Assembly (NCBI RefSeq): GCF_900102375.1
Contig: NZ_FNBO01000004.1
Coordinates: 62,001 to 126,000, forward strand
Source: Halorubrum xinjiangense
Lineage (GTDB): Archaea; Halobacteriota; Halobacteria; Halobacteriales; Haloferacaceae
Direction: 5' to 3'
DNA length: 64,000 nucleotides
In this document: in pieces, positions 1 to 64,000 of the stretch
Position numbering within the stretch: position 1 is the stretch's first letter
Layout: each line of letters begins with the position of its first letter
Notes under the pieces: generated by a model
The model's database searches: none
What the model saw: the letters and a program-made list of their open reading frames with translations, nothing else
Told to the model about the DNA's origin: nothing
Position numbers and translations under genes: made by a program

Positions 1-990
1 CTAGAACTTGCGTCGGTTGGGATCGTTACAGGGACAGCTGGATGTTCTAATATCCTAGGTAGTTCGGGGTCAACAACGGCACCGTCATCCAATACTTCAG
101 GAGAATCCAGAGCAGAACTTCAGAATCGTATTGCGGAGTTACAGAGCAGGGTTGAGTCGCTTCAGGGAGAGGTCTCATCAAAGGACGAGGAGATCGTGTC
201 GCTAAATCAGGATATGGAGGAACTTCAAGAGAGGTCCAACGAGAAGAATCAAACTATCGAGTCTCTAAGATCCGATCTTAACGATGCTGAGGTCCGAATT
301 GACGAACTGGAAGCACAGTCTGTAGAGTATCAGTACAGTGCTGAAGTGAGACAATCTGCGACTGACGCTGGCCGGAAGCTTCGAGAAGCTGTCGTCGCAT
401 TCGACTTTGAGTACGACGGCAATTTTAGTTCAGGTGGAACAGGGTGGTTCATCGACCAGAACCACATCATTACGAATAGGCACGTTGTTCAGGACTTGGT
501 AGACGGCAATGTTACTTCGAAGACTGGATATCTCCTTGACGGCACAGAATTTGATTTTTCGGTTAGTCACACAGCGGAAGATGATGATATAGCACTGGTT
601 GAGACCGACGTGACAGCCCCCTATATCCCACCACTCGGGACTGCGTCTTCACTGACTGCTGGTCAACCACTTGTCCAAGTCGGGCATCCAGCAATGATTG
701 GGAAATGGGTCATCAGTCTCGGTGAATTCATACAAGATCAGGAATTCGGAAATGGACTACATACAGAGATACCGTCTACATCTGGAAATAGTGGGTCACC
801 ACTCATTACACTTGACGGGACCGTTGTGGGGCTCACATACGCGAGTACCAAGCGTGACTTCGACCGTGGACCACCGACACCGAGTGAAGAGGGAGCAGTT
901 GAAGAGTACCCGTATCAGGAGGTACAGTACGCCATACACGAACGCATAGACACCGTACTGGATTACTACGAGCAATGGACTGGGAAATAG
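1..990 (+). CDS. Lipoprotein trypsin-like serine protease, N-terminus outside window
   Basis: The reading frame is open from the first base, so the gene begins upstream; an internal GTG at 196 is not the real start. The first visible residues are a hydrophobic stretch ending in a lipobox (GTAGC, Cys at visible residue 15), so this is a lipid-anchored exported protein. A Ser/Thr-rich spacer and a coiled coil (about residues 36-107) follow, then a chymotrypsin-fold protease domain of the HtrA/S1C kind. The catalytic triad is visible: His161 in TNRHVV, Asp196 in DDIALV and Ser264 in SGNSGSPL. No PDZ domain is present. Codon use is clearly AT-richer than the rest of the window, which suggests recent transfer. 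The substrate is unknown; quality control or defence outside the membrane is possible. Confidence 0.85.
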   Translation, partial: LELASVGIVTGTAGCSNILGSSGSTTAPSSNTSGESRAELQNRIAELQSRVESLQGEVSSKDEEIVSLNQDMEELQERSNEKNQTIESLRSDLNDAEVRIDELEAQSVEYQYSAEVRQSATDAGRKLREAVVAFDFEYDGNFSSGGTGWFIDQNHIITNRHVVQDLVDGNVTSKTGYLLDGTEFDFSVSHTAEDDDIALVETDVTAPYIPPLGTASSLTAGQPLVQVGHPAMIGKWVISLGEFIQDQEFGNGLHTEIPSTSGNSGSPLITLDGTVVGLTYASTKRDFDRGPPTPSEEGAVEEYPYQEVQYAIHERIDTVLDYYEQWTGK

Positions 991-1200
991 CGACATGAGA
1001 ACCAGGATCGGTCGATAGTGCTACTAGGAGTGTGTTTCTAATGCTGGTGTACTTCGGGTAGAGAGTCGGGCAATCCACTCAAATTGTTGTCCGAGAATCG
1101 GTGGAGAGTCGGACACGATCGGCCTCGAACCCCACCCGATCACGCCGGGAACCCCACCCAACCCGTACCTTTTTGTCCGGTTGACGCGCCAGCCGGACGC
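991..1200. other. Intergenic stretch of the accessory island
   Basis: I see no gene here. The stretch contains the short repeated phrase GAGAGTCGG (near 1060 and 1106) and a pyrimidine-rich CCTTTTTGTCC segment near 1170, which lies where a promoter for the broken integrase at 1201 would be expected. The base composition changes from the AT-richer protease gene to chromosome-like values across this interval. Confidence 0.4.
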
Positions 1201-1514
1201 ATGAATCTACAGCCCCACGACGAAGAGGACGGGAAGAAGCTCTGACTCCCCGAGACCGAGGTCGAGAAGCTCGAAGTGATCGACGACGACACCGAGCAGA
1301 CGATCGCCTTCTCGCTCGGCGCGCGCTCTGGGCTTCGTTCGGGTGGATCTTCGACGTTGACGCCGACAGCGCTGCCACAGCTGATTCGACGGAAGCAGTC
1401 GCACCCTAAGCAGCGGTGTGCGACGTCGTTCTCATCACCGAAGACAGCCCGGAACCTATCAGAAACGTGACCGTCACAGTACCGGCACTGCGCGGTTTCG
1501 TCAGAGCCGCCCAT
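1140..1514 (-). CDS. Small zinc-finger protein, 3' end probably altered
   Basis: The first 58 or so residues (1340-1514) look like the small haloarchaeal zinc-finger proteins found in mobile islands (DUF7563-like): CRYC near the N-terminus, then HVSDRF, VFGDEND, and a second knuckle HRCLGCDC. Four or more cysteines could bind one zinc ion. Such proteins usually end at about 50-75 residues. Here the frame runs on to 124 residues because it reads the strand opposite the integrase remnant, giving a Ser-rich tail without family resemblance. The original stop was probably lost when the two fragments were joined. It may still be expressed, but function is unknown; RNA or DNA binding is a guess. Confidence 0.45.
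   Translation of the reverse strand: MGGSDETAQCRYCDGHVSDRFRAVFGDENDVAHRCLGCDCFRRISCGSAVGVNVEDPPERSPERAPSEKAIVCSVSSSITSSFSTSVSGSQSFFPSSSSWGCRFMRPAGASTGQKGTGWVGFPA
1201..1345 (+). pseudogene. Remnant of a tyrosine-recombinase (phage-type) integrase
   Basis: An ATG at 1201 opens a frame reading MNLQPHDEEDGKKL and then hits TGA at 1243. The same frame continues as LPETEVEKL...DTEQTIAFSLGARSGLRSG, which resembles the N-terminal part of haloarchaeal XerC/D-like integrases, where the stop is normally a tryptophan codon (TGG to TGA would explain it). Similarity fades after about 1345 and the catalytic Arg-His-Arg-Tyr region is gone, so this is a dead fragment. Its position next to tRNA-Pro fits a relic of the element that integrated there. 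Identification rests on remembered family sequence only. Confidence 0.55.
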
Positions 1515-1605
1515 TTTGGCGGTTCATAGCGCACCCCCTGAATGCGGTTTTCGGGTGTTAGAAGGTGCTAAGGATACTGATAATGAGAACCTATAAAGAA
1601 TATGA

Positions 1606-1676
1606 TGGGACCGCTGAGAGTCGAACTCAGGTCATACGGACCCCATCCGCATAGGATACCACTACCCCACGGTCCC
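1606..1676 (-). tRNA. tRNA-Pro (GGG)
   Basis: On the minus strand a 7-bp acceptor stem GGGACCG/CGGTCCC encloses a D arm, an anticodon arm with loop ATGGGGT (anticodon GGG) and a T arm with GTTCGACTC. The discriminator base is A and CCA is not encoded. Its 3' end faces the accessory island to the left, the usual geometry for integrases that use the 3' half of a tRNA gene as attachment site. Confidence 0.95.
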
Positions 1677-1722
1677 TGACTACACGCAGAAAAACGACGG
1701 TCCGGTAATTAAGGACTTCGCT

Positions 1723-2955
1723 TCACTCCTCGTCGGCGTCCCGCGGGACCACGAGGTCGCCGTCGTCCCGGACCGCGAGGCTCCCGATCGGGTCGCCCTC
1801 GTAGACGGCCAGCCCCTCGCAGCGACCGAGGACGTAGCCGTCGTTGTCGGCGGTGACCGTCACGCGCTCCTCGCCCGCGGCGTCGACCACGCGAGCGAGG
1901 ACGTCGCCCTCGGCGAACGCGTCGCCGGCCGCGACGCGGTGCCGGATGATGCCTGACTCGTCCGTCGTCGGCCCGCGGAAGCGGCGCACGGGGAACTCGC
2001 TCGGCGCGGGATCGACGCCGACGCCGGGCGCACCGGCCGACTCGGGCGCGTCGTCGGGGTCCAGCAGACCCAGTTCGACCGCGACGCCGACCGCGCCAGC
2101 GACGCCCGCGTCGAGGAGGGCGTCGTCGACGACGCTGTGCGCGCCCAGCTCCGCCGTGAACGCCGGGATCCCGGCCTCGTTGAGCACGGCGCCCGCGGTC
2201 GACCGCTGGAGGGCCTCCTCAACGTACTCCGCTGCGGGGTACTCCCGGACGACCGGCAGGCCGAACGCCTCGACCAGACGGCCGAGCTCCTCGGAGAGCG
2301 CGGCCGCCTCGGACTCGCTCCGTCGGTCGCCGTAGAGGACGCGGTCGCGGATGGCGAAGGGCTCGCTGCCGACGCCGGCGGTGTGACAGTCGATCAGCGC
2401 GTCCGCGGCCGCGTTTGTCCCGACCGTCTCGACGGCGAACTCCGAGTCGTCCGCCGAGTTGTCCGCGTCGGTCGGTACCTCGCCCGTGATCGCGGCGTAC
2501 AGTCGCGCGTCGATCCGCTCTTGGAGCTTCGGCGGGCGAGCCGACTCCGCGTCGGCGTCCGGGAAGTGCCGGTTCGGGTCCTCGTCGGCGTAGTACGTCT
2601 CCCTCGCGTTCCGGCGCAGCCCGGCCGGGGAGACCACGGGCACCGCGACGACGGCGCCGGCGAGGTCGGCGAGGCACTCGCCGAAGGCCGCGACGACGTC
2701 CTGGACGACCGCGACGCCCGTCGCCTCGTCGCCGTGGACGCCGCCGGTGAGCCACAGCGTGGGCCCGTCGGCGGCGCCGTTCGCGACGGCGACCGGAAGC
2801 CGCTCCGCGCCGCCCGTCGGGAGCTCTGCGACCGGGAGCCGACCGCGGTCGAGCGACCCCGGCGCGGCGCTCGCACTTCCGAGTTCGATTCGCCCGCCCG
2901 CTTCCCCGTCTGCGTCCGAGTCGTCCATACCCGAACCCGGGGACGGCGGAATCAT
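1723..2955 (-). CDS. Succinylglutamate desuccinylase/aspartoacylase family zinc hydrolase
   Basis: A cytosolic zinc-dependent carboxypeptidase-fold (M14-like) hydrolase that would cut an acyl group or amide from a small amino-acid-like substrate. Zinc ligands are visible in GGVHGDEATG (His and Glu) and DCHTAG (His), and the family signature DPNRHFP is present. The C-terminal 100 residues look like a biotinyl-lipoyl-type beta barrel (HRVAAGDAFAEGDVLARV), common in the AstE-like branch. I chose the ATG at 2955 because it overlaps the upstream stop as ATGA and a GGAG motif precedes it; ATG at 2928 is the alternative. It is the last gene of the cmk-cbf5 run. The exact substrate cannot be read from the sequence. 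Confidence 0.85.
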   Translation of the reverse strand: MIPPSPGSGMDDSDADGEAGGRIELGSASAAPGSLDRGRLPVAELPTGGAERLPVAVANGAADGPTLWLTGGVHGDEATGVAVVQDVVAAFGECLADLAGAVVAVPVVSPAGLRRNARETYYADEDPNRHFPDADAESARPPKLQERIDARLYAAITGEVPTDADNSADDSEFAVETVGTNAAADALIDCHTAGVGSEPFAIRDRVLYGDRRSESEAAALSEELGRLVEAFGLPVVREYPAAEYVEEALQRSTAGAVLNEAGIPAFTAELGAHSVVDDALLDAGVAGAVGVAVELGLLDPDDAPESAGAPGVGVDPAPSEFPVRRFRGPTTDESGIIRHRVAAGDAFAEGDVLARVVDAAGEERVTVTADNDGYVLGRCEGLAVYEGDPIGSLAVRDDGDLVVPRDADEE

Positions 2956-3944
2956 AAAAGAACGCGCTCCAAGGCGACGACTGTCCCGCTGGCGGCGTCC
3001 GGATCGCCGACGACGCGCCCGAGACAGACCGCGACGCCGTCGGGCGTGAAACACGCGACGAGCGGCGGGTCGTCGTCGCCGTCGCGGTCCGGCTGAGTGG
3101 CCTCGTCGTCCACGTCGACCACGCCGGGCGCGTACACCGGCGCGCCGGTCGCGACGTTGCGCGCGGCGGACCGCGCGACCGTCACCGCGGGGAGGTGCGT
3201 CAGGGCGTCCTCGGCCGGGCGGATCACCTCGCGGAGGAGCGCGTCGTCGCCGTCCTCGGCCCACGCGAGCGCGTCCACCAGGTCCTGAAGCGTGTGGAGA
3301 TCGCGGTCGTCGAACGGGTCGGTGGCGGTGCGCCGGAGGTGGCCCATGTGCGCGCCGACGCCCGTCGCGAGCCCGACGTCGTGACACAGCTTCCGCACAT
3401 ACGTCCCCGACTCGCAGCGGATCCGGAGGAGGGCCTGCCGGTCGTCGACCTCCAGCACGTCGAGGTCGTGGATCGTCCGCGTGCGGAGCCGGCGGCTCAC
3501 AGCGCTCTTCCGCGGCGGCTTCTGGTAGATCTCGCTCTCGAACTCGGCGACCACCTCCTCGAAGTCCGCCGGGGCCGGGCCGTGGAGCTCCAACACCGCG
3601 ACGTACTCCTTCGTGCCCTCGAGGAACACCTGCGCCATGCGCGTCGCGTCGCCGGTCAGCGTGGGGAGACAGCCGGTGACCTTCGGATCGAGCGTGCCCG
3701 AGTGGGCGACCCCGCCCGTGGGAGGCCCCTCGGGGTCGAGCGCCGCGAGCGTCTCGTCTATCGCGTCGCGTACCCACGCGGACACCTGATGCGAGGAGGG
3801 GCCGGCCGGCTTGTCGAGGTTGACGACGCCGAACCGGAGCAGCTCCGGCACCGACCGCTCGCCGGGAGGCGCTCTCAGGGGCCCCTCGGCGTCGGCGGGA
3901 GCGTCGGCGTCGGCGGGAGCGTCGACATCGGAAGCGTCAGTCAT
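2952..3944 (-). CDS. truB: tRNA/rRNA pseudouridine synthase Cbf5 (TruB family)
   Basis: This is the catalytic subunit of archaeal H/ACA ribonucleoproteins and can also make pseudouridine 55 in tRNA. The TruB catalytic loop HSGTLDPKVTGCL carries the nucleophile Asp86, and KPAGPSSH near residue 45 and SGTYVRKLCHDVG near 190 are further family motifs. A PUA domain occupies roughly residues 240-330, with an acidic insertion (DRDGDDD) typical of halophiles. The first 25 residues are an Asp/Ala repeat with no counterpart in non-halophiles. It lies 21 bp downstream of cmk, a conserved archaeal pairing, and its stop overlaps the next start (ATGA), so the three genes are probably co-transcribed. Confidence 0.93.
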   Translation of the reverse strand: MTDASDVDAPADADAPADAEGPLRAPPGERSVPELLRFGVVNLDKPAGPSSHQVSAWVRDAIDETLAALDPEGPPTGGVAHSGTLDPKVTGCLPTLTGDATRMAQVFLEGTKEYVAVLELHGPAPADFEEVVAEFESEIYQKPPRKSAVSRRLRTRTIHDLDVLEVDDRQALLRIRCESGTYVRKLCHDVGLATGVGAHMGHLRRTATDPFDDRDLHTLQDLVDALAWAEDGDDALLREVIRPAEDALTHLPAVTVARSAARNVATGAPVYAPGVVDVDDEATQPDRDGDDDPPLVACFTPDGVAVCLGRVVGDPDAASGTVVALERVLL

Positions 3945-3965
3945 GCGGGGTGGTTAGTGGTGGAC

Positions 3966-4544
3966 TCAGAAGTCGTACACGACGCCCTCGACGGGCGCTT
4001 TCCCCTCGTCGTCGTCGGCGTCGTACGCCTCGACGGTCGCGACGAGGACGTCGAGGAAGCGCTCGGGGCCCCAGCGGGCGGTGTTGTACGCGGCGTCGTA
4101 GATCGAGAGGTCCTCGATGTCGATGTTGTAGTACTCCAGATACCGCTTGCGCTCGGAGACCTCGCGGCGCTTCGTCTCCGTTCGCGCGCGGTCGACCGGC
4201 TTCGACTCGCGCTCCGCGATCCGCTCCGCGCGGACCCCGAGCGGCGCGTCGAACCAGAACCGGAAGTCGGCGTGGTCGGCCGCGAGCCACCCGGCGAGCC
4301 GCGATTCGAGGACGACGTCGTCGCGCTCGACCGCGATCTCGCGGAGCCGGCGGTCGAGGTCGCGGTCGATCTGCGGGTCCTCCTCGGCGAACTCGTTGAA
4401 CTCGACGGGCGTCATGTCGCGTTCGGCCGCCATCTCGCGGAAAATGTCGCCGCCGGAGACGTGCCCGAGGCCGAGCGCGTCTGCCAGCTGGACAGCGTTG
4501 GTGCTCTTCCCGCTCCCTGGCGGGCCGGAGACGGTGATCAACAT
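3966..4544 (-). CDS. cmk: Cytidylate kinase
   Basis: Phosphorylates CMP and dCMP with ATP. The protein of 192 residues has the P-loop GPPGSGKST at residues 6-14, the nucleoside-binding region GGDIFREMA near 31, and the arginine-rich lid near 130-145 ([17 protein letters not shown]). This short form is the usual archaeal one. I set the start at ATG 4544, which leaves the P-loop at the very N-terminus as in the family and has a GGTGAT ribosome-binding motif directly upstream. A longer reading to 4628 adds an unlikely Arg-rich leader. It precedes cbf5 by 21 bp. Confidence 0.93.
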
Positions 4545-4628
4545 ATCACCACTGCGCGGGTGTCGTTCAAAACGGTTGTCGTTCGGCGGCGGGGCGGGCC
4601 GATCGTCCGGACCGCGTCGCCACCTCAC

Positions 4629-5024
4629 TCAGGGCTCGTCGTCGGCCGTCGCGGCCGTCATCGACCAGACCGCGACGAGGCCGAGGAGGAGCGCGGGAAC
4701 GAGCGGCAGCGCGAGGTACGTCGCGAAGAAGGGGAGCCCGAACCAGCCCGCCGCGTACGGATAGACGTAGATGATCCCCGGGATGACGAGCGCACAGACG
4801 AAGATCGCCGCCGTCAGCGCCCACCCTTTGCGACCGAAGCCGTCGGCGGCGGGCTCGTCGGCGTCGACCGCCGGGTCCCGCGAGCCGTCGCCCCCGCTGT
4901 CGGTCGCGTCGGCACCGTCGTCGGTGCCGGGGACGTGGACGTAGCCGCCGTCGGTGGTGCCGTCGGCGGTCGCGTCCGCGTCGCGGGCGGACGTGTCGTC
5001 GGCCGCGTCGGTCTCAGAGCTCAC
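4629..5024 (-). CDS. Small two-helix membrane protein, unknown function
   Basis: I do not recognise a named family. The N-terminal 60 residues are acidic, rich in Asp, Ala and Thr and probably disordered. Two hydrophobic segments follow at about residues 69-90 (WALTAAIFVCALVIPGIIYV) and 96-122, then a short acidic tail. The start is a GTG at 5024 lying inside the last codons of the upstream dehydrogenase gene (11-nt overlap), so translation is likely coupled. Orientation with both termini in the cytoplasm is plausible. It precedes cmk by 84 bp. Confidence 0.75.
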   Translation of the reverse strand: MSSETDAADDTSARDADATADGTTDGGYVHVPGTDDGADATDSGGDGSRDPAVDADEPAADGFGRKGWALTAAIFVCALVIPGIIYVYPYAAGWFGLPFFATYLALPLVPALLLGLVAVWSMTAATADDEP

Positions 5025-6054
5025 TGTCAGGTTTTACCACCACTTTGCCAAAGCCCTCACGGTTCTCGATCATCTCGTGTGCGCGCGCGGCCTCGCTCAT
5101 CGGGAGGACCTCGCGGACGCGGGGCTCGAAGGTGCCGTCCCACACCAACTCCAACGCGTCGTCGACCTCGCCGGGGGTCGCCATCGTCGAGCCGATGACC
5201 GAGAGCTGGTTCCAGAAGATGCGGTTGAGCCCGGCGCCCGGGTTCGGGCCGGTGGTCGCCCCGCAGGTGACGAGCCGGCCGCCCTTCGCCATCGACTTCA
5301 GCGAGTTCGGGTAGGTGGCCTCGCCGACGTGGTCGACGACGACGTCGACGCCGCGTTTGCCGGTGAGCGCGTCGATCTCCTCGGCGAAGTCGTTCGCCTC
5401 GTAGTCGATGACGTGGTCGGCGCCGCACGCCTCGGCGTGGGAGAGCTTCTCCTCGGTGGAGGCGGTCGCGAACACCTCACAGCCCGCGTGGTCGGCGATC
5501 TGGACCGCCGCGTGGCCGACGCCGCCGGAGGCGCCCAAGACGAGCACCTTCTCGCCGGCCTCGATGTCGGCGCGCGTCTGGAGCATGCGCCACGCAGTCT
5601 GGAAGACGAGCGACGCGGAGCCCGCGACCTCCCAGTCGACATCGGACGGGACCGGGACGAGGTTCTCGGCGGGCACCGCGGCCTTCTCGGCGTGGACGCC
5701 GCGGACGTGTTCGCCGATGATGTGGAAGGAGACGCAGAGCGACTCCTCGCCGTTGCGGCAGAACTCGCACTCCCCGCAGGAGACGCCGGCGCTCACGGCG
5801 ACGTGATCGCCGGGCTCGAAGCGCGTCACGCCCTCGCCGACGGCCTCGACGACGCCCGCCGCGTCGCTGCCGGGGATGTGCGGCATCTCCAGGTCGATGC
5901 CGGGCATCCCGCGTCGGGTCCAGATGTCGAGGTGGTTGAGCGCGCCGGCCTTGACGTCGACGAGCACCTCGCCGCGGTCGGGCTCCGGGTCGGGGAACTC
6001 GCCGTACTCGATCACGTCGCGGTCGCCGTGGTCGGCGAACTGAACGGCTTGCAT
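5014..6054 (-). CDS. Zinc-type alcohol dehydrogenase / quinone oxidoreductase family protein
   Basis: A medium-chain NAD(P)-dependent oxidoreductase of 346 residues. The GroES-like domain contains the four structural-zinc cysteines C93, C96, C99 and C107 (VSCGECEFC...C). The Rossmann motif is GASGGVGHAAVQIA near residue 174. The position that holds the catalytic-zinc cysteine in true alcohol dehydrogenases is Asn (ALNHLD, residues 38-43), as in quinone oxidoreductases, so the catalytic zinc is probably missing while the structural one is kept. The likely role is reduction of an enone or quinone substrate, with substrate unknown. The gene heads the minus-strand group and faces the repeat element at 6130. 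Confidence 0.88.
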   Translation of the reverse strand: MQAVQFADHGDRDVIEYGEFPDPEPDRGEVLVDVKAGALNHLDIWTRRGMPGIDLEMPHIPGSDAAGVVEAVGEGVTRFEPGDHVAVSAGVSCGECEFCRNGEESLCVSFHIIGEHVRGVHAEKAAVPAENLVPVPSDVDWEVAGSASLVFQTAWRMLQTRADIEAGEKVLVLGASGGVGHAAVQIADHAGCEVFATASTEEKLSHAEACGADHVIDYEANDFAEEIDALTGKRGVDVVVDHVGEATYPNSLKSMAKGGRLVTCGATTGPNPGAGLNRIFWNQLSVIGSTMATPGEVDDALELVWDGTFEPRVREVLPMSEAARAHEMIENREGFGKVVVKPDSEL

Positions 6055-6129
6055 ACGCGAATCCTCCCGCGGGACCCACTAAACAGTACGCCTCACGGAA
6101 ACGGACGGCCACCTCGAAGGCAGCGGTTG

Positions 6130-6436
6130 TTTATAAATGATATGCGGTGGCGCGTGCCGACGAGCGGCCATCGGCCGCGAGTCGCACGCGCGAGGGAGTC
6201 AGTCGCCGGAGCGAAGCGGAGGCGACTGACGAGGCTGGGGAGGCGTGAGGCGCGGTTGCTGTGCGGGGCGGGACTCAAAGGGGCAGTCGGGAGGCGGGCG
6301 CAGGCGATGCAAGCACCACAACGAGGGAGCGAACGAAGTGAGTGACCGAGTGAGGAGCGCAGCGAGCGTGCGCCCGCCTCCCGACTGGGGCTTTGGCGGT
6401 GGTCACCGCCGATTTACTGGCGGTTATTTATAAGTG
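6130..6436 (-). repeat. Structured intergenic element, copy 1 (reverse orientation)
   Basis: One of three related elements of about 300 nt in this window. Reading the minus strand it starts with CTTATAAATAA and ends with ATTTATAAAC, both TATA-like. Conserved blocks shared with the other copies include CAAAGCCCCAG, TGCCCCTTTGAGTCCCGCC, CCTCCCCAGCCTCGTC and CGCGCCACCGCA. Stem A is a perfect 18-bp inverted repeat (6285-6302 with 6369-6386). Stem B pairs 6198-6207 with 6221-6230. Stem C has an outer helix 6150-6157/6184-6191 and an inner helix 6164-6169/6173-6178. No protein-coding frame is convincing. It sits between the dehydrogenase gene and the ribosomal operon promoter. Confidence 0.85.
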
Positions 6437-6655
6437 AGAATCTGAAAAACAGGGCTCCAACAGCGCCGTCTCGACGGAACCTACGCGTCCGCCGTGATAT
6501 CGTCCTTCCCCAATACCACTTCCAGACATCCGTGCGAGACCCCCACAGCGACCCGGCCGTTTCGTGATGTTTAAGTACCGAAAGCGGGAGCATACGAACG
6601 CACGTACTGTAGGGGCGTCGGGTCCCGAGTCCGCGAGGGCGATGATACAACGCGG
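6437..6655 (+). promoter_or_regulatory. Upstream region and promoter of the tRNA-Ser/ribosomal operon
   Basis: No gene is visible. The haloarchaeal TATA box TTTAAGTA lies at 6570-6577 with GTGA just before it, which predicts transcription starting near 6600, about 55 bp ahead of tRNA-Ser. Because the ribosomal genes follow closely, tRNA and mRNA may come from one primary transcript that is cut at the tRNA. Confidence 0.55.
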
Positions 6656-6741
6656 GTTGCGGTAGCCAAGCCTGGCCCAAGGCGCAGGGTTGCTAACTCT
6701 GTGGCGTCACTGCCTCCGGGGTTCGAATCCCCGCCGCAACG
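6656..6741 (+). tRNA. tRNA-Ser (GCT)
   Basis: An 86-nt class II tRNA with acceptor stem GTTGCGG/CCGCAAC, anticodon loop TTGCTAA (anticodon GCT), a long variable arm (GTGGCGTCACTGCCTC) and T arm GGGGTTCGAATCCCC. The discriminator base is G, as expected for serine. It lies 55 bp upstream of the S13 gene on the same strand. Confidence 0.95.
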
Positions 6742-6796
6742 CTCGAACGGACGAGTACCGCCGGATCGCGCCGGTAGGGCTCACCACAACCAACAC

Positions 6797-7318
6797 ATGA
6801 GCACGGAAGAATCACAGGACGACTCGCCGGAGGAGGAGGAAGACCTCCAGTACTTCGTTCGGATCGGGGGCGCGGACCTCGACGGGACGAAGACGGTCGA
6901 GCGAAGCCTGTCCGAACTCGACGGCATCGGCACGCGCACGGCGCGGCTGGTCGCCGAGAAGGCCGACGTGGACCGAAACGCCACGTTCGGGCTCCTCGAC
7001 GAGGATGACATCGACGCGGTGGTCGACATCGCCGAGAACCTCGAAGACCACGTCCCGTCGTGGATGACGAACCGACAGAACGACTTCTTCACCGGAGAGA
7101 CGACGCACCTCGTCGGCACCGACGTCAACGAGAAGCGCCGTCACGACATCAACCGCATGAAGATCATCGAATCGTACAAGGGCGTGCGCCACAAGCGCGG
7201 GCAGAAGGTCCGCGGCCAGCGCACCAAGTCCACGGGTCGCTCGGAGGGGACCATCGGGGTCAACGTCGAGGAGATCCGCGAGGAGATGGCGGACGAAGAA
7301 GCGGGTGACGAGGAATGA
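6797..7318 (+). CDS. rps13: 30S ribosomal protein S13
   Basis: Component of the small-subunit head that contacts tRNA and the large subunit. The 173-residue protein has the helix-hairpin-helix-like [14 protein letters not shown] region at about 44-58 and the basic [15 protein letters not shown] stretch near 135-150 that binds 16S rRNA. Acidic N- and C-terminal tails ([13 protein letters not shown]) reflect halophilic adaptation. I set the start at ATG 6797, directly before MSTEESQ; a longer in-frame reading would run back into tRNA-Ser and is not credible. It starts the order S13-S4-S11-Rpo3 and its stop overlaps the S4 start as ATGA. Confidence 0.97.
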
Positions 7319-7842
7319 GCACCGGAAAGAACACCAAGGGCTACGAGACGCCGAATCACCCGTACCAGGGCGAGCGCATCGCCGAGGAGGCCGACCTCCT
7401 CTCGCGGTACGGCCTGAAGAACAAAGAGGAGTTCTGGCGCGCCCAGTCCGAGCTGCGTAACATGCGTCGGGAGGCCCGACGCCTGCTCGGCGAGGCGCAG
7501 GGCGACGTCGACGCCGCACAGGACGCCGGCGCGGAGTTCGTCGCACGGCTCCGCCGCATCGGCATCCTCGGCGACAACGACGACATCTCGACGGTCCTGT
7601 CGCTCGACGTGACCGACCTCCTGGAGCGTCGCCTCCAGACGGTCGTCTACCGACAGGGCTTCGCCTCCTCGACCCAGCAGGCCCGCCAGTTCATCGTCCA
7701 CGGCCACATCACCGTCAACGGCGCCCGCGTCACGCGCCCGTCGGTGAAGGTGGACGTCGACGACGAAGGCGCCATCGCCTTCGACGAGACGAGCCCGCTC
7801 GCGGACGATCTCCACCCCGAGCGCGCGGAGTCACAGGAGTAA
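7315..7842 (+). CDS. rps4: 30S ribosomal protein S4
   Basis: Primary 16S rRNA-binding protein of the small subunit. The S4 RNA-binding domain is visible as [15 protein letters not shown] followed by [15 protein letters not shown] (about residues 102-140). The N-terminal part contains the archaeal/eukaryotic-type [15 protein letters not shown]. Length of 175 residues is normal for archaea. It overlaps the S13 gene by four bases (ATGA) and S11 follows after six bases, so translation is tightly coupled. Confidence 0.97.
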
Positions 7843-7848
7843 CTATCC

Positions 7849-8241
7849 ATGAGTGAATCCGAAGACGGAGGAAAGTGGGGCATCGCCCACGTGTACGCGT
7901 CGTTCAACAACACGCTCATCACGGTCACCGACGAGACGGGCGCCGAGACGATCGCCAAGTCGTCCGGCGGCACCGTGGTGAAGCAGAACCGCGACGAGGC
8001 GTCGCCGTACGCCGCCATGCAGATGGCGGAGGTCGTCGCCGAGCGCGTCAAGGACGCCGGCCTAGAGGGCGTGCACGTTCGCGTGCGCGGCCCCGGCGGC
8101 AACCTCAACAAGTCCACCGGCCCCGGTGCGCAGGCGACGATCCGCGCGCTTTCGCGTGCGGGTGTCGAGATCGGGCGCATCGAGGACGTCACGCCGATCC
8201 CGCACGACGGGACGAAGGCGCCGAAGAACAAGCGAGTCTGA
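7849..8241 (+). CDS. rps11: 30S ribosomal protein S11
   Basis: Platform protein of the small subunit near the mRNA exit. The 130-residue protein carries [14 protein letters not shown] near residue 17 and the conserved C-terminal [18 protein letters not shown], where the basic end contacts rRNA. Third gene of the S13-S4-S11-Rpo3 cluster. Confidence 0.97.
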
Positions 8242-8242
8242 C

Positions 8243-8995
8243 ATGACCGAAGACGAATTCGACGTCCAGTACGTCGAACGGGACGAACGAAGCGCGCGGG
8301 TGCTGATCCGCGGGCTCACGCCGGCGTTCGCAAACGGCATCCGCCGCGCGATGATCGCCGACGTCCCGACGTTCTCGATCGACACGGTCCAGTTCGTCGA
8401 GAACTCCTCGGTCATGTTCGACGAGATGATCGGCCTGCGTCTGGGGCTTATCCCCCTGACAACGCCGCTCGACGACTTCGAACTCGGCGACGAGGTCACC
8501 CTCGCGCTCGACGTCGAAGGCCCGGCGACGGCGTACTCCGGCGACATCGAGAGCGCTGACCCGCTCGTCGAGGTCGCCGACGAGAACGTTCCGATCATCG
8601 AGCTGAAGGAGGGACAGCGCCTCGAGTTCGAGGCGACGGCGGTGTTAGACACCGGGAAGGAGCACGCCAAACACCAGGGCGGCGTCTCCGTCGGCTACCG
8701 CCACCTCCAGCGCGTCTCGGTCGAAGGCGACCGCGGCGAGTTCGACGACGACGAGCCGAACATCCTCCGCGGCGTCATCGAGACGCCCGACGGGGAAATA
8801 GAGCTCACGGACGAGTTCGACAACGACCTCTCGGACCGGTTCCCCGGGAAGGAGGTCGCGGTCGAGGACGTGCCGGGCGCGTTCGTCTTCCACATCGAGA
8901 CGGACGGCTCGTTCGACGTCGAGGAACTGTTGCTCCGCGCCATCGACTCCATTGAGGACCGCGCGGACGAACTACAGACGAAAGTCGCAGTATAA
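8243..8995 (+). CDS. rpoD: DNA-directed RNA polymerase subunit D (Rpo3)
   Basis: Archaeal homologue of the bacterial alpha subunit N-terminal domain; it pairs with subunit L to start polymerase assembly. Motifs include [20 protein letters not shown] near residues 32-51 and GLRLGLIPL near 67. The start is ATG 8243, two bases past the S11 stop. The 250-residue length fits haloarchaea. A long internal acidic stretch (EFDDDEP) is typical of salt-adapted proteins. tRNA-Leu follows. Confidence 0.96.
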
Positions 8996-9144
8996 GGAAA
9001 TGACGGCCCTTCGAACCAACACCCTGACCGTCGCCCCCGCCGACAGCCGCGGCGCCGCTCCGACCGCCGGAGCGCCCGCGGCCGACGCGGCGGACGGCGG
9101 GACCGAAAGTGGTTTGAAGGGAGCCGGAATACGGTGGAGTGCAC

Positions 9145-9229
9145 GCAGGGATAGCCAAGTCAGGCCAACGGCGCAGCGTTCAGGGCGCTGTCCTGTAGAG
9201 GTCCGCAGGTTCAAATCCTGCTCCCTGCA
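9145..9229 (+). tRNA. tRNA-Leu (CAG)
   Basis: An 85-nt class II tRNA with acceptor stem GCAGGGA/TCCCTGC, anticodon arm CAGCG-TTCAGGG-CGCTG (anticodon CAG), a variable arm and T arm CAGGTTCAAATCCTG. The discriminator base is A. It lies between rpoD and rpl18e on the same strand, so it probably splits the operon transcript when processed. Confidence 0.95.
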
Positions 9230-9268
9230 CTCCGTTTTCCACGAACTCTCCGTTCAGGAGGGACAGCT

Positions 9269-9622
9269 ATGAGTAGCAAGACGAACCCGAAACTACAGAA
9301 CCTCATCGCCGATCTGAAGTCGGTCTCGCGCGACTCCGGTGCCAACGTGTGGCAGGACGTCGCCGACCGACTGGAGAAGCCACGGCGCACGCACGCTGAG
9401 GTCAACCTGGGCCGTATCGAACGATACGCGCAGGAAGACGAGACGGTCGTCGTCCCCGGCAAGGTGCTGGGCAGCGGTGTGCTCGAAACGAACGTCACCG
9501 TCGCCGCCGTCGACTTCTCCGGGACCGCCCGGACGAAGATCGACCAGGCCGGCGAGGCGGTGGCGCTGGAACAGTTCATCGAACAGAACCCCGAAGGAAG
9601 CAACGTGCGGGTGATCCGATGA
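9269..9622 (+). CDS. rpl18e: 50S ribosomal protein L18e
   Basis: Large-subunit protein found only in archaea and eukaryotes. The 117-residue protein begins [16 protein letters not shown] and contains [13 protein letters not shown] near residue 53, the family core. It opens the second part of the operon (L18e-L13-S9-RpoN-RpoK) after tRNA-Leu, and its stop overlaps the L13 start as ATGA. Confidence 0.96.
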
Positions 9623-10068
9623 GTCTCGCGAAGATCGACGCGGACGTCGTCGTCGACGCCCGCGACTGTATCCTCGGTCGCGTCTCCTCGGAGGTCGCGC
9701 AACGCGCCCTCGCCGGGGAGACCGTTGCCGTCGTCAACGCCGAGCGCGCCGTCATCACCGGCAACGAGGAGGCGACGATGGAGACGTACCACAAGCGCGC
9801 GGAGCTCGGCTCGGACAGCGGGCCCTACTACCCGAAGCGTCCGGACCGGATCTTCAAGCGCGCCATCCGCGGCATGCTGCCGTACAAGTCGGAGGACGGC
9901 CGCGAGGCGTTCTCGAACGTGCGCGTGTACGTCGGGAACCCCTACGAGCGCGACGAGGACGTCGAGAGCGTCGTCCTCGACGGCACCTCGCTCGACCGCC
10001 TCTCGAACATCAAATTCACGACGCTCGGGGAGATCTCCGAGTCTCTGGGAGCCAACGTCACATGGTAA
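9619..10068 (+). CDS. rpl13: 50S ribosomal protein L13
   Basis: Early-assembling large-subunit protein. The 149 residues include [17 protein letters not shown] at about 11-27 and the [13 protein letters not shown] region near 87. It overlaps L18e by four bases and S9 by seven bases, giving continuous coupled translation. Confidence 0.96.
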
Positions 10069-10460
10069 CGAACACCTCAGGCAAGAAGAAGACGGCCGTC
10101 GCCCGCGCCACCGTGCGCGAGGGCGAGGGTCGCGTGCGCATCAACTCCCAGCCAGTCGAGCTGGTCGAACCGGAGCAGGCGCGGCTCAAGATGCTGGAGC
10201 CGTTCCGTATCGCGGGCGAGGAGCTCCGCGACGGCGTCGACATCGATATCGACGTCGAGGGCGGCGGCTTCAGCGGGCAGGCGGACGCGGCGCGGACCGC
10301 CATCGCCCGCGGCCTCGTCCAGCACCTCGGCGACGCCGAGCTGCGCGACGCGTACATGAACTTCGACCGCACCCTGCTGGTCAACGACGTGCGCCAGTCC
10401 GAACCCAAGAAGTGGGGCGGACCCGGCGCGCGCGCTCGCTACCAGAAGTCCTACCGCTGA
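10062..10460 (+). CDS. rps9: 30S ribosomal protein S9
   Basis: Small-subunit head protein whose basic C-terminal tail reaches the P-site tRNA. The tail here ends [13 protein letters not shown], the expected pattern, and [22 protein letters not shown] lies at the N-terminus (shown here only in part as family hallmark residues 5-24). The 132-residue length is normal. The start overlaps the end of the L13 gene. Confidence 0.96.
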
Positions 10461-10472
10461 GGTGATCCAGTC

Positions 10473-10667
10473 ATGATGATCCCCGTCCGGTGTTTCACGT
10501 GCGGCAACGTCGTGGGTGAACACTGGGAAGAGTTCAAAGAGCGGGCTCGCGAGGGCGACGAGGACCCCGGCGAGGTGCTCGACGACCTCGGGGTCGACCG
10601 GCACTGCTGCCGGCGGATGATGGTCAGCCACCGCGACCTCGTCGACGTCGTCTCGCCGTACCAGTAA
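10473..10667 (+). CDS. rpoN: DNA-directed RNA polymerase subunit N (Rpo10)
   Basis: Small zinc-binding RNA polymerase subunit of 64 residues. The zinc site is formed by CFTCGNVVG near the N-terminus and the CC pair in RHCCRRMM near residue 46, matching the eukaryotic Rpb10 pattern. It follows S9 by 12 bases and is followed by rpoK after two bases. Confidence 0.97.
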
Positions 10668-10669
10668 CC

Positions 10670-10849
10670 ATGTCAGAACAGCGCTACAATCGATACGAGA
10701 AGGCACGCATCCTCGGCGCGCGAGCGCTACAGGTGTCCTACGGGGCGCCCGTGCTGATCGACACGGACCAGACGGAGCCGATCCTCGTCGCCGCCGAAGA
10801 GTACGACGCGGGCGCGCTCCCGTTCACGGTGCGGAGGGAATCCAACTGA
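10670..10849 (+). CDS. rpoK: DNA-directed RNA polymerase subunit K (Rpo6)
   Basis: A 59-residue protein starting [21 protein letters not shown], the archaeal homologue of Rpb6 and bacterial omega. It stabilises the largest polymerase subunit. The conserved segment [19 protein letters not shown] and the C-terminal LPFTVRR are both present, so the gene is complete despite its small size. Its TGA overlaps the enolase ATG by one base (TGATG). Confidence 0.95.
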
Positions 10850-12051
10850 TGACCCGAATCACTAGCATTTCGCTGCGACGCGTGCTCGACTCGCGCGGGA
10901 ACCCGACGGTCGAGGCCGACGTGCTCACCGAGTCCGGCGGCTTCGGCCGCGGGGCGGCCCCCAGCGGGGCGTCGACGGGCGAGTACGAGGCGATCGAACT
11001 ACCCGCGAGCGAGTCCATCGCGAAGTCCCGCGAACACGCGGTGCCGCGGCTGGAAGGCCTGTACGCGGGCGACCAGCGCGCGGTCGACAACGCCCTGCGC
11101 GCCGCCGACGGCACGGACGACTTCTCGAACATCGGCGCCAACAGCGCCGTCGCCATCTCGATGGCGGCCGCGAAGGCCGCCGCCGACGTGCTCGGTGCGC
11201 CGCTGTACCAGCACCTCGGCGGCGCGTTCCGCGGCGAGAACTTCCCCGTTCCGCTCGGCAACGTCGTCGGCGGCGGGGAACACGCCAAGGAGGCGACCCA
11301 CATCCAGGAGTTCCTCGCGGCGCCCGTGGGCGCGCCCAGCGTCTCGGAGGCCGTCTTCGCGAACGCCGCGGTCCACGCGGCGGTCGCGGACGTGCTCGAC
11401 GAGCGCGGCGTGCCCGCGGCGAAGGGCGACGAGGGCGCGTGGGCGCCCCCCATCTCGGACGCGGAGGCGTTCGAGGTCGTCGACGAGGCGGTCGACCGCG
11501 TCGAGAGCGAGGTCGGATTCGAGATCCGCTTCGGGCTCGACATGGCGGCTGCCGAGCTGTACGACGACGACGCCGAGGCGTACGTGTACGGCGACGAGAC
11601 GAAGTCGGCCGACGAGCAGATCGAGTACGTCGCCGGCCTCGTCGACGAGTACGACCTCGCGTACGTCGAGGACCCGCTCGACGAGAACGACTACGAGGCG
11701 TTCGCGGAGCTGACCGACCGGGTCGGCGACCGGACGCTGATCTGCGGCGACGACCTGTTCGTCACCAACGTCGAGCGGCTCCAAGACGGGATCGACGCGG
11801 GCGCGGCCAACAGCATCCTCATCAAGCCGAACCAGATCGGGACGCTGTCGGACGCGTTCGACGCCGTCGAACTCGCCGCCCGCAACGGGTACGAGACGGT
11901 CATCTCCCACCGCTCGGGCGAGACCGAGGACACCACCATCGCACACCTCGCCGTGGCGACCGACGCCGGCTACATCAAGACCGGCACGGTCGGCGGCGAG
12001 CGAACGGCCAAGCTGAACGAACTGGTCCGCATCGCGGACGACGCGGTATGA
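10849..12051 (+). CDS. eno: Enolase (phosphopyruvate hydratase)
   Basis: Converts 2-phosphoglycerate to phosphoenolpyruvate in glycolysis and gluconeogenesis. The 400-residue protein has the N-terminal [11 protein letters not shown] motif, the substrate loop [14 protein letters not shown] near 45, catalytic Lys in IKPNQIGT, and the signature [19 protein letters not shown] near residue 354. Its place between rpoK and rps2 is the standard haloarchaeal order, linking central carbon flux to ribosome supply. Confidence 0.97.
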
Positions 12052-12067
12052 CGGGCCCACACCACGC

Positions 12068-12892
12068 ATGAGCGAAGACAACGACGCGGTCGAACTCGAC
12101 GACGACGCGGAGACCGAGGCGGTCGACGCGGGGGTCGAGGAGGAGGCCGACACGACCGAGGAACCGACCGCCGACGCGGCCGCCGAGGGGGCGTCCGCTG
12201 AGGCCGAGAGCGAGGCGGCTGCCGAGGCCGACGCGACGGAGGAGGCGGACGACGACGCCGCAGACGAGGAGGACGCCTCCCCGTTCGACGACGACGTCAT
12301 GCCCGACGACGACGTCGACCTGCTGATCCCCGTCGAGGACTACCTCTCCGCGGGTGTCCACATCGGGACCCAGCAGAAGACGAAGGACATGGAGCGGTTC
12401 ATCCACCGCGTTCGCGACGACGGGCTGTACGTCCTCGACGTGAGCCTCACCGACGAGCGGATCCGCACGGCCGCGGACTTCCTCGCGAACTACAACCCCG
12501 AGCAGATCCTCGTCACGTCCTCGCGGCAATACGGCCGGTTCCCGGCCGAGAAGTTCGCGGACGCCATCGGCGCCCGCGCCCGCACTGGACGCTTCATCCC
12601 GGGCACGCTGACGAACCCCGACTACGCCGGCTACATCGAGCCGGACGTCGTCGTGGTCACTGACCCCATCGGCGACGCGCAGGCCGTCAAGGAGGCCATC
12701 ACCGTCGGCATCCCGGTCATCGCGATGTGCGACTCCAACAACCAGCTGTCGAACGTCGACCTCGTCATCCCGACGAACAACAAGGGTCGCCGCGCGCTGT
12801 CGGTCGTCTACTGGCTCCTCGCCAACGAGACGCTCGACCGCCGCGGCGCCGACACGGTGTTCGCCCTCGAGGACTTCGAGGACGAACTCTAA
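12068..12892 (+). CDS. rps2: 30S ribosomal protein S2
   Basis: Small-subunit protein of 274 residues, longer than usual because of an acidic, low-complexity N-terminal extension of about 75 residues (Glu, Asp, Ala, Thr). The S2 core begins at [20 protein letters not shown], with [10 protein letters not shown] and the [19 protein letters not shown] end segment also visible. Last gene of the operon; a T run follows its stop after eight bases. The extension is typical of haloarchaeal S2, with unknown function. Confidence 0.96.
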
Positions 12893-12900
12893 GGCGGTCG

Positions 12901-12905
12901 TTTTT
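12901..12905 (+). terminator. Oligo-T terminator candidate after rps2
   Basis: TTTTT follows the GC-rich GGCGGTCG directly after the rps2 stop. Archaeal RNA polymerase stops at such T runs. The next plus-strand gene is 1.2 kb away and minus-strand genes intervene, so an end to the long ribosomal operon is expected here. Confidence 0.5.
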
Positions 12906-12975
12906 CGAGTCTACTTTCGTTTCGTCCGTTCACCGTCCGCCAGCCGTCGGCATCGCGCCGCGAGAGACGGCGCGC

Positions 12976-13314
12976 TCAGACGATGTCGGGCGTAAACGGG
13001 TAGGAGTAGACCTGCCCGTCGTTGGCCTTCACCGTGGCGATGAGGACCAAGACCAGGTCGACGACGCCGATGATCGGGAACAGCAGGAGCCCGATGAACA
13101 CGAAGCTCAGGACGGCGGCGATCATGAGGGCGACGAAGACGACGATCTGGAAGTTCAGCGAGTTCTTGGCGTTCTGTTTGACGAGCTCGTCGTCGTCGTC
13201 CGCGAGGACTAAAAACAGGATCGGGCCGAGGAACGACGCGAAGAGCGCCGACGCGTGCGACAGCGCCGCAAGCGTCGTGTCGCCCTCGACGCGCTCGGAG
13301 GCTGCTGATGACAT
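12976..13314 (-). CDS. DUF4870 family membrane protein
   Basis: A 112-residue protein with three hydrophobic segments at about 17-38, 53-75 and 79-96. The pattern LAALSHASALF...LVLADDDDELVKQNAKNSLNFQI is characteristic of the DUF4870 (Tic20-like) family: a loop carrying a charged NAKNSLN motif between membrane helices. The molecular role of the family is unknown. It is convergent with the ribosomal operon and is a separate transcription unit. Confidence 0.85.
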   Translation of the reverse strand: MSSAASERVEGDTTLAALSHASALFASFLGPILFLVLADDDDELVKQNAKNSLNFQIVVFVALMIAAVLSFVFIGLLLFPIIGVVDLVLVLIATVKANDGQVYSYPFTPDIV

Positions 13315-13399
13315 GACGGCAGTTGAGTTTCGGAGCTGAGTGATAAGCTTTGGGAGGAGAGTTCGTCTCCGACGGGCGCTCGTTCGGCGTCGACGCGGA

Positions 13400-14005
13400 T
13401 CAGTCGGCCGTCGACGGCCCCCCGTCAGCGGCGTCGACGGTCGACGGCCCCTCGTCGCCGGGCTCCGCCTCCGGCACGTCGTGGGTCCAGCGCGGCTCGA
13501 TCTCGCGGTTCGCCACGACGATCCGGTCGCCGTTGTCGGCGTCGATCCGCGTCTTCCGGAGCTCGATGGCGGCGACGGTGCCGGTGACGCCCTTGGCCTC
13601 GACGCGGTAGCCGACGTTAAAGTCCGGATCGCGCAGGAGGTAGACGCCCGCCACCGTGTCCTCGATCATCTCGGAGAGGGCGTAGGAGACGCCCAAAGCG
13701 ATGAAGCCGACGGCGGTGCCCAGACTCGCCGCGATGTCGCCCATCCCGAGCACCTTCAGGAACGTGAGCGCGACGCCGAACCAGAGGAAGACCGCGACGA
13801 GCGTGACGATCAGGTCGCCCACGAGTTCGCGGTCGCCGACGTACATCCGCTCGATCGACGACCGAACCAGCGCGAGGACGATCCGGACCGCCGCGTACGC
13901 CAGCGCGAGGAAGACGAACCCCGAGAGCAGTCGGGGAATCGCGACGGCCAGCCCCGCGACGAAGTTCGCGAACGACTGCGTCAGAAACGACGGGATCGCG
14001 GTCAT
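13400..14005 (-). CDS. Small mechanosensitive (MscS-like) ion channel
   Basis: A 201-residue membrane protein with three predicted membrane spans (about 20-45, 62-84 and 91-115). The pore-lining helix is rich in Gly and Ala (ASLGTAVGFIALGVSYALSE), followed by the beta domain beginning DTVAGVYLLRDPDFNVGYRVE, where the VGTVxxIELRKTRI motif of MscS channels is seen. It lacks the large C-terminal cytoplasmic vestibule domain and ends in an Asp/Glu/Ser-rich tail, so it is a minimal form. I set the start at ATG 14005. Osmotic release of solutes is the inferred job. Confidence 0.85.
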   Translation of the reverse strand: MTAIPSFLTQSFANFVAGLAVAIPRLLSGFVFLALAYAAVRIVLALVRSSIERMYVGDRELVGDLIVTLVAVFLWFGVALTFLKVLGMGDIAASLGTAVGFIALGVSYALSEMIEDTVAGVYLLRDPDFNVGYRVEAKGVTGTVAAIELRKTRIDADNGDRIVVANREIEPRWTHDVPEAEPGDEGPSTVDAADGGPSTAD

Positions 14006-14151
14006 GGCGCGCACGACGGCGGCCGCCGGTGAAAAGCTGACGGGGCGGAGGGGTCGCCATCCCGCCCTCCTCGCCGCTCGCCCCAACTTCCTCACCGCTC
14101 GCCCCGCCCACAAGCGCAACGCCTGTAAGCGCGCGGGGTGAGTGAGTTCGT

Positions 14152-15168
14152 ATGACCGTTTGCGAAGCGCCGGGGAAGGTGTACCTCTTCGGCGAACACG
14201 CCGTCGTCTACGGCGAGCCGGCCGTGCCGGCGGCCGTCGAGCGACGCGCGACGGTGACCGCCGAGCCGCGCGAGGACGACCACGTGCGCGTCGAGGCCGA
14301 GGACCTCTCCTTGGACGGGTTCACGGTGGAGTACGCCGGCGGGACGAGCGACCGCCCCGACGTCGACGTGCCGACGCCGCTCGTCGAGGCCGCGATGGGG
14401 TACGTCGACGCGGCCGTCGAGCAGGCGCGGGACGCGGCCGACGCGCCCGACGCCGGCTTCGACATCACCGTCGAGAGCGACATCCCGCTGGGCGCGGGGC
14501 TGGGGTCGTCCGCGGCCGTGGTCGTGGCCGGCATCGACGCGGCGACCCGCGCGCTCGGCGAGCCGCTCGACCGCCGCGAGCTCGCCGACCGGGCGTACCG
14601 CGCGGAGTACGAGGTCCAAGACGGGCAGGCCTCCAGGGCGGACACCTTCTGCTCGACGATGGGCGGCGCGGTGCGGGTCGAGGGCGACGACTGCGAGCCG
14701 ATCGACGCCCCGAACCTGCCGTTCGTCGTCGGCTTCGACGGCGGCGCGGGCGACACCGGCGAACTGGTCGCGGGCGTCCGCGAACTGCGGGCGGAACACG
14801 AGTTCGCCGCGGACACGGTGGAATCGATCGGCGACCTCGTCCGGGCCGGCGAGGGCCTGCTGGCTGACGCCAACCCCGAGCGCGACCCGGAGCCGGCGCT
14901 GCTCGCGGAGCTCGGCGAGCTGATGGACTTCAACCACGGGCTGCTCGCCGCGCTCGGCGTCTCCGCCCGGTCGCTCGACGCGATGGTGTGGGCCGCGCGG
15001 GACGCGGGCGCGCACGGCGCGAAGCTCACCGGGGCGGGCGGCGGCGGCTGTATCGTTGCGCTCGACGAGAGCGACGCGACGGAGACCGCGCTATCGTTCA
15101 CGCAGGGCTGCGAGGAGGCGTTCCGCGCCGAGCTGGCGACCGAGGGCGTCCGCGTGGTGGAGCCGTGA
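14152..15168 (+). CDS. mvk: Mevalonate kinase
   Basis: A GHMP-family kinase that phosphorylates mevalonate, feeding the archaeal lipid pathway. The 338-residue protein begins with APGKVYLFGEHAVVYGEPA (substrate site), has the phosphate-binding loop IPLGAGLGSSAAVVV at about residue 110, and the C-terminal KLTGAGGGGC motif near residue 290. Its stop overlaps the GTG start of the isopentenyl phosphate kinase gene (GTGA), so both steps of the archaeal mevalonate pathway are co-translated. Confidence 0.95.
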   Translation: MTVCEAPGKVYLFGEHAVVYGEPAVPAAVERRATVTAEPREDDHVRVEAEDLSLDGFTVEYAGGTSDRPDVDVPTPLVEAAMGYVDAAVEQARDAADAPDAGFDITVESDIPLGAGLGSSAAVVVAGIDAATRALGEPLDRRELADRAYRAEYEVQDGQASRADTFCSTMGGAVRVEGDDCEPIDAPNLPFVVGFDGGAGDTGELVAGVRELRAEHEFAADTVESIGDLVRAGEGLLADANPERDPEPALLAELGELMDFNHGLLAALGVSARSLDAMVWAARDAGAHGAKLTGAGGGGCIVALDESDATETALSFTQGCEEAFRAELATEGVRVVEP

Positions 15169-15986
15169 CGGGGAGCGGTCCGACGGGTGCGTCCGGGGAG
15201 GACGCCGCCGTCCTCGACGCGGACGATCCCGCGCCCCCCGTCGTCCTCAAGCTCGGCGGGAGCCTGATCACCGAGAAGGAGAGCCCCGAGACGCTCGACG
15301 ACGCGGCGCTCGAGGCGGCCTGCGACGCCGTCGCCGACGCGCTCTCGGCGGGCGCGGTCGACCGGCTCGTCGTTGTCCACGGCGGCGGGAGCTTCGGCCA
15401 TCACCACGCGAGCGAACACGGGGTGTCGACGACCGACGGGACGCGCGACGCGGACGCGGTGGCGGCGGTCCACGGCGCGATGAAGCGGCTGAACGCGCAC
15501 GTGTCAGAGCGGTTCCGCGAGCGCGGCGTGCCCGCGGCCCCCGTTCACCCGCTGTCGCTCGCGGCGCGGCCCGAGGGCGCCGACGGCGACCTCGACCTCC
15601 CGCTCGGGTCGACGGCGACGCTGCTCGGCGAGGGGTTCGTCCCCGTCCTCCACGGCGACGGCGTGGCGACCGCGGGCGAGGGGGTGACCGTCGTCTCGGG
15701 CGACGAGCTGGTCGTCGAACTCGCCGCGGGGCTGGGTGCGCGCCGCGTGGGCGTCTGTTCGACGGTTCCCGGCGTCTTCGACGCCGACGGCGACGTGATC
15801 GCCGAGATAGAAGACTTCGACGCGGTCGCGGACGCACTCGGTGGGAGCGACGCCACCGACGTCTCCGGTGGCATGGCCGCGAAAGTGCGGGAGCTGCTCG
15901 CGCTCGACGCGCCGGCGTACGTGTTCGGCGCCGACGGGCTTGCGCTGTTCCTGCGCGGGGAGAACGCCGGAACCCGGATCGACTGA
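15165..15986 (+). CDS. ipk: Isopentenyl phosphate kinase
   Basis: An amino-acid-kinase-fold enzyme that converts isopentenyl phosphate to isopentenyl diphosphate in the archaeal mevalonate route. Visible motifs are VLKLGGSLITEKE near the N-terminus, HGGGSFGHHHASEHG near residue 72 with the substrate-binding His, and the C-terminal TDVSGGMAAKVREL. The start is a GTG at 15165 overlapping the mvk stop; this removes an unlikely Arg-rich leader. Length of 273 residues fits. It is translationally coupled to mvk. Confidence 0.93.
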   Translation: MTGSGPTGASGEDAAVLDADDPAPPVVLKLGGSLITEKESPETLDDAALEAACDAVADALSAGAVDRLVVVHGGGSFGHHHASEHGVSTTDGTRDADAVAAVHGAMKRLNAHVSERFRERGVPAAPVHPLSLAARPEGADGDLDLPLGSTATLLGEGFVPVLHGDGVATAGEGVTVVSGDELVVELAAGLGARRVGVCSTVPGVFDADGDVIAEIEDFDAVADALGGSDATDVSGGMAAKVRELLALDAPAYVFGADGLALFLRGENAGTRID

Positions 15987-16031
15987 TCGGGGTACAGAAC
16001 CCTTATTCGAGCCACGGCCCTCCTCCCGAGC

Positions 16032-17087
16032 ATGAACGAAGCGGACGTGCGGGAGCGGCTCGCGGACGTGCGGGACCCCGACCTCGGCGACGACATCGTC
16101 TCGCTCGGCTTAGTGAACGATGTCGAGGTCGAGGCCGGCGAGGACAGGGGTAGCGGGACGGTCCGCGTGTCGCTCGCGCTCGGCGCGCCCTTCTCGCCGA
16201 ACGAGTCGGCCATCGCCGACGACGTCCGGGCGGCGCTCGCGGACACCGAGTTCGACGTTGAGCTGTCGGCGTCGATCCCGGACGATCTCGCCGCCGACGA
16301 GCAGGTCCTCCCGGGCGTCCAGAACGTGATCGCCGTCGCCTCCGGGAAGGGAGGCGTCGGGAAGTCGACCGTCGCGGTGAACCTCGCCGCCGGGCTCTCC
16401 GCGCTCGGCGCTCGCGTGGGCCTGTTCGACGCCGACGTGTACGGGCCGAACGTGCCGCGCATGGTGTCGGCCGAGCAGCGCCCCGAGACGGACGGCGAGA
16501 CGATCGTTCCCCCCGAGCGGTTCGAGGTGAAGCTGATGAGCATGGACTTCCTCACCGGCGAGGACGACCCCGTCATCTGGCGCGGCCCGATGGTCCACAA
16601 GATCATCACCCAGCTCGTCGAGGACGTCGAGTGGGGCGAGCTCGACTACCTCGTGATGGACCTCCCGCCGGGGACGGGCGACACGCAGCTCACGATCCTC
16701 CAGACCCTCCCGCTGACGGGCGCCGTGATCGTCACGACCCCGCAGGACGTGGCGCTCGACGACGCGGTGAAGGGACTCCGCATGTTCGGCAAACACGACA
16801 CGAACGTCCTCGGTATCGCGGAGAACATGGCCGGCTTCCGCTGTCCGGACTGCGGCGGGTTCCACGAGATATTCGGCTCGGGCGGCGGGAAGGCGCTCGC
16901 CGCGGACCACGACCTCCCGTTCCTCGGCGGGATCCCGCTCGACCCCGACGTGCGAACCGGCGGCGACGACGGCGAACCCGTCGTCCTAGAGGACGGCGAG
17001 ACCGCGGACGCGTTCAAGGTGCTCGTCGAAAACGTCGCGAACAACGCCGGCGTCGTGCGCCGCCGCGGGGTGAGCGACGGGCGATGA
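16032..17087 (+). CDS. Mrp/NBP35 family iron-sulfur carrier ATPase
   Basis: A cytosolic ParA-like ATPase that carries and delivers [4Fe-4S] clusters. The first 90 residues form a MIP18/DUF59 domain (VRERLADVRDPDLGDDIVSLGL). The deviant Walker A is ASGKGGVGKSTVAVNLA near residue 108, with DLPPGTGDTQL near 215 and a CPDCGG pair near 273 as the cluster site. The 351-residue length is usual. Its last bases overlap the next gene (ATGA). Confidence 0.93.
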   Translation: MNEADVRERLADVRDPDLGDDIVSLGLVNDVEVEAGEDRGSGTVRVSLALGAPFSPNESAIADDVRAALADTEFDVELSASIPDDLAADEQVLPGVQNVIAVASGKGGVGKSTVAVNLAAGLSALGARVGLFDADVYGPNVPRMVSAEQRPETDGETIVPPERFEVKLMSMDFLTGEDDPVIWRGPMVHKIITQLVEDVEWGELDYLVMDLPPGTGDTQLTILQTLPLTGAVIVTTPQDVALDDAVKGLRMFGKHDTNVLGIAENMAGFRCPDCGGFHEIFGSGGGKALAADHDLPFLGGIPLDPDVRTGGDDGEPVVLEDGETADAFKVLVENVANNAGVVRRRGVSDGR

Positions 17088-17431
17088 CCGACGCGGACGG
17101 TGACCCCCACGGGTCCGAAGGCGGGGGCGCGGCGAGCGACGGCGACAGCCACGAGGACCCCCTCGCGGCCGCCGGCGTCGATCCGGTGGTGCCCGAGTCG
17201 GCGACCGACGCGGCCGAGGAGGCGTTCGCCGCGGACGACGAGGTGCGGGAGTTCCTCCGGGACGTGGCCGAGGACGTCCGCGGAGAGAGCTCGGAGAGCA
17301 AGCAGCTCTCGGCGGTCCTCTACCGCGTGTCGGACCTGTACGACGACGACGAGGAGACGTCGCCCGAGGAGATTTACCTCAACGTCCGACACATCATGCG
17401 GATCAAGTCGGAAGGCGGTCTGCGTCGCTGA
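17084..17431 (+). CDS. Uncharacterised acidic protein coupled to mrp
   Basis: A 115-residue soluble protein with a low-complexity acidic first half. The second half (VREFLRDVAEDVRGESSESKQLSAVL and so on to IYLNVRHIMRIKSEGGLRR) is helical and looks conserved, ending in a basic tail. I do not recognise a named family. The start is ATG 17084, overlapping the mrp stop (ATGA), so it is made together with the iron-sulfur carrier and may act with it, but nothing in the sequence proves that. Confidence 0.75.
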   Translation: MTDADGDPHGSEGGGAASDGDSHEDPLAAAGVDPVVPESATDAAEEAFAADDEVREFLRDVAEDVRGESSESKQLSAVLYRVSDLYDDDEETSPEEIYLNVRHIMRIKSEGGLRR

Positions 17432-17463
17432 GCGTCCGGAAGCCGCCAAAACCCCTTTTTCCG

Positions 17464-19428
17464 TCAGTCGTCCGAATCGCTCGTTGCGCCGAGGTCGATC
17501 GGGCGCTCGTCCAGCGGCGTCGCGTCGTCGACGACGCCCGCGAGCCCGAGCCGATCGACCGTTTCGCCCGTCGGGAGCCCGCTTTCGCCCCAACCCCGCG
17601 CCGCGTAGTAGCGGTCCAGCAGGCGGTCGAACGCGTCGACGTCGACGCCCGGCGTTCCGTCGGCCGCCGACGTGCGGAGCGGCTCGGGGAGCGCGTCGTC
17701 CGCGCGGTCGAACCCCTCGCGGGCGTTGAACAGCCGCGTCAGCGTCCAGATCCGCTCGCCAGTCGTCGCGAGCCCGGCGGTCGAGTCGCCCGGCGCGATG
17801 GAGTCGACGTCGCTTTCCTCCCCCGCGTCGCCGTCGCGGTCGACGCCGGTGACCGCCGGGTGGTCGATCGCCGCGAGCCACTCCGCGCCGAGGTCGGTCC
17901 AGACCGCCTCGCCGACGAAGTCGTCGACGACGAGGCTCCATAGCACGGACCGCCCGTTCTGCTCGCCGACCACGTCGCGGACCCGGTCGGCCGGGGACCG
18001 GTCCGGGCGGGCGAGGGGCTCCGTGTCCTGCGGGCGCGCGCGGCGGTGACATGCGCCGCGGTCGCTCGTCGCGTACGCGAGCGCGACGCCGACCGCCGCG
18101 CGCGGGTCGAAGCCGGGCAGCGCCATCGACTTCACCGTCGGCACGAGTTCCGCGCCGCCGAACCGGGCGACCGCGGCGTCGATCCCGTCCGCGAGAGCGT
18201 TCGGCAGGTCGGGGTCGACGTCGAGGCCTGGCGGCGCCTCGCGGGCCGCGATCGCTTTTAAAAGGCTCTCGGCGCCGTCCGCGTCGCCGAACGAGACCGG
18301 GCAGTCAACGACCCCCGCCTCCCCGGCGCGGACCGCCCACGCGACGGCGTTGCCCGCGCCGATCACGTCGAGGCCGAGTCGGTCGCAGACTCCACAGAGA
18401 TCGACGACGCGGTCGAAGTCGTCGATCCCGAGGCCCGCGCCGAGCGTGATCGGCGCCGCGCCGCGCGGGACGACCTCGCCGTCGGGCGTGTCGATCCGGA
18501 AGCCGCCGGGGGCCGCGAGGTCGGCGCCCTCCGCGTCGTCGCCTGCGGGCCCGTCGTCGCCTACGGGCCCGTCCTCGCCTGCGGGCCCGTCGTCGCCTCC
18601 CTCGCGCCCCGCCGCGCGTTCCAGCGCGGCCTCGACCCCGATGTCGTCGGCGCCGTCGAAGCCGGTCTCCGTCCACCCCTCCGCGGCGAGTATCCCGACC
18701 TCGTTCGCGTAGTCGATCGTCTCGACGGTCTCGCCGGCCGCCTGCCACTCGCCGGTCGGCTCGTCGCCGTAGGCCGCGGCGTCGCGCTCGCGGAGCGCGG
18801 CGAGGTCGTCCGGGACCGTCGGCGGGGGATCCCGGGCGACGACCGCCTTGAGGCGCTTCGCGCCCATCACGGCGCCGGCGCCGCCCCGGCCCGCGTGGTG
18901 GGCGCCGCCGTCGCTCGCGATCGTCGCGTACGCCGCCTCGCGCTCGCCCGCCGGGCCGACGCAGGCGACCCCGGCGTCCGGGAACCGCTCGGCGGTCTCG
19001 GCGGCGTCGGCGCCCCACGCGCCGCTCGGTTCGATCCGGGCGCGACCGTCCTCCACCTCGATCCGGACCGGCCGGTCGGCGGCGCCGGTCACGAGCAGGC
19101 CGAGGCAGTCGCCGAGCGACCCCGCGAGCCGGTCGGCGAACGCGCCGCCGGCGTACGAGTCGAGGAAGCCGCCGGTGAGCGGTGACTTCGTCACCGCGAC
19201 GTAGCGCGTTTCGCCCGGGAGGTAGCCCGCGAGGGGTCCGACGAGGAACGCGAGGAGGTTCGCGGGGGCCGTCGGGTCCGTCCCCGGCGACAGCTCCTCG
19301 TAGAGGTAGCGCGCACCCAGTCCCTTCCCGCCGACGTAGTCGCGGCGCCAGTCCCGCGGGACGCGCTCGCGGGCGGTCTCGCCCGTCGAGAGGTCGACGC
19401 GGAGGATTCGAGTGCGACTCGGACGCAT
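17464..19428 (-). CDS. Aldehyde ferredoxin oxidoreductase family protein lacking cluster cysteines
   Basis: Related to tungsten-pterin aldehyde:ferredoxin oxidoreductases. The N-terminal pterin-binding domain is clear (YVGGKGLGARYLYEEL, TKSPLTGGFLDSYAGG, HHAGRGGAGAVMGAKRLKA), and so are DRLGLDVIGAGNAVAWA and the AYATSDRGACH region. However, the CxxCxxxC motif that binds [4Fe-4S] just before the DRLGLD region is absent, and the segment there is a Gly/Asp repeat. The later cluster cysteine is also replaced (SLVVDDF where CxF is usual). It therefore probably does not bind the standard cluster. Length of 654 residues is near normal. Substrate unknown. It is divergent from yqeC. Confidence 0.8.
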   Translation of the reverse strand: MRPSRTRILRVDLSTGETARERVPRDWRRDYVGGKGLGARYLYEELSPGTDPTAPANLLAFLVGPLAGYLPGETRYVAVTKSPLTGGFLDSYAGGAFADRLAGSLGDCLGLLVTGAADRPVRIEVEDGRARIEPSGAWGADAAETAERFPDAGVACVGPAGEREAAYATIASDGGAHHAGRGGAGAVMGAKRLKAVVARDPPPTVPDDLAALRERDAAAYGDEPTGEWQAAGETVETIDYANEVGILAAEGWTETGFDGADDIGVEAALERAAGREGGDDGPAGEDGPVGDDGPAGDDAEGADLAAPGGFRIDTPDGEVVPRGAAPITLGAGLGIDDFDRVVDLCGVCDRLGLDVIGAGNAVAWAVRAGEAGVVDCPVSFGDADGAESLLKAIAAREAPPGLDVDPDLPNALADGIDAAVARFGGAELVPTVKSMALPGFDPRAAVGVALAYATSDRGACHRRARPQDTEPLARPDRSPADRVRDVVGEQNGRSVLWSLVVDDFVGEAVWTDLGAEWLAAIDHPAVTGVDRDGDAGEESDVDSIAPGDSTAGLATTGERIWTLTRLFNAREGFDRADDALPEPLRTSAADGTPGVDVDAFDRLLDRYYAARGWGESGLPTGETVDRLGLAGVVDDATPLDERPIDLGATSDSDD

Positions 19429-19545
19429 TCAGACGCGATGCGCGGCGGAGACGTATCAATCTGTCCGGCACCGTGATCGGGTCGCGCGGTCGTCCGTCTG
19501 GGCGCGACCGCCAGAGTGAGGGCCGACGCGGTCGTACGGGGGCGT

Positions 19546-20277
19546 ATGGACCTGACGACCGCGCTCGACGCCCGCGACGCGACCGTCTGCGTCGTCGGCG
19601 CGGGCGGCAAGAAGTCGACGCTGTTCGCGCTCGCCGACCGGCTCGACCGGGCAGTCGTGACCGCGAGCGTGCGAATACCGATCTTCGACGATCGGGTCGC
19701 CGCGGTGCGCGTGACCGAGGACCCGGTGGCCGCGATCGAGGAGGCCGGAGACGGCGACTGGCCGCTCGGGCTGGTCCCGGAGCGCGAGCGGTCAGACCGG
19801 TACCTCGGGTACGATACGGAGACGGTCGCCGAGATCGCCGACGCCGCGCCCGGCGCGACGCTCGTGAAGGCGGACGGGGCGCGCCTCCGCGAGTTCAAGG
19901 CGCCCGGCGACCACGAGCCGCAGATCCCGGCGAACGCGGACGTCGTCGTCCCGATCGCGAGCGCGCACGTCGTTGGCGAGCCCCTCACCGAGGAGCTCGT
20001 CCACCGGCCGGCTGAGGTCGCCGCGATCACCGGCCGCGAGATCGGCGACGAGATCCGCCCCGCCGACGTCGCGACAGTCCTCGCGAGCCCCGCGGGCGGG
20101 CTGAAGGGCGTCCCGAGCGGCGCGACCGCGATTCCGGTCGTGAACAAGGTCGACGACGAGGCGGACGCCGCCGCGGCCCGAGCGGTCGCCGGGGAGATCC
20201 TCTTCCGCGCGAACGTGCCGCGCGTCCTCCTCACGCGCCTGATCGCGGACGACCCGGTCGTCGAAGTCGTGGAGTAG
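19546..20277 (+). CDS. yqeC: YqeC-like molybdenum-enzyme accessory protein
   Basis: Resembles the putative selenium-dependent hydroxylase accessory protein YqeC, thought to help mature molybdenum hydroxylases. The 243-residue protein has a P-loop-like GAGGKKSTLFALADRL near residue 18, VKADGARLREFKAPGDHEPQIP near 108, and VVNKVDDE near 200, all family motifs. ATG 19546 was chosen over an in-frame GTG at 19516. It is divergent from the AOR-family gene across 117 bp, so the two may share control and a cofactor pathway; that link is inference. Confidence 0.8.
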   Translation: MDLTTALDARDATVCVVGAGGKKSTLFALADRLDRAVVTASVRIPIFDDRVAAVRVTEDPVAAIEEAGDGDWPLGLVPERERSDRYLGYDTETVAEIADAAPGATLVKADGARLREFKAPGDHEPQIPANADVVVPIASAHVVGEPLTEELVHRPAEVAAITGREIGDEIRPADVATVLASPAGGLKGVPSGATAIPVVNKVDDEADAAAARAVAGEILFRANVPRVLLTRLIADDPVVEVVE

Positions 20278-20282
20278 ATCCG

Positions 20283-20882
20283 CTACGAGCTTCCCTCCGG
20301 GAGCTCCTCGAACGACCGCCAGAGCGCCCGGTACAGCGTCCACGCGTCGACGCCGGTCCGGTCCATCACGGCCCGGCAGGCGTCGTCGAACCGCCGGTAG
20401 TCGGCACTCGAAGGCGGGTCCGGATACGGGTCGTCGAGCTCGCCAACCGCGGCCAGAACCGCCCAGGTCCGGCGGTCGACCGCGACGAACCGCGACGGGG
20501 CGAGGAACTGGAGAAACCCGGACGCGACCGCGACGTCGACCCCGTCGAGCGCGGTGAGCGCGTCGAAGGCGGCGTCAGCGTCCGGTGAATCGTCGTTTTT
20601 TACGCCCACCGCGTCGACGGCGGCGTCGATGGCGTCGATCACGTCGTCGAACTCGTTGTCGCGGAAGGCGTCCTCCCGCTCGCGCCGTTCGCGGTCCGGG
20701 TACTCGCCGAGGTACCGCCGGAAGTACCACCGGACGATCCACTGGGCGTCCCGGCGTCCGTACTCCTCGCCGGCGAAGGTCTTCGGGACCGTCTCGACGT
20801 GCTGGCGCTCCACGTCGTACAGCGGTTCCGCCTCCGCGTACGCCCGGGCGCGGTCCCGGACGGTCGACTCGCTCAGGTCCAT
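20283..20882 (-). CDS. Uncharacterised protein with DNA-glycosylase-like helical core
   Basis: A 199-residue soluble protein. The segment LTALDGVDVAVASGFLQFLAPSRFVAVDRRTW (residues about 115-147) looks like the helix-hairpin-helix region and following helix seen in HhH glycosylase-like proteins, including an Asp at the position where a catalytic residue would be. I do not know a named family for it and similarity is by eye only. The start ATG 20882 gives MDLSESTVRDRARAYAEAE. It converges with yqeC, whose stop is six bases away. Confidence 0.65.
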   Translation of the reverse strand: MDLSESTVRDRARAYAEAEPLYDVERQHVETVPKTFAGEEYGRRDAQWIVRWYFRRYLGEYPDRERREREDAFRDNEFDDVIDAIDAAVDAVGVKNDDSPDADAAFDALTALDGVDVAVASGFLQFLAPSRFVAVDRRTWAVLAAVGELDDPYPDPPSSADYRRFDDACRAVMDRTGVDAWTLYRALWRSFEELPEGSS

Positions 20883-20972
20883 CACCTCGCGGTACGGCGG
20901 TGGGACGGATGAACGTTCGTGCCGATCGTCCCGATCGATCGTTTCATACTGGCGTGGACACTGATAACACGT

Positions 20973-22115
20973 ATGACAGACGACCGGATCCCGGTCACCG
21001 TCCTCAGCGGCTACCTCGGCGCCGGGAAGACGACGATGGTGAACCACCTGCTCGCGAACCCGGGCGACAGGCGGATCGCGGTCATCTTGAACGACATGGG
21101 CGAGGTGAACGTCGACGCCGAACTCGTCGCCCGCGAGAACGACGAGGAGGGCGTCATCGACCTCTCGAACGGCTGTATCTGCTGCCGACTCCAGGACGAC
21201 CTCCTCTCGGAGGCGGCGACGCTCGCGGCGTCACGGGAGTTCGACTACCTCCTCGTCGAGTCGTCGGGCATCTCCGAGCCGATCCCGATCGCGCGGGCGT
21301 TCACCGAGGGGACCGAGGACAGCGAGGTCGACCCGACCGAGCGCTTCCGGCTCGACACGATGGTGACCGTCCTCGACACCTACGGGTTCTGGAAGGAGTT
21401 CGACGCGGGCGAGGACCTCCCCGGCGACGGCGAGCCGGCGGCCGACCGGCCCCTCGCGGACGTGCTCGTCGAGGGGATCGAGTTCTGCGACGTGCTCGTG
21501 TTGAACAAGACGGACATGGTCCCCGACGACGTGCTCGACGAGATCGAGTCGGTCGCCGACCGGCTGGGGCCGCGCGCGAAGCGCATTCGAACGAGCTACT
21601 CCGAGGTCGACCCGGGCGACGTGCTCGACACCGGGCGGTTCGACTTCGAGACGGCAAAGCGGTCGCCGGGGTGGAAACGCGCGATAGCTGAGAGCGAGGG
21701 CGACGAGGGAGGCGAGGGCGCAGAGGAACGAGACGGCCACGCGCACGACCACGCCGAGGGGGCGGCCGCGGCCCACGGGGTCGACTCGTTCGTCTACCGC
21801 TCGGCCGACGCCCTCGACCCGGAGCGGTTCGCGGCGTGGCTCGACGACTGGGACGGCGCCGTCGTGCGGGCGAAGGGCGTCGCGAACGTCGCCGGCACCG
21901 ACGAGGTGATCGGCGTGAGCCAGGCCGGCCCCTCGGTACAGGCGGGCCCCATCGGCGAGTGGGGACCGGACGACGACCGCCGGACGCGGCTCGTGTTCAT
22001 CGGCAGCGAGATGGACGAGGCGCGGATTCGCGGCGAGCTTGACGACCTGGCGACCGCCGGCGCCGACGGGGAGGCGGCGGCCGACGAGGCGGCCGCCGAG
22101 GCGTTCCCGCTGTGA
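20973..22115 (+). CDS. COG0523 (CobW-like) metal-chaperone GTPase
   Basis: A G3E-family GTPase that hands metal, usually zinc, to client proteins. Walker A GYLGAGKTT is at residues 13-21, the metal site CxCC is C68-I-C70-C71 in NGCICC, ESSGISEP follows the switch region, and the base-specificity motif is NKTD near 168. The loop near residue 250 carries a His-rich HAHDHAEG, a second likely metal site. The CobW C-terminal domain follows. The start is ATG 20973. A tiny CKYC protein gene lies just downstream on the other strand. Confidence 0.9.
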   Translation: MTDDRIPVTVLSGYLGAGKTTMVNHLLANPGDRRIAVILNDMGEVNVDAELVARENDEEGVIDLSNGCICCRLQDDLLSEAATLAASREFDYLLVESSGISEPIPIARAFTEGTEDSEVDPTERFRLDTMVTVLDTYGFWKEFDAGEDLPGDGEPAADRPLADVLVEGIEFCDVLVLNKTDMVPDDVLDEIESVADRLGPRAKRIRTSYSEVDPGDVLDTGRFDFETAKRSPGWKRAIAESEGDEGGEGAEERDGHAHDHAEGAAAAHGVDSFVYRSADALDPERFAAWLDDWDGAVVRAKGVANVAGTDEVIGVSQAGPSVQAGPIGEWGPDDDRRTRLVFIGSEMDEARIRGELDDLATAGADGEAAADEAAAEAFPL

Positions 22116-22125
22116 GACCGCCGAG

Positions 22126-22278
22126 TTAGATCTCGAGTTCGGCCTGCAGGTCGTCCCAGTCCTCGTGGAACCCGTGGGTGGACTCGGTCTCGGCGCCGAC
22201 CGCCGACTGGTAGACATCGTCGTACTTCAGCAGCTGGCCCCACTCGTCGTGGAACGCCCAGTTACAGTACTTACACAT
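22126..22278 (-). CDS. 50-residue protein with CKYC motif
   Basis: A complete small gene on the minus strand starting MCKYCNWAFHDEWGQLLKYD and ending TAA at 22126. The N-terminal CKYC and nearby His residues (FHDEW, THGFHEDWDD) could hold a metal ion. The rest is acidic and aromatic-rich. Start at ATG 22278. It lies 10 bp beyond the COG0523 gene, convergent with it. I do not recognise the family; it looks like the many uncharacterised small proteins of haloarchaea. Confidence 0.6.
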   Translation of the reverse strand: MCKYCNWAFHDEWGQLLKYDDVYQSAVGAETESTHGFHEDWDDLQAELEI

Positions 22279-22442
22279 ACGAGCCACCACGAGAGGGATC
22301 GACATACCGGTTTCGGCGGGAGCGGCGAGCGGTCGGCTCGGAGCCGCGGCCGCCGCCGAACGTCCCGCGGCCGCCGACAGAGTGAACCCCGTCCGCGTCG
22401 TACGCTACCTATCAACGCGGGTCGGCCGCGGCGGGAATCCAC

Positions 22443-22610
22443 ATGGTCATATACAGACGCGGCGGACACGTTCATGGCGGCGACGAGGCGGTCGAGCGGG
22501 GCTGCGACCTCTGCGAGTGGCACGGCGTTGCTGACGGGTATCCGGAGCTGATTTCGCAGTATCAGTCGCACCTCCGCGCGGAACACCCGAAGGCGTGGCT
22601 CCGGGTCTGA
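22443..22610 (+). CDS. Small C2H2-type zinc-finger protein
   Basis: A 55-residue protein reading MVIYRRGGHVHGG at the start and containing CDLCEWHG then QYQSHLRAEH. The spacing C-x2-C ... H-x4-H is that of a single C2H2 zinc finger, a class common in archaea. Below the length usually called by gene finders, it has normal haloarchaeal codon use and a clean start and stop. DNA, RNA or protein binding is possible. It is an isolated gene between two minus-strand genes. Confidence 0.7.
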   Translation: MVIYRRGGHVHGGDEAVERGCDLCEWHGVADGYPELISQYQSHLRAEHPKAWLRV

Positions 22611-22663
22611 CGCGCGTCGCGGAGTGAAAAAGTTCGGACCGCCGGCGAGGGGTGGTTCGGGAG

Positions 22664-23833
22664 TTAGGGCTCCAGCAGGACCTTCGTGACGCCCTCCTCG
22701 CGGGCGTCGAACGCCTCGTACATCTCGGGCGCCTCGTCGAGGTTGACGCGGTGGGAGACGACCCAACTCGGATCGGCTCGGCCCTCGATGATCATGTCGC
22801 GGAGGTACCGGTTGTACTCCTTTACGTTACACTGGCCCGTACCGCATTTGAGCCCCTTCTCGAAGAACTTCCCGAAGTCGATTCCGAGCCGCCCCTGCGC
22901 GGCCATGTCGTCGGGCGCGCCCGGGTCCTCGGGCACGTACAGACCGGGGATGCCCAGCTCGCCCGTCGGCCGGACGACGCGGATGAGGTTGTTGATCACG
23001 ACCGCCGGGTTCTCCTTGGCCGGCTGGTAGGAGTAGTCCTCGGTGTCGGTGTCGACGTCGTCCGGGTCGGTCGCCTGGTACCCGACCGCGTCGACGCCCT
23101 TGTCGACCATCCCGCCGTGTTCCTCGATGATCTGGTCGACCGGGTCGCCCTCGGAGAAGTCGATCGGATGGGCGTCACAGTGTTCCTCGGCGAGCTCCAG
23201 TCGGCTCGGTACCTGGTCGACGATGTAAATCTCCGCCGCACCCTTGATCTTCGCGCTGTAGGCGGCCATCAGCCCGACCGGCCCCGCGCCGAAGATGGCG
23301 ACGGACTCGCCGGACTCGAGGTTCGCCAGCTCGGTGCCGTGCCACCCGGTCGGGAAGATGTCCGCGAGCAGCGAGAACGCGTCCTCGTGCTCGCGGCCCT
23401 CGGGCAGTTTTAGCGCGTTGTGGTCGGCGTACGGGACGCGCAGCTTCTCGGCCTGTCCGCCCGGATACGGCCCCATCGCGACGTAGCCGTACGCGCCGCC
23501 CGCGAAGCCGGGGTTGACGTTGGTACAGAAGCCGGTGTACCCCTCCTCGCAGTTCTGACAGAAGCCGCAGGAGACGTTGAAGGGCATCACGACGCGGTCG
23601 CCCTCCTCTAACGTCGAGACGGCCTCGCCGACCTCGCTGACGACCCCCATGTTCTCGTGGCCGAAAACGATTCCCTCCTCGGCCGCGGTACGCCCCTCGT
23701 ACATGTGGAGGTCGGAGCCGCAGATACAAGACGTCGTGATGTCGACGACGACGTCGTTCGGGTGTTCGATCTCCGGTTCGTCTACGTCCTCGACGGCCAC
23801 TTCGTACGGGCCTTGGTAGACAACAGCTCTCAT
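22664..23833 (-). CDS. fdhA: Glutathione-independent formaldehyde dehydrogenase
   Basis: A zinc-dependent NAD oxidoreductase of the medium-chain family converting formaldehyde to formate. The catalytic zinc ligands Cys38 in CICGSDLHMY and His59-Glu60 in GHEN are present. Structural-zinc cysteines are C89, C92, C95 and C103. The Rossmann motif is FGAGPVGLMAA. The 389-residue length and the insertion around residues 245-290 match the glutathione-independent (Pseudomonas putida FDH-like) branch. The start ATG 23833 sits about 30 bases after a TATA-like TTTACTAT, so the message is probably leaderless. It is divergent from a formate dehydrogenase gene. Confidence 0.9.
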   Translation of the reverse strand: MRAVVYQGPYEVAVEDVDEPEIEHPNDVVVDITTSCICGSDLHMYEGRTAAEEGIVFGHENMGVVSEVGEAVSTLEEGDRVVMPFNVSCGFCQNCEEGYTGFCTNVNPGFAGGAYGYVAMGPYPGGQAEKLRVPYADHNALKLPEGREHEDAFSLLADIFPTGWHGTELANLESGESVAIFGAGPVGLMAAYSAKIKGAAEIYIVDQVPSRLELAEEHCDAHPIDFSEGDPVDQIIEEHGGMVDKGVDAVGYQATDPDDVDTDTEDYSYQPAKENPAVVINNLIRVVRPTGELGIPGLYVPEDPGAPDDMAAQGRLGIDFGKFFEKGLKCGTGQCNVKEYNRYLRDMIIEGRADPSWVVSHRVNLDEAPEMYEAFDAREEGVTKVLLEP

Positions 23834-24036
23834 AGGATCCGCGAGGAACATGTTAGCACATCATAGTAAATGTTTTTCCGTTATAGTTACGTTTAACAAA
23901 ACTGATACGCCGAATATTAACGATCTCCCGACTGGGACGACGAGGCCTGTCCGCCCGCTCGGCGGAACCACCGACACACTCATGGACTGCGACGATAGAT
24001 CGTGTCATATGTACGCACACGGGGGCGGTGAGACGG
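23834..24036. promoter_or_regulatory. Divergent promoter region fdhA / formate dehydrogenase
   Basis: An AT-rich interval in a GC-rich genome. On the minus strand TTTACTAT (23870-23863) is placed correctly for fdhA. On the plus strand TTTAACAAAA near 23891 and GAATATTAACG near 23914 are candidate TATA boxes for the formate dehydrogenase. The two genes could be regulated together from here. Confidence 0.5.
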
Positions 24037-26178
24037 ATGTCCAGTGAACCGGACGACGCGACGAAGACTATCTGTCCGTACTGCGGGGTCGGCTGCGGGA
24101 TCCGCGTGCTGGAGGGCGACGAGCCCGGCGAGATGCGCTTCATGCCGTGGGCCGACGCGCCGGTGAACGAGGGGAGCGTCTGCATCAAGGGCGGCGCGGC
24201 GACGCAGGTCGTCGACCACGAGGACCGACTGACGGAGCCGCTGATCAAGGAGGGCGGCGAGTTCCGCGAGGCGACGTGGGAAGAGGCGTTCGACCGCGTC
24301 GTCGACGAGATGGGGTCGATTCGAGAGGCACACGGTCCGGACGGGATGGGCTTCTTCGGCTCCTCGAAGACGTTCAACGAGGAGAACTACCTCATCCAGA
24401 AGCTCGCGCGGCGGTACGGCACGAATCAGGTCGACAACTGCACGCGGATGTGTCACGCCTCGACCGTCTGGGCGCTCCGGACCAGCCTCGGCATGGGCGC
24501 GATGACGAACAGCATGGCCGACTTAGAGGACTCCGCGGACGTGCTGTGGATCCAGGGCGCGAACCCGGGCGAGCAGCACCCGATCGCCAACAGCCAGTAC
24601 TTCCGGCAGGCCGTGTTGGAGGGCGCGACCGTCATCCAGGTCGATCCCCACGCGAACAAGACCACCCGGTCGTTTGATATCGGCGACACCGACCGGCACA
24701 TGCACCTCCAGCTGAAGCCCGGCACCGACATTCCTCTGTTAAATATCGTCCTCAAGACGATCCTGGAGCGCCACGAGGAAGAGCCGGAGGCGGGCTGGAT
24801 CGACGAGGAGTTCGTGGAGGAGCGCACCAAGGGAATCGACCACCTGAAGGAGACGCTCGCGGACTTCGACAAGGAGGCGGCCGCCGAGGAGTGCGGCGTC
24901 CCGCTGGAGGACATCGAGCTCGCCGCCGAGAAGTACGCGATGGCCAACGACGCGGCCATCTTCACCGGGATGGGGATGAGCCAGCATACCTGCGGCGTCG
25001 ACAACGTTCAAAACGAGATCAACCTCGCGCTGATCACGGGGAACCTCGGCCGCCCCGGAACGGGCGTCAACCCCCTGCGCGGGCAGAACAACGTCCAGGG
25101 CACCTGCGACGTGGGCGCGATGCCGAACGTCCTCCCGGGGTACCAGCTCGTCGACGACGACGAGGCCCGCGAGTCCGTCGAGGACGTGTGGGGCTTCGAG
25201 ATACCCTCCGAGCCCGGGCTGACGAACGTCGAGATATCCCACGCGATCGGCGACACCGTCCACGGCCTCTACGTCATGGGCGAGAACCCGATTATGAGCG
25301 AGCCGGACGGCAACGAGACCGAGCGCCGCTTCCGCGAGGAGCTCGACTTCATGGTGGTCCAGGACATCTTCATGACCGAGACCGCCGAGCTCGCGGACGT
25401 GGTCCTCCCCGCGACGACGTGGGCCGAGCGCGACGGCACCGTCACCAACACCGACCGCCGCGTCCAGCGCATGCGCGGCGTCCACAAGGTCCACGAGAAC
25501 ACCCGCCACGACCTCGACATCCTCTGTGAGGTGGGGACGCGGCTGTTCGACGGGGACGAGTTCGAGTTCGACGGCCCGGAGGACGTGTTCGAGGAGCTGC
25601 GCGAGGTGTGCCCGATCATGCACGGGATGACCTACGACGCGCTCGGCGAGACGGGGCTCCACTGGCCCTGCTACGAGGAGGGCGACGAGGGCGACCCGTT
25701 CCTCTACGAGGACGAGTTCGAGACCGAGGACGGCCTCGGCCGCATCGAGGGCGTCGTCCACCAGGAGCCGAAGGAGGTCCCGGACGAGGAGTACCCGCTC
25801 GTGTTGACCACCGCGCGGCTCGAAGAGCACTACAACACCGGGACGATGAGCCGACGCTCGCCGACGCTCTCGAAGCAGCACCCGGAGAACTTCGTCGACG
25901 TCCACCCGAACGACGCCGAGCGGTACGGCATCGAGGACGGCGACTACGTGAATCTCAAATCGCGCCGCGGCGAGATCACCGTCCGCGCGGACGTCACCGA
26001 GGACATCAAGGAGGGGGTCGTCTGGACCACGCCGCACTTCGCGGCCGCCTCCGCGAACCGCCTCACCAACGACGTGCTCGACGAGCGCGCCAAGATCCCC
26101 GAGTACAAGGCCGCCTCGGCGGAGATCGAGGTCGACATCGAGGCCGCGGGCGACGACGCAGCGTCCGCCGACGACTGA
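24037..26178 (+). CDS. Formate dehydrogenase alpha subunit (molybdopterin oxidoreductase)
   Basis: A bis-molybdopterin enzyme oxidising formate to CO2. The N-terminal [4Fe-4S] site is C13, C16, C20 (CPYCGVGC) with C48 in SVCIKGG. The metal ligand is Cys139 in NCTRMCHAS, so this is a cysteine not selenocysteine enzyme. MGMSQHTCGVDNV and GRPGTGVNPLRGQNNVQG are strong formate dehydrogenase signatures. The 713-residue length lacks the extra N-terminal ferredoxin domains of longer forms, and no electron-transfer subunit or FdhD is adjacent. I chose ATG 24037, with GGTGA upstream, over GTG 24028. Divergent from formaldehyde dehydrogenase. Confidence 0.92.
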   Translation: MSSEPDDATKTICPYCGVGCGIRVLEGDEPGEMRFMPWADAPVNEGSVCIKGGAATQVVDHEDRLTEPLIKEGGEFREATWEEAFDRVVDEMGSIREAHGPDGMGFFGSSKTFNEENYLIQKLARRYGTNQVDNCTRMCHASTVWALRTSLGMGAMTNSMADLEDSADVLWIQGANPGEQHPIANSQYFRQAVLEGATVIQVDPHANKTTRSFDIGDTDRHMHLQLKPGTDIPLLNIVLKTILERHEEEPEAGWIDEEFVEERTKGIDHLKETLADFDKEAAAEECGVPLEDIELAAEKYAMANDAAIFTGMGMSQHTCGVDNVQNEINLALITGNLGRPGTGVNPLRGQNNVQGTCDVGAMPNVLPGYQLVDDDEARESVEDVWGFEIPSEPGLTNVEISHAIGDTVHGLYVMGENPIMSEPDGNETERRFREELDFMVVQDIFMTETAELADVVLPATTWAERDGTVTNTDRRVQRMRGVHKVHENTRHDLDILCEVGTRLFDGDEFEFDGPEDVFEELREVCPIMHGMTYDALGETGLHWPCYEEGDEGDPFLYEDEFETEDGLGRIEGVVHQEPKEVPDEEYPLVLTTARLEEHYNTGTMSRRSPTLSKQHPENFVDVHPNDAERYGIEDGDYVNLKSRRGEITVRADVTEDIKEGVVWTTPHFAAASANRLTNDVLDERAKIPEYKAASAEIEVDIEAAGDDAASADD

Positions 26179-26189
26179 GCGGCGTCGGC

Positions 26190-26195
26190 TTTTTT
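26190..26195 (+). terminator. Oligo-T terminator candidate after formate dehydrogenase
   Basis: A run of six T follows GGCGTCGGC 12 bases after the formate dehydrogenase stop. The run overlaps the stop codon of the convergent lipoprotein gene. Confidence 0.5.
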
Positions 26196-26661
26196 ATACG
26201 CTCTTTTCGAGCACCGTCTCGGTTTCGTGGCGGACGACGACGCGCTCCGGGACGGGGGCGTCGGCGAACGCGACGGCGACCGAGTACGGGTGGGGCTCGG
26301 CGACGTCCGAACAGACGTCGACGTCCGATTCGGGGTCGTCCTCGGAGACGATCCGGAGGCGGAGCGTCCCGTCGTCGAGCGTGGCCTCAAGCAGCGAGAC
26401 GCGTTCACAGCGGCGGGGTCCGTCGAGGAGCGATCCCGCCACGACCAGCCGCGGCGGGTCCTCGTCGAGCCGTCGACGAACCTCGGCGACGTCGTTCCCG
26501 CCGGACCCGGTGACGTCGAGGTCGCCGTCGTACTCGCGGCGGAAGGTCAGTTCGGCGCCGTCGATTTCTGTCGGGGCATCGGTCCACGGCGGGGTGGGAC
26601 AGCCGGCGAGCGAGGCGGTGCTGACGGCGGCCGCGGACGCGAGGAGGGCTCTGCGGCGCAT
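26194..26661 (-). CDS. Tat-exported lipoprotein, paralogue 1
   Basis: A 155-residue exported protein of unknown function. The signal peptide carries the twin-arginine start MRRRALLASAAAVS and a lipobox LAGC with Cys21, so it is folded before export and lipid-anchored. The mature part has two cysteines (RRCERV and VCSDVAE) that could form a disulfide, and ends in a pattern VPERVVVRHETETVLE shared with the next gene. Start at ATG 26661. It arose by tandem duplication with the gene at 26801. Confidence 0.8.
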   Translation of the reverse strand: MRRRALLASAAAVSTASLAGCPTPPWTDAPTEIDGAELTFRREYDGDLDVTGSGGNDVAEVRRRLDEDPPRLVVAGSLLDGPRRCERVSLLEATLDDGTLRLRIVSEDDPESDVDVCSDVAEPHPYSVAVAFADAPVPERVVVRHETETVLEKSV

Positions 26662-26800
26662 GTCGCGAGCCACGCGGAGCGCCGTGAAGTGTCTTGTGCG
26701 GTCCGGGTGGCGTCCGGAACGGGGTCGGTCGTCGGTCGGTCGACCCCTCGCGGACTCCGTTGGCGTCATCGCTCGTCGCGCTCGGTTGGAGCCGTTCTCC

Positions 26801-27262
26801 TCACGCGTCCGCCTCCAGCACCGTCTCCTCTCCGTGCCGGACGACGACCCGCTCCGGAACGGGCGCCTCGCTGAACGCGACGCCGACCTCGTAGGGGTGT
26901 CCCTCGCCGGCGTCGTTACAGGCGCTTATAAACGGCCGTTGCTCGACCGCAACCTCGATCGACAGGCGCTCGGCGGAGCGCCCTACATCGACCAGATTCA
27001 CCCGGTAGCACTCCTGTACGCCGCCCATCGCCATCCCTCTGATCAGGAGCCGAGGCGGCGCTCGATCGAACTCGGTGCGAAGTTCGACCCCGCCGAGCCT
27101 GTCGCTGTCGGCCGGATCGAACTCGCCGGTGTGTTCGCGGCGGAACGTCAGTTCAGCGCCGTCAAACTGTACGGCGGCGTCGCTCCACGGCGGCGTGGGA
27201 CAGCCCGCGAGCGAGGCGGTCGAGACGGCGGCTGCGGACGCGAGGAGGGCTCTGCGGCGCAT
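26801..27262 (-). CDS. Tat-exported lipoprotein, paralogue 2
   Basis: A 153-residue paralogue of the preceding gene. The first 28 residues are nearly the same (MRRRALLASAAAVSTASLAG and so on), with twin arginines and lipobox Cys21. The mature parts share GAELTFRRE, the two cysteines and EAPVPERVVVRHGEETVLE in part, but are otherwise diverged. The upstream DNA is also alike (GTGAAGTGTCTTGTGCG), so the duplicated unit included the promoter region. Function is unknown. Confidence 0.8.
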   Translation of the reverse strand: MRRRALLASAAAVSTASLAGCPTPPWSDAAVQFDGAELTFRREHTGEFDPADSDRLGGVELRTEFDRAPPRLLIRGMAMGGVQECYRVNLVDVGRSAERLSIEVAVEQRPFISACNDAGEGHPYEVGVAFSEAPVPERVVVRHGEETVLEADA

Positions 27263-27394
27263 GCCCGGAGCGACGCGAACGGGGGTGAAGTGTCTTGTGC
27301 GCCGGTCGGCGTGTGATTGAGCAGGTCGCGAGGAGCGGCCGGCCGCCACCGCCGCATCCGAAACCACTATCCCCGATCCGGCGAATTCCCAGAC

Positions 27395-27712
27395 ATGGAC
27401 TGGCCACACGACCCCGACGGCGAGCAGGGGAGCGAGGGCATGCGGCAGTACGGCCACGCCGTGCTCGCGAAGAAGATCGACGAGGAGGAAGACTTCCCGC
27501 TCACGGCCGCGGAGTACGTCGAGCAGTACGGCGACCACCCGATCCGGATCGACTTCGAGACGGTCGTCTCCGTCGCGGAGATCTTCGAGCACGTCGAAAA
27601 GGAGGAGTTCGCCGACTTCGTCGAGTTCCACCAGGAGCTCGGCCGGGTGATGCGCGAGAACGGCTACTGGTTCTACGAGGGCGCAGAGCAGTTCGTCGAC
27701 GGCAGCGCGTAA
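27395..27712 (+). CDS. Conserved haloarchaeal protein (DUF5785-like)
   Basis: A 105-residue soluble protein starting MDWPHDPDGEQGSEGMRQYG. The pattern PLTAAEYVEQYGDHPIRID followed by VEFHQELGRVMRENGYW appears in a family found throughout haloarchaea; I recall it as DUF5785 but cannot check. Its function is unknown. The start is ATG 27395; upstream codons lack family resemblance. A T run after the stop (27720-27724) may be the terminator. Confidence 0.75.
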   Translation: MDWPHDPDGEQGSEGMRQYGHAVLAKKIDEEEDFPLTAAEYVEQYGDHPIRIDFETVVSVAEIFEHVEKEEFADFVEFHQELGRVMRENGYWFYEGAEQFVDGSA

Positions 27713-27719
27713 TACGCGC

Positions 27720-27724
27720 TTTTT
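27720..27724 (+). terminator. Oligo-T terminator candidate
   Basis: TTTTT follows ACGCGC eight bases after the stop of the gene ending at 27712. Confidence 0.4.
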
Positions 27725-27765
27725 GAGTTCTGTGTGGTTCTTTTCGAGGTAGCTCTAGCCGCTCG

Positions 27766-28062
27766 CTTATAAATAGCTGACAGTGGATCGATGGCGAACA
27801 CCTCCAAAGCCCCAGCCACGAGGGCCGCGCACACTCGTTGCGCTCCTCGCTCGCGCTGCTCGCTGCGGTGCTTACGTCGTCTGCGCGGCCCTCGCGGCTG
27901 CCCCTTTGAGTCCCGCCCCGCACGGCACCGCAGCCTCGCGCCTCCCCAGCCTCGTCAGTCGCCTCCGCTTCGCTCCGGCGACTGACTCCCTCGCACGCGC
28001 TCCACGCGGCCGCCGAGGGCGGCCGCTCGGAGGCGCGCGCCACCGCAGTTCTATTTATAAAT
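27766..28062 (+). repeat. Structured intergenic element, copy 2
   Basis: Second copy of the roughly 300-nt element. It begins with CTTATAAATAG and ends with ATTTATAAATG. Conserved blocks CAAAGCCCCAGCC, GTGCTTACGTCG, TGCCCCTTTGAGTCCCGCC, CCTCCCCAGCCTCGTC and CGCGCCACCGCA occur in the same order as in copies 1 and 3. Stem A pairs 27814-27831 with 27882-27899 (17 of 18). Stem B pairs 27954-27963 with 27977-27986. Stem C has inner helix 28006-28014/28018-28026 and a weaker outer helix 27993-28000/28033-28040. No reading frame is conserved between copies. It lies upstream of the DgcN-like gene; the rest of the 27713-28167 gap holds only short flanking sequence. Confidence 0.87.
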
Positions 28063-28167
28063 GTCACAGTGATCGTTCGAGGTTCGTCCGATGGAATCGC
28101 CGCGGTCGAGTCGATCGCTCGACTGCCGCTCGACTCTTTTAAGAACGCCCGGGGCGAGCGACCCACC

Positions 28168-29226
28168 ATGGACCACGAGCGGATCGCCGTCCTCGCCCAC
28201 GAGAAGTTCCCCGACCGCGCGAAGACCGCCCTCGGCGTGCTGCGCTACGGCGACCAGGACGTCAGGGCCGTCCTCGACCGCGACTGCGCCGGCGACCGAG
28301 TGAGCGACCACGTCCCGGACGTCGCGGACGCGCCGATCGTCGAGTCGTTCGACGACGCGCACGCGGCCGCCGACGGCGACCTCGACGCCTTATATATCGG
28401 GATCGCGCCCATCGGCGGCGGCTTCGACGAGTCGTGGCGCTCGGACGTCGAGGCCGCGATCGAGGCCGGCTGCGACGTGGTGAGCGGCCTCCACTACTTC
28501 CTGAACGAGGACGAGGAACTAGCCGCGCTCGCGGACGAGCACGGCGTCGACCTCGTCGACGTGCGGAAGCCCGACGCCGACCTCACGGTCGCGACGGGCG
28601 CCTCGGGCGACGTCGACGCCGACGTGGTGTGCACGGTCGGCACCGACTGCTCGGTCGGGAAGATGACGGCCTCGCTGGAGATCGTTGCCGCCGCCCGCGA
28701 GCGCGGGATCGACGCCGCGTTCGTCCCCACCGGCCAGACCGGGATCATGATCGCCGGCTGGGGGAACCCGATCGACCGCGTCGTCTCAGACTTCACCGCC
28801 GGCGCGGTCGAGGAGATGCTCCTCGAGGTCGGCGACGACCACGACCTGCTCGTCGTCGAGGGGCAGGGGAGCATCGTCCACCCCGCCTACTCCGCGGTCA
28901 CCTGCGGCATCCTCCACGGGTCGATGGCGGACGGCCTCGTCCTCTGTCACGCCGCGGGCCGCGAGGTCGTCCACGGCTACGAGTCGTTCGATCTCCCGCC
29001 GCTCGCCGACTACGTCGACCTCTACGAGGGCCTGGCGGCGCCCGTCAACGAGGCGAGCGTCGTCGCCGGCGCGCTCAACACGAAAGACGTGGCCGACGAC
29101 GCGGCGGCCGCGGAGGCCGTGACCGACTTCGGCGACGAGGTCGGGGTCCCGGCCGCCGACCCGGTCCGGGACGGCGCAGACCGCATCGTGGACGGGATCG
29201 TCGACGCGGGGCTCGGCGGCGAATGA
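28168..29226 (+). CDS. dgcN: DUF1611 family protein, probable D-glutamate N-acetyltransferase DgcN
   Basis: A 352-residue cytosolic protein. The N-terminal domain is Rossmann-like; the second domain has a P-loop-like GTDCSVGKMTAS near residue 154, PTGQTGIMIAGWG near 192, VVEGQGSIVHPAYSAVT near 230. This is the DUF1611 family. In marine bacteria the member DgcN acetylates D-glutamate and acts with the racemase DgcA; here an enolase-superfamily epimerase follows with an ATGA overlap, the same pairing. The start is ATG 28168. That the haloarchaeal protein does the same reaction is inference from the pairing. Confidence 0.82.
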   Translation: MDHERIAVLAHEKFPDRAKTALGVLRYGDQDVRAVLDRDCAGDRVSDHVPDVADAPIVESFDDAHAAADGDLDALYIGIAPIGGGFDESWRSDVEAAIEAGCDVVSGLHYFLNEDEELAALADEHGVDLVDVRKPDADLTVATGASGDVDADVVCTVGTDCSVGKMTASLEIVAAARERGIDAAFVPTGQTGIMIAGWGNPIDRVVSDFTAGAVEEMLLEVGDDHDLLVVEGQGSIVHPAYSAVTCGILHGSMADGLVLCHAAGREVVHGYESFDLPPLADYVDLYEGLAAPVNEASVVAGALNTKDVADDAAAAEAVTDFGDEVGVPAADPVRDGADRIVDGIVDAGLGGE

Positions 29227-30269
29227 GCCTCCAGACCGAGTTCGAGCGCGTCTCGCTGCCGCTGGAGAACCCGTTCACCATCTCGCGGGGCACCCAGACC
29301 GAGGCCGAGAACGTGGTCGTTCGCGTCACCGACGACGCGGGGATGACCGGGATCGGCGGCGCGGCGCCGTCGGCCCACTACGGCGAGACGGCCGACACCG
29401 TGGCGGCTGTCATGCCGGACTTACTCGACGCCGTCGAGCGCGTCGGCGATCCCCACGCTGTCCGCGAGATCGAGGCCGAGCTGCGCGCGGTCGTGAACGG
29501 CAACCCTGCCGCCCGCTGTGCCGTCTCGATCGCCGTTCACGACCTCGCGGCGAAGCGGCTCGGCGTCCCCCTCTACCGCCTGTGGGGACTCGACCCGAGC
29601 GACGCGCCGAAGACCTCGTTCACGGTCGGCCTCGACGAGACCGACCGCGTGCGCGAGAAGACCGCGGACGCCGTCGAGGCGGGCTACGACGTGCTGAAGA
29701 TCAAGCTCGGCACGGACCGCGACCGGGAGCTGATCGACGCGGTCCGCGAGGCCGCGCCCGACGCCCGGCTGCGCGTCGACGCCAACGAGGCGTGGACGCC
29801 GAAGGAGGCCGTCCAGAAGAGCGCGTGGCTCGCCGACCGCGACGTGGAGTTCGTCGAACAGCCCGTCCCGGCGGAGAATCCCGAGGGGCTCCGCTACGTC
29901 TACGAGCGCTCCGAGCTCCCGATCGCCGCCGACGAGTCCTGCGTGACCGCGGCGGACGTGCCCGCGATCGCCGACCGCTGCGACATCGCGAACCTGAAGC
30001 TGATGAAGACCGGGAGCCTCTCCGAGGCGCGGCGACTGATCGCCGCCGCGCGGGCGCACGGGCTCGAAGTGATGTGCGGCTGTATGATCGAGTCGAACGC
30101 GTCGATCGCCGCGGCCGCGCAGCTCGCGCCCCTGCTGGACTACGCCGACGTCGACGGCTCGCTGCTGCTCGCCGACGACTCGTACGAGGGTATCGACCTC
30201 GCGGACGGCGAGATCCGCCTCGCCGAGCAGGACCGCGCGGGGACCGGCGCGCGCCCGGCGTCTGAGTGA
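29223..30269 (+). CDS. dgcA: Dipeptide epimerase family enzyme, probable N-acetyl-glutamate racemase DgcA
   Basis: An enolase-superfamily member of the muconate-lactonising subgroup. Catalytic Lys159 and Lys161 form the KxK motif in VLKIKLG, metal ligands are Asp186 (VDANEAW), Glu212 (EQP) and Asp237 (ADES), and a second basic residue is Lys262 in LMKTGS. Such enzymes epimerise dipeptides (L-Ala-D/L-Glu) or N-acylated amino acids. Coupling to the DUF1611 gene by ATGA overlap favours N-acetyl-D-glutamate to N-acetyl-L-glutamate. Length of 348 residues is usual. Confidence 0.87.
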   Translation: MSLQTEFERVSLPLENPFTISRGTQTEAENVVVRVTDDAGMTGIGGAAPSAHYGETADTVAAVMPDLLDAVERVGDPHAVREIEAELRAVVNGNPAARCAVSIAVHDLAAKRLGVPLYRLWGLDPSDAPKTSFTVGLDETDRVREKTADAVEAGYDVLKIKLGTDRDRELIDAVREAAPDARLRVDANEAWTPKEAVQKSAWLADRDVEFVEQPVPAENPEGLRYVYERSELPIAADESCVTAADVPAIADRCDIANLKLMKTGSLSEARRLIAAARAHGLEVMCGCMIESNASIAAAAQLAPLLDYADVDGSLLLADDSYEGIDLADGEIRLAEQDRAGTGARPASE

Positions 30270-30329
30270 GGTAAATCGGCGGGGACCGAGGGAGGCTGTG
30301 ACCGGAGAGCGGGGGACCGGAAACGGGCC

Positions 30330-31226
30330 TCAGTTCCGCGGCTCGTCGGCCTCGGACTCGGACTCCTCTAACTCGACGTCGAGCTCCTCGTCGAGGTCGG
30401 CGTCTCCGGAGCTGCCGTCGCCGTCTAAGTCGCTCTCTAAGTCGTCCGAGTCGATCTCTGCCTCGATGTCGGCCAGCTCGTCGTCGACCGCCTCGTCGCT
30501 AACGTCGGCGTCGCCGTTCGAGGACTCGCCTTTCCCAAGTTCCCCTTTCAGCGTCTCCAGCTCGGCGTCGACCTCGCTGTTGGTCGAGAGCCCTTCCAGC
30601 TCCCGGTCGATGCTGTCCTTGTCGGAGAGCGCGTCCTCGAAGGCGCCGGAGTCCTCCAGCTCGTCCATCGCCTCCGAGCGCGCCTCCATCTCCTCGGTGC
30701 GCTCCTCGGCGCGCTCGATGGAGCGGCTCACGTCCTCCATCTCGTCGCCGACGCCGGTCATCGCCTCCGAGACGCGGGTGGACGCCTCGGCCGCCTCGTA
30801 GCGGGCCTTCATCGTCTCCTTCTTGGTGCGGAACTCCTCGATGCGGTTCTGGAGCTTGTTCTTCTTCTCGACGAGCTGGTCTTGGGTGTCGTTCAGCTTC
30901 GCGATCTGCCCCTCCAGCTCTTCGATCTGGGCCATCTTCGACTTCTTCTTTTCGAGCGCCTTGCGCGCGAGGTCGTCGCGGTCCTGCTGGACCGCCTCGC
31001 GGGCCTGGCGGTTGTGCTTCTCGACGTTCTCTTCGAGCTTGCGCTTCTGGATTTCAAGGCGCTTCTTCTGGGTCGTCAGGTCGGCGATCCCCTGTTTGAC
31101 GTCCTGAAGTTCGTCGCGCATCTGTTCGTACGAGTAGTCGAGCGACTCCGTCGGGTCCTCCGCCCGGTTGAGGAGGGCGTTCACCTTCGAGCGGATGACG
31201 TAGGAGGCGCGCGAGAGGATTCCCAT
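30330..31226 (-). CDS. pspA: PspA/IM30 family membrane-stress protein
   Basis: A peripheral membrane protein of the ESCRT-III-like PspA family, which protects or remodels membranes. The N-terminus MGILSRASYVIRSKVNALLNRAEDP is the amphipathic helix zone; residues about 30-175 form a long coiled coil rich in Lys, Glu and Gln. The last 80 residues are an extremely acidic, Asp/Ser-rich tail ending EADEPRN, which is longer than in bacterial PspA. No pspBC or regulator is adjacent. It is divergent from the sugar isomerase gene. Confidence 0.9.
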   Translation of the reverse strand: MGILSRASYVIRSKVNALLNRAEDPTESLDYSYEQMRDELQDVKQGIADLTTQKKRLEIQKRKLEENVEKHNRQAREAVQQDRDDLARKALEKKKSKMAQIEELEGQIAKLNDTQDQLVEKKNKLQNRIEEFRTKKETMKARYEAAEASTRVSEAMTGVGDEMEDVSRSIERAEERTEEMEARSEAMDELEDSGAFEDALSDKDSIDRELEGLSTNSEVDAELETLKGELGKGESSNGDADVSDEAVDDELADIEAEIDSDDLESDLDGDGSSGDADLDEELDVELEESESEADEPRN

Positions 31227-31396
31227 ATCCCGTCATACGCGTTCCACCCGTTAAAACCTCATGCGGTTCGCGGCGGAGCGACGCGGTTCGCGGCGGAACG
31301 CGTAGCGGCGGCCGGCGGACGCGGTCAGCGACGGACGGGGGCAGCCCCGTCTGCGCTTCCTGAAGGCTTATGCGGAGCGTCGATGTATCCCCCCGC

Positions 31397-32368
31397 ATGG
31401 ACATCGGCGTGCTAACGGTTCCCTTGGGCGGCGAACCGATCGACGACGCGGCCGCGTACCTCGACGGTATCGGCGTCGACGCCGTCGAACTCGGCGTCGG
31501 CGGCTGGCCCGGCGAGGACCACGTGGACCGCGAGGCGCTCATCGGCGACGAGACGGCGCGCGACGAACTGCTCGGGTTGCTCGACGACCACGGGCTCCGG
31601 ATCTCCGCGCTGGCGACGCACAACAACCCGCTCCATCCGGACGAGGGGCGGGCCGCGGCGGCCGACCGCGAACTGCGCGAGGCGATCGAGTTGGCCGACC
31701 AGTTGGGGGTCGAGACTGTCACCTGCTTCTCCGGGCTCCCCGCGGGCGCACCCGGCGACTCGACGCCGAACTGGGTGACCGCGCCGTGGCCGACCGAGCA
31801 CGCCGACGCGCTCGACTACCAGTGGGACGAGGTCGCGATTCCCTACTGGCGCGACCTGGCGGAACACGCCGAGCGTCACGGTGTCGACGTGGCGATCGAG
31901 ATGCACCCGAACATGCTGGTGTACGAGCCGACCGGGATGCTCGCGCTCCGGGAGGCAACCAACGACCGGATCGGGGCCAACTTCGACCCCTCGCACCTCT
32001 ACTGGCAGGGGATCGACGTGACGGAGGCGATCCGCTTTCTGGGCGAGCGCGACGCGATCCACCATTTCCACGCGAAGGACACCAAGGTGTACGACGCGAA
32101 GGCCCGCGTGAAAGGCGTCCTCGACACGACGGGGTACGCCGAGGAGGCCGACCGTTCGTGGCTGTTCCGCTCGATCGGCTACGGCCACGGCGAGGGCCAC
32201 TGGAAGGACGTGGTCTCGACGCTTCGGATGGTCGGCTACGAGGGCGCGCTGTCGATCGAACACGAGGACTCGCTCACGTCGTCGCGCGAGGGGTTAGAGA
32301 AGGCCGTCGACGTGCTCGACCGCGCCGTCTTCGAGACGGAGCCGGGCGACGCCTACTGGGCAGAGTGA
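31397..32368 (+). CDS. Sugar phosphate isomerase/epimerase (TIM barrel)
   Basis: A xylose-isomerase-like TIM-barrel enzyme of 323 residues. Metal-binding residues are visible as Glu in VAIEMHPNM, Asp and His in NFDPSHLYWQG, His in HFHAKDTKV, and Glu in LSIEHEDSL. Such enzymes isomerise or epimerise sugars or inositol derivatives. The oxidoreductase at 32893 is of a type often paired with these, suggesting a shared sugar or polyol pathway. Start at ATG 31397. Confidence 0.87.
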   Translation: MDIGVLTVPLGGEPIDDAAAYLDGIGVDAVELGVGGWPGEDHVDREALIGDETARDELLGLLDDHGLRISALATHNNPLHPDEGRAAAADRELREAIELADQLGVETVTCFSGLPAGAPGDSTPNWVTAPWPTEHADALDYQWDEVAIPYWRDLAEHAERHGVDVAIEMHPNMLVYEPTGMLALREATNDRIGANFDPSHLYWQGIDVTEAIRFLGERDAIHHFHAKDTKVYDAKARVKGVLDTTGYAEEADRSWLFRSIGYGHGEGHWKDVVSTLRMVGYEGALSIEHEDSLTSSREGLEKAVDVLDRAVFETEPGDAYWAE

Positions 32369-32802
32369 GGATCCGGCCCGAGGTCGTCGAGCAGCGTCTC
32401 CCCGTAGAGGTGGTCGGGTCCGGAACGGAACGCTCGGGGGCGCTTCCACGTCGCGCGTAGTTCGGCGCCGGAGTCGGGCTCGACGAACGAGAACGCCTCC
32501 CGATCGTATGGCCAGTCCTCGACGATGGTCGCTTCGTAGACGCGCCAGACCTCGTGGTGACGCCTCTCCTCGTGGTCGAAGACGCGCTCGTAGGTCCCGA
32601 GCGGCGAGACGTCGTCGAGAGCGACGCCCAGCTCCTCGTCGAACTCGCGGCGGAGGGCGTCCTCGCTGTGCTCGCCGAACTCGACGCCGCCGCCGAGCAG
32701 CCGGAAGTTCCGGCCGCCCGCGTCGTTGCGTCCGACGGCCTGGACCAGCAGCTCCTCGCCCCGTCGGACCGCACCGAGCGTCACGACGCGTATCTCGCGC
32801 AC
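32353..32802 (-). CDS. NUDIX hydrolase
   Basis: A 149-residue hydrolase of nucleoside diphosphate-linked compounds. The Nudix box is seen around residues 42-64: GGVEFGEHSEDALRREFDEE followed by LG, matching Gx5Ex7REUxEExGU. The protein starts VREIRVVTLGAV; the GTG at 32802 is the likely start because upstream codons lose family pattern. The C-terminus overlaps the end of the isomerase gene by 16 bases in convergent fashion. Substrate unknown. Confidence 0.82.
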   Translation of the reverse strand: MREIRVVTLGAVRRGEELLVQAVGRNDAGGRNFRLLGGGVEFGEHSEDALRREFDEELGVALDDVSPLGTYERVFDHEERRHHEVWRVYEATIVEDWPYDREAFSFVEPDSGAELRATWKRPRAFRSGPDHLYGETLLDDLGPDPHSAQ

Positions 32803-32892
32803 GGACTCCGATCGCGGCGTCGGGGCAAAACCGCACCGGTTCGACCCCGGGAACACCCCACACTCAAGGCCCGGTACGGAGAACACCGAGCC

Positions 32893-34017
32893 ATGACACT
32901 CCGCATCGGCGTCCTGGGGTATCGGTTCATGGGCAAGGCGCACGCGAACGCGATGGCGCGGCTCCCGATGTTCTTCCCGGACGCGCCCGATATCGAGCGC
33001 CACACGCTCGTCGGGCGCGACGAGGCGGCGCTCGCGGACGCGGCCGAGCGGTTCGGCTTTACCCACACCGCGACCGACTGGGAGGCCGCGCTCGACGAGG
33101 TCGACGTCTTCTACAATCTCGGGCCGAACCACGTCCACGCGGAGCCGTCGATCGCAGCCCTTGAAGCCGGGATCCCAGTCCTCTGTGAGAAGCCGCTCGC
33201 GCCGACGCTAGCGGAGGCGGCGGCGATGCGCGACGCGGCGGCCGCGGCGGACGTGCCCGCGGGCACCGCGTTCAACTACCGGTTCGTCCCCGCGATCCGG
33301 TACGCGAAAGGGCTGATCGAGGACGGCGAGCTCGGCGAGATCCGCCAGGTCCGCGGGCGGTACCTCCAAGACTGGCTCGTCGACCCCGAGGCGCCGTGGG
33401 CGTGGCGGATGGACGCCGAGATGGCGGGGTCAGGCGCGCTCGGCGACCTCGGCGCGCACACGATCGACCTCGCGAGCTTCCTCGTCGGCGACGCGGTCGG
33501 CGGGATCGACCGCGTCTCCGGACAGCTGACGACGTTCGTCGACGAGCGGCCCGTCTACGACGACGAGGGGGAGATCGAGGAGTACCGCGACGTGACGGTC
33601 GACGACGCCTACGGCGCGCAGGTCGCCTACGAGTCGGGGGCGACCGGGAGCTTCGAGGCCAGCCGGGTCGCCGAGGGGCACAAGAACGACCACACGATCG
33701 CGGTCCACGGGACGAAGGGGAGCCTGAAGTTCTCCTTAGAACGGCTCAACGAACTCGAAGTGCTGCGCGAGGGGAACCGCGGCTACGAGACGGTGCTGGT
33801 CACCCAGGAGTCGGACCCCTACGTCGACCGCTGGTGGCCCCCCGGCCACGTTATCGGGTGGGAACACACGTTCGTCCACGAGGACTACGAGTTCCTCTCG
33901 GCGGTCGCCGAGGGAGGGGCGTTCGAGCCGTCGTTCGAGGACGGGTACGAGGTCCAGCGCGTCCTCGAGGCGATCGAGCGCGCCGACGAGCGCGGCGAGT
34001 GGGTCGCGGTCGAGTGA
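32893..34017 (+). CDS. Gfo/Idh/MocA family sugar oxidoreductase
   Basis: An NAD(P)-dependent dehydrogenase of 374 residues acting on a sugar, inositol or similar ring. The Rossmann motif GVLGYRFMGKAHANAMA is at residues 6-22, CEKPLAPTLAEA near 99 marks the family, and GSGALGDLGAHTIDLASFL near 180 contains the catalytic Asp/His pair. Placed after the sugar isomerase; a minus-strand Nudix gene lies between them. Confidence 0.9.
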   Translation: MTLRIGVLGYRFMGKAHANAMARLPMFFPDAPDIERHTLVGRDEAALADAAERFGFTHTATDWEAALDEVDVFYNLGPNHVHAEPSIAALEAGIPVLCEKPLAPTLAEAAAMRDAAAAADVPAGTAFNYRFVPAIRYAKGLIEDGELGEIRQVRGRYLQDWLVDPEAPWAWRMDAEMAGSGALGDLGAHTIDLASFLVGDAVGGIDRVSGQLTTFVDERPVYDDEGEIEEYRDVTVDDAYGAQVAYESGATGSFEASRVAEGHKNDHTIAVHGTKGSLKFSLERLNELEVLREGNRGYETVLVTQESDPYVDRWWPPGHVIGWEHTFVHEDYEFLSAVAEGGAFEPSFEDGYEVQRVLEAIERADERGEWVAVE

Positions 34018-34079
34018 GTGATTGCGGTCGAGTAAGCGTCGCGGGCGGACGTCACCCCTAGTCCTCGTCCGTCTCGCCG

Positions 34080-34547
34080 TCAGACGCCGACCCCGCCGCC
34101 GGGCGTGCTGCCGCCGTTCTCCTCGCTCCACTCGTCGATCGCGGAGTCCTCGCCGTCGTAGCTGCCGAGCGTCTCGCGGTTGTCGAACGCCACCGGCTCC
34201 CAGACGACCTCGAAGTCCTCGTTGCCGGTCGCGTTCGGGACGGGGACCCGATCGCCGGGCCTGACGACGCCGTCGCCGGGCCACGCGCCGAACTGGACGT
34301 TCCCGTCCGGGTCCTCGCCGCGGACGTACAGCTCCTCGGCCGGGACCGGCTCGGGGCCGAGCGCGACGACCACGATGTCGCCGTCCTCCTGTTGGCCCTC
34401 GAACTCGGCGTCCGGCGGGGCGACGTTGTCGATGAGGCCGAACACCGCCGCGCCGACGATGGCGAGCAGTAACACGACGACCCCGACGAGCAGTCCCGTC
34501 CCCGCCAGCGGGGTGAACCCTCGCTCGTCGTCTCGGAACGCGGCCAT
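34080..34547 (-). CDS. Archaeal type IV pilin-like protein
   Basis: A 155-residue exported subunit. The short charged leader MAAFRDDERGFTPL is followed by a hydrophobic helix GTGLLVGVVVLLLAIVGAAV, the class III-like signal of haloarchaeal pilins (DUF1628 type) cut by the prepilin peptidase near the G-F bond. The mature domain is acidic and beta-rich with a Gly-rich tail. It may form part of a surface filament or minor pilin. It is a single gene. Confidence 0.85.
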   Translation of the reverse strand: MAAFRDDERGFTPLAGTGLLVGVVVLLLAIVGAAVFGLIDNVAPPDAEFEGQQEDGDIVVVALGPEPVPAEELYVRGEDPDGNVQFGAWPGDGVVRPGDRVPVPNATGNEDFEVVWEPVAFDNRETLGSYDGEDSAIDEWSEENGGSTPGGGVGV

Positions 34548-34717
34548 TCGACCGACACTCAGACGGGGCCGATATAAGGGTTTCCGCGCCGCGTATCAGC
34601 CTTGATAAGTTTCCGTGCGAGCGGTGCGGGCCCCCGGACCGGGCGGGATTCGCGCGAAGCGGACCGAACCGGAAACGGGTTATTCCGCGCGGCCGAACTC
34701 CGCCCGTGACGTCTCGG

Positions 34718-35326
34718 ATGAGCGATTCGGCCGGCGGTCGCCCCCGCGGCCTCCGGGGGATCGCGCGCACCTGGATCGAGGTACTCGTTCGGCCGCGGCG
34801 GGCGCTCGCGAACGGGATCACGCCCGGCGATCAGGCGCCAGCGCTGACGTTCGCGGTCGCGGTCGCCGCGGCGTTCACGCTCGGCCTGATCGCCTCGGAC
34901 CCCGGAGCGGTGCCGGTCGTCGTCCCGTCCTCCGCGCTGCTGTCCGGGCTCGTGGTGTTCCTCGTCGTGGTCGCGCTGGCGGCGCCGGTCGGCCTCCACC
35001 TGACCGCCGCGGTCGCGACCGTCTCGGTCGTCTTAGCGAGCGTCGAGTTCGACGACGGCGTGGGGCTGCGCGACCGCGGCGGCGTGAGCGAGACGGTCCA
35101 GGCCGTCGCGTACGCGAGTTCGCCGATGGCGCTGGCCGGGCCGGCGGTTCCCGAGTTCCGCGTCCTCTGTGGCGCGTACGCCGCGGTGCTGCTGGTCGTC
35201 GGGCTCCGGACGGTCCACGGGCTGGGGGCGGTGCGGACGGTCGCGGCCGCGCTCCCGCCGGCCGCGCTCGGCTACGGCGTGGGCTACCGCGTCGTGGCCG
35301 CGGCGCGGACGCTGCTCGCGGCGTGA
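34718..35326 (+). CDS. YIP1-family membrane protein
   Basis: A membrane protein of about 202 residues. After a basic stretch WIEVLVRPRRALANGI come four or five hydrophobic segments (about 45-65, 70-100, 130-150, 155-180 and 180-195). The N-terminal VRPRRA...NGITPGDQAPAL motif is typical of the Yip1 family in haloarchaea. Function is unknown. ATG 34718 is preferred to an in-frame GTG at 34706. The gene end is the first unit of a short tandem repeat. Confidence 0.75.
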   Translation: MSDSAGGRPRGLRGIARTWIEVLVRPRRALANGITPGDQAPALTFAVAVAAAFTLGLIASDPGAVPVVVPSSALLSGLVVFLVVVALAAPVGLHLTAAVATVSVVLASVEFDDGVGLRDRGGVSETVQAVAYASSPMALAGPAVPEFRVLCGAYAAVLLVVGLRTVHGLGAVRTVAAALPPAALGYGVGYRVVAAARTLLAA

Positions 35327-35410
35327 CGGGCGGGCGCTCGCGGCGTGACGCTCGGGCGCTCGCGGCGTGACGGGCCGGGCGCTCGCGGCGTGACGCTCGG
35401 GCGCTCGGCG
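35313..35410 (+). repeat. Short tandem repeat at the gene end
   Basis: The phrase GCTCGCGGCGTGACG occurs at the end of the YIP1-family gene (containing its stop) and again three times downstream (units starting 35334, 35356 and 35379), separated by GGCGGGC-like or CTCGG linkers, with a shortened last unit at 35401. Spacing is about 22 bp. It appears to have grown by slippage from the gene end. Confidence 0.75.
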
Positions 35411-35478
35411 CGTTCCCGTCGCGTCGGCCAGCGGGCTTTCGACAACCGTTTTAGGCCCGAGGCTCTCGGTGTACTCAA

Positions 35479-37752
35479 ATGGGATCCTGTATCATCTGTG
35501 GCACCGACGTCGGGGGCGGTCGCGTCTGCGACTCGCACCAGGAAGACGTCGTGTTCGACTTCCGCGGCGACGCTCCCGACGACCTGGTTCCGAGCCGGTT
35601 CTACCGAGGCGTCGTCGACGGGTACGCCGAGTTCGGCGTGTTCGTCGACCTCGCGCCGGGCGTCACCGGACTGCTCCACCGCTCCGAGCTCGACCGTCGA
35701 CTCGACAGCCTCGACTGGGAGCCCGGCGACGAGGTGTTCGTCCAAGTGAAGGGCGTCCGCGACAACGGTAACATCGACCTCGGCTGGTCGATCCGACAGG
35801 CCGACCGCGAGTTCCGCGGCGTCCTCGTTCAGGAGCCCGCCGGGGAGCATCTCCCCGACGAGGAGTCGGACGACGAGGAAGCCGCCGCCGAAGACCAGAC
35901 CGACGAGGGCGGCGCCGAACCCGAAGAATCGACCGACGAGGCGGCCGCGGAAGACGAGGACGAAAAGCGGGTCGACGACGCCGTCGAAGGCGAAGCGCCC
36001 GCCGGCGACAACGTCGTCGAGTCCGACGCCGACCCCGACCCGAGCGGTGAGACGATGTCCGGCGAGGTCAAGGCGAGCGACGAAGCCGACGCGGAGTCCG
36101 CCGAGGCCGAGGAGACCGACGAGACCGAGTTCGTTGCGTCCGACGGGGACGACGAGCCCGACGCCGAGGACGACGAGCCCGACGCCGACGCAGACGCAGA
36201 GGACGACGCAGACGGCGAGGACGACGCAGAACCTGACGCCGACGGGAAGCCAGAGCGCGCGTCGATCACGACGCTCGGAGACGCGGTCGGCGAGACGGTC
36301 CGGATCGAGGGCGAGGTCGTCGGCGTCCGCCAGACCGGTGGCCCGACGGTGTTCGAGGTCAGCGACGAGACGGGCGCCGTCGACGTGGCCGCGTTCGTCG
36401 AGCCGGGCGTCCGGGCGCACCCTGACGTCGAGGTCGGCGACGCGGTGCGGGTCGACGGCGAGGTCGAGAGCCACCGCGGCGACGTCCAGGTCGAGTCCGA
36501 GGCGCTTGTCCTCCTCGACGGCGAGGACGCAGAAGCGGTTCGCCGCCGCATCGCCGAGGCGCTCACCGACGAGGCGCGCCCCGAGGGGCTCCAGCCGCTC
36601 GCGGGCGACGAGACGGTCGCCGAGCTCGCGGACGGCCTGCTCGACGCGGCCGAGGCGGTCCGACGCGCGGTCCTCGAATCGCGGCCGATCGTCGTCCGCC
36701 ACCCGGCGACCGCCGACGGCTACGTCGCGGGCGCCGCGGTCGAGCGCGCCGTCCTCCCGCTGATCCGCGACGAACACGCGAAGAGCGACGCTGAGTACCA
36801 CTACTTCACCCGCCGCCCGCTCGACGAGCCGGTGTACGGGATGGACGCGGCCACCAACGACGCGACGCGGATGCTCCAGGACCGCGACCGCCACGACGAG
36901 AAGCTCCCCCTGTTCCTGCTCGTCGGGGCGGGCTCGACGACCGAGTCCGCGGACGGCATCGACCTGCTGTCGGTGTACGGGGTCGACGCGGTCGTCGTCG
37001 ACGCCGCGGTCGCGGACCCCGAGACGCGGGACGCGGTCGACACGCTCGTCTCGCCGGAGCTGTCCGACGTCGGCGGCGACGAGACGCTCTCGACGGGCGC
37101 GCTCGTCGCCTCGCTGGCGTCGGCGATCAACGACGGGGTCCGCGCCGACCTCCGGCACCTGCCGGCGGTGAGCTACTGGGCGGACGCCCCCGAGCGGTAC
37201 GTGGACCTCGCCCGCGACGCGGGCTACGACGCCGAGCGTGTCGCGGAGCTCCGCGAGGCGGTCGCGCTGGAGGCGTACTACCAGTCGTACCAGGACAAAC
37301 GCGAACTGATCGCGGACCTGCTGTTCTCGGACGGCGGTAACCTCGCGGCGCACGTCTCCGAGCAGTTCCGCGAGAAGCTGGAGACCGAGATCGAGACCGC
37401 GGACGCGAACGTCGTGACCGAGGCGGTCGACGGCGTCGAGTTCGCGCTGCTCGACACCGACGGCTACACGCACCGGTACGACTTCCCGCCGACGCCGCTC
37501 CTCTTGGACGACCTCCACCGACGGCGCGCCGACGGCGAGCCGTTCGCGACGGTCGGGGTCGGCACCGACGAGCTGTACGTGCGCGCGACGGCGGACGTCT
37601 CCGTCCGCGACGTGGCCGAGCGCGCGGCCGAGCTCGCGCCGAAGGCAGATATCGCCACCGCGGGCGTCCGCGAGGGGAAAATTGAGTTCCTCTCGGGCGA
37701 GCGCGACGCCGTCGAGGACGCCGTCGTCGCCGCCGTCGCCGAGTCGTTCTGA
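35479..37752 (+). CDS. RecJ-like DHH-family protein with zinc, S1 and OB domains
   Basis: A 757-residue nucleic-acid-binding protein. A zinc knuckle (C4, C7, C17, H20) is followed by an S1 domain at about 38-112 (GRFYRG-like RFYRGVVDGYAEFGVFVDL), a long acidic linker (115-255), an OB fold near 260-330 and a RecJ/DHH-like C-terminal half from about 395. The first DHH motif is degraded (RHPATADGY near 403, where HxDxDG is expected), and the DHH box is DAA in VVVDAAVADPE near 508. It is therefore probably not an active phosphoesterase but a structural partner, as described for some archaeal RecJ paralogues. Confidence 0.82.
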   Translation: MGSCIICGTDVGGGRVCDSHQEDVVFDFRGDAPDDLVPSRFYRGVVDGYAEFGVFVDLAPGVTGLLHRSELDRRLDSLDWEPGDEVFVQVKGVRDNGNIDLGWSIRQADREFRGVLVQEPAGEHLPDEESDDEEAAAEDQTDEGGAEPEESTDEAAAEDEDEKRVDDAVEGEAPAGDNVVESDADPDPSGETMSGEVKASDEADAESAEAEETDETEFVASDGDDEPDAEDDEPDADADAEDDADGEDDAEPDADGKPERASITTLGDAVGETVRIEGEVVGVRQTGGPTVFEVSDETGAVDVAAFVEPGVRAHPDVEVGDAVRVDGEVESHRGDVQVESEALVLLDGEDAEAVRRRIAEALTDEARPEGLQPLAGDETVAELADGLLDAAEAVRRAVLESRPIVVRHPATADGYVAGAAVERAVLPLIRDEHAKSDAEYHYFTRRPLDEPVYGMDAATNDATRMLQDRDRHDEKLPLFLLVGAGSTTESADGIDLLSVYGVDAVVVDAAVADPETRDAVDTLVSPELSDVGGDETLSTGALVASLASAINDGVRADLRHLPAVSYWADAPERYVDLARDAGYDAERVAELREAVALEAYYQSYQDKRELIADLLFSDGGNLAAHVSEQFREKLETEIETADANVVTEAVDGVEFALLDTDGYTHRYDFPPTPLLLDDLHRRRADGEPFATVGVGTDELYVRATADVSVRDVAERAAELAPKADIATAGVREGKIEFLSGERDAVEDAVVAAVAESF

Positions 37753-37893
37753 GCCGGGCGCTTCGATCCGGGCGCTCCGGGCCGAAGTATGCGCGATAGT
37801 GTTCTTTTATTCCTGTTCGAAAACTGTTGAGCATCGGATCCGCCGGTAGATTATTACAGGTGTGTGATTCTTTCACATCTAGGTGTCACAGAC
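37753..37893 (+). promoter_or_regulatory. Promoter region of the DoxX gene with inverted repeat
   Basis: An AT-rich interval. TGTGA (37863-37867) and TCACA (37873-37877) form an inverted repeat with a 5-base spacer immediately upstream of the gene, next to a third similar half-site in GTGTCACA. This would suit a dimeric repressor. TATA-like TTTTATT lies near 37805 and GATTATTA near 37850. Confidence 0.45.
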
Positions 37894-38475
37894 ATGGCCA
37901 CACAACCCTCTGAACGGACGCTTCGCGCGGAGCTACTCGGTCGCAACGTGGAGTTCAACTACTCCGAGACCTGGCTCGCGTACTCGATGCTCGGGCTCCG
38001 GGTCGTGATGGCGTGGGTGTTCCTCCAAGCCGGCTTAGAGAAGCTGTTCGAAGGCGGGCTCGCGGATCCACTCGCGTGGAGTTCAGTGGGGTTCCTCCAG
38101 AACGCCATCGCGGACGGTAACCCGCTACAGGGGCTGTTCCTCTTTTTCGCGGACTACGCCGCGATCATCGACCCGATGGTGGTGTTCGGGCAGATCCTGA
38201 TCGGGTTGGCGCTGCTGTTCGGCGTCCTCTTCCGGTTCGCGGCGCTGATGGGCGCGATCATGATGTCGATGTTCTGGACCGCGGCGTGGCAGGGCGGGCT
38301 CATGGACGGGTTCCCGGTGGCGCACGGCTACTTCGTCGACAGCTCGCTCGTGTACATGCTGATCCTGTTCGGCCTCGGCGCGTGGGGCGCGGGACGGATC
38401 GTCGGGGTCGACCGGGCATTAGAGCAGACGGAGCTCGTCAGGAACGCTCCGGCCCTGCGGTACCTGCTCGGGTGA
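37894..38475 (+). CDS. DoxX family membrane protein
   Basis: A 193-residue protein with four membrane spans (about 28-50, 75-98, 100-125 and 140-165). The motif RVVMAWVFLQAGLEKL at the first span and GQILIGLALLFGVLFRFAALMGA later are DoxX signatures. Members include subunits of archaeal thiosulfate:quinone oxidoreductase and many of unknown role. Start ATG 37894. No DoxA-like partner is adjacent. Confidence 0.87.
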   Translation: MATQPSERTLRAELLGRNVEFNYSETWLAYSMLGLRVVMAWVFLQAGLEKLFEGGLADPLAWSSVGFLQNAIADGNPLQGLFLFFADYAAIIDPMVVFGQILIGLALLFGVLFRFAALMGAIMMSMFWTAAWQGGLMDGFPVAHGYFVDSSLVYMLILFGLGAWGAGRIVGVDRALEQTELVRNAPALRYLLG

Positions 38476-38503
38476 CGCGGCCGACCGGGGCACGACACGG
38501 CGG

Positions 38504-39157
38504 TCACCGCCGGGTGAACGGGCCGGGCGGGAGGATGAGGTCGTCGAGCTCCGGCCGCTGTTTTACGTTGAACACGACCGACAGCTCGTCTGTCAGCGGG
38601 TAGCCGTTACAGGAGAGTCGGAACCCCCGCTCGGCGAGGTCGTCGGGCATGATGTGGTCGGTCGGCTGGGAGAGCTCCCCCTCGGCGAGGTACACCGCGC
38701 AGTTCGCGCAGGCGCCGCCGCGACAGGAGAAGGGCCACGCGAAGCCGCTGCGCTCGGCCGCCTCCAGCAGGCTCTCGTCGGGGTGGACGAGCAGGCGACC
38801 GTGGGCGTCGGGGCCGAGGTCGGCGTGTCCGGCCTTCCGGAACAGCTCGTCGTCGTCGAGTGACCAGCCGTAGTCGACGACGGCCTCGTAGTCGAGGAAC
38901 TCGACGCGGGTCGACTTCGGCTCGCGCGCGTCGTCCCCCTCGGTGAGGTCGACGTCCGCGGGGTCGGTCCCGTCGCCCCCGTCGCCGTCGTCGTCGCGCT
39001 CGGACAGCTCTCGGTAGGCGCGGCGGACGAGCTGGAACTCCTCGATCGAACCGCCCTGGTCGGGGTGCGCGCGCTTCACGCGCTCGCGGTAGGCCCGTTC
39101 GACCGCCTCGTCGTCGGCGTCCTCGTCGACCTCCAACACCTCGAACGGGGAGACCAT
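38504..39157 (-). CDS. J-domain / [2Fe-2S] ferredoxin fusion protein
   Basis: A 217-residue soluble protein. Residues 1-55 form a J domain with the HPD motif at residues 31-33. A 40-residue acidic linker follows, then a plant-type [2Fe-2S] ferredoxin domain with cysteines C145, C150, C153 and C183 (CRGGACANC). The J domain would recruit DnaK-type chaperones and the ferredoxin would carry electrons; the fusion is common in haloarchaea as far as I recall. The start is ATG 39157. It is divergent from the FEN1 gene. Confidence 0.87.
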
Positions 39158-39296
39158 TCAGACGCATCTCCGTACGCGCGTGACGCACATAAACTGCCCA
39201 GAAGTCGGCAGGCGGATCGCGGGGGGACTGCGAGCGGCGATCGCGGCGCGGTACGGACCCGTCAGCGTTTACAAGCGGCGCGCCCTGAGTCCGACA

Positions 39297-40274
39297 ATGG
39301 GAAACGCCGACCTGCGCGACCTCGCGTCGATCCGCGACGTCCCCTTCGCGGAGCTGGAGGGGAGCGTCGTCGCCGTCGACGCGCACAACTGGCTGTACCG
39401 CTACCTCACGACGACGGTCAAGTGGACGGCCGACGAGGCGTACACCACGGCCGACGGCGTCGAGGTCGCGAACCTGATCGGGGTCGTCCAGGGGCTCCCG
39501 AAGTTCTTCGAACACGACCTGATCCCCGTGATGGTGTTCGACGGCGCCGTCACCGACCTGAAGGCCGACGAGGTGGCGGAGCGCCGCGAGAAGCGCGAGG
39601 CGGCCGAGGAGCGACGGGCGGCGGCCGAGGAGCGCGGCGACGCCGTCGAGGCCGCGCGCCTCGAAGCGCGCACGCAGCGGCTCACCGACACGATACAGGA
39701 GACGACCCGCGAGCTACTGGAACGCCTCGACGTGCCGATCGTCGAGGCGCCCGCCGAGGGGGAAGCGCAGTGCGCGTACATGGCGGCGACCGGGACCGTT
39801 GACCACGCCGGCAGCGAGGACTACGACACCCTGCTCTTCGGCGCGCCGACGACGCTCCGCCAGCTGACGAGCAAGGGCGACCCGGAGCTGATGGACCTCG
39901 CGGCGACGCTTTCGGAGCTGGGGCTCGATCGACAGGGGCTCGTCGACGTGGCGATGCTCTGTGGCACCGACTTCAACGAGGGCGTCCGCGGGATCGGCCC
40001 GAAGACCGCGGTGAAAGCGGTGACGGAACACGGCGACCTGTGGGGCGTGCTGGAGGCGCGCGACGCCGAGATCCCGAACGCCGAGGCGATCCGGGAGCTG
40101 TTCATGGACCCCCCGGCCGAGGACGTCGCGGTCGACGCCGACGTGAACCCCGACGTCGAGGCCGCCCGCGCGTACGTCGTCGACGAGTGGGGCGTCGCCG
40201 CCGACGAGGTCGAACGCGGGTTCGAGCGCATCGCGGAGTCGCAGGTCCAGACCGGGCTCGACCGGTGGACCTGA
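39297..40274 (+). CDS. fen: Flap endonuclease 1
   Basis: Structure-specific nuclease that removes 5' flaps in Okazaki fragment processing and repair. The 325-residue protein starts [10 protein letters not shown], with N-terminal acidic site residues in [18 protein letters not shown] and [14 protein letters not shown], and the later D in [11 protein letters not shown] and [17 protein letters not shown] (helix-hairpin-helix). The C-terminus [10 protein letters not shown] is a PCNA-binding (PIP-like) peptide. Start chosen at ATG 39297. Confidence 0.95.
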
Positions 40275-40413
40275 CGGGGCGCGTCGAACGACGATCCGAC
40301 GGTCGTCCGCGGGCGCAACCGCCGCGAACACACCTTTTATTTCCTCGTCGTCAGAAGAGTGAATCACACGTGTCGCGGGCCGAAACCCGAGCGGACCGCG
40401 GCGACCCTGACCA

Positions 40414-40797
40414 ATGAGCTTCGACGTTCCCGACGACAGACGGTATCTGGAATCGCACGAGTGGGCGACGACCGGCGGCGAGGCCGTCCGTGTCGGCGTC
40501 TCCGACTTCGCGCAAGACGAGCTCGGCGAAGTGGTGTTCGTCGAGCTCCCCGAGGTCGGCGACGAGATCGCCGCCGGCGAGTCGTTCGGCGTCGTCGAAT
40601 CTATCAAGGCCGTCTCTGACCTCTACGCGCCCGTCTCGGGCGAGGTCGTCGCGGTCAACGAGGACCTGTTCGACCAGCCGGAGCTCGTCAACGAGGACCC
40701 GTACGGCGACGGCTGGATGCTGGAGGTCGCCCCCGCCGACGGCGGCGACGCCGAGGGACTGCTCGACGCCGACGCGTACGACGACCAGATCGCTTGA
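40414..40797 (+). CDS. gcvH: Glycine cleavage system H protein
   Basis: Lipoyl carrier that shuttles the aminomethyl group between P and T proteins. The 127-residue protein has the lipoylated Lys65 in [11 protein letters not shown] and the family pattern [14 protein letters not shown]. It heads the gcvH-gcvPA-gcvPB group; gcvT is not adjacent. A TATA-like CCTTTTATTTC lies near 40333 upstream. Confidence 0.95.
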
Positions 40798-41007
40798 TTC
40801 CCGGACCGACGCCGAGAGCGGACCGCGGACCGGCACCGGGGACGGACAGCGGACCGAAGACGACACACCCACCCGACACACGACCATGACCACGCCACCT
40901 TCCGACGCCGCTTCACCCGCGAACCGACGAGCCGCGAACCGACGAGTCGCAACCGGACGGGCCACAGACGAGCGGTCGACCGACCGCGGACGAGGCGGAG
41001 CGAACCG
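40798..41007 (+). other. gcvH-gcvPA spacer with short open frame
   Basis: A 210-bp gap in an otherwise compact group. It is built of repeated motifs (GCGGACCG, CGAACCGACGAG). From ATG 40886 a 41-residue Arg/Ser/Thr-rich frame runs to TGA at 41009-41011, which overlaps the gcvPA start (ATGA). No known riboswitch fold is apparent. Confidence 0.4.
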
Positions 41008-41011
41008 ATGA
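40886..41011 (+). CDS. Possible small peptide coupled to gcvPA
   Basis: A 41-residue frame beginning [20 protein letters not shown]. It ends in an ATGA overlap with gcvPA, the arrangement used for coupled translation. The composition (Arg, Ala, Ser, Thr) is unusual for a halophile, where proteins are acidic. It may be a translated leader peptide or a chance frame in repetitive DNA; I favour caution. Confidence 0.25.
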
Positions 41012-42384
41012 GCTGGGCGAACGGCACGCCGTACGCGCCCCACACCGACGACGAGACCGCGGCGATGCTGGCGGCGATCGGCGTCGACGACGAGGAGGCG
41101 CTGTTCGACATCCCGGAGTCGGTCGCCTTCGACGGCGACTTCGGCATCGACGCGCGGACCGAACGCGAGATACGCGACGAGTGCGCGCGGGTCTTCGCGC
41201 GAAACGACGACCTCACGGAGTTCCTCGGCCGGGGCCACTACGGCCACTACGTGCCGAGCGTCGTCGACCACCTCGCGGACCGCGCCGAGTTCCTCACGAG
41301 CTACACCCAGTACCAGCCGGAGGTCTCGCAGGGGTTCCTCCAGGCGCTCTTCGAGTACCAGTCGATGCTGGTCGAGCTCACCGGGCTCGACGTCGCGAAC
41401 TGCTCGATGTACGACGCCGCGACCGCGCTGGGCGAGGCCGCGACGCTCGCGGACCGCGTCCGGTCGACCTCGGGCGACACCGTCCTCGTCCCGGAACAGC
41501 TTCGCGAGGGGAAGCGAGCGGTGCTGGAGAACTACTGCGACGGCGCCGACCTGACCGTCGAGACGTACCCGATGGCCGACGGGACGGCCGACGTCGACGC
41601 GCTCGCCGACCGCGCAGGCGACGACGTCGTGATGGTGTACGCCGAGAGCCCGACCGTCCGCGGCTGTCTCGAAGAGCGGCTCGCGGCCATCGGTGAGGTC
41701 GCCGACGAGACCGACGCGCTGTTCGCGCTCGGCTCCGACGTCGTGGCGCTGTCGGTCCTAGAGTCGCCGGAGGCGGTCGGCGCCGACGTCGTCGTCGGCG
41801 AGGCCGGGGCGCTCGGCCTGCCGACCAGCTACGGCATGGGGCTGGGGATCTTCGCCTGCCGGGACGACTTCCTGCGGCAGGTGCCCGGCCGGCTCGTCGG
41901 CGCGAGCGAGGAGCGCGCGCCGCCGGAGGGGGCGCGAGACGGAGGCGCCGGAGGCGCCGACGCCGGCGGCACCCGCGCGTACACGCTGACGCTCCAGACG
42001 CGCGAACAGCACATCCGCAAGGAGCGGGCCACCTCGAACATCTGCACGAACCAGGCGTGGGTCGCGCTCCGTGCGGCGATCCACGCGGCGACACTGGGTC
42101 CGGACGGGCTCGTCGACCTCGCGAACGACTGCGTCCGGGAGGCGGCCGCGCTCGCCGACCGGATCGACGAGCTCTCCGGCGCGGCCGCGCCCGTCCACGA
42201 CCGTCACCACTTCCGGGAGTTCGCGGTGCGGGTCGACCAGCCGGCGGCGCCGGTCGCCGAGGACTTGGAGAAGGAGGGGTTCGCGGTCCACGCGATCGGC
42301 GAGCACCTGCTTCAGGTGTGCGTCACCGACCTGAACGCCGGGAAGACAGACGAGCTCGTCGCGGCCTTCGAGGAGGTGCTTTGA
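41008..42384 (+). CDS. gcvPA: Glycine dehydrogenase (decarboxylating) subunit 1
   Basis: The alpha half of the split P protein, which decarboxylates glycine with pyridoxal phosphate in the beta half. The 458-residue protein contains [19 protein letters not shown] near residue 73, [20 protein letters not shown] near 98 and [13 protein letters not shown] near 346, all family motifs. A Gly/Ala/Asp-rich insertion lies at about 307-325. Its TGA overlaps the gcvPB ATG by one base. Confidence 0.95.
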
Positions 42385-43814
42385 TGATCCACGACCAGGC
42401 GAACTACGAGCGAGAGGGCGAGGACGTCCGCGAGCCGCTGCTCTCGGAGAAAGGCCAAGAGACCGTCGACGTGCGGGAGGACTCCCCGCTGCCCGACGAC
42501 CTGACCCGCGAGGAGCTGACGCTGCCGAACCCGTCGGAGCCGGAGACGGCGCGTCACTACACCCGGCTCTCGCAGATGAACTGGGCGATCGACTCGGGGC
42601 CGTACCCGCTCGGGAGCTGTACGATGAAGTACAACCCCAAGTTCACCGAGGACGTGGCGGCCGACCCGAACGCGGCGATCCACCCCGATCGCTCCGCGCG
42701 CTCCGCGCAGGGGAACCTCGAGCTCCAGTGCCGGCTCCAGGAGGTCCTCGCGGACATCGGCGGAATGGACGCCGTCACGCTCCAGCCGCCGGCGGGCGCC
42801 GCCGGGGAGCTGACGGGCATCCTCGTCGCGAAGGCGTACCACGAACACCACGGCAACGACCGCTCTGAGGTCGTGATCCCGGCGTCGGCGCACGGGACGA
42901 ACTTCGCGACGGCGGCGACCGCGGGCTACGACGTGGTCGAACTGCCCTCGGGCGAGGACGGCCGCGTCGATCTCGAAGCCCTGGAGGCGGCCGTCGGCGA
43001 CGAGACGGCCGCCTTGATGCTCACGAACCCGAACACCGTCGGGCTCTTCGAGCGCGACATCTCCGAGATCGCGGACATCGTTCACGACGCCGGCGGCCTG
43101 CTCTACTACGACGGCGCGAACCTCAACGCGCTGCTCGGCCGCGGGCGCCCCGGCGACATGGGGTTCGATGTGATGCACTACAACGTCCACAAGACGTTCG
43201 CGACGCCCCACGGCGGCGGCGGCCCCGGCGCCGGGCCGGTCGGCGTCGTCGACGAGCTGGCGCCGTTCCTCCCGACGCCGCGGGTGCGCGAGGCGGCGGA
43301 GGGGTCGGGGTACGAGCGCTTCGAGCCGGACCACACGATCGGAAAGGTCCACGGCTTCGCGGGCAACTGGCTCGTGCTGGTCAAGGCGTACGCGTACATC
43401 GCCCGCCTCGGCGACGGGGGGCTGTCGGACGCGGCGGCGAAGGCCGTCCTCAACGCGAACTACCTCGCCGAGCGGATCGATCTCGACGTGCCGCACGGCC
43501 CCTTCCACCACGAGTTCGCGGCGACCGCGGGCGACCGCGACGCGGCCGACGTCGCCAAGCGCATGCTTGATTTCGGCGTCCACCCGCCGACGACGAAGTG
43601 GCCGGAGATGGTGCCGGAGGCGATGCTGACCGAGCCGACGGAGATCGAGGGACAGTCCTCGCTCGACGACCTCGCCGAGGCGTTCAACCTCGCGTACGCC
43701 GACACCGACGAGGCGCTCGACGCGGCCCCGAACCGGACCGCCGCGGGCCGGATCGACCAGGTCGGCGCCGCGCGGAACCCGCGGCTCTCGTGGCAGGCGC
43801 TCGACGGGGAGTAG
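42384..43814 (+). CDS. gcvPB: Glycine dehydrogenase (decarboxylating) subunit 2
   Basis: The PLP-binding beta half of glycine dehydrogenase. PLP is bound by Lys270 in YNVHKTFATPHGGGGPG. LGSCTMKYNPK near residue 78 and LQPPAGAAGELTG near 133 are further signatures. Start at ATG 42384, one base into the gcvPA stop; length 476 residues. Together with gcvPA, gcvH and an unlinked gcvT it yields methylene-tetrahydrofolate, NADH, CO2 and ammonia. Confidence 0.95.
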   Translation: MIHDQANYEREGEDVREPLLSEKGQETVDVREDSPLPDDLTREELTLPNPSEPETARHYTRLSQMNWAIDSGPYPLGSCTMKYNPKFTEDVAADPNAAIHPDRSARSAQGNLELQCRLQEVLADIGGMDAVTLQPPAGAAGELTGILVAKAYHEHHGNDRSEVVIPASAHGTNFATAATAGYDVVELPSGEDGRVDLEALEAAVGDETAALMLTNPNTVGLFERDISEIADIVHDAGGLLYYDGANLNALLGRGRPGDMGFDVMHYNVHKTFATPHGGGGPGAGPVGVVDELAPFLPTPRVREAAEGSGYERFEPDHTIGKVHGFAGNWLVLVKAYAYIARLGDGGLSDAAAKAVLNANYLAERIDLDVPHGPFHHEFAATAGDRDAADVAKRMLDFGVHPPTTKWPEMVPEAMLTEPTEIEGQSSLDDLAEAFNLAYADTDEALDAAPNRTAAGRIDQVGAARNPRLSWQALDGE

Positions 43815-43843
43815 GGCGACTCCGAGGGAAGGGGTCGGCCGCG

Positions 43844-44779
43844 TCAGGGCTCGGTCGGCGCGGACCGCACCGGTTTCTCGCGGTCCGGGTCGCCGGTGTC
43901 GAACTCGTCGGCCTCGTGCTCGCCTGTCTCCCCCTCGTCGGCCTCGGAGTCGTCGCCGTCGAGCTCCTCGCCGATCGAGACCGGCTCGGGAGACCCGGTC
44001 TCGGCTCCCGTCGCGCCCGCCGCGTCCGACGCCGAGGCGAACGGCCCCTCGCCGTCGACGAACCGGCGCATCACCCGCCCTTCGGCGCGGTGGAGCGTCT
44101 CGCTACAGGTCGACTTCGCGATCCCGTTCGCCTCGGCCAGCTCCGTGAGCGTACAGCGGCGCGGGGTGTCGTAGTACCCGGCGCGCACCGCCTCGAAGAC
44201 GAGCTCGCGCTGCGCCTCGGTGAGCGTCCGGTCCCGGCTGTCGCCCCCGGTGGCGGCGACGCCGACCGTTATCCCGTCGCCCGCGAGCCGGCGGCCGAAC
44301 GCCTCGATCCGGTCGCGGTCGCCGACGACGGTCACCCTCGCGCGGCCTTCGGCGACATCGACCGTCGACTCGATCGGGAGGCCGACCGCCCGCGCCGCGG
44401 GGAGGTACGCGGGGGCGCGCCCAACGACCCGGAGCGTGCGGACGTCGCCGCGTCGGTCGACGGTCGTCACGCGCGCGACGCGTTCGTGCTCGCGGAGCGC
44501 GTTCTCCATGCGGTCCCGCTCGGTACCGCCGACGAGGACCGTCGCGGCCGCCTCGGGATCCTCGTCGGTCGGCGGCCGCCCGGCGGCGGCGTCCGACCCG
44601 TCGGCGGCCGCGCCAGTGTTCGCGTCAAGCGCGTCGCCGGCCGCGCCAGCGGCCGCGTCGACCGCGCCGTCGACCGCGATCGTCTCCGCGACTCGGAGCG
44701 TCGCCGCGGGGACGCGCCGGGAGGCGTCCCCGAGCCACGATCCGGTCGGAAGGTCTAATCGGAGGACCGTTCGGCTCAT
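43844..44779 (-). CDS. Bacterio-opsin activator-like HTH-10 regulator
   Basis: A 311-residue DNA-binding regulator. The N-terminal 170 residues are an Ala/Asp-rich sensor-like domain with a repetitive AAAGAAGDALDA segment. The HTH_10 domain lies near residues 190-250: LTEAQRELVFEAVRAGYYD, then CTLTELAEANGIAKSTCSETLHRAE. The C-terminal 60 residues are acidic. Start ATG 44779. It is divergent from the threonine synthase gene and may control it, but the target cannot be seen. Confidence 0.85.
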   Translation of the reverse strand: MSRTVLRLDLPTGSWLGDASRRVPAATLRVAETIAVDGAVDAAAGAAGDALDANTGAAADGSDAAAGRPPTDEDPEAAATVLVGGTERDRMENALREHERVARVTTVDRRGDVRTLRVVGRAPAYLPAARAVGLPIESTVDVAEGRARVTVVGDRDRIEAFGRRLAGDGITVGVAATGGDSRDRTLTEAQRELVFEAVRAGYYDTPRRCTLTELAEANGIAKSTCSETLHRAEGRVMRRFVDGEGPFASASDAAGATGAETGSPEPVSIGEELDGDDSEADEGETGEHEADEFDTGDPDREKPVRSAPTEP

Positions 44780-45010
44780 CGGTACCACCTCGATTCTCTC
44801 GGCGGGGCGGATGCGGTCGCAGGAGCAGGCATCTCGTCTCGCGGTACGACGGCGGGCCCCCTCCGCGTACCCCTTCATTCGTTTCGAACCTAAGTACCCG
44901 CTGCGAGCGCGGCACCGGACGCGTCGGTGCGCGATGCGCCCGCACCACAGACCGCCTCGGCGCGTGCCGCGACCCCAGCACCGAAGGGCCCGGCACGCGA
45001 GTGGGGGCGC

Positions 45011-46243
45011 ATGGAGACGACAGACGCGTTTATCGGCCTGACCTGCGTCGACTGCGGGGAGACGTTCGACGCGGCGGCGGCGACCCACCGCTGTCCCGAC
45101 TGCGACGGCATCCTCGACCCCGACTACGACTACGACCGAGTCGATTTGACCCCGGAGACGCTCGACTCGCGGCCCCACGGGTCGATGTGGCGGTACGCCG
45201 AACTCCTCCCCTTCCCGGCCGAGACCGCGGTGTCGCTCGGCGAGGGCGCCACGCCGCTCGTGGAGTGTCCGGCGTTGGCGGACGCGATGGGCGTCGGCCG
45301 CGTCCTCCTGAAAGACGAGGGGGCGAACCCCACGGGGACGTTCAAGGACCGCGGGCAGTCGGCCGCGATGACGGCGGCGCGCGAGCACGGCGCGAGCGAG
45401 GTCGTCTTAAACAGCGCCGGCAACGCTGGGCAAGCGGCCGCGGCGTACGCGGCCCGCGCGGATCTGGACGCACACGTGTTCCTCCCCTCGCGGGCGGGGT
45501 TCACCCAGAAGGCGATGACGGAGGTCCACGGCGCGGACCTGACGGTCACCGACCCGGTCGACGGCAACTCGCAGATCGGCGACGCCGGGGCGGCGTACGC
45601 CGAGGCGATGGACGACCACCCCGAGTGGTATTCGACGAAAACGTTCGTCACGCCGTACCGCCACGAGGGGAAGAAGACGATGGCGCTGGAGCTGCTGGCG
45701 CAACTCGACTGGGAGGCGCCCGACGGCGTCGTCTACCCGACCGGCGGCGGCGTCGGCCTCGTCGGCATGCACAAGGCCGCCCGGGAGGCGAGGGAGCTGG
45801 GCTGGACCGACGAACTGGTCCCGATGTACGCCGCGCAGGCCGCGGGCTGCGCGCCGGTCGTCCGGGCCTACGAGGCGGGCGCGGACGAGCACGAGCCGCT
45901 CGCGGACGCCGAGGTCGAGACGGCCTGTAACGGGATCGCGATCCCGGACCCCGGCGCGAGTCACCTCATCTTAGAGGCGATCCGCGAGTCCGACGGCGGG
46001 GCGGTGGCGACGACGGACCGGGAGATCCTCGACGCCGCCATCGAGGTCGCGCGGAGCGAGGGGCTGGAGGTGGGCGCCACCTGCGCGGCCGCGGTCTCCG
46101 GGGCGTTCGCGCTCGCTGAGTCGGACGAGTTCGGCCCCGACGACACCGTCGTCCTGTTGAACACCGGCGCGGGCAACAAGGACGTGGACGCGCTCCGCGC
46201 GCACCTCGGCGAGCGCGAAGTCGAAGCGGAGGCGGCCGAGTAG
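45011..46243 (+). CDS. thrC: Threonine synthase
   Basis: PLP enzyme making threonine from O-phosphohomoserine. The protein of 410 residues starts METTDAFIGLTC, has a zinc ribbon (C12, C15, C28, C31), the PLP Lys112 in TGTFKDRGQ, the phosphate loop NSAGNAGQAAAAYA near 139 and GVYPTGGG-like VVYPTGGGVGLVGMHKAA near 240. ATG 45011 removes a Pro/Ala-rich leader. Divergent from an HTH-10 regulator. Confidence 0.93.
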   Translation: METTDAFIGLTCVDCGETFDAAAATHRCPDCDGILDPDYDYDRVDLTPETLDSRPHGSMWRYAELLPFPAETAVSLGEGATPLVECPALADAMGVGRVLLKDEGANPTGTFKDRGQSAAMTAAREHGASEVVLNSAGNAGQAAAAYAARADLDAHVFLPSRAGFTQKAMTEVHGADLTVTDPVDGNSQIGDAGAAYAEAMDDHPEWYSTKTFVTPYRHEGKKTMALELLAQLDWEAPDGVVYPTGGGVGLVGMHKAAREARELGWTDELVPMYAAQAAGCAPVVRAYEAGADEHEPLADAEVETACNGIAIPDPGASHLILEAIRESDGGAVATTDREILDAAIEVARSEGLEVGATCAAAVSGAFALAESDEFGPDDTVVLLNTGAGNKDVDALRAHLGEREVEAEAAE

Positions 46244-46262
46244 GCGACGAAGCGGTCGGTGC

Positions 46263-46739
46263 CTACATCTCCCAGTAGTCGACGTCGCCGTCGGTCTCGT
46301 AGTACCCCTCCAGCGAGCGCTCCTCGCGGCCGCCCGGCGGCGACCCGACGTAAACGCCGAATGTCTCCGAGTCGGGGTAGACGGTCACGTCCGGCTCGAT
46401 CATCGTCGACATCGCGAGGTACCTGACGGGGTCTTCGCTCTCGTTGACGACTCGGTGGGCGCCGGACTCGTCCGCCGGGAACGCGACGTAGTCGCCCGCC
46501 TCGATCGGGTGCGTCTCGCCGTCGTGACGGAGGGTCGCCTCGCCCGCGAGGACGTAGAGCGCCTCCTCGTTGGCGGCGTGGTAGTGGTACGGCCACGACT
46601 TCGCCCCGGCCGGGAGTTCGTAGAGGCTACAGCCGATCTCTTCGCCGTCGGCCGCCTCCGCGAGTTGCTTCCGGCGGAATCGCGTCTCGCCGCGGTCCGT
46701 GTCGGTCCAGTCGAGTTCTCCCTCGTGAACGCGTCCCAT
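46263..46739 (-). CDS. Cupin domain protein
   Basis: A 158-residue single-cupin protein. Metal-site residues are in PYHYHAANEEALYVLAGEA (His, His, Glu) and the second motif FPADESGAHRVVN (His). Sugar-binding or isomerase roles occur in such proteins, with no specific evidence here. It converges with thrC and has a GC-rich overlap region of 20 bp between stops. Confidence 0.82.
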   Translation of the reverse strand: MGRVHEGELDWTDTDRGETRFRRKQLAEAADGEEIGCSLYELPAGAKSWPYHYHAANEEALYVLAGEATLRHDGETHPIEAGDYVAFPADESGAHRVVNESEDPVRYLAMSTMIEPDVTVYPDSETFGVYVGSPPGGREERSLEGYYETDGDVDYWEM

Positions 46740-46837
46740 GGGTTCGACACTCGAGGGGCGAGCAAAACCGTTGGGGGGTGGTCCGGGGCGGTCACCGAAC
46801 CGGAACCACTACGGCGGGGGGTCGCCACCCCTCGCGC

Positions 46838-47740
46838 ATGGAACTCGGCGTCATCGGACTCGGGCGGATGGGGCAGATCGTCGCGAACCGGTCGCTGGAG
46901 GCGGGCCACGACGTGATCGCGTTCGACCTCTCGGCGGAGGCGACCGCCGAGGCGGCGGAGGCGGGCGCGGAGCCCGCCGACTCGGTCGCGGACCTCTGCG
47001 ACCGGCTGGGAGCCGAAAAGCGGATCTGGCTGATGGTGCCCGCGGGCGACGCGGTCGACGCCACGCTCGCGGACGTGGAGCCGCATCTCGACGGCGATGA
47101 CGTGGTCGTCGACGGCGGTAACTCCCACTTCGAGGAGTCGGTCCGCCGCGCCGAGGAGACGGACGCGGCGTACCTCGACTGCGGCACCTCCGGCGGGCCG
47201 GCGAGCGCGGAGGCGGGCTTCTCGCTGATGGTCGGCGGCCCGAAGTGGGCCTACGAGGCGATGGTCCCCGTCTTCGACGCGGTGGCGACGGGGCCGGAGG
47301 GCCACGACCGCATGGGCGAGTCGGGCGCGGGCCACTACGTGAAGATGGTCCACAACGGCGTCGAGTACGCGCTGATGCAGGCGTACGGCGAGGGGTTCGA
47401 GCTGCTCACCGACGGGCGCTACGACCTCGAGATGGAGTCGGTCGCGCGCACGTGGAACAACGGTGCCGTGATCCGGTCGTGGCTACTCGAGCTCTGCGAG
47501 GAGGCGTTCCGCGAGGAGGGGTCGGATCTCGGCGACGTGGCGGACCACGTCGCGGGGGGCTCGACGGGCACGTGGACGGTCCGAGAGGCGCTCGAACAGG
47601 AGGTCCCCGTCCCGATCATCTACCAGGCGCTCGCGGAGCGGTTCGACTCGCGCAACGAGGGGCGCTTCTCGCGGCGGCTCGCGAACCGGCTGCGGTACGG
47701 GTTCGGTCGCCACGAGGTCGCGCGGCGCGACGACGCGTAA
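46838..47740 (+). CDS. gndA: 6-phosphogluconate dehydrogenase (decarboxylating)
   Basis: Oxidative pentose phosphate enzyme making ribulose 5-phosphate. The 300-residue protein is the short NAD-type form; the Rossmann motif GVIGLGRMGQIVA is at residues 4-16, VVDGGNSHFEESVR near 89 and CGTSGGPASAEAG near 115 are the catalytic regions, with GHYVKMVHNGVEYALMQ near 167 carrying catalytic Lys. Haloarchaea use this pathway to oxidise glucose-derived 6-phosphogluconate. Start ATG 46838. Confidence 0.93.
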   Translation: MELGVIGLGRMGQIVANRSLEAGHDVIAFDLSAEATAEAAEAGAEPADSVADLCDRLGAEKRIWLMVPAGDAVDATLADVEPHLDGDDVVVDGGNSHFEESVRRAEETDAAYLDCGTSGGPASAEAGFSLMVGGPKWAYEAMVPVFDAVATGPEGHDRMGESGAGHYVKMVHNGVEYALMQAYGEGFELLTDGRYDLEMESVARTWNNGAVIRSWLLELCEEAFREEGSDLGDVADHVAGGSTGTWTVREALEQEVPVPIIYQALAERFDSRNEGRFSRRLANRLRYGFGRHEVARRDDA

Positions 47741-47842
47741 CCCGCCCGAGCGCCGACGGCGTCGGTGCGGTCGCGTCCGTGTGCGGCAAGACCCCTTCGC
47801 TTAGCAACACGTATTACTGGCGGCAGTCACACGGTTACACCC

Positions 47843-48631
47843 GTGCTCGATCTCGCCTTCGCCCGTCGGCAGTACCTCGTCCGGCTCTCAGACGGTCCGG
47901 CGCGGATCCGGGATCTCGTCGAAGAGTTCGAGCACTCCAGGTCGACGGTCAATCGCGCGATCCGGGCCCTCGAGGAGGACCGACTCGTCGAGCGCGGGGC
48001 GGACGGCTACGAGACGACGTTCGCCGGTCGGATCCTCTTAGACACCGTCGACGAGGCAACCGCGGTCGCGGAGGCGGTCGAGTCGGCGAACGACGTCCTC
48101 AACGAGCTCCCGTCGTCGCCGCGGAACCACCGCTTCCTCGCGGACGCCGAGGTGGTGACGATACCCGATACGTCGCCGGCGGCGGTGCTGTCCCGGCTCC
48201 ACCGCGTCGCCGAGACGGCCGACCGGTTGCGGGGGGCGTCGATCGCCGCCAACGACGAGCAGTTCGTTTTGTCGCTGTATCGCCGTACCGTCGTCGAGGA
48301 GTCGCTGGAGCTGTCGTACGTCGTGACGGAGTCGGTCGCGGACTACCTGGCAGTGGAGAGCCCCGAGCGAGCGCGTTCCGTCGTCGACGCCGGGGTGGAC
48401 ATGAGCGTCGTCGCCGACCTCCCGTTCGCGTGGTACCTGAGCACCGTCGACGGTCGGACGACGGCGTACCTCGCGATCCACAGCGACAAGGGCACGCTCC
48501 TCGGGTACGCGGCCAACGACGACCCGGGCGCCGTGGAGTGGCTAGCCGAACTGTTCGACGCCCAGCGCGACCGCGGTACGTCGCTGGCGGCGTACTACCG
48601 CTCGAACGACGGCGACGCGATCGAACTGTGA
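47843..48631 (+). CDS. HTH transcriptional regulator with FilR1-like domain
   Basis: A 262-residue DNA-binding regulator. The winged helix near residues 15-55 contains ARIRDLVEEFEHSRSTVNRAI, and the C-terminal domain (about 100-255) resembles the FilR1-type sensor of archaeal regulators, ending in an unusual acidic tail. The GTG start at 47843 follows TATA-like sequence near 47808. Not in an operon; it follows gndA. Confidence 0.82.
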   Translation: MLDLAFARRQYLVRLSDGPARIRDLVEEFEHSRSTVNRAIRALEEDRLVERGADGYETTFAGRILLDTVDEATAVAEAVESANDVLNELPSSPRNHRFLADAEVVTIPDTSPAAVLSRLHRVAETADRLRGASIAANDEQFVLSLYRRTVVEESLELSYVVTESVADYLAVESPERARSVVDAGVDMSVVADLPFAWYLSTVDGRTTAYLAIHSDKGTLLGYAANDDPGAVEWLAELFDAQRDRGTSLAAYYRSNDGDAIEL

Positions 48632-48677
48632 CGGCCGCCGCGGCCGAATCTCAGGGCGCGTAAGCCGCGGGAAACCC

Positions 48678-48684
48678 TTATATA
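48678..48684 (+). promoter_or_regulatory. TATA box of the DUF5802 gene
   Basis: TTATATA lies 30 bases ahead of the ATG at 48714, placing the transcription start at or just before the start codon. This supports leaderless translation and the chosen start. Confidence 0.6.
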
Positions 48685-48713
48685 CTGTCGTGGTAGAGGA
48701 TACCACGCATAGA

Positions 48714-49058
48714 ATGTTCGAGCGATTCTCGAGCGGCTACTACCTGGGGGAACTGTACGTGGAACCCCACGGCGGCGATCGCGCCGTCATCCAGCGGGCG
48801 GACCACGAACACGTCAACGAGCAGCTGTACGCGGACGGCGAGGGGGTCGAGCGACTCGACGCCCCGCTCGTCATGAAGGTCGACGGCGGCCACATCCCGG
48901 TCGGCGGCGACGACGACGTACCGAGCGGCACGCTCGCGATTCCCCAGGAACTCGCCGACGAGACGCTCCCTGACCGGCGGAACGTGCTGCTGGCGGACGC
49001 GGACCGGGCGGAGACGCTGCTGCGATGGGAAGGGTGGGAACCGTTCGTGAACGCGTAG
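48714..49058 (+). CDS. DUF5802 family protein
   Basis: A 114-residue soluble protein of a family restricted to haloarchaea. Characteristic segments are MFERFSSGYYLGELYVEPH, HEHVNEQLYADGEGVERLD and DAPLVMKVDGGHIPVGGDD. Function is unknown. Start ATG 48714 is supported by the TATA box at 48678. Confidence 0.8.
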   Translation: MFERFSSGYYLGELYVEPHGGDRAVIQRADHEHVNEQLYADGEGVERLDAPLVMKVDGGHIPVGGDDDVPSGTLAIPQELADETLPDRRNVLLADADRAETLLRWEGWEPFVNA

Positions 49059-49215
49059 TTTGAGGAATGTGACTCCGTTTTCCCGTCGATTGTGGCCGCT
49101 ACTTATAAATGGGCAGTTGGGTACAGATTGAGCGTGCTCCCGAACCCCCAGCCGCTCGCTTATAAGTGACTGATAGCGGATCAGCGGCAAACACCGCCAA
49201 AGCCCCAGCCGCTCG
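49059..49215 (+). repeat. Tandem 5' modules preceding element copy 3
   Basis: Partial units of the structured element lie ahead of copy 3. The phrase GCCGCT followed by a TTATAA box recurs at 49095, 49151 and 49208 (spacings 56 and 57). The two last units both carry CGGCAAACACC and CCAAAGCCCCAGCC. The first unit is diverged. Only the last unit continues into a complete element. Confidence 0.75.
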
Positions 49216-49518
49216 TTTATAAGTAGTTGCCGGTGGAGCGGCGGCAAACACCTCCAAAGCCCCAGCCGCGAGGCCGCAGTACGCTCGCTGCGCTCCTCGG
49301 TCGCAAACTTCGTTCGCTCCCTGCGGTGCTTACGTCGCCTACTGCGGCCTCGCGGCTGCCCCTTTGAGTCCCGCCCCGCACGGCACCGTCCAGCACCTCA
49401 CGCCTCCCCAGCCTCGTCGCGGCCGCTTAAAAGCGGCCGCGACTCCCTCGCGCGTGCGGTTCGCGCCGCGGTGCGGCGCTCACCGGCACGCGCCACCGCA
49501 CAGCACTCATATATAAAC
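49216..49518 (+). repeat. Structured intergenic element, copy 3
   Basis: Third copy, bounded by TTTATAAGTAG and ATATATAAAC. Conserved blocks CAAAGCCCCAGCC, GTGCTTACGTCGCC, TGCCCCTTTGAGTCCCGCC, CCTCCCCAGCCTCGTC and CGCGCCACCGCA appear in order. Stem A pairs 49264-49281 with 49340-49357 (18 of 18), stem B 49419-49428 with 49431-49440 (10 of 10, sequence wholly different from copies 1 and 2), stem C outer 49450-49457/49486-49493 and inner 49463-49469/49473-49479. It lies 60 bp upstream of the VLRF1-like gene. Confidence 0.88.
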
Positions 49519-49580
49519 GAGTTCGACCACGTCGCCGCCACAGACGCACCTTTTAGGTCGCGGGGGGTCGCGGATTCGGT

Positions 49581-50489
49581 ATGATCGATAGGCTGCTCGG
49601 GCGCGCCGAGCTGAAAGAGCGGATCGAGGAGCTCGAAGAGGAGAAGCGCCACCTCGAACGCCGCGCCGAGGCCGAAGAGGAGCGCCGCTCCGACGCGGTC
49701 GCCGACCGCCAGCGCGCCGAGGAGCGCGTCAACGAGCTCGAACACCGGATCGAGTCGCTGGAGGAGCGGATAGAGCGCGCCGAGGGCGTTGAGGAGTCAC
49801 TCGAGTTCAGACGCGTGAGCGACCTCCGCGGGCCGAAGCTGGCCGACGCGCTCGACCGCTTTCGGAGCGTCGAGAGCGACGACCCCGAGGGGCTGCTCAC
49901 GGCATACGTTCCGGACGCCGACTCGGTCCCCGCGACCGTCTCGGACTGGTTCGGCGACCGCACGGAACTGGTCCGGCGGGCCGCGCCCGCGGTCGTCCTC
50001 GCCGACGACACCGGCGCGGTGAGCGTCGCGCTCACGCCGCCGATCGAACCCGAGCCGTTCGACCGGTGGGACGACCGATTTCGACTCGACGACGCGTGGT
50101 TCCGGCCGACCGGCCGGTTCGCGTTCGCGCTGGTCCGCTCTGACACCTTCGCCGTCGGCACCTACGAGCGCGCGGAGCGGGTCGCGTTCGAGGGCTTCGC
50201 GAGCGACGTGAAGGAGGCCCACTCGAAGGGCGGCTTCTCGCAGGGGCGCTTCGAGCGCCGCCGCGAGGGGCAGATCGACGATCACCTAGCGAAGGCGAAC
50301 GAGGCGCTCGCGGCGGTGGCCGACGCGGACGACATCGACCGGGTGATCGCCGTCGGCGAGCGCAGCGTCCTCGGGCGGGTCCGCGACCGCGCCGACGTCA
50401 CCGACGTCTCGGACGCCACGGGGAAGCCGGAAGCGGCGCTCGACGACGCCTTCCGCGATTTCTGGCGGGTTCGCGTCCGCGCCATCTGA
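49581..50489 (+). CDS. Vms1/ANKZF1-type release factor (archaeal VLRF1)
   Basis: An eRF1-like peptidyl-tRNA hydrolase expected to release nascent chains from stalled large ribosomal subunits. Residues 1-75 form a basic/acidic coiled coil (ELEEEKRHLERRAEAEEER). The catalytic loop SKGGFSQGRFERRREG (residues 215-230) carries the GGxxQ arrangement with Gln221. The 302-residue length fits. Ankyrin repeats and zinc fingers of the eukaryotic protein are absent. Start ATG 49581. Confidence 0.85.
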   Translation: MIDRLLGRAELKERIEELEEEKRHLERRAEAEEERRSDAVADRQRAEERVNELEHRIESLEERIERAEGVEESLEFRRVSDLRGPKLADALDRFRSVESDDPEGLLTAYVPDADSVPATVSDWFGDRTELVRRAAPAVVLADDTGAVSVALTPPIEPEPFDRWDDRFRLDDAWFRPTGRFAFALVRSDTFAVGTYERAERVAFEGFASDVKEAHSKGGFSQGRFERRREGQIDDHLAKANEALAAVADADDIDRVIAVGERSVLGRVRDRADVTDVSDATGKPEAALDDAFRDFWRVRVRAI

Positions 50490-50515
50490 CCCGGAATAAA
50501 AGGGACCGACGCGCG

Positions 50516-50950
50516 TCAAAACGGCGACTCGGGGCCCTCGTCGGGGTCGCCGGCGTCGGCTCCCTCGTCGGGCTCGTCCGTCTCCGTCAGCTCGCCGATC
50601 TGCCGTTCCCACGCCTCGATACCGCCGCGAAGGCTCTCGACGCGCGCGTCCTGTGTCCCCTCGTAGCTGCCGATCAGCTGGGCCGCCTGCTGGCTGGCGA
50701 CGCCGTGCGGGCAGACGGTGACGATGCGGTCGCTGCCGTCGAGCTCCGCGATCCGGCTCGTCAGCTCCGGGAACGGGATACACTCGCTGCCGGGGAGGTG
50801 GCCCCGGTCGAACGCCCGCAGGTCGCGGATGTCGACGATGCGAAGCGATTCGGATTCGCCGGCGGGGCCGTCGGCTGATTCGTCGGCGGAGTCGCCGCCG
50901 CGCTCCTCGAGCAGCGCCGACAGCTCCGCGGGATCGATTTCGCCGTCCAT
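50516..50950 (-). CDS. Rhodanese domain protein
   Basis: A 144-residue sulfurtransferase-fold protein. The active-site cysteine is Cys80 in VTVCPHGVAS, and DIRDLRAFDRGHLPGSECIPF near 40-60 is the usual CH2 motif. The first 35 residues and the last 25 are acidic and low-complexity. It is probably co-transcribed with the cupin gene upstream (TGATG overlap). A sulfur-transfer role is likely. Confidence 0.88.
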   Translation of the reverse strand: MDGEIDPAELSALLEERGGDSADESADGPAGESESLRIVDIRDLRAFDRGHLPGSECIPFPELTSRIAELDGSDRIVTVCPHGVASQQAAQLIGSYEGTQDARVESLRGGIEAWERQIGELTETDEPDEGADAGDPDEGPESPF

Positions 50951-51276
50951 CAGGGAAGGGGTGCGATACTGGCCGTGAGCACGGCTCGCTCGTCGGTGTC
51001 GTTGCGGGCGCCGTGGACCGCGCCTCGCGCGTTCTCGACCACTGCGGGCGCGGCAAGTGCCGCTTCCTCGTCGTCGCGGACCACGGTCGGCTCGCCCTCC
51101 ACCACGTGGAACACGTTCGTGGCGTCGGCGTGTTCGTGCGCGTCCACCGTCGCGCCCGGGCCGAGGACGAACGCCTTCACGAGCACGTCGTCGGTGACGA
51201 CGAGCTCCGCCGACTCGACCTCGCCGGGTTCGGGGTCGAGGTCCGAGACCGCCGCCGCGTAGCTGTCGAGCGTCAT
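50950..51276 (-). CDS. Small cupin protein
   Basis: A 108-residue cupin with the metal-binding pattern VDAHEHADATNVFHVVEGEP and a second His-containing motif ENARGAVHGARNDTD. Its stop overlaps the rhodanese start by one base. Function unknown; thiol dioxygenase-like chemistry is conceivable next to a rhodanese, but unproven. Confidence 0.82.
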   Translation of the reverse strand: MTLDSYAAAVSDLDPEPGEVESAELVVTDDVLVKAFVLGPGATVDAHEHADATNVFHVVEGEPTVVRDDEEAALAAPAVVENARGAVHGARNDTDERAVLTASIAPLP

Positions 51277-51344
51277 ACCCGCACCTCGCGCGGGACGGGG
51301 AAAAATCGCGCGCTCGGGACCGGGGCCGACGGCGCGGCCGGGGC

Positions 51345-51878
51345 TCAGTACGACGGCGACTCCTCGGGCTCACCGTCGCGCGCGTTGACGAGCCGCCCGA
51401 GCGTGAAGAGGAGGTCGGAGAGCCGGTTGAGATAGGTGACGACGGCCTCGTTTATCGGTTCCGAGCGCGCGAGGTCGACGACGCGGCGCTCCGCCCGCCG
51501 GACCACGGCGCGCGCGTGGTGGAGCGCCGCCCCCGCCTCGCCGCCCCCGGGCAGGATGAACGACCGGAGCGGCTCCAGCTCCTCGTCGAAGGCGTCGATG
51601 CGGTCCTCCAGGTGCTCGGTGTGTTGGGCCTCGACCTGCGGGTCGTCCGGGTCGGGGTCGGGGTTCGCGAGGTCCGCCTGAACGATGTGGAGGTGGTTCT
51701 GGATCGTCTCTAGCAGGTCGTCGACGTCGTCGTGGCCTGTCGGGCGAACCGTGCCGAGCAGCGCGTTCGCCTCGTCGACGGAGCCGTACGCCTCGATGCG
51801 GTGGCTCGACTTCGACACCCGGCTCATGTCCCGGAGGTCGGTCTCGCCCTCGTCGCCGCGGCCGGTGTAGATGCTCAT
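51345..51878 (-). CDS. Cob(I)alamin adenosyltransferase (PduO type)
   Basis: Transfers adenosyl from ATP to cobalamin. The 177-residue protein has the N-terminal nucleotide site YTGRGDEGETDL, GSVDEANALLG near 32 and the RxxxRRxxE stretch RAVVRRAERRVVDLA near 130, as in PduO proteins. Start ATG 51878, overlapping the upstream glutaredoxin stop (ATGA). No other cobalamin gene is adjacent. Confidence 0.92.
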   Translation of the reverse strand: MSIYTGRGDEGETDLRDMSRVSKSSHRIEAYGSVDEANALLGTVRPTGHDDVDDLLETIQNHLHIVQADLANPDPDPDDPQVEAQHTEHLEDRIDAFDEELEPLRSFILPGGGEAGAALHHARAVVRRAERRVVDLARSEPINEAVVTYLNRLSDLLFTLGRLVNARDGEPEESPSY

Positions 51879-52114
51879 GCGAGGGTCCTCTCGACGTACT
51901 CGACGATGTTCGCGCTCTCCGCCATCGTCACGCCGCGCGCCTCGTCGACGAGGACCGGGACGCCGCGCTGGCCGCTGACGCGCTTGACCTCGTTCCGCGC
52001 CGAGTGGAGCGCCTCGACCCACTCCGTCTCGTACTCGACACCGGCTTCGTCTAAGGCGTCGGCCGCCTTCTCGCACCACGGACACCCGTCGAGGGCATAG
52101 AGTCGAACGGTCAT
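51875..52114 (-). CDS. Glutaredoxin-like thioredoxin-fold protein
   Basis: A 79-residue redox protein with CPWC (C11, C14) at the N-terminal end of helix 1 and the cis-Pro region QRGVPVLVDE. It would reduce disulfides with a small thiol such as gamma-glutamylcysteine. Haloarchaea lack glutathione but use that thiol. Coupled to the adenosyltransferase by ATGA overlap. Confidence 0.88.
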   Translation of the reverse strand: MTVRLYALDGCPWCEKAADALDEAGVEYETEWVEALHSARNEVKRVSGQRGVPVLVDEARGVTMAESANIVEYVERTLA

Positions 52115-52192
52115 ACCGATCGATCCGTCCGCGCCGTCAAGAAGGTGTGCGTCCGGAGCGGATCGGCCGAGCGGTCTCGGCCGTCCGGACTC

Positions 52193-52591
52193 CTACAGGT
52201 CGTGGTACGACTCCATCTTGGCCCGATGTTCCTCGGGGATCGGCGCCGGCTTCCCGGTCTCCGGGTCCAGCGCGACGATCGTCGCCTCGGCCTCCGCCGC
52301 GACCGCGTCGCCGACGCGGATCTCGTGGGTCATCGTCGCGCTCGACCGCCCCAGGTCGGCCAGCTCGACGGTGACGGTCACGTCCTCGTCCGGCAGTTCG
52401 ATCGGGCGGCGGAAGTCGATCGACAGCGACGCCAGCACGTTCGAGGACTGGGAGATGTCGATCTCAAGGAGGTCGCGGAAGTACCGCGTCCGCGCCTGCT
52501 CGACGTACGTCGCGTAGACGGCGTTGTTGACGTGGCCCAGCGCGTCGATGTCCCGGAATCGCACGTCGATATCCACGGTGTACGTACCCAT
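52193..52591 (-). CDS. Acyl-CoA thioesterase, hotdog fold
   Basis: A 132-residue single-hotdog protein of the 4-hydroxybenzoyl-CoA thioesterase type. VRFRDIDALGHVNNAVYATYVEQAR holds the catalytic Asp and the N-terminal pattern of the family (only partly quoted). The ATG at 52591 gives MGTYTVDIDVRF. Divergent from the Lrp gene. Substrate unknown. Confidence 0.87.
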   Translation of the reverse strand: MGTYTVDIDVRFRDIDALGHVNNAVYATYVEQARTRYFRDLLEIDISQSSNVLASLSIDFRRPIELPDEDVTVTVELADLGRSSATMTHEIRVGDAVAAEAEATIVALDPETGKPAPIPEEHRAKMESYHDL

Positions 52592-52677
52592 ACTCGACCC
52601 ACTGGCGGGGATCGTATGTAGGCGTCGGGATCGGGGCGACCGCGGCCGGAAGCGCGGACGCGGCGGTCTCGACAACG

Positions 52678-52685
52678 TATAAAAA
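52678..52685 (+). promoter_or_regulatory. TATA box of the Lrp/AsnC gene
   Basis: TATAAAAA lies 24-31 bases upstream of the ATG at 52709, so transcription likely begins at or very near the start codon (leaderless). Confidence 0.65.
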
Positions 52686-52708
52686 CGGCACGCGCGTACC
52701 GGCGAGGC

Positions 52709-53191
52709 ATGGACAACGGCGCGATAGACGACGTCGACAGGGCGATCCTGTACGCGCTTCAAGAAGACGCCCGAAACATGTCGTCCGGGGACATCGCGGA
52801 GCGGACCGGCACCTCGGACAGCACCGTCCGCAAGCGCATCCAGCGGCTCGAATCCGACGGCGTGGTCAAGGGGTACAGCGCCAGCGTCGACTACCAGCGG
52901 TCGGGGTACCCGCTCCGGATGCTGCTCTACTGTACCGCGTCGATACCCGAGCGGGGCGAGCTCATCCCCGACATCCTCGACATCGACGGCGTCGTGTCGG
53001 TTCAGGAGCTAGTCACCGGCGAGCAGAACCTCCTCGTGACGGTCGTCGGCGAGTCGGACAACGACATCACGCCCGTGGCGCAGGCGCTCCTCGACATGGG
53101 CGTCACAGTCGCCGACGAGGTCCTCGTGCGGACCCACGAGACCACCCCCTTCGGCAAGTTCGACGCCGGGCGCCGCGACGAGGACGATTAA
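52709..53191 (+). CDS. Lrp/AsnC family transcriptional regulator
   Basis: A 160-residue regulator. The N-terminal winged helix spans about residues 8-55 (DDVDRAILYALQEDARNMSS, then IAERTGTSDSTVRKRIQRLE). The C-terminal RAM-like ligand domain follows at 65-140. It likely senses an amino acid or related compound. Its stop overlaps the end of the convergent amidohydrolase gene (53188). Confidence 0.9.
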   Translation: MDNGAIDDVDRAILYALQEDARNMSSGDIAERTGTSDSTVRKRIQRLESDGVVKGYSASVDYQRSGYPLRMLLYCTASIPERGELIPDILDIDGVVSVQELVTGEQNLLVTVVGESDNDITPVAQALLDMGVTVADEVLVRTHETTPFGKFDAGRRDEDD

Positions 53192-54204
53192 CCCACGACG
53201 CGCTCGACGTCCATCCCGGTCGCCCGCCGGACGACCGCGCTCACGGGGTCGACAGAGCCGCAGAGGTTGTCGGAGTCGCCGTCGAGGACGAGGAGGGCGG
53301 CCCGGCGGCCCGGTTCGATGACGCCGCAGTCGAGGCCGGCGATCTCGGCGCCCGCCGCGGTCGCCATCCGCAGCACCTCCCGGTCGGCCACGTCGAACCG
53401 CTTCGCCGCGGTCGCCATCTCTCGGAACATCGACGGCTGGTTCAACATGACGTTGTCCGTGCCGAGCGCGACCGTCGTGTGGTCGAGGAGCTCCCGGATC
53501 GGCGGCTTTCCGACGTCGAGGACCGCGTTCGCGCGCGGACAGACCGCGATCGGAACGGACTGCTCCGCGACCCGCTCTAAGTGCTCGCGTTCGGCGTGGA
53601 CCATGTGGACGAGCAGCTCCGGGTCCAACTCGAGCGCCGGATGGATGTCGGTCGCGTCCGGTTCGCCCGCGTGGATCGCGAAGGGGCATCCGCGCTCCTC
53701 GCAGGCGCCGCGCTCCGCCGCGAAGTCGTCGTCGTTCGCGCCGGATGCCCCGTAGCCGTCGGCGACGTCGAGGACGGACGGGTCGCCGCTTCCGAAGATG
53801 AACGGGTCGACACCGACGCCCTCGGCCGCCTCGCGGAGCGCCCGCGCGCCGGCGGGTCCCGACTCGCGGAAATCGAGCGCGGAGATCGTCCCGGTCCGCC
53901 GCATGAACCGGAGCGTCCGGCGCATCGCCGACACCAGTTCGTCGCGGTCGGCGGCCGCCAACCGGCGGTGTTTCAGGCTGTCCGGCGGCGCCACCGCCTC
54001 GTCGAGCGAGAGGCCGACCGCCGCCTCCTTCGCGACCGAGTCGCCGAGGTGGGTGTGCGCGTTGACGAACGCCGGCAGCACGATGTCCGTCGAGTCGGTG
54101 TCCGTCTCCTCGACGGCCTCGATCCGCCCGTCCTCGACGACGACACGTCCGCGGACGGGGTCGAACGAGTCCCCGACGAGGACGGTCCCAGAGAGTTCCT
54201 CCAT
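53188..54204 (-). CDS. Metal-dependent amidohydrolase
   Basis: A 338-residue hydrolase of the cytosine deaminase/ATZ-TRZ type. FVNAHTHLGDS is the first metal motif, PFAIHAGEPDATD near 188 and LVHMVHAEREH the second and third, and VALGTDNVMLNQPS near 260 the fourth with Asp. The metal set (HxH, H, H, D) is complete. Substrate unknown; deamination of a heterocycle or hydrolysis of an amide is expected. Confidence 0.87.
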   Translation of the reverse strand: MEELSGTVLVGDSFDPVRGRVVVEDGRIEAVEETDTDSTDIVLPAFVNAHTHLGDSVAKEAAVGLSLDEAVAPPDSLKHRRLAAADRDELVSAMRRTLRFMRRTGTISALDFRESGPAGARALREAAEGVGVDPFIFGSGDPSVLDVADGYGASGANDDDFAAERGACEERGCPFAIHAGEPDATDIHPALELDPELLVHMVHAEREHLERVAEQSVPIAVCPRANAVLDVGKPPIRELLDHTTVALGTDNVMLNQPSMFREMATAAKRFDVADREVLRMATAAGAEIAGLDCGVIEPGRRAALLVLDGDSDNLCGSVDPVSAVVRRATGMDVERVVG

Positions 54205-54370
54205 ACCGGTCCTGCGGACTCGGGAACGATATGATTTCCTGAGTAGCGACGGCGAACGGTTCGTGAATCCGTGCCGCCCGGCGGCCGCTGCGCTCGCCGC
54301 GCGGCGGCCACGCCAATAACCATAATGTTCTATAATTTGGTTTATTCGAACAGATTGTGAATATAGGCAG

Positions 54371-54378
54371 TTTTAATA
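54371..54378 (+). promoter_or_regulatory. TATA box of the dabBA operon, with palindrome
   Basis: TTTTAATA lies 27-34 bases upstream of ATG 54405. The 10-bp palindrome TTCTCGAGAA occupies 54388-54397, between the TATA box and the expected transcription start, and TGTTC(54326)/GAACA(54348) form a looser inverted repeat upstream. This layout suits a repressor or activator site. Confidence 0.5.
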
Positions 54379-54404
54379 GCTATACTGTTCTCGAGAAGGC
54401 ATAG

Positions 54405-54458
54405 ATGCGACCGGAAACGGAACCGGAGCCGCTCCGGACGCCGGACACGGTCGCGTGA
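54405..54458 (+). CDS. Possible 17-residue leader peptide of dabBA
   Basis: A frame from ATG 54405 reads MRPETEPEPLRTPDTVA and stops at TGA 54456-54458, overlapping an in-frame GTG of the dabB reading at 54455 (GTGA). It sits at the position expected for the first codon of a leaderless message from the TATA box at 54371. It may be a translated leader or chance. Confidence 0.3.
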   Translation: MRPETEPEPLRTPDTVA

Positions 54459-54469
54459 CGAGTCGAACG

Positions 54470-55951
54470 ATGTCAGGACGTACCTCGAAACCGACGGTCG
54501 GAGCGCTCCGGGAGACGGCGAACTCGTCGTCCGTTCCCGTCGCACTAACGCGGCTCGCGTGGACGCTGTTCGCCGCGAGCGTCGCCGTGCTCGTCGCTCG
54601 ACTCCGACTCGGCGGGCCGTGGGAGATCCCCGGCGCGGTCGCAGTCGACGGGCTCACCGTCCTGCTGTGGGTTGTGGTGACGTTTTTCAGCGGCATCGTC
54701 CACAGCTACTCGCGCCGCTACATGGCCGGGAGCGCTCACGAGACCGACTTCTTCCTCGGAGTCTCCGCGTTCACGCTCGCCGTGATGGCGCTCGTCGCGG
54801 CCGACCACGTCGCGCTGTTCTGGCTCTGCTGGCTGACGATGGGTCTCCTGATGGCCCGGCTCATCGGGACCGCGGACAGCTGGCCGCAGGCCCGCGCCGC
54901 CGCGAGCGTCGCCCGTCAGCACTTCCTCGCCAGCAGCGCGCTCCTCGGGATCGCCGTGACGGCGCTGTGGCGGGCGACTGGCGCGACGACGATATCCGGC
55001 ATCGCTGCGAGCGTAGACTCCCTCGGCGGGTCCGCGTGGCTCGTCGCCGGGGGCGCCCTCGTCCTCGCAGCGATGATCCAGTCGGCGCTCGTCCCGTTCC
55101 ACGGCTGGCTGCTCTCCTCGATGACCGCCCCGACGCCCGCCTCTGCGCTGATGCACGCCGGCTTCGTCAACGCGGGCGGGATCCTGCTGACCCGCTTCGC
55201 GCCCGTCGTGACCGTCGAGACCGGACTCATGCTCGCGCTCGTGGTCGTCGGCGCCGCGAGCGCGCTGGCCGGGAAGCTGCTCAAGACCGTCCGATCGGAC
55301 GTCAAAGGCGAGCTGGGCTGCTCGACGGTCGGGCAGATGGGCTTTATGATCGTCCAGGCCGGGCTCGGCTTCTTCGCCGCCGCCGTCACGCACCTCGTCT
55401 TACACGGCTTCTACAAGGCGTACCACTTCCTGAGCGCGGGCGACGAGGTCGAGCGCACGGCGCCGACGGAACACGGGTCGGGCGAGACGGGCGTCGCCGG
55501 CGCGGCGGTCGTCCTGTTGACCGGGCTCGCCGGCGGCGCGACGTTCGCGCTCCTGACCGGAAAGGGGACGAGCGTCGACAGCGGGCTCCTGCTCGCCGGG
55601 TTCGTGACGCTCACGACGCTCCACGCTGCCCGGAGCGCCGTCCGGCAGACCACCCTCTCGACGGCGGCGCGCTACGGCGCGGTGCCGCTGGTCGCGCTCC
55701 CGGCGATCGCGGTGTACGCGCTCGCCTACCGGGCGGTCTCGGGGCTCCTCTCCGGGCTGCCGCTCGTCTCTGCGCCGACGGAACTGACCGCGCTCCACGC
55801 ACTCGTCGCGGTCGCCTTCCTCGCCGCGTACGTCGCGATCGAGACCGGCGTTCACGAGCGCAGCGAGCGCCTCTACGTCGCGCTGCTGAACGCGGGGCAA
55901 CCCGCACCGGACACCGTCTTGACCGCCACGGAGGAGTACAATGAACACTGA
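54470..55951 (+). CDS. dabB: Inorganic carbon pump subunit DabB (NuoL-like)
   Basis: A proton-conducting membrane protein of the NuoL/MrpA family, with about 12-14 hydrophobic segments over 493 residues. It carries the discontinuous-helix motifs including LVAADHVALFWLCWLTMGLL near 105 and ALVPFHGWLLSSMTAPTPASALMHAGFVNAGG (part only quoted) with conserved His and Lys. On its own it could be a complex I-type subunit, but the adjacent overlapping dabA shows it is the DabB subunit that powers CO2 hydration or bicarbonate uptake. Start ATG 54470 or GTG 54455. Confidence 0.9.
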   Translation: MSGRTSKPTVGALRETANSSSVPVALTRLAWTLFAASVAVLVARLRLGGPWEIPGAVAVDGLTVLLWVVVTFFSGIVHSYSRRYMAGSAHETDFFLGVSAFTLAVMALVAADHVALFWLCWLTMGLLMARLIGTADSWPQARAAASVARQHFLASSALLGIAVTALWRATGATTISGIAASVDSLGGSAWLVAGGALVLAAMIQSALVPFHGWLLSSMTAPTPASALMHAGFVNAGGILLTRFAPVVTVETGLMLALVVVGAASALAGKLLKTVRSDVKGELGCSTVGQMGFMIVQAGLGFFAAAVTHLVLHGFYKAYHFLSAGDEVERTAPTEHGSGETGVAGAAVVLLTGLAGGATFALLTGKGTSVDSGLLLAGFVTLTTLHAARSAVRQTTLSTAARYGAVPLVALPAIAVYALAYRAVSGLLSGLPLVSAPTELTALHALVAVAFLAAYVAIETGVHERSERLYVALLNAGQPAPDTVLTATEEYNEH

Positions 55952-58412
55952 ATCCGCCATCGGAGACGTCGAAGACGCCATCGAAAAGGAGATCGAGGCG
56001 GCCGCGACCGCCGTCGGCTCGGTCTGGCCGGTCCACTCGTTCGTGACCGCGAACCCGCTCGCCGGCTTCGAGGACCGGCCATTTGACGAGGCCGTGAGTC
56101 GGGCGGCGGACCTCCTCGGCGGTCGCGGCTACCCGCGCGCAGCGACGTTCCGCACAGCCCTCGACGAGGGCCGGATCGACCGCGATCTGCTCGCCGAGCG
56201 GCTGACCGAGCGGGGGTACGAGACCGATCCCGAAGTACTGCTAGAGCGGTTAGAGACCGCCGAGGAGGCGGACGCGCAGAGCGATACCGGGGGGACGGAG
56301 CGCTCGGCCGCGGACGCCGAGCGCGTCGACCGCGTGCTGACGAAGTGGCTGTCGGCGTTCCTCGATGAGGGGCAGGCGGAGTGGGCGATGCCGAACCGCG
56401 AGGCGGGGTTCTACGACGCCTTCCGGTCGGTGGCCGCCCACGACGGCGAGATCCCCGACGAGGGGCTCATCGCCGACCTGCCGGCGTCGCCGACCGAGGC
56501 GATCGCGGCCGCGCTGGCGCCGTATCCCGAAGCACGGTGGCACGCGATCTTCGAGGCGCAGTTCGCCGCGCTCCCCGGATGGACCGGCCTGCTCAAGCGG
56601 CGCGCCGACGACGGCGGCGCGTGGCAGTCCGCGTACCCGATCACCCTGGCGGGGTACCTCGCGGTGCGGCTCGCGCTGGCGGACGCCTTCGGCGTCGACG
56701 TCTCGCCGCCGACCGAGTCTAACGGGGCGGCGGTCGAGCCGAGCGACGAGATCGCCGACGCGTGCCTGAGCGCGTGGGAGGCCACCTACCGGGACGAACT
56801 CGTCGAGCGGGTCGCCGCCGAGAGCGAGGCGCGCGACGGAGAGCGCGGCGCCCGCGCCGACGGCGGCGCGTCGGGACGCCCGGACGCCCAGCTGGTCTTC
56901 TGTATCGACACGCGCTCGGAGGTGATCCGCCGCCACGTCGAGGCGACCGGCGACTACGAGACGCACGGTTACGCCGGGTTCTTCGGCGTTCCGATGGAGT
57001 ACAGCGGGTACGACGCCGAGGTGTCCGTCGACGCCTGTCCGCCGATCGTCGACCCGCAACACCGCGTCGCGGAGGTGCCGACCGACGACGACGAGCAGGC
57101 GAACCGCGACCGCTGGGCAGGGCTCCGCGAGGCCGCCGGCGAGGTGATCGAGACGCTGCGGTCGAACCCCGCCACCGCGTTCAGCTTCGTCGAGGGCGCC
57201 GGGAGCGGGTACGGGATCGCGCTCGCGGCCCGGACGCTCGTTCCGGGCCGGGTGTACGACCTGCTCGACGGCGCGGACGACGCGGTGCCCGGCGACCACG
57301 AGTTCTGCGAGCCGGGGATCCACGACCACGACGGCGCCGGCGAGGGGCTTCCGACGGGACTGACTCCCGACGAGAAGGTCGAGTACGCCGCGACCGCGTT
57401 CGAGCTGATGGGATGGGAGGCGTTCGGTCGCCTCGTCGTCTTCACCGGCCACGCGGCCGAGACGGCGAACAACCCCTACGACTCCAGCCTCGACTGCGGC
57501 GCCTGCGCCGGCAACCCGGGCGGCCCGAACGCCCGCGTGCTCGCCGCGATCTGTAACGACCCCGCGGTCAGAGCGGGGCTCCGCAAGCGCGGCCACGACG
57601 TGCCCGGCGACGCCGTTTTCCTCGCCGCCGAACACAACACGACGACCGACGAGATTGAACTGTACGACGGCGACGTGCCCGACTCGCACGCCGCGGACCT
57701 CGAACGGCTTCGCGCGGACCTTGACGCCGCCCGCGAGCGCGCCGCCGCCGAGCGCACCGGATCGGCGGCCGGGGGCTCGGCCGTCCGCGAGGCGGAGCGC
57801 CGCGCCGGCGACTGGGCCGAGACGCGCCCCGAGTGGGGGTTGGCCGGCAACGCCGGCTTCGTCGTCGGCCCCCGCGGACTGACGGCCGACCTCGACCTCG
57901 ACGGACGCGCCTTCCTCCACTCGTACGACTGGACGACGGACCCCGACGGCGACGCGCTCGAAGCGATACTCGCCGGCCCGATGGTCGTCACCCAGTGGAT
58001 CAACGCCCAGTACTACTTCTCGACGGTCGACAACGCGGCCTACGGGAGCGGGTCGAAGGTGACCCAGAACCCGGTCGGCAATGTCGGCGTCTACCAAGGG
58101 AACGGCGGTGACCTCATGGGCGGACTGCCGCTCCAGTCCGTTATGGCCGGGACCGACAAGCCGTACCACCAGCCGCTCCGCCTCTCGACGGTCGTCCACG
58201 CGCCGGTCGAGCGCGCGGAGGCGGTCTTGGCTGACCACGAGGCGGTGGCCAAACTCCTCGACAACGACTGGCTCTCGCTGACGGTCGTCGACCCGACGCG
58301 GGACCACCGCGCCTTCCACTACGAGTCGGACCTGGAGTGGTCGGCGCCGACCGAGTCGGCGCAGGTCGAAGCGCCCGCCGGGTCGAGCGCACCGACCGTC
58401 GCGGACGACTGA
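55941..58412 (+). CDS. dabA: Inorganic carbon pump subunit DabA (DUF2309)
   Basis: A peripheral, carbonic-anhydrase-like protein that captures CO2 or bicarbonate together with the DabB membrane pump. All four zinc ligands are visible: Cys321 and Asp323 (FCIDTR), His504 (FTGHAAE) and Cys519 (DCGACAGNPGG); the spacing matches the characterised bacterial DabA. The 823-residue length is typical, with acidic insertions near 110-125 and 295-315. It overlaps dabB by 11 bases. Operon from the TATA box at 54371. Confidence 0.93.
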   Translation: MNTESAIGDVEDAIEKEIEAAATAVGSVWPVHSFVTANPLAGFEDRPFDEAVSRAADLLGGRGYPRAATFRTALDEGRIDRDLLAERLTERGYETDPEVLLERLETAEEADAQSDTGGTERSAADAERVDRVLTKWLSAFLDEGQAEWAMPNREAGFYDAFRSVAAHDGEIPDEGLIADLPASPTEAIAAALAPYPEARWHAIFEAQFAALPGWTGLLKRRADDGGAWQSAYPITLAGYLAVRLALADAFGVDVSPPTESNGAAVEPSDEIADACLSAWEATYRDELVERVAAESEARDGERGARADGGASGRPDAQLVFCIDTRSEVIRRHVEATGDYETHGYAGFFGVPMEYSGYDAEVSVDACPPIVDPQHRVAEVPTDDDEQANRDRWAGLREAAGEVIETLRSNPATAFSFVEGAGSGYGIALAARTLVPGRVYDLLDGADDAVPGDHEFCEPGIHDHDGAGEGLPTGLTPDEKVEYAATAFELMGWEAFGRLVVFTGHAAETANNPYDSSLDCGACAGNPGGPNARVLAAICNDPAVRAGLRKRGHDVPGDAVFLAAEHNTTTDEIELYDGDVPDSHAADLERLRADLDAARERAAAERTGSAAGGSAVREAERRAGDWAETRPEWGLAGNAGFVVGPRGLTADLDLDGRAFLHSYDWTTDPDGDALEAILAGPMVVTQWINAQYYFSTVDNAAYGSGSKVTQNPVGNVGVYQGNGGDLMGGLPLQSVMAGTDKPYHQPLRLSTVVHAPVERAEAVLADHEAVAKLLDNDWLSLTVVDPTRDHRAFHYESDLEWSAPTESAQVEAPAGSSAPTVADD

Positions 58413-58549
58413 CGGAACGGTCGCCGGAGACCGCGGCGCTCCGACGGACGAACCCCCGACACGCTCTTGCCCGTTGGCCTCTCGATAAGAGACGTATGTG
58501 GCGCCGCCTGTCGCGGTCGGTGCGGCGGCTCGTGCGGAGGCTACGACCG

Positions 58550-59161
58550 ATGACACTCACACCACGCGCGATACGCGAGTACGACGAGCGAGCCCCGGAG
58601 CCGGAGGAGACCGAGACGGCGACCTTCGGCCTCGGCTGCTTCTGGGGTCCCGACGCGAGCTTCGGCGCGCTCGACGGCGTGGTCCGGACTCGAGCCGGCT
58701 ACGCCGGCGGCACGAAGACGGACCCGACGTACCACTCGCTGGGCGACCACACAGAGGTTGTTCAGGTCGCGTTCGACCCCGGCCTGATCGAGTACGCCGA
58801 ACTCGTCGAGCGCGCCTTCAGCCAGCACGACCCGAACTCGCAGCCGCGGAAGGCCCAGTACCAGAACGTCGTGCTCACCGAGACGCGGGCCCAGGGAGCA
58901 GCGCTCACCGAGTTCCTCCGCGAGCGAGGGCTGGAGCCGGACGCGATCGGGACCCGGATCGAGCAGCTCTCGCGGTTCTATCCGGCGGAGGCGTACCACC
59001 AGAAGTACAGGCTCCGGTCGCGGGCGGAGCTCATGGACGCGTTCGACGATGCGGGGTACGATGACGAAGCGGTGCGCGAGTCCCCCGCGGCCGCGAAGCT
59101 GAACGGCTACGTGGCCGGGAGCGGGAGCGGCGTCGCCGCCAAGCTGTTGACCGCCGAGTAG
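58550..59161 (+). CDS. msrA: Peptide methionine sulfoxide reductase MsrA
   Basis: Repairs oxidised methionine (S-sulfoxide). The catalytic cysteine is Cys30 in the FGLGCFWG motif; GYAGGTKTDPTYHSLGDHTEVV follows (family hallmark, in part). The 203-residue length is usual. ATG 58550 was chosen because MTLTPRAIREYDERAP fits the family, an in-frame ATG at 58496 giving an Arg-rich leader. The C-terminal cysteines used for disulfide relay in other MsrA proteins are not seen. Confidence 0.92.
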   Translation: MTLTPRAIREYDERAPEPEETETATFGLGCFWGPDASFGALDGVVRTRAGYAGGTKTDPTYHSLGDHTEVVQVAFDPGLIEYAELVERAFSQHDPNSQPRKAQYQNVVLTETRAQGAALTEFLRERGLEPDAIGTRIEQLSRFYPAEAYHQKYRLRSRAELMDAFDDAGYDDEAVRESPAAAKLNGYVAGSGSGVAAKLLTAE

Positions 59162-59293
59162 CGCGCCGGTCCGGGAGCGACGGCCGGGCCCCTGCGATTT
59201 TATGATGCCCACGCGACTACAATCGGACGTGAACGGAGCGCGTCAACCGGCGCGATCGACCCGAAATCGGCCCGTCGAACGCGGTGAGCGGCG

Positions 59294-60244
59294 GTGACCG
59301 ACGCCGACCGCGGCGCGCTCGTCGTCGGCGACACGACCGTCGACCTCTACCCGGTCGGCGACGGGTCGTTGGCGAGCGGGAGCCGCTTCGAGTGGCACGT
59401 CGGCGGGACGGCGACGAACGTCGCACGGTGGGTCACCGGAGTCGGGTGTGACGCCGCGGTCGTGACGAACGTCGGGAGCGACATCGCCGGCGAGATGGCC
59501 GCGAGCCACCTCGACGAAACCCCCGTCGACACCGAGGGCGTCACTCGCGTCGACGGGCCCTCGCCGCTCACGCTCTACGTGCCGAGCGACGACGGAGACC
59601 GGTGGGACGCGTGGGTGCGCGGGAGCTGCTACGGCTTCACGCCGCCGGAGGACCCGGCGTCGCTCGTCGCCCCGTACGACTGGCTCCACTTGGAGGGCGT
59701 CACGCTCCCGCCGACGGTGAACCGCTCGGCGGTCAGCCGGCTCGCGGCGGCGGCGGGCGACGAGGGGACGAAGGTCGCCTTCGACTTGAACGGGCGGACG
59801 AACCAGTGGGAGAGCGCTGCGGCGTACCGGGCGGCGCTCGGGGAGGTGCTCCCCCACTGCACGCTGGTCTTCGCGGGGACCGACGACCTCGCGGTCGCGG
59901 GCGTCGACCCGACGCCGGACGGCCTCGTCGGCCGGCTCCCGGCGGACCACTCCGGAACCGCGTTCCTCACCGACGGCGCGTCGGCGACGGTCGGGCTGCG
60001 TCTCCGAGACGGGAAGGTCGTCGAGCGCGTCACCGCGTCGCCGCCGAGCGTCTCGGCCGCGACGACCGCCGGAGCCGGGGACGCCTTCGCCGGGGCCGTG
60101 CTCGCGGCGCGGCGGCGCGGCCGCTCGGATCTGGGCGAGCTCGCGGCGATCGGCAACGCGGCCGGCGCGGCGGCGGCGGCGACGGTCGCCCCGTTCGATC
60201 CCGACGCCGCGGCGGTCGTCGCGGAGCGGCTCGACGACTCATGA
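59294..60244 (+). CDS. PfkB family carbohydrate kinase
   Basis: A ribokinase-type sugar or nucleoside kinase of 316 residues. The N-terminal HVGGTATNVARWVTGVG motif and the C-terminal TTAGAGDAFAGAVLA with the catalytic Asp are both present. The start is GTG 59294. A TATA-like GATTTTATG near 59198 precedes it. Substrate unknown. Confidence 0.9.
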   Translation: MTDADRGALVVGDTTVDLYPVGDGSLASGSRFEWHVGGTATNVARWVTGVGCDAAVVTNVGSDIAGEMAASHLDETPVDTEGVTRVDGPSPLTLYVPSDDGDRWDAWVRGSCYGFTPPEDPASLVAPYDWLHLEGVTLPPTVNRSAVSRLAAAAGDEGTKVAFDLNGRTNQWESAAAYRAALGEVLPHCTLVFAGTDDLAVAGVDPTPDGLVGRLPADHSGTAFLTDGASATVGLRLRDGKVVERVTASPPSVSAATTAGAGDAFAGAVLAARRRGRSDLGELAAIGNAAGAAAAATVAPFDPDAAAVVAERLDDS

Positions 60245-60300
60245 CCGGTCGGGAGCGGATCATCACATACGTTTTGACGATCTGAGACGAACGATCGAAC

Positions 60301-60468
60301 ATGGCGTTCAAAAACGACCTCGCGAACGGCGTTATCTCGCTCGTGCTCGGCATCGGAATCACGTGGCTGACCGTCTCCGGCGACGACCACGACACGTCGG
60401 ACCTGCTCGTCGCGGTGGCTATCAGCTCGTTCTTCTCGGGGTACTTCACGAGCTACTTCGCGAAGTGA
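60301..60468 (+). CDS. Small two-helix membrane protein
   Basis: A 55-residue protein beginning MAFKNDLANGVISLVLGIGI. Two hydrophobic segments (about 10-26 and 36-54) separated by a polar DDHDTSD loop suggest a hairpin in the membrane. No family is recognised. It starts at ATG 60301 downstream of the kinase gene. Confidence 0.6.
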   Translation: MAFKNDLANGVISLVLGIGITWLTVSGDDHDTSDLLVAVAISSFFSGYFTSYFAK

Positions 60469-60554
60469 CCGGAAGGCGGCCGCGTCGGTTCCCGTCGCGC
60501 CGTCTCCGCCGTCGATTCCGTCATCGGTCGATGCCGGTGCGATCGGTTCCGCCG

Positions 60555-60773
60555 TCAGTCGACCGGGCAGCGGTCGATTCCGAGCGCGCGGTACAGCAGA
60601 CACCGACGGGTAGCGCCTTCGACTATCAGTACCACGCCGGCGACGCCGAGCCCGACCGCGGAGACGACCGGGACGCTGACGCTCCCGGTCGCGGCGAGTA
60701 GCGCCAAGGCGGCGATCGCGACGCCGCCGATGATCCGGGCGATCGCATCGATCCGCCCCACGTTTCGTTTCAC
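60555..60773 (-). CDS. DUF2892 (YgaP-like) membrane protein
   Basis: A 72-residue protein with two membrane segments (about 13-30 and 34-52), starting MKRNVGRIDAIARIIGGVAI and ending CLLYRALGIDRCPVD with two cysteines. The pattern VGxxDxxxRxxxG and the Cys-rich end are those of the DUF2892 family, sometimes linked to rhodaneses. Role unknown. Confidence 0.82.
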   Translation of the reverse strand: MKRNVGRIDAIARIIGGVAIAALALLAATGSVSVPVVSAVGLGVAGVVLIVEGATRRCLLYRALGIDRCPVD

Positions 60774-60844
60774 GGACGACGGGAGGCGCCGCGGCGGCTA
60801 AAAGCTTGAGGGGCCCGACCGGACACGTTTCGAAGGCCGCGTCG

Positions 60845-62293
60845 CTACGAGACGGACAGCGCCTCAGTGGTCGCGTGCGCGCGCTGGTCGGCGACGAACT
60901 CGAAGCGCGCGCCCCCCGCCTCGCTCTCGGTTATCGTCACCTCCCAGCCGTGCGCGTCGGCGATCCGCTTCACTATCGAGAGGCCGAATCCTGTTCCACC
61001 GTCAGCGGTGGTGTGGCCGGGCTCGAAGACCTGATCACGGCGTTCCGGGTCGATCCCCGGCCCGTCGTCGGCGACGTAGAACCCGCCGCCGACCCGGCCC
61101 ATCGTCACCGTGACCGGCGAGTCGGCGTGCTCGACCGCGTTCCGCATGAGGTTCTCCAGCAGCTGACGGAGGCGGGACGGGTCGCCGTCGATGACCAGCT
61201 CCGAGTCCGGCAGTTCGAGCGCGTCGTCCGCACAGCAGAACGGCTCCCACGCCTCGGCGGCGATGGCGGCCACGTCCGCGGGCTCGGTCTCCGAGACCGT
61301 CTGCCCCTCGCGGGCGAGCGTCAGCAGGTCCTCGATCATCTGTTCCATCCGCTCGTGTTCCGCCTCGAGTCGTTCGAACGCGTCCTCGTCTCCCGTCGTT
61401 CTGGCGAGGTCCGCCGCCGTCTCGGCGTTCCCGAGCGGCGTCCGGAGGTCGTGCGAGATGATCGACGTGAACTCGTCGAGCCGCTCGTTCTGTCGGATCA
61501 GCTCCTCGCGCCGGCGCTGCTCGGCGCTCGCGTCTCTCAGTATCCCGACCGAGCCGCGGAACTCGTCGTCAAAGGGGAGCGCGGCCATGTGGTCGTAACA
61601 CGGGACGACGTCGCCGTCGGCGGTGTAGATGTCGACCTTGAACTTCTGTCTGTCCGGCCCGTCCGAGGAGACGATCTTCGCGAGCATGTCGTTCGCCGTT
61701 TCGACCCCCTCGTCGGTCTTGATCAGTCCCGGCGTGTTGCCGAGTATCTCTTCGCGGTCGTACCCGGTCAGCTCGACGAACGCCTCGTTGACGTACTCGA
61801 ACGTGGCGTCGTCGCTGACGACGTAGACCGGGTAGTCGAGCGCCCGCAGGACGGTCGAGTACCGCTCCGACTCGATCCGGCTGCGGTGCTCCGCCGCCGC
61901 GTGTTCGACGCGGTTGGCGAGCCGCCGGATCTGGTCCGGCCCGCCTTTCTGGAGATAGCCCGTGACGCCGGCGTTTATCGCCTCGGCGGCGATCTCCTCG
62001 CTCCCTTTCCCGGTGTAGAGGACGAACGGGAGGTCGGGGTACCGGTCGCGCACCGCGTCGAGCAGTTCGAGCCCGTCGCGGCCCGGCATCTCGAGGTCAC
62101 TGATGACGCAGTGGAACGTCTCCGAGTCGAGCCGTTCGAGGGCCTCGTCGGGGTCCGTCGTCGTCGCGACGGTGACCGCCTCCAACTCCTCGTCGAGGAA
62201 GGACTGCGTGAGGTCGAGAACCGCCGGATCGTCGTCGACATGGAGCACCTCGATCGGCGCAGACGAGGCTCGCTGTGGGTTTTCGATCGACAT
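60845..62293 (-). CDS. REC-PAS-histidine kinase
   Basis: A 482-residue soluble sensor kinase. Receiver domain at 13-130 with phosphorylatable Asp66 (VISDLEMPG), PAS domain at 143-260, HisKA at 268-335 with His281 in ISHDLRTPLGN, and HATPase at 375-470 with NLMRNAVEHA (N box), DDGPGID and GTGFGLSIV. Having REC before the kinase is common in haloarchaea. No partner gene or membrane segment is adjacent. Signal unknown. Confidence 0.92.
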   Translation of the reverse strand: MSIENPQRASSAPIEVLHVDDDPAVLDLTQSFLDEELEAVTVATTTDPDEALERLDSETFHCVISDLEMPGRDGLELLDAVRDRYPDLPFVLYTGKGSEEIAAEAINAGVTGYLQKGGPDQIRRLANRVEHAAAEHRSRIESERYSTVLRALDYPVYVVSDDATFEYVNEAFVELTGYDREEILGNTPGLIKTDEGVETANDMLAKIVSSDGPDRQKFKVDIYTADGDVVPCYDHMAALPFDDEFRGSVGILRDASAEQRRREELIRQNERLDEFTSIISHDLRTPLGNAETAADLARTTGDEDAFERLEAEHERMEQMIEDLLTLAREGQTVSETEPADVAAIAAEAWEPFCCADDALELPDSELVIDGDPSRLRQLLENLMRNAVEHADSPVTVTMGRVGGGFYVADDGPGIDPERRDQVFEPGHTTADGGTGFGLSIVKRIADAHGWEVTITESEAGGARFEFVADQRAHATTEALSVS

Positions 62294-62422
62294 TCGTTAT
62301 ATCAGTCTTAACGGGCTCTACCGACTAAAAACACGGGATAGTGGTGATTCGAATCGGTCGGAACGGTCCCCGTGCGAGCGGCTGTCAGTCGCCGGGGCGG
62401 CCGGTGCGTCGCGCCCGGGCTC

Positions 62423-63913
62423 TCAGTCGTCACCGGTCGTCGTCGTGTCGTCGCGATCCACGTTCCCGGACTCGGCGTTCGCATCGGCGTCGGGCCCGTC
62501 GGTCAGGGCGCTGCCGCGCCAGCCGCCGCTCTCGAACCAGCCGGCCGCGACGACCGCCGCGACGACCCCGGAGACGGCGAAGGCGAACCAGATGCCCGTC
62601 GGGTCGGGAGCGCCGAAGAACCACGCGTCCGTCGGGAGGACGCCCCGCGAGGCGACGTACGCGACCGGGAGCCGGATGAAGCCGAACAGCACGACCGCGA
62701 TGGCGGCGGCGGTCAGCGTCTTCCCGGCGCCGCGGAACCCGCCGCTGTACGCGCGGAGCACGCCGACGAAGCCGAACGTCGGAGCGATCCACCGGAGGAA
62801 CGACGCCCCCTCGGCGACGACGGCCGGCGAGTCGTCGAACACGGCGATGATGTCCGGGGCGAACGCGAAGGTGATGGCGCCGAGCAGCGACAGGAGGACG
62901 AACGACGTCTTCGCCGCGAACCGGTTGGTCGCGACGACGCGGTCCTCGCGACCGGCGCCGATGTTCTGTCCGGTCATCGCCTCGACGCCGCGGTCGATGG
63001 CGATGGCGGGCATGAAGATCATCGAGAAGACGCGGACGCCGACGCCGAAGCCCGCGACGACCGGTGTCGAGAACAACGTCACGATGACCAACACGGCGTT
63101 GATCGATACCGCCCGGCCGGTGTTCTCGATCGACGCCGGGACGCCGATCCGGAGCAGCTTCCTGCTGTATCCGAGGTCCGGCACCATCTGTGCGAGGTGG
63201 ATCTGGATCCCGTGGGCGCCCCGGAGCATGATCCAGAGGCCGACGACCATCGCGGATCCCCGTGAGAAGACGGTCGCTATCGCCGCCCCCTCGACGCCGA
63301 GTTCGGGCAGCGGTCCGACGCCGAAGATCAGCAGGGGATCGAGGGCGACGTTGAGGACGACCGTGCCGAACATGACGAGCATGGGCGTGACGGTGTCGCC
63401 GGCGCCGCGCATCAGCGCGATGAAGACGGTGAAGCCGAAGAGGAACGGCAGTCCGAGGCTGATGACCTCCATGTACTCGGTCGCCAATCCCAACACCACC
63501 GGTTCCGCCTCGAAGACGTTCAGCAGGTCGGCGACGAACTGGAAGCCGAGGGCGCCGAGGCCGACGCCGGCCAACAGCGTGAACGCGACCGTCTGTGAGG
63601 CCGCGTACTCCGCGCGCTCGGACTGCTCCGCCCCAGTGTGTTGGGCGACCAGGACGCTCCCGGCGACCGTGAGGCCGAGCCCCAGCGAGATGAACAGGTA
63701 GACGAGCGGGAACCCGAGGCTGATCGCCGCCAGCGCTTCGGTGCTGTACCGACCGAGCCAGAACGTGTCCGCGAGATTGTAGCCGACTTGGAGGAGGTTG
63801 GTGATGACGATCGGCAGCGACAGGAAAAACAGCGAGCGAGGGATCGAGCCGTCGGTCAAATCGAGCTCCGACTGCGACTTGAACAGCCCCGCGAGGAGAC
63901 TGAGGAGGCTCAT
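62423..63913 (-). CDS. MATE family efflux transporter
   Basis: A 496-residue exporter with 12 predicted membrane helices and the DinF/NorM-like pattern SIPRSLFFLSLPIVITNLLQ at the N-terminus and GYNLADTFWLGRYSTEALAA in helix 2 (hallmark Asp). It pumps cationic drugs or metabolites out by sodium or proton antiport. Disordered acidic tail at the C-terminus. Single gene; 87 bp upstream to the window end contain no other feature. Confidence 0.9.
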   Translation of the reverse strand: MSLLSLLAGLFKSQSELDLTDGSIPRSLFFLSLPIVITNLLQVGYNLADTFWLGRYSTEALAAISLGFPLVYLFISLGLGLTVAGSVLVAQHTGAEQSERAEYAASQTVAFTLLAGVGLGALGFQFVADLLNVFEAEPVVLGLATEYMEVISLGLPFLFGFTVFIALMRGAGDTVTPMLVMFGTVVLNVALDPLLIFGVGPLPELGVEGAAIATVFSRGSAMVVGLWIMLRGAHGIQIHLAQMVPDLGYSRKLLRIGVPASIENTGRAVSINAVLVIVTLFSTPVVAGFGVGVRVFSMIFMPAIAIDRGVEAMTGQNIGAGREDRVVATNRFAAKTSFVLLSLLGAITFAFAPDIIAVFDDSPAVVAEGASFLRWIAPTFGFVGVLRAYSGGFRGAGKTLTAAAIAVVLFGFIRLPVAYVASRGVLPTDAWFFGAPDPTGIWFAFAVSGVVAAVVAAGWFESGGWRGSALTDGPDADANAESGNVDRDDTTTTGDD

Positions 63914-64000
63914 CGGTGGCCCCCAGCGCGGACGGCCGCCTGACGCCCGACGGCGCGACGGCGAGACGTGTGAGGAATCAACGACGATCTGTACGGTCGT

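Follow-up and report, generated by a model that had tools for sequence, protein, structure and literature searches.

The protein AORnc of Halorubrum xinjiangense, a member of the aldehyde oxidoreductase (AOR) family, lacks the cluster cysteines of its relatives as well as their catalytic glutamate, and its gene is linked to one for a formate dehydrogenase (FDH). We suggest that AORnc is a former tungsten- or molybdenum-containing AOR that now serves as a bispterin carrier in the maturation of the cofactor of haloarchaeal FDHs, a reading to which we give close to, though not quite, an even chance of being correct. The profile of AORnc is carrier-like because the cofactor pocket is mostly kept, the cluster and the catalytic Glu are lost, and genes for MobA, a GTPase-like protein and FDH adjoin. 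AORnc is encoded in a contiguous stretch of 64,000 nucleotides that is referred to here as the window; the positions of the relevant features are compiled in Table 1. Neither an AOR clade without the cluster nor a module of this kind as a candidate replacement for FdhD was encountered in the open-licence literature searched.

Fold, lost cluster and mostly retained pocket of AORnc

The window protein matches AFOR families only when compared with Pfam: AFOR_N covers residues 7-200 (4.8e-59) and AFOR_C residues 320-629 (2e-65), with only positions 94-385 of the 385 positions of the latter profile being matched, and there is no FdhD-NarQ domain (PF02634). An AlphaFold2 model was calculated from an alignment of 75 of 81 sequences, six over-extended open reading frames (L057, L060, L065, L078, L099, L111) having been omitted; the orthologues in this alignment are 49-89% identical to the window protein. 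The model has a pLDDT of 89.9 and a pTM of 0.91. All of its top nine Foldseek matches are AOR-family structures (E values up to 1.4e-24), and the next match follows at 0.96. Structural superposition with VIA-align gave Z values from 45.9 to 36.0 across 557-582 residues for seven entries, with 1b25, 9mqx and 1aor matching at Z of about 45. Because of the AlphaFold2 model and these Foldseek and VIA-align matches, AORnc is predicted to have the AOR fold throughout, from end to end; its homology to AOR is certain.

Table 1. Features of the window that are relevant to AORnc and its proposed partners
Feature	Positions	Strand	Remarks
AORnc (AOR-fold protein without cluster cysteines)	17464..19428	-	654 aa, begins with ATG, free of internal stops
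WSLVVDDF, residues 497-504	17917..17940	-	Trp497 at PfAOR D489, Asp502 at PfAOR C494
PGGF...VPRGA element, residues 307-324	18457..18510	-	replaces CxxCxxxC...PEYE; Glu313 position = Ala324
Gly/Asp-rich loop, residues 282-302 (about)	18523..18585	-	pLDDT <50
Intergenic stretch between divergent AORnc and YqeC	19429..19545	.	YqeC start taken at ATG 19546
YqeC (TIGR03172), proposed partner	19546..20277	+	169 bits vs cut-off 73.05
u216, conserved protein beside the soluble FDH gene	20283..21047	-	no Pfam/NCBIfam match
CobW/ZigA-like GTPase, between YqeC and FDH	20919..22115	+	ZigA 311 bits, below cut-off
FDH alpha subunit, Cys type RMCHASTV, proposed client	24028..26178	+	716 aa; TIGR01591 727 bits vs cut-off 666

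The loss of the cluster ligands was assessed by comparing 117 AORnc sequences (106 of them distinct) with 37 cluster-bearing relatives. The former comprise 81 sequences (the window protein and the best 80 of 445 relatives) together with two further groups of 29 and 7, and thus fewer than one sequence for each of the 158 genomes known to contain AORnc; the latter consist of 23 haloarchaeal paralogues, 6 sister-clade proteins and 8 non-haloarchaeal relatives. The CxxCxxxC motif occurs in none of the 117 AORnc sequences (106 distinct) but is kept in every member of the three control groups (23/23, 6/6 and 8/8). At the position of the distal cluster cysteine of PfAOR (C494), Asp502 is found in 117/117 AORnc sequences and Cys in 37/37 controls. 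The replacement of Cys by Asp is not an alignment artefact, because the site aligns without gaps to the sister clade (WSLVxDDF in AORnc versus an FSMVxC(D/S)F-type segment); a phmmer pairing of Asp503 with PfAOR Asp489 was rejected, since the gapless sister clade places the Cys at Asp502. The position of the catalytic E313 of PfAOR is likewise altered, with Ala in 101, Gly in 12 and Ser in 4 of the 117 AORnc proteins; among the 37 controls, 36 have Glu here and one has Asp.

An earlier, sequence-only reading of the window had already noted that no cluster cysteines are present at the first site and that the later one is Asp in SLVVDDF; both statements were borne out. The alignment with AOR proteins and other haloarchaeal members that it had proposed extends the loss to the whole clade. 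Its further statement that a Gly/Asp-rich loop takes the place of the first site holds for the window protein and not family-wide, as this loop is an expansion of the Halorubrum lineage and varies in length among the orthologues. The family-wide substitute for the cluster segment is PGGFRVxT...VPRGA, in which the AlphaFold2 model predicts strands at residues 310-314 and 317-319.

There is no support in the sequences for a substitute set of cysteines, the finding by which the sequence-only reading would have been overturned. The window protein has cysteines at positions 108, 156, 345, 348, 376 and 460; among the 81 orthologues (the window and the best 80 of 445 relatives), only C348 and C460 are invariant (81/81) and C156 is nearly so (79/81), and positions 348 and 460 are Cys in the cluster-bearing relatives as well. 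The CGVC segment formed by residues 345-348 was rejected as a family feature, as it is found in 5 of these 81 sequences only.

Much of the cofactor pocket has been retained. The residues corresponding to R182, T243, D343, C447 and H448 of PfAOR are kept in 117/117 AORnc sequences and R76 in 113/117, while the position of Y427 is occupied by Tyr in 101 and by Phe in 16, the window protein having Phe. R462, W497 and D502 are both new and invariant in AORnc (n=117); Y92 and D503 are invariant too but occur in the sister clade as well, in all or most of its members, and R322 is present in 116/117 sequences. The second pterin motif of PfAOR, which we take to be DxxGLC with D489, has a Trp in place of this Asp in 117/117 AORnc proteins, and a Phe or Tyr in the cluster-bearing sister clade. 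The view that the pterin-binding half is kept therefore stands for R182, T243, D343 and H448 and fails for D489; the Trp calls for caution, since the sequence does not guarantee that two pterins are bound, a caution that is softened by the aromatic residue of the sister clade. The cofactor-site residues of PfAOR are given as T243, E313, Y427 and H448 in a study that also describes the WOR-type enzyme WorL with one [4Fe-4S] cluster (PMC13328260); this set is incomplete in AORnc, with E313 being absent in 117/117 proteins. AORnc does not qualify as a WOR enzyme, since these by definition possess the cluster.

In a 54-row IQ-TREE phylogeny from which the cluster columns had been removed, the AORnc clade received a support of 100/99. 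Its sister is a cluster-bearing haloarchaeal clade (100/100), and the joint clade is supported by 100/99; long branches (L003, L122, L113) and an odd letter make-up of the outgroup make the deeper order of this tree unsure. Because the loss of the cluster is common to a clade with a support of 100/99 on a tree without the cluster columns, it is more than chance, and these sequence data point to a single origin of AORnc in which the cluster was lost once. The groups are also separated by their profile scores, which are about 800 bits and up for AORnc, about 580-620 for the sister clade, and up to 406 for other AORs. The genome of the window strain encodes two further AOR paralogues, each with all four cysteines.

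The sister clade (L164-L169), found in the genus of the window and a few others, contains the nearest relatives of AORnc. It shares with AORnc a Tyr at the position of PfAOR N93 and an aromatic residue at that of D489, and 4 of its 6 members have the Asp at position 503. Unlike AORnc, it has kept all cysteines (CxxCxxxC and the distal Cys) as well as the PEYE segment, and it is present also in genomes without YqeC. No FDH, YqeC or MobA gene was found near the sister-clade genes at any of six loci (12.6-18.5 kb each).

Co-occurrence and gene company

AORnc was found in slightly more than half of the Halobacteria genomes (158 of 292), which represent 46 of the 77 genera. The number of genomes derives from 163 initial matches, from which one genome with an AORnc gene cut at the contig end (G251) and four genomes with the sister type only (G032, G162, G262, G244) were removed; a second, independent search also gave 158 genomes. 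In 124 genomes of the same phylum from outside the class, no AORnc was found, the best score being 406 bits versus at least 873 in the 15 AORnc genomes of the same draw. YqeC (TIGR03172) was detected in 201 and the FDH alpha subunit (TIGR01591; E values up to 1e-150) in 211 of the 292 Halobacteria genomes. All 158 AORnc genomes possess YqeC, compared with 43 of the 134 others, and 151 of the 158 possess a TIGR01591 FDH, compared with 60 of 134. Among the seven AORnc genomes without such an FDH, six encode an FDH-like enzyme of the Tat type at a distance of no more than 8 kb from AORnc (one member of this type scores 449 bits versus TIGR01591, below the cut-off of 666), and the seventh (L174) has no FDH-like enzyme near AORnc. 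Within the genus of the window, YqeC and FDH accompany AORnc in 31/31 genomes; in the four genomes of this genus without AORnc, YqeC is absent from all four and FDH from three.

Kinship was controlled for with a tree of EF-2 sequences from 80 genomes (79 selected by hand from 100 random draws, and G259, likewise added by hand), which provided 18 independent pairs differing in AORnc. YqeC differed in the same way as AORnc in 8.5 pairs on average, in the opposite way in 0, and was tied in 9.5 (median p 0.008); the corresponding figures for FDH are 7.8, 0.1 and 10.1 (median p 0.008). The association is not reciprocal throughout: 43 of the 201 YqeC genomes are devoid of AORnc, and several of these (L177, L178, L180-L182) contain YqeC-MobA-FDH clusters. 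Because of these 43 genomes, AORnc is not strictly or universally required for every FDH. A role as a general bis-MGD factor was rejected, as PF00384 enzymes occur in 26 of 40 genomes that lack AORnc, YqeC and a TIGR01591 FDH (40 of 68 genomes of that kind, taken mostly in list order). Both the co-occurrence with FDH and the linkage to it that are expected of an FDH-dedicated cofactor maturation factor are seen for AORnc.

The gene company was studied at 81 loci, those of the window and of the best 80 of 445 relatives by similarity; this set includes several loci per genus and is biased to close orthologues. Neighbouring families were grouped by label propagation and profile HMMs, single linkage having been dropped since it merged antisense open reading frames in this GC-rich DNA. 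Within 9 kb of AORnc, FDH is found at 54, YqeC at 40, a MobA-like gene at 21 and any of these at 72 of the 81 loci, with none of the three at 9; at the 64 full-length loci of the same set, the numbers are 46, 32, 19 and 59. The window itself contains no MobA gene. Three types of FDH are linked to AORnc in this set of 81. At 17 loci the enzyme is a soluble alpha subunit with a length of about 713 aa; at 26 it carries a Tat signal and is accompanied by an HdrA/FlpD-like Fe-S protein as well as a TorD-like chaperone; and at 13 it is a 1,100-aa NuoG-type form with a NuoF-like partner. The RxCH active-site motif is present in 54 of the 55 linked FDH open reading frames.

Other neighbours recur at the same 81 loci (best 80 of 445 relatives and the window). 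The HdrA/FlpD-like protein (715 aa; L107:15029-17173 and relatives), which carries multiple [4Fe-4S] clusters, adjoins the Tat-type FDH at 26 loci and is a possible electron partner of it. A DUF7124 protein, present at 29 loci, lies directly downstream of AORnc, often overlapping the end of its gene (e.g. L070:5321-6226), and is followed by a small membrane-like protein and a 128-aa protein. Relatives of the CobW/ZigA-like GTPase occur at 9 loci, and u216, whose membership in the module is uncertain, at 15.

No Halobacteria genome (0/292) contains an FdhD protein above the TIGR00129 cut-off, the best stray match scoring 16 bits, and a search with PF02634 of the 80 genomes used for the EF-2 tree gave no match either. 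The same searches were positive in 8 of 14 control genomes, three archaea among them, and negative in Haloferax volcanii. The absence of FdhD from haloarchaea is already in print: a 2023 review of molybdoenzyme maturation states that halobacteria often encode FDH but possess no fdhD, and raises the question of how, and by which proteins, the FDH cofactor is inserted and sulfurated in these organisms (PMC10609526). Sulfuration of FDH is described as requiring FdhD in E. coli and its homologue FdsC in R. capsulatus (PMC6239281). FDH has a true physiological role in haloarchaea, as formate-dependent growth and three FDHs have been reported for Halodesulfurarchaeum (PMC5437934).

An AlphaFold2 model of YqeC, built from 27 orthologues at AORnc loci (pLDDT 95.4), best matches GTPases of the SRP and MeaB types. 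For SRP-type GTPases, VIA Z values reach 12.9, with an identity of 13%. MeaB, a GTPase that helps in the loading of cobalamin, is matched with a Foldseek E value of 1.2e-3 and a VIA Z of 10.4. These structural matches are weak, both in score (best Foldseek E value 2e-4) and in sequence (about 10-18% identity); at the level of the fold only, YqeC is predicted to be a P-loop GTPase of the SIMIBI type. SelD was searched for in 60 hand-picked genomes of the 292, 50 with and 10 without AORnc. It scored above its cut-off in four of the 50 that contain AORnc, and did not do so in the genome of the window strain (G000). Each of the four SelD-positive AORnc genomes (G016, G053, G117, G180) contains two YqeC genes, one of which lies beside SelD; in G016, G053 and G117 the second is located within 3 kb of AORnc. 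This suggests a split of YqeC into a selenium type and an FDH type.

Proposed role of AORnc and alternative readings

In the envisioned route, the old cofactor pocket of AORnc would hold a nucleotide-free metal-bis-molybdopterin (W- or Mo-bis-MPT), and no turnover would be possible in a protein without the cluster or the catalytic Glu. YqeC, as a predicted SIMIBI-type GTPase, may then gate loading or release; two GMPs would be added by MobA to form bis-MGD, and the cofactor would finally be passed to FDH, in cells without FdhD. Bispterin binding, the carrier role, gating by the GTPase, the order of the steps and any part in sulfuration are what we infer. Of the three options left by the sequence-only reading (a cofactor-holding scaffold, altered electron transfer or a non-redox function), the scaffold fits best with the kept pocket, the lost cluster and Glu, and the company of YqeC, MobA and FDH. 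The more far-reaching proposal that FdhD has been replaced in haloarchaea by AORnc as the carrier, YqeC as a SIMIBI-type GTPase and MobA as the finisher is possible, and we put it forward as a tentative one.

That AORnc has remained a redox enzyme, whose W/Mo-bispterin centre delivers electrons via another route (for instance directly to a linked Fe-S protein or to an FDH subunit), and which acts on an aldehyde or a formyl compound of formate metabolism, strikes us as unlikely. The retention of H448, T243 and mostly Y427, and the presence of multi-cluster proteins near some loci, speak for such an enzyme; however, E313, conserved in aldehyde-oxidizing members, is Ala, Gly or Ser in 117/117 sequences, and no redox partner is conserved at all loci, the partner proteins differing between the linked FDH types. 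The lost redox relay and the mostly kept pocket would also agree with a non-redox or regulatory bispterin protein, for instance one that senses how much cofactor is supplied, or one with a hydratase-like activity needed where FDH works, and the invariant W497, D502, D503 and R462 suggest a new and specific function. We regard this as improbable, since the neighbouring genes are those of FDH and of cofactor assembly (YqeC, MobA), and a second pathway enzyme common to all loci is missing. The linkage to FDHs of three architectures might indicate that AORnc attaches to apo-FDH as a stable accessory subunit or as a chaperone for insertion, without ever carrying the cofactor. We consider this quite unlikely: the pocket residues are strongly conserved, only the catalytic domain is common to the FDH architectures, and the Tat-type loci already possess a TorD-like chaperone.

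YqeC has been filed under selenium cofactor biosynthesis, its family (TIGR03172) being tied to the selenium cofactor trait (PMC2276186), from which one might assign the whole module to the trait of selenium-dependent molybdenum hydroxylases. This assignment is largely refuted and has very little probability left, given that the few AORnc genomes with SelD (4/50 tested) have a second YqeC and that the linked FDHs are of the Cys and not the Sec type. The loss of catalytic residues could finally be taken as a sign of a decaying, functionless paralogue, but its conservation refutes this idea, to which we attach next to no weight: AORnc persists in 158/292 genomes and 46/77 genera, at 49-89% identity in the 75-sequence alignment and with new invariant residues.

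If this replacement of FdhD by AORnc, YqeC and MobA holds true, an AOR-fold protein would serve as a cofactor carrier and YqeC would have a selenium-free job. Up to now a marker of the selenium trait, YqeC is here linked to FDH; its deletion alone had no clear phenotype in C. difficile (PMC11448449). The module offers named, linked and co-occurring candidates for the question posed in PMC10609526, and these could be deleted in the genetically tractable Haloferax, to which the AORnc loci L073, L077 and L082 belong. It would also exemplify an enzyme family in which the Fe-S cluster was lost a single time and the protein retained for a different use.

Comparison with known systems

The closest parallel to the proposed function of AORnc is the AOR-family protein YdhV of E. 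coli, which is described as holding nucleotide-free bis-Mo-MPT; incubated in vitro with MobA and GTP, the bis-Mo-MPT from YdhV yielded functional bis-MGD that was active in TorA (PMC9103625). Unlike AORnc, YdhV is described with a (labile) [4Fe-4S] cluster, and no role as a cofactor donor in vivo is known for it. FdhD and FdsC resemble the job proposed for AORnc in their dedicated handling of the cofactor for FDHs of different architectures; FdhD differs in its unrelated sequence, and in that it binds bis-MGD and moves sulfur. The tungsten route of Methylorubrum extorquens, consisting of MoeA1, MobB, MobA and FdhD, is likewise an FDH-dedicated assembly of a metal-pterin cofactor with a GTP-binding helper and MobA. 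It departs from the AORnc module in using MoeA1 and MobB and in keeping FdhD, and no AOR-fold protein is reported for it (PMC13197769).

With the WOR/AOR enzymes (PfAOR, 1aor; FOR, 1b25; WOR83 of Haloferax volcanii, 9q1t), AORnc has in common the two AFOR domains, the fold (Z of about 45) and the pocket residues R76, R182, T243, D343 and H448. It is distinguished from them by the absence of ligands for a [4Fe-4S] cluster and of E313, by W497 in place of D489, and by its gene company, which is that of FDH maturation, whereas the WOR/AOR proteins are stand-alone enzymes.

Follow-up and report, generated by a model that had tools for sequence, protein, structure and literature searches.

Covarying three-hairpin elements dispersed through halobacterial chromosomes, possibly acting as folded single-stranded DNA

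Introduction

Integron attC sites are recognised as a folded single strand whose structure is kept despite varying sequence, and they lie in gene-cassette arrays beside the integrase. REP and BIME repeats are intergenic palindromes that number more than 100 per genome, are mosaic and species-variable, and have one strand that folds as hairpins; the element described here shares these properties. It also resembles the PATEs of Haloquadratum walsbyi (PMC3119063) in being haloarchaeal, non-coding, palindromic, heterogeneous in sequence and targeted by other small elements. PATEs, however, have IS605-like ends and strain-specific insertions, whereas the present element keeps orthologous sites between species.

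The window analysed is a 64,000-nucleotide stretch of contig 4 of a 3.26-Mb Halorubrum genome (G000), in which an initial annotation reported three structured intergenic copies. They belong to a class-wide family that has apparently not been described before. No published description was found in the open-access literature covered, comprising a Haloquadratum mobile-element paper, an HF2 promoter-repeat paper, REP surveys, a 104-RNA survey and a text search with the core sequence. We give roughly an even chance to the view that the family spans the Halobacteria and consists of dispersed intergenic chromosomal elements acting as folded single-stranded DNA (ssDNA).

Results and Discussion

Copies in the window and element anatomy

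Copies had been annotated at 6130-6436 (minus strand), 27766-28062 and 49216-49518, and all are present there (c1, c2 and c3). The locations are right, but the left 57-bp TATA-containing unit included in them is a lineage-specific addition outside the A-B-C core. The c3 core occupies 49255-49500; it folds on the minus strand of the window, reading 5' C-B-A 3', and its linkers are common to more than 200 copies, a conservation that is partly ascertainment because copies were gathered by linker matching. Stem A pairs the arm AGCCGCGAGGCCGCAGTA (49264-49281; closing CAAAG at 49255-49259) with a partner at 49340-49357 (closing CTTTG at 49362-49366, within the conserved core 49356-49381). Stem B is a perfect palindrome, GTCGCGGCCGCTTAAAAGCGGCCGCGAC (49416-49443), and stem C (49450-49493) is followed by CACCGC. 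Two 57-bp units with TTATAAGT boxes form the left flank (49146-49254).

The c2 core (27805-28047) likewise folds on the window minus strand. Its stem A arms (27814-27831 and 27882-27899) form the annotated 17-pair stem, in which the lone A-C non-pair of the annotated strand becomes a G-T wobble on the folded strand, and its stem B (GTCAGTCGCC...GGCGACTGAC, 27954-27986) has a GAA triloop on the folded strand. The c1 core (6143-6395) folds on the window plus strand, with stem A arms at 6369-6386 and 6285-6302 and stem B at 6198-6230; a tRNA gene lies about 260 bp away at 6656-6741. The stem A arms match those originally quoted, and stem B is, as annotated, shared without change by c1 and c2, whereas c3 has an entirely different but perfectly paired one. 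A covariance model of the A domain, trained with c1 but not c2 or c3, found the three copies (E = 2e-24, 9e-22 and 4e-20) as the sole real matches in the window, the next best being 0.24. DNA folding of each copy was better than all 200 dinucleotide shuffles (z -4.7 to -6.8).

The element is about 250 bp long and non-coding, with three hairpins separated by conserved unpaired linkers. Read on the annotated strand, it begins with one to several 57-bp units carrying a TTATAAAT box, then CAAAG-CCCC, stem-loop A, GCCCCTTTG-AGTCCCGCCC, a linker ending in CCTCCCCAGCCTC, stem B, TCCCTCGC, stem C and CACCGC. The conserved boxes are SAAAG/CTTTS, which closes hairpin A, and GGGYGGGACT. Hairpin A also contains an internal loop made up of G alone and, close to the tip, tandem G-A pairs. 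In G000 copies the 57-bp left direct repeats hold a TATA-like box, number 1-5 motifs per element and repeat the 5' closing arm; TTTATAAAT is also found past many right ends. In other genera the A domain stands alone in many cases and its closing boxes are GAAAG/CTTTC, against CAAAG/CTTTG in Halorubrum, a fixed compensatory change.

Several copies depart from this plan. Lengthened A domains make up 70 of 307, and nested double-hairpin inserts of 50-150 bp occur at fixed points inside stem A loops or stem C (L002, L003, L006, L012, L013, L046, L047, L056 and others); these resemble terminal-only PATE/IS605 remnants. The apical part of hairpin A is inverted relative to the conserved closing boxes in L342 (minus), L234 and L339 (both plus) and also L155, as if the arms had recombined. 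In other genera two A domains often lie tail to tail, about 30-300 bp apart (L061, L062, L068, L074, L079, L170, L173, L201, L223).

Covariation and the folded strand

That pairing rather than sequence is conserved, as first proposed, is strongly supported. In a set of 80 A domains drawn from many genera, pairing holds in 93.8% of cells, compared with 71.2 ± 0.7% in shuffles, and 398 cells have changes on both sides (138 ± 9 shuffled). Both-side changes affect 18 of the 23 predicted pairs, and pairing falls to 23-42% when the partner columns are slid by 1-3. Because stems are replaced in blocks, part of this covariation probably comes from recombination between copies and not from point-by-point compensation alone.

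Four tests agree on the functional strand, which thus appears to be the reverse complement of the one annotated. The better fold belongs to this strand in 160 of 164 A domains and in all 106 full elements; among its internal loops of the 2x2 type, 351 of 379 are GA/GA; and the terminal loops of its B hairpins are C(GNA)G triloops in 138 of 190 (73%), compared with 2 of 190 on the opposite strand, all read with the caveat that predicted folds are biased toward purine loops. Mispairs among the outermost 12 bp of stem A, read on the annotated strand, are A-C rather than G-T by 39:10 in Halorubrum; other genera give 36:3, for a total of 75:13. The asymmetry is absent over the whole of stem A in an unconstrained alignment (79:74), and closing pair 2 has the opposite asymmetry in a few copies.

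Distribution and genomic location

The core CTGCCCCTTTGAGTCCCGCCCCGCAC, shared by c1-c3, occurs 118 times in G000 at ≤3 mismatches and not once in a reversed control. A shorter core gives 0 to 186 copies in each of 51 other Halorubrum genomes, some species having only 0-2, and other genera carry GCCCCTTTCAGTCCC instead. The covariance-model search of haloarchaeal genomes that had been proposed matched 27 of the 30 genomes listed for the order, and the A-domain model had no match in other Halobacteriota. Findings that had been named as contrary to the annotation did not appear: relatives hold many copies, their stems differ and covariation exceeds that of shuffles.

Copies in sampled genomes are nearly all on the main chromosome, and exact copies in two genomes, G105 and G119, are all on the largest contig. 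Plasmid matches amount to about 4-6 records (four of 72,556 per search, one from Streptomyces and probably a chance match); for comparison, 87 plasmid records hold a relative of one G000 TnpB. Among 2.9 million viral contigs there was one match, and a phage search gave none. The suggestion of a chromosome-organising site found no support: in two genomes spacing is random and orientation is without replichore polarity, so that replication-polarity and even-spacing models are negative there and the ordered, polar arrangement of KOPS- or parS-like sites is absent, and some species have hardly any copies.

None of the 226 copies whose neighbouring genes could be called, with an ad hoc caller, lies inside a gene. 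Halorubrum-type copies lie between convergent genes in 47 cases and divergent genes in 20, and the upstream gene is co-directional in 88 of 139. Copies in other genera have no convergent-gene bias, and no gene is a consistent neighbour. The idea that the element always serves as a promoter, 5' leader or terminator was rejected because gene orientation is mixed.

DNA or RNA

A structured RNA had been the first suggestion. The minus strand, transcribed from its own TATA box or by upstream read-through, would then be a multi-copy non-coding RNA or a 3'-UTR stability or termination element. The strand-specific fold, wobble asymmetry and GA/GA loops fit RNA equally, and the co-directional upstream genes and the TATA-like boxes beside copies in the G000 clade point the same way. 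The loops, however, are of another kind. GNRA tetraloops are common in structured RNA; none occur in B hairpins and only 0-2 per stem type, and UUCG loops are likewise wanting. Stem B is nearly free of wobbles (16, against 1496 Watson-Crick pairs), flanking TATA boxes are mostly absent from the G119 copies inspected, gene context in other genera is unbiased, and Rfam 15 has no match at gathering score. GNA loops form extraordinarily stable DNA mini-hairpins (PMC4686876). The GNA triloops, scarce GNRA loops and near wobble-free stem B thus favour folded ssDNA, and we infer that it is DNA that folds. RNA, too, is able to adopt GNA triloops and tandem G-A pairs, and on this balance an RNA reading seems unlikely.

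Evolution of the copies

Comparison of 58 G000 copies gave a best pair of 91% identity and a median of 70%; inspection revealed no inverted ends of the MITE kind. Orthologous copies are no closer to each other than paralogs. At the c3 site, 22 of 30 species have the element, always in the same orientation but with replaced stems. About 131 bp upstream of one c3 orthologue, L156 is a collapsed copy whose three stems are deleted and whose linkers are still recognisable. Of 30 species, 3 have an element at the c1 site in the annotated orientation, 2 have one farther upstream in inverted orientation and the remaining 25 lack it, so that gains occur.

Such gains, together with copy numbers from 0 to about 190 in a single genus, both orientations and exclusively intergenic positions, would suit a non-autonomous MITE- or PATE-like element moved by an IS200/IS605 or other transposase, its stems diversified by recombination after insertion. 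The nested inserts likewise recall the targeting of Haloquadratum PATEs (PMC3119063). We nevertheless consider this origin doubtful, and the freely jumping unit of the initial annotation is disfavoured, given that near-identical copies are lacking, plasmids and viruses are almost free of them and the c3 site and orientation are kept between species. Dependence on a Y1 (REP/IS200) transposase was rejected, as its presence does not track copy number: the RAYT-type enzyme (PF01797) is missing from 11 of 52 Halorubrum genomes, some with 50-97 copies, and is present where there are 0-2. An IS605 omega-RNA or transposon end was also rejected for want of similarity to TnpB/TnpA flanks; blastn of copies against the 22 TnpA/TnpB loci of G000 (16 TnpB, 6 TnpA) matched nothing beyond a neighbouring copy and a single unrelated flank. 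At L020/L093 (G000 contig 5, about 100.2-101.5 kb) a copy lies directly 3' of a TnpB gene, the sole case among the 16 TnpB loci.

The copies of a genome evolve in concert. The core variant CTTCG is found in 61 of 65 copies in G119 and 3 of 69 in G105, where CTTTG accounts for 66 of 69. The far arm is changed to match CTTCG in 19 of 19 sampled G119 copies and 0 of 20 from G105, and the closing pair is accordingly G-C in all 19 and A-T in all 20. Concerted evolution here spans the genome and includes compensation. In polyploid haloarchaea, gene conversion is reported to be efficient (PMC8223754).

It is very improbable that these are neutral quasi-palindromes whose arms are paired by hairpin-templated repair and gene conversion without a selected function, for although stems change block-wise with very few wobble intermediates and L004 and L045 have the same A with different B and C, templated repair would erase the unpaired GA/GA and all-G loops that persist class-wide, and linkers are common to different genera.

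A working model and its significance

The best reading of these data, in our analysis, would be a dispersed family of folded-ssDNA sites resembling REP/BIME. The reverse-complement strand may become single-stranded through replication, repair or supercoil-driven extrusion and would then adopt the three hairpins C-B-A with unpaired linkers between them. A putative chromosome-encoded factor would bind linkers and hairpins. New insertions may arise by rare copying, while gene conversion among copies, and among the genome copies of polyploid cells, could homogenise linkers and swap whole stems; copies that lose pairing would decay. Two observations sit less easily with folded ssDNA: a strict single-strand function should not tolerate the inverted apical parts of stem A seen in a few copies, and several species live almost without the element. 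The initial interpretation as a whole is partly supported.

The element ranks among the most abundant non-coding repeats observed on the examined Halorubrum chromosomes. It provides a natural experiment in which one fold is rewritten at scores of positions per genome, and it makes testable both genome-wide selection on the secondary structure of DNA, rather than RNA, and the homogenisation of dispersed repeats in polyploid archaea.

Comparison with known systems

In contrast to REP/BIME, the present element is archaeal and about 250 bp long, with three hairpins and long conserved linkers, and the GTAG/CGTC tag at the palindrome foot was not found in it. As in integron attC sites, the folded-strand structure is kept while the sequence varies, but the copies are single, cassette-free and dispersed at random spacing. 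We tentatively suggest, at rather less than even likelihood, a new class of archaeal site: a folded-ssDNA substrate with sequence-free stems and conserved linkers, used by a putative chromosome-encoded recombination or replication factor, its copies synchronised by gene conversion. On our analysis the family would work like REP/BIME or other folded-ssDNA sites, yet it stands apart from each of them in tag, Y1 transposase or cassette array.
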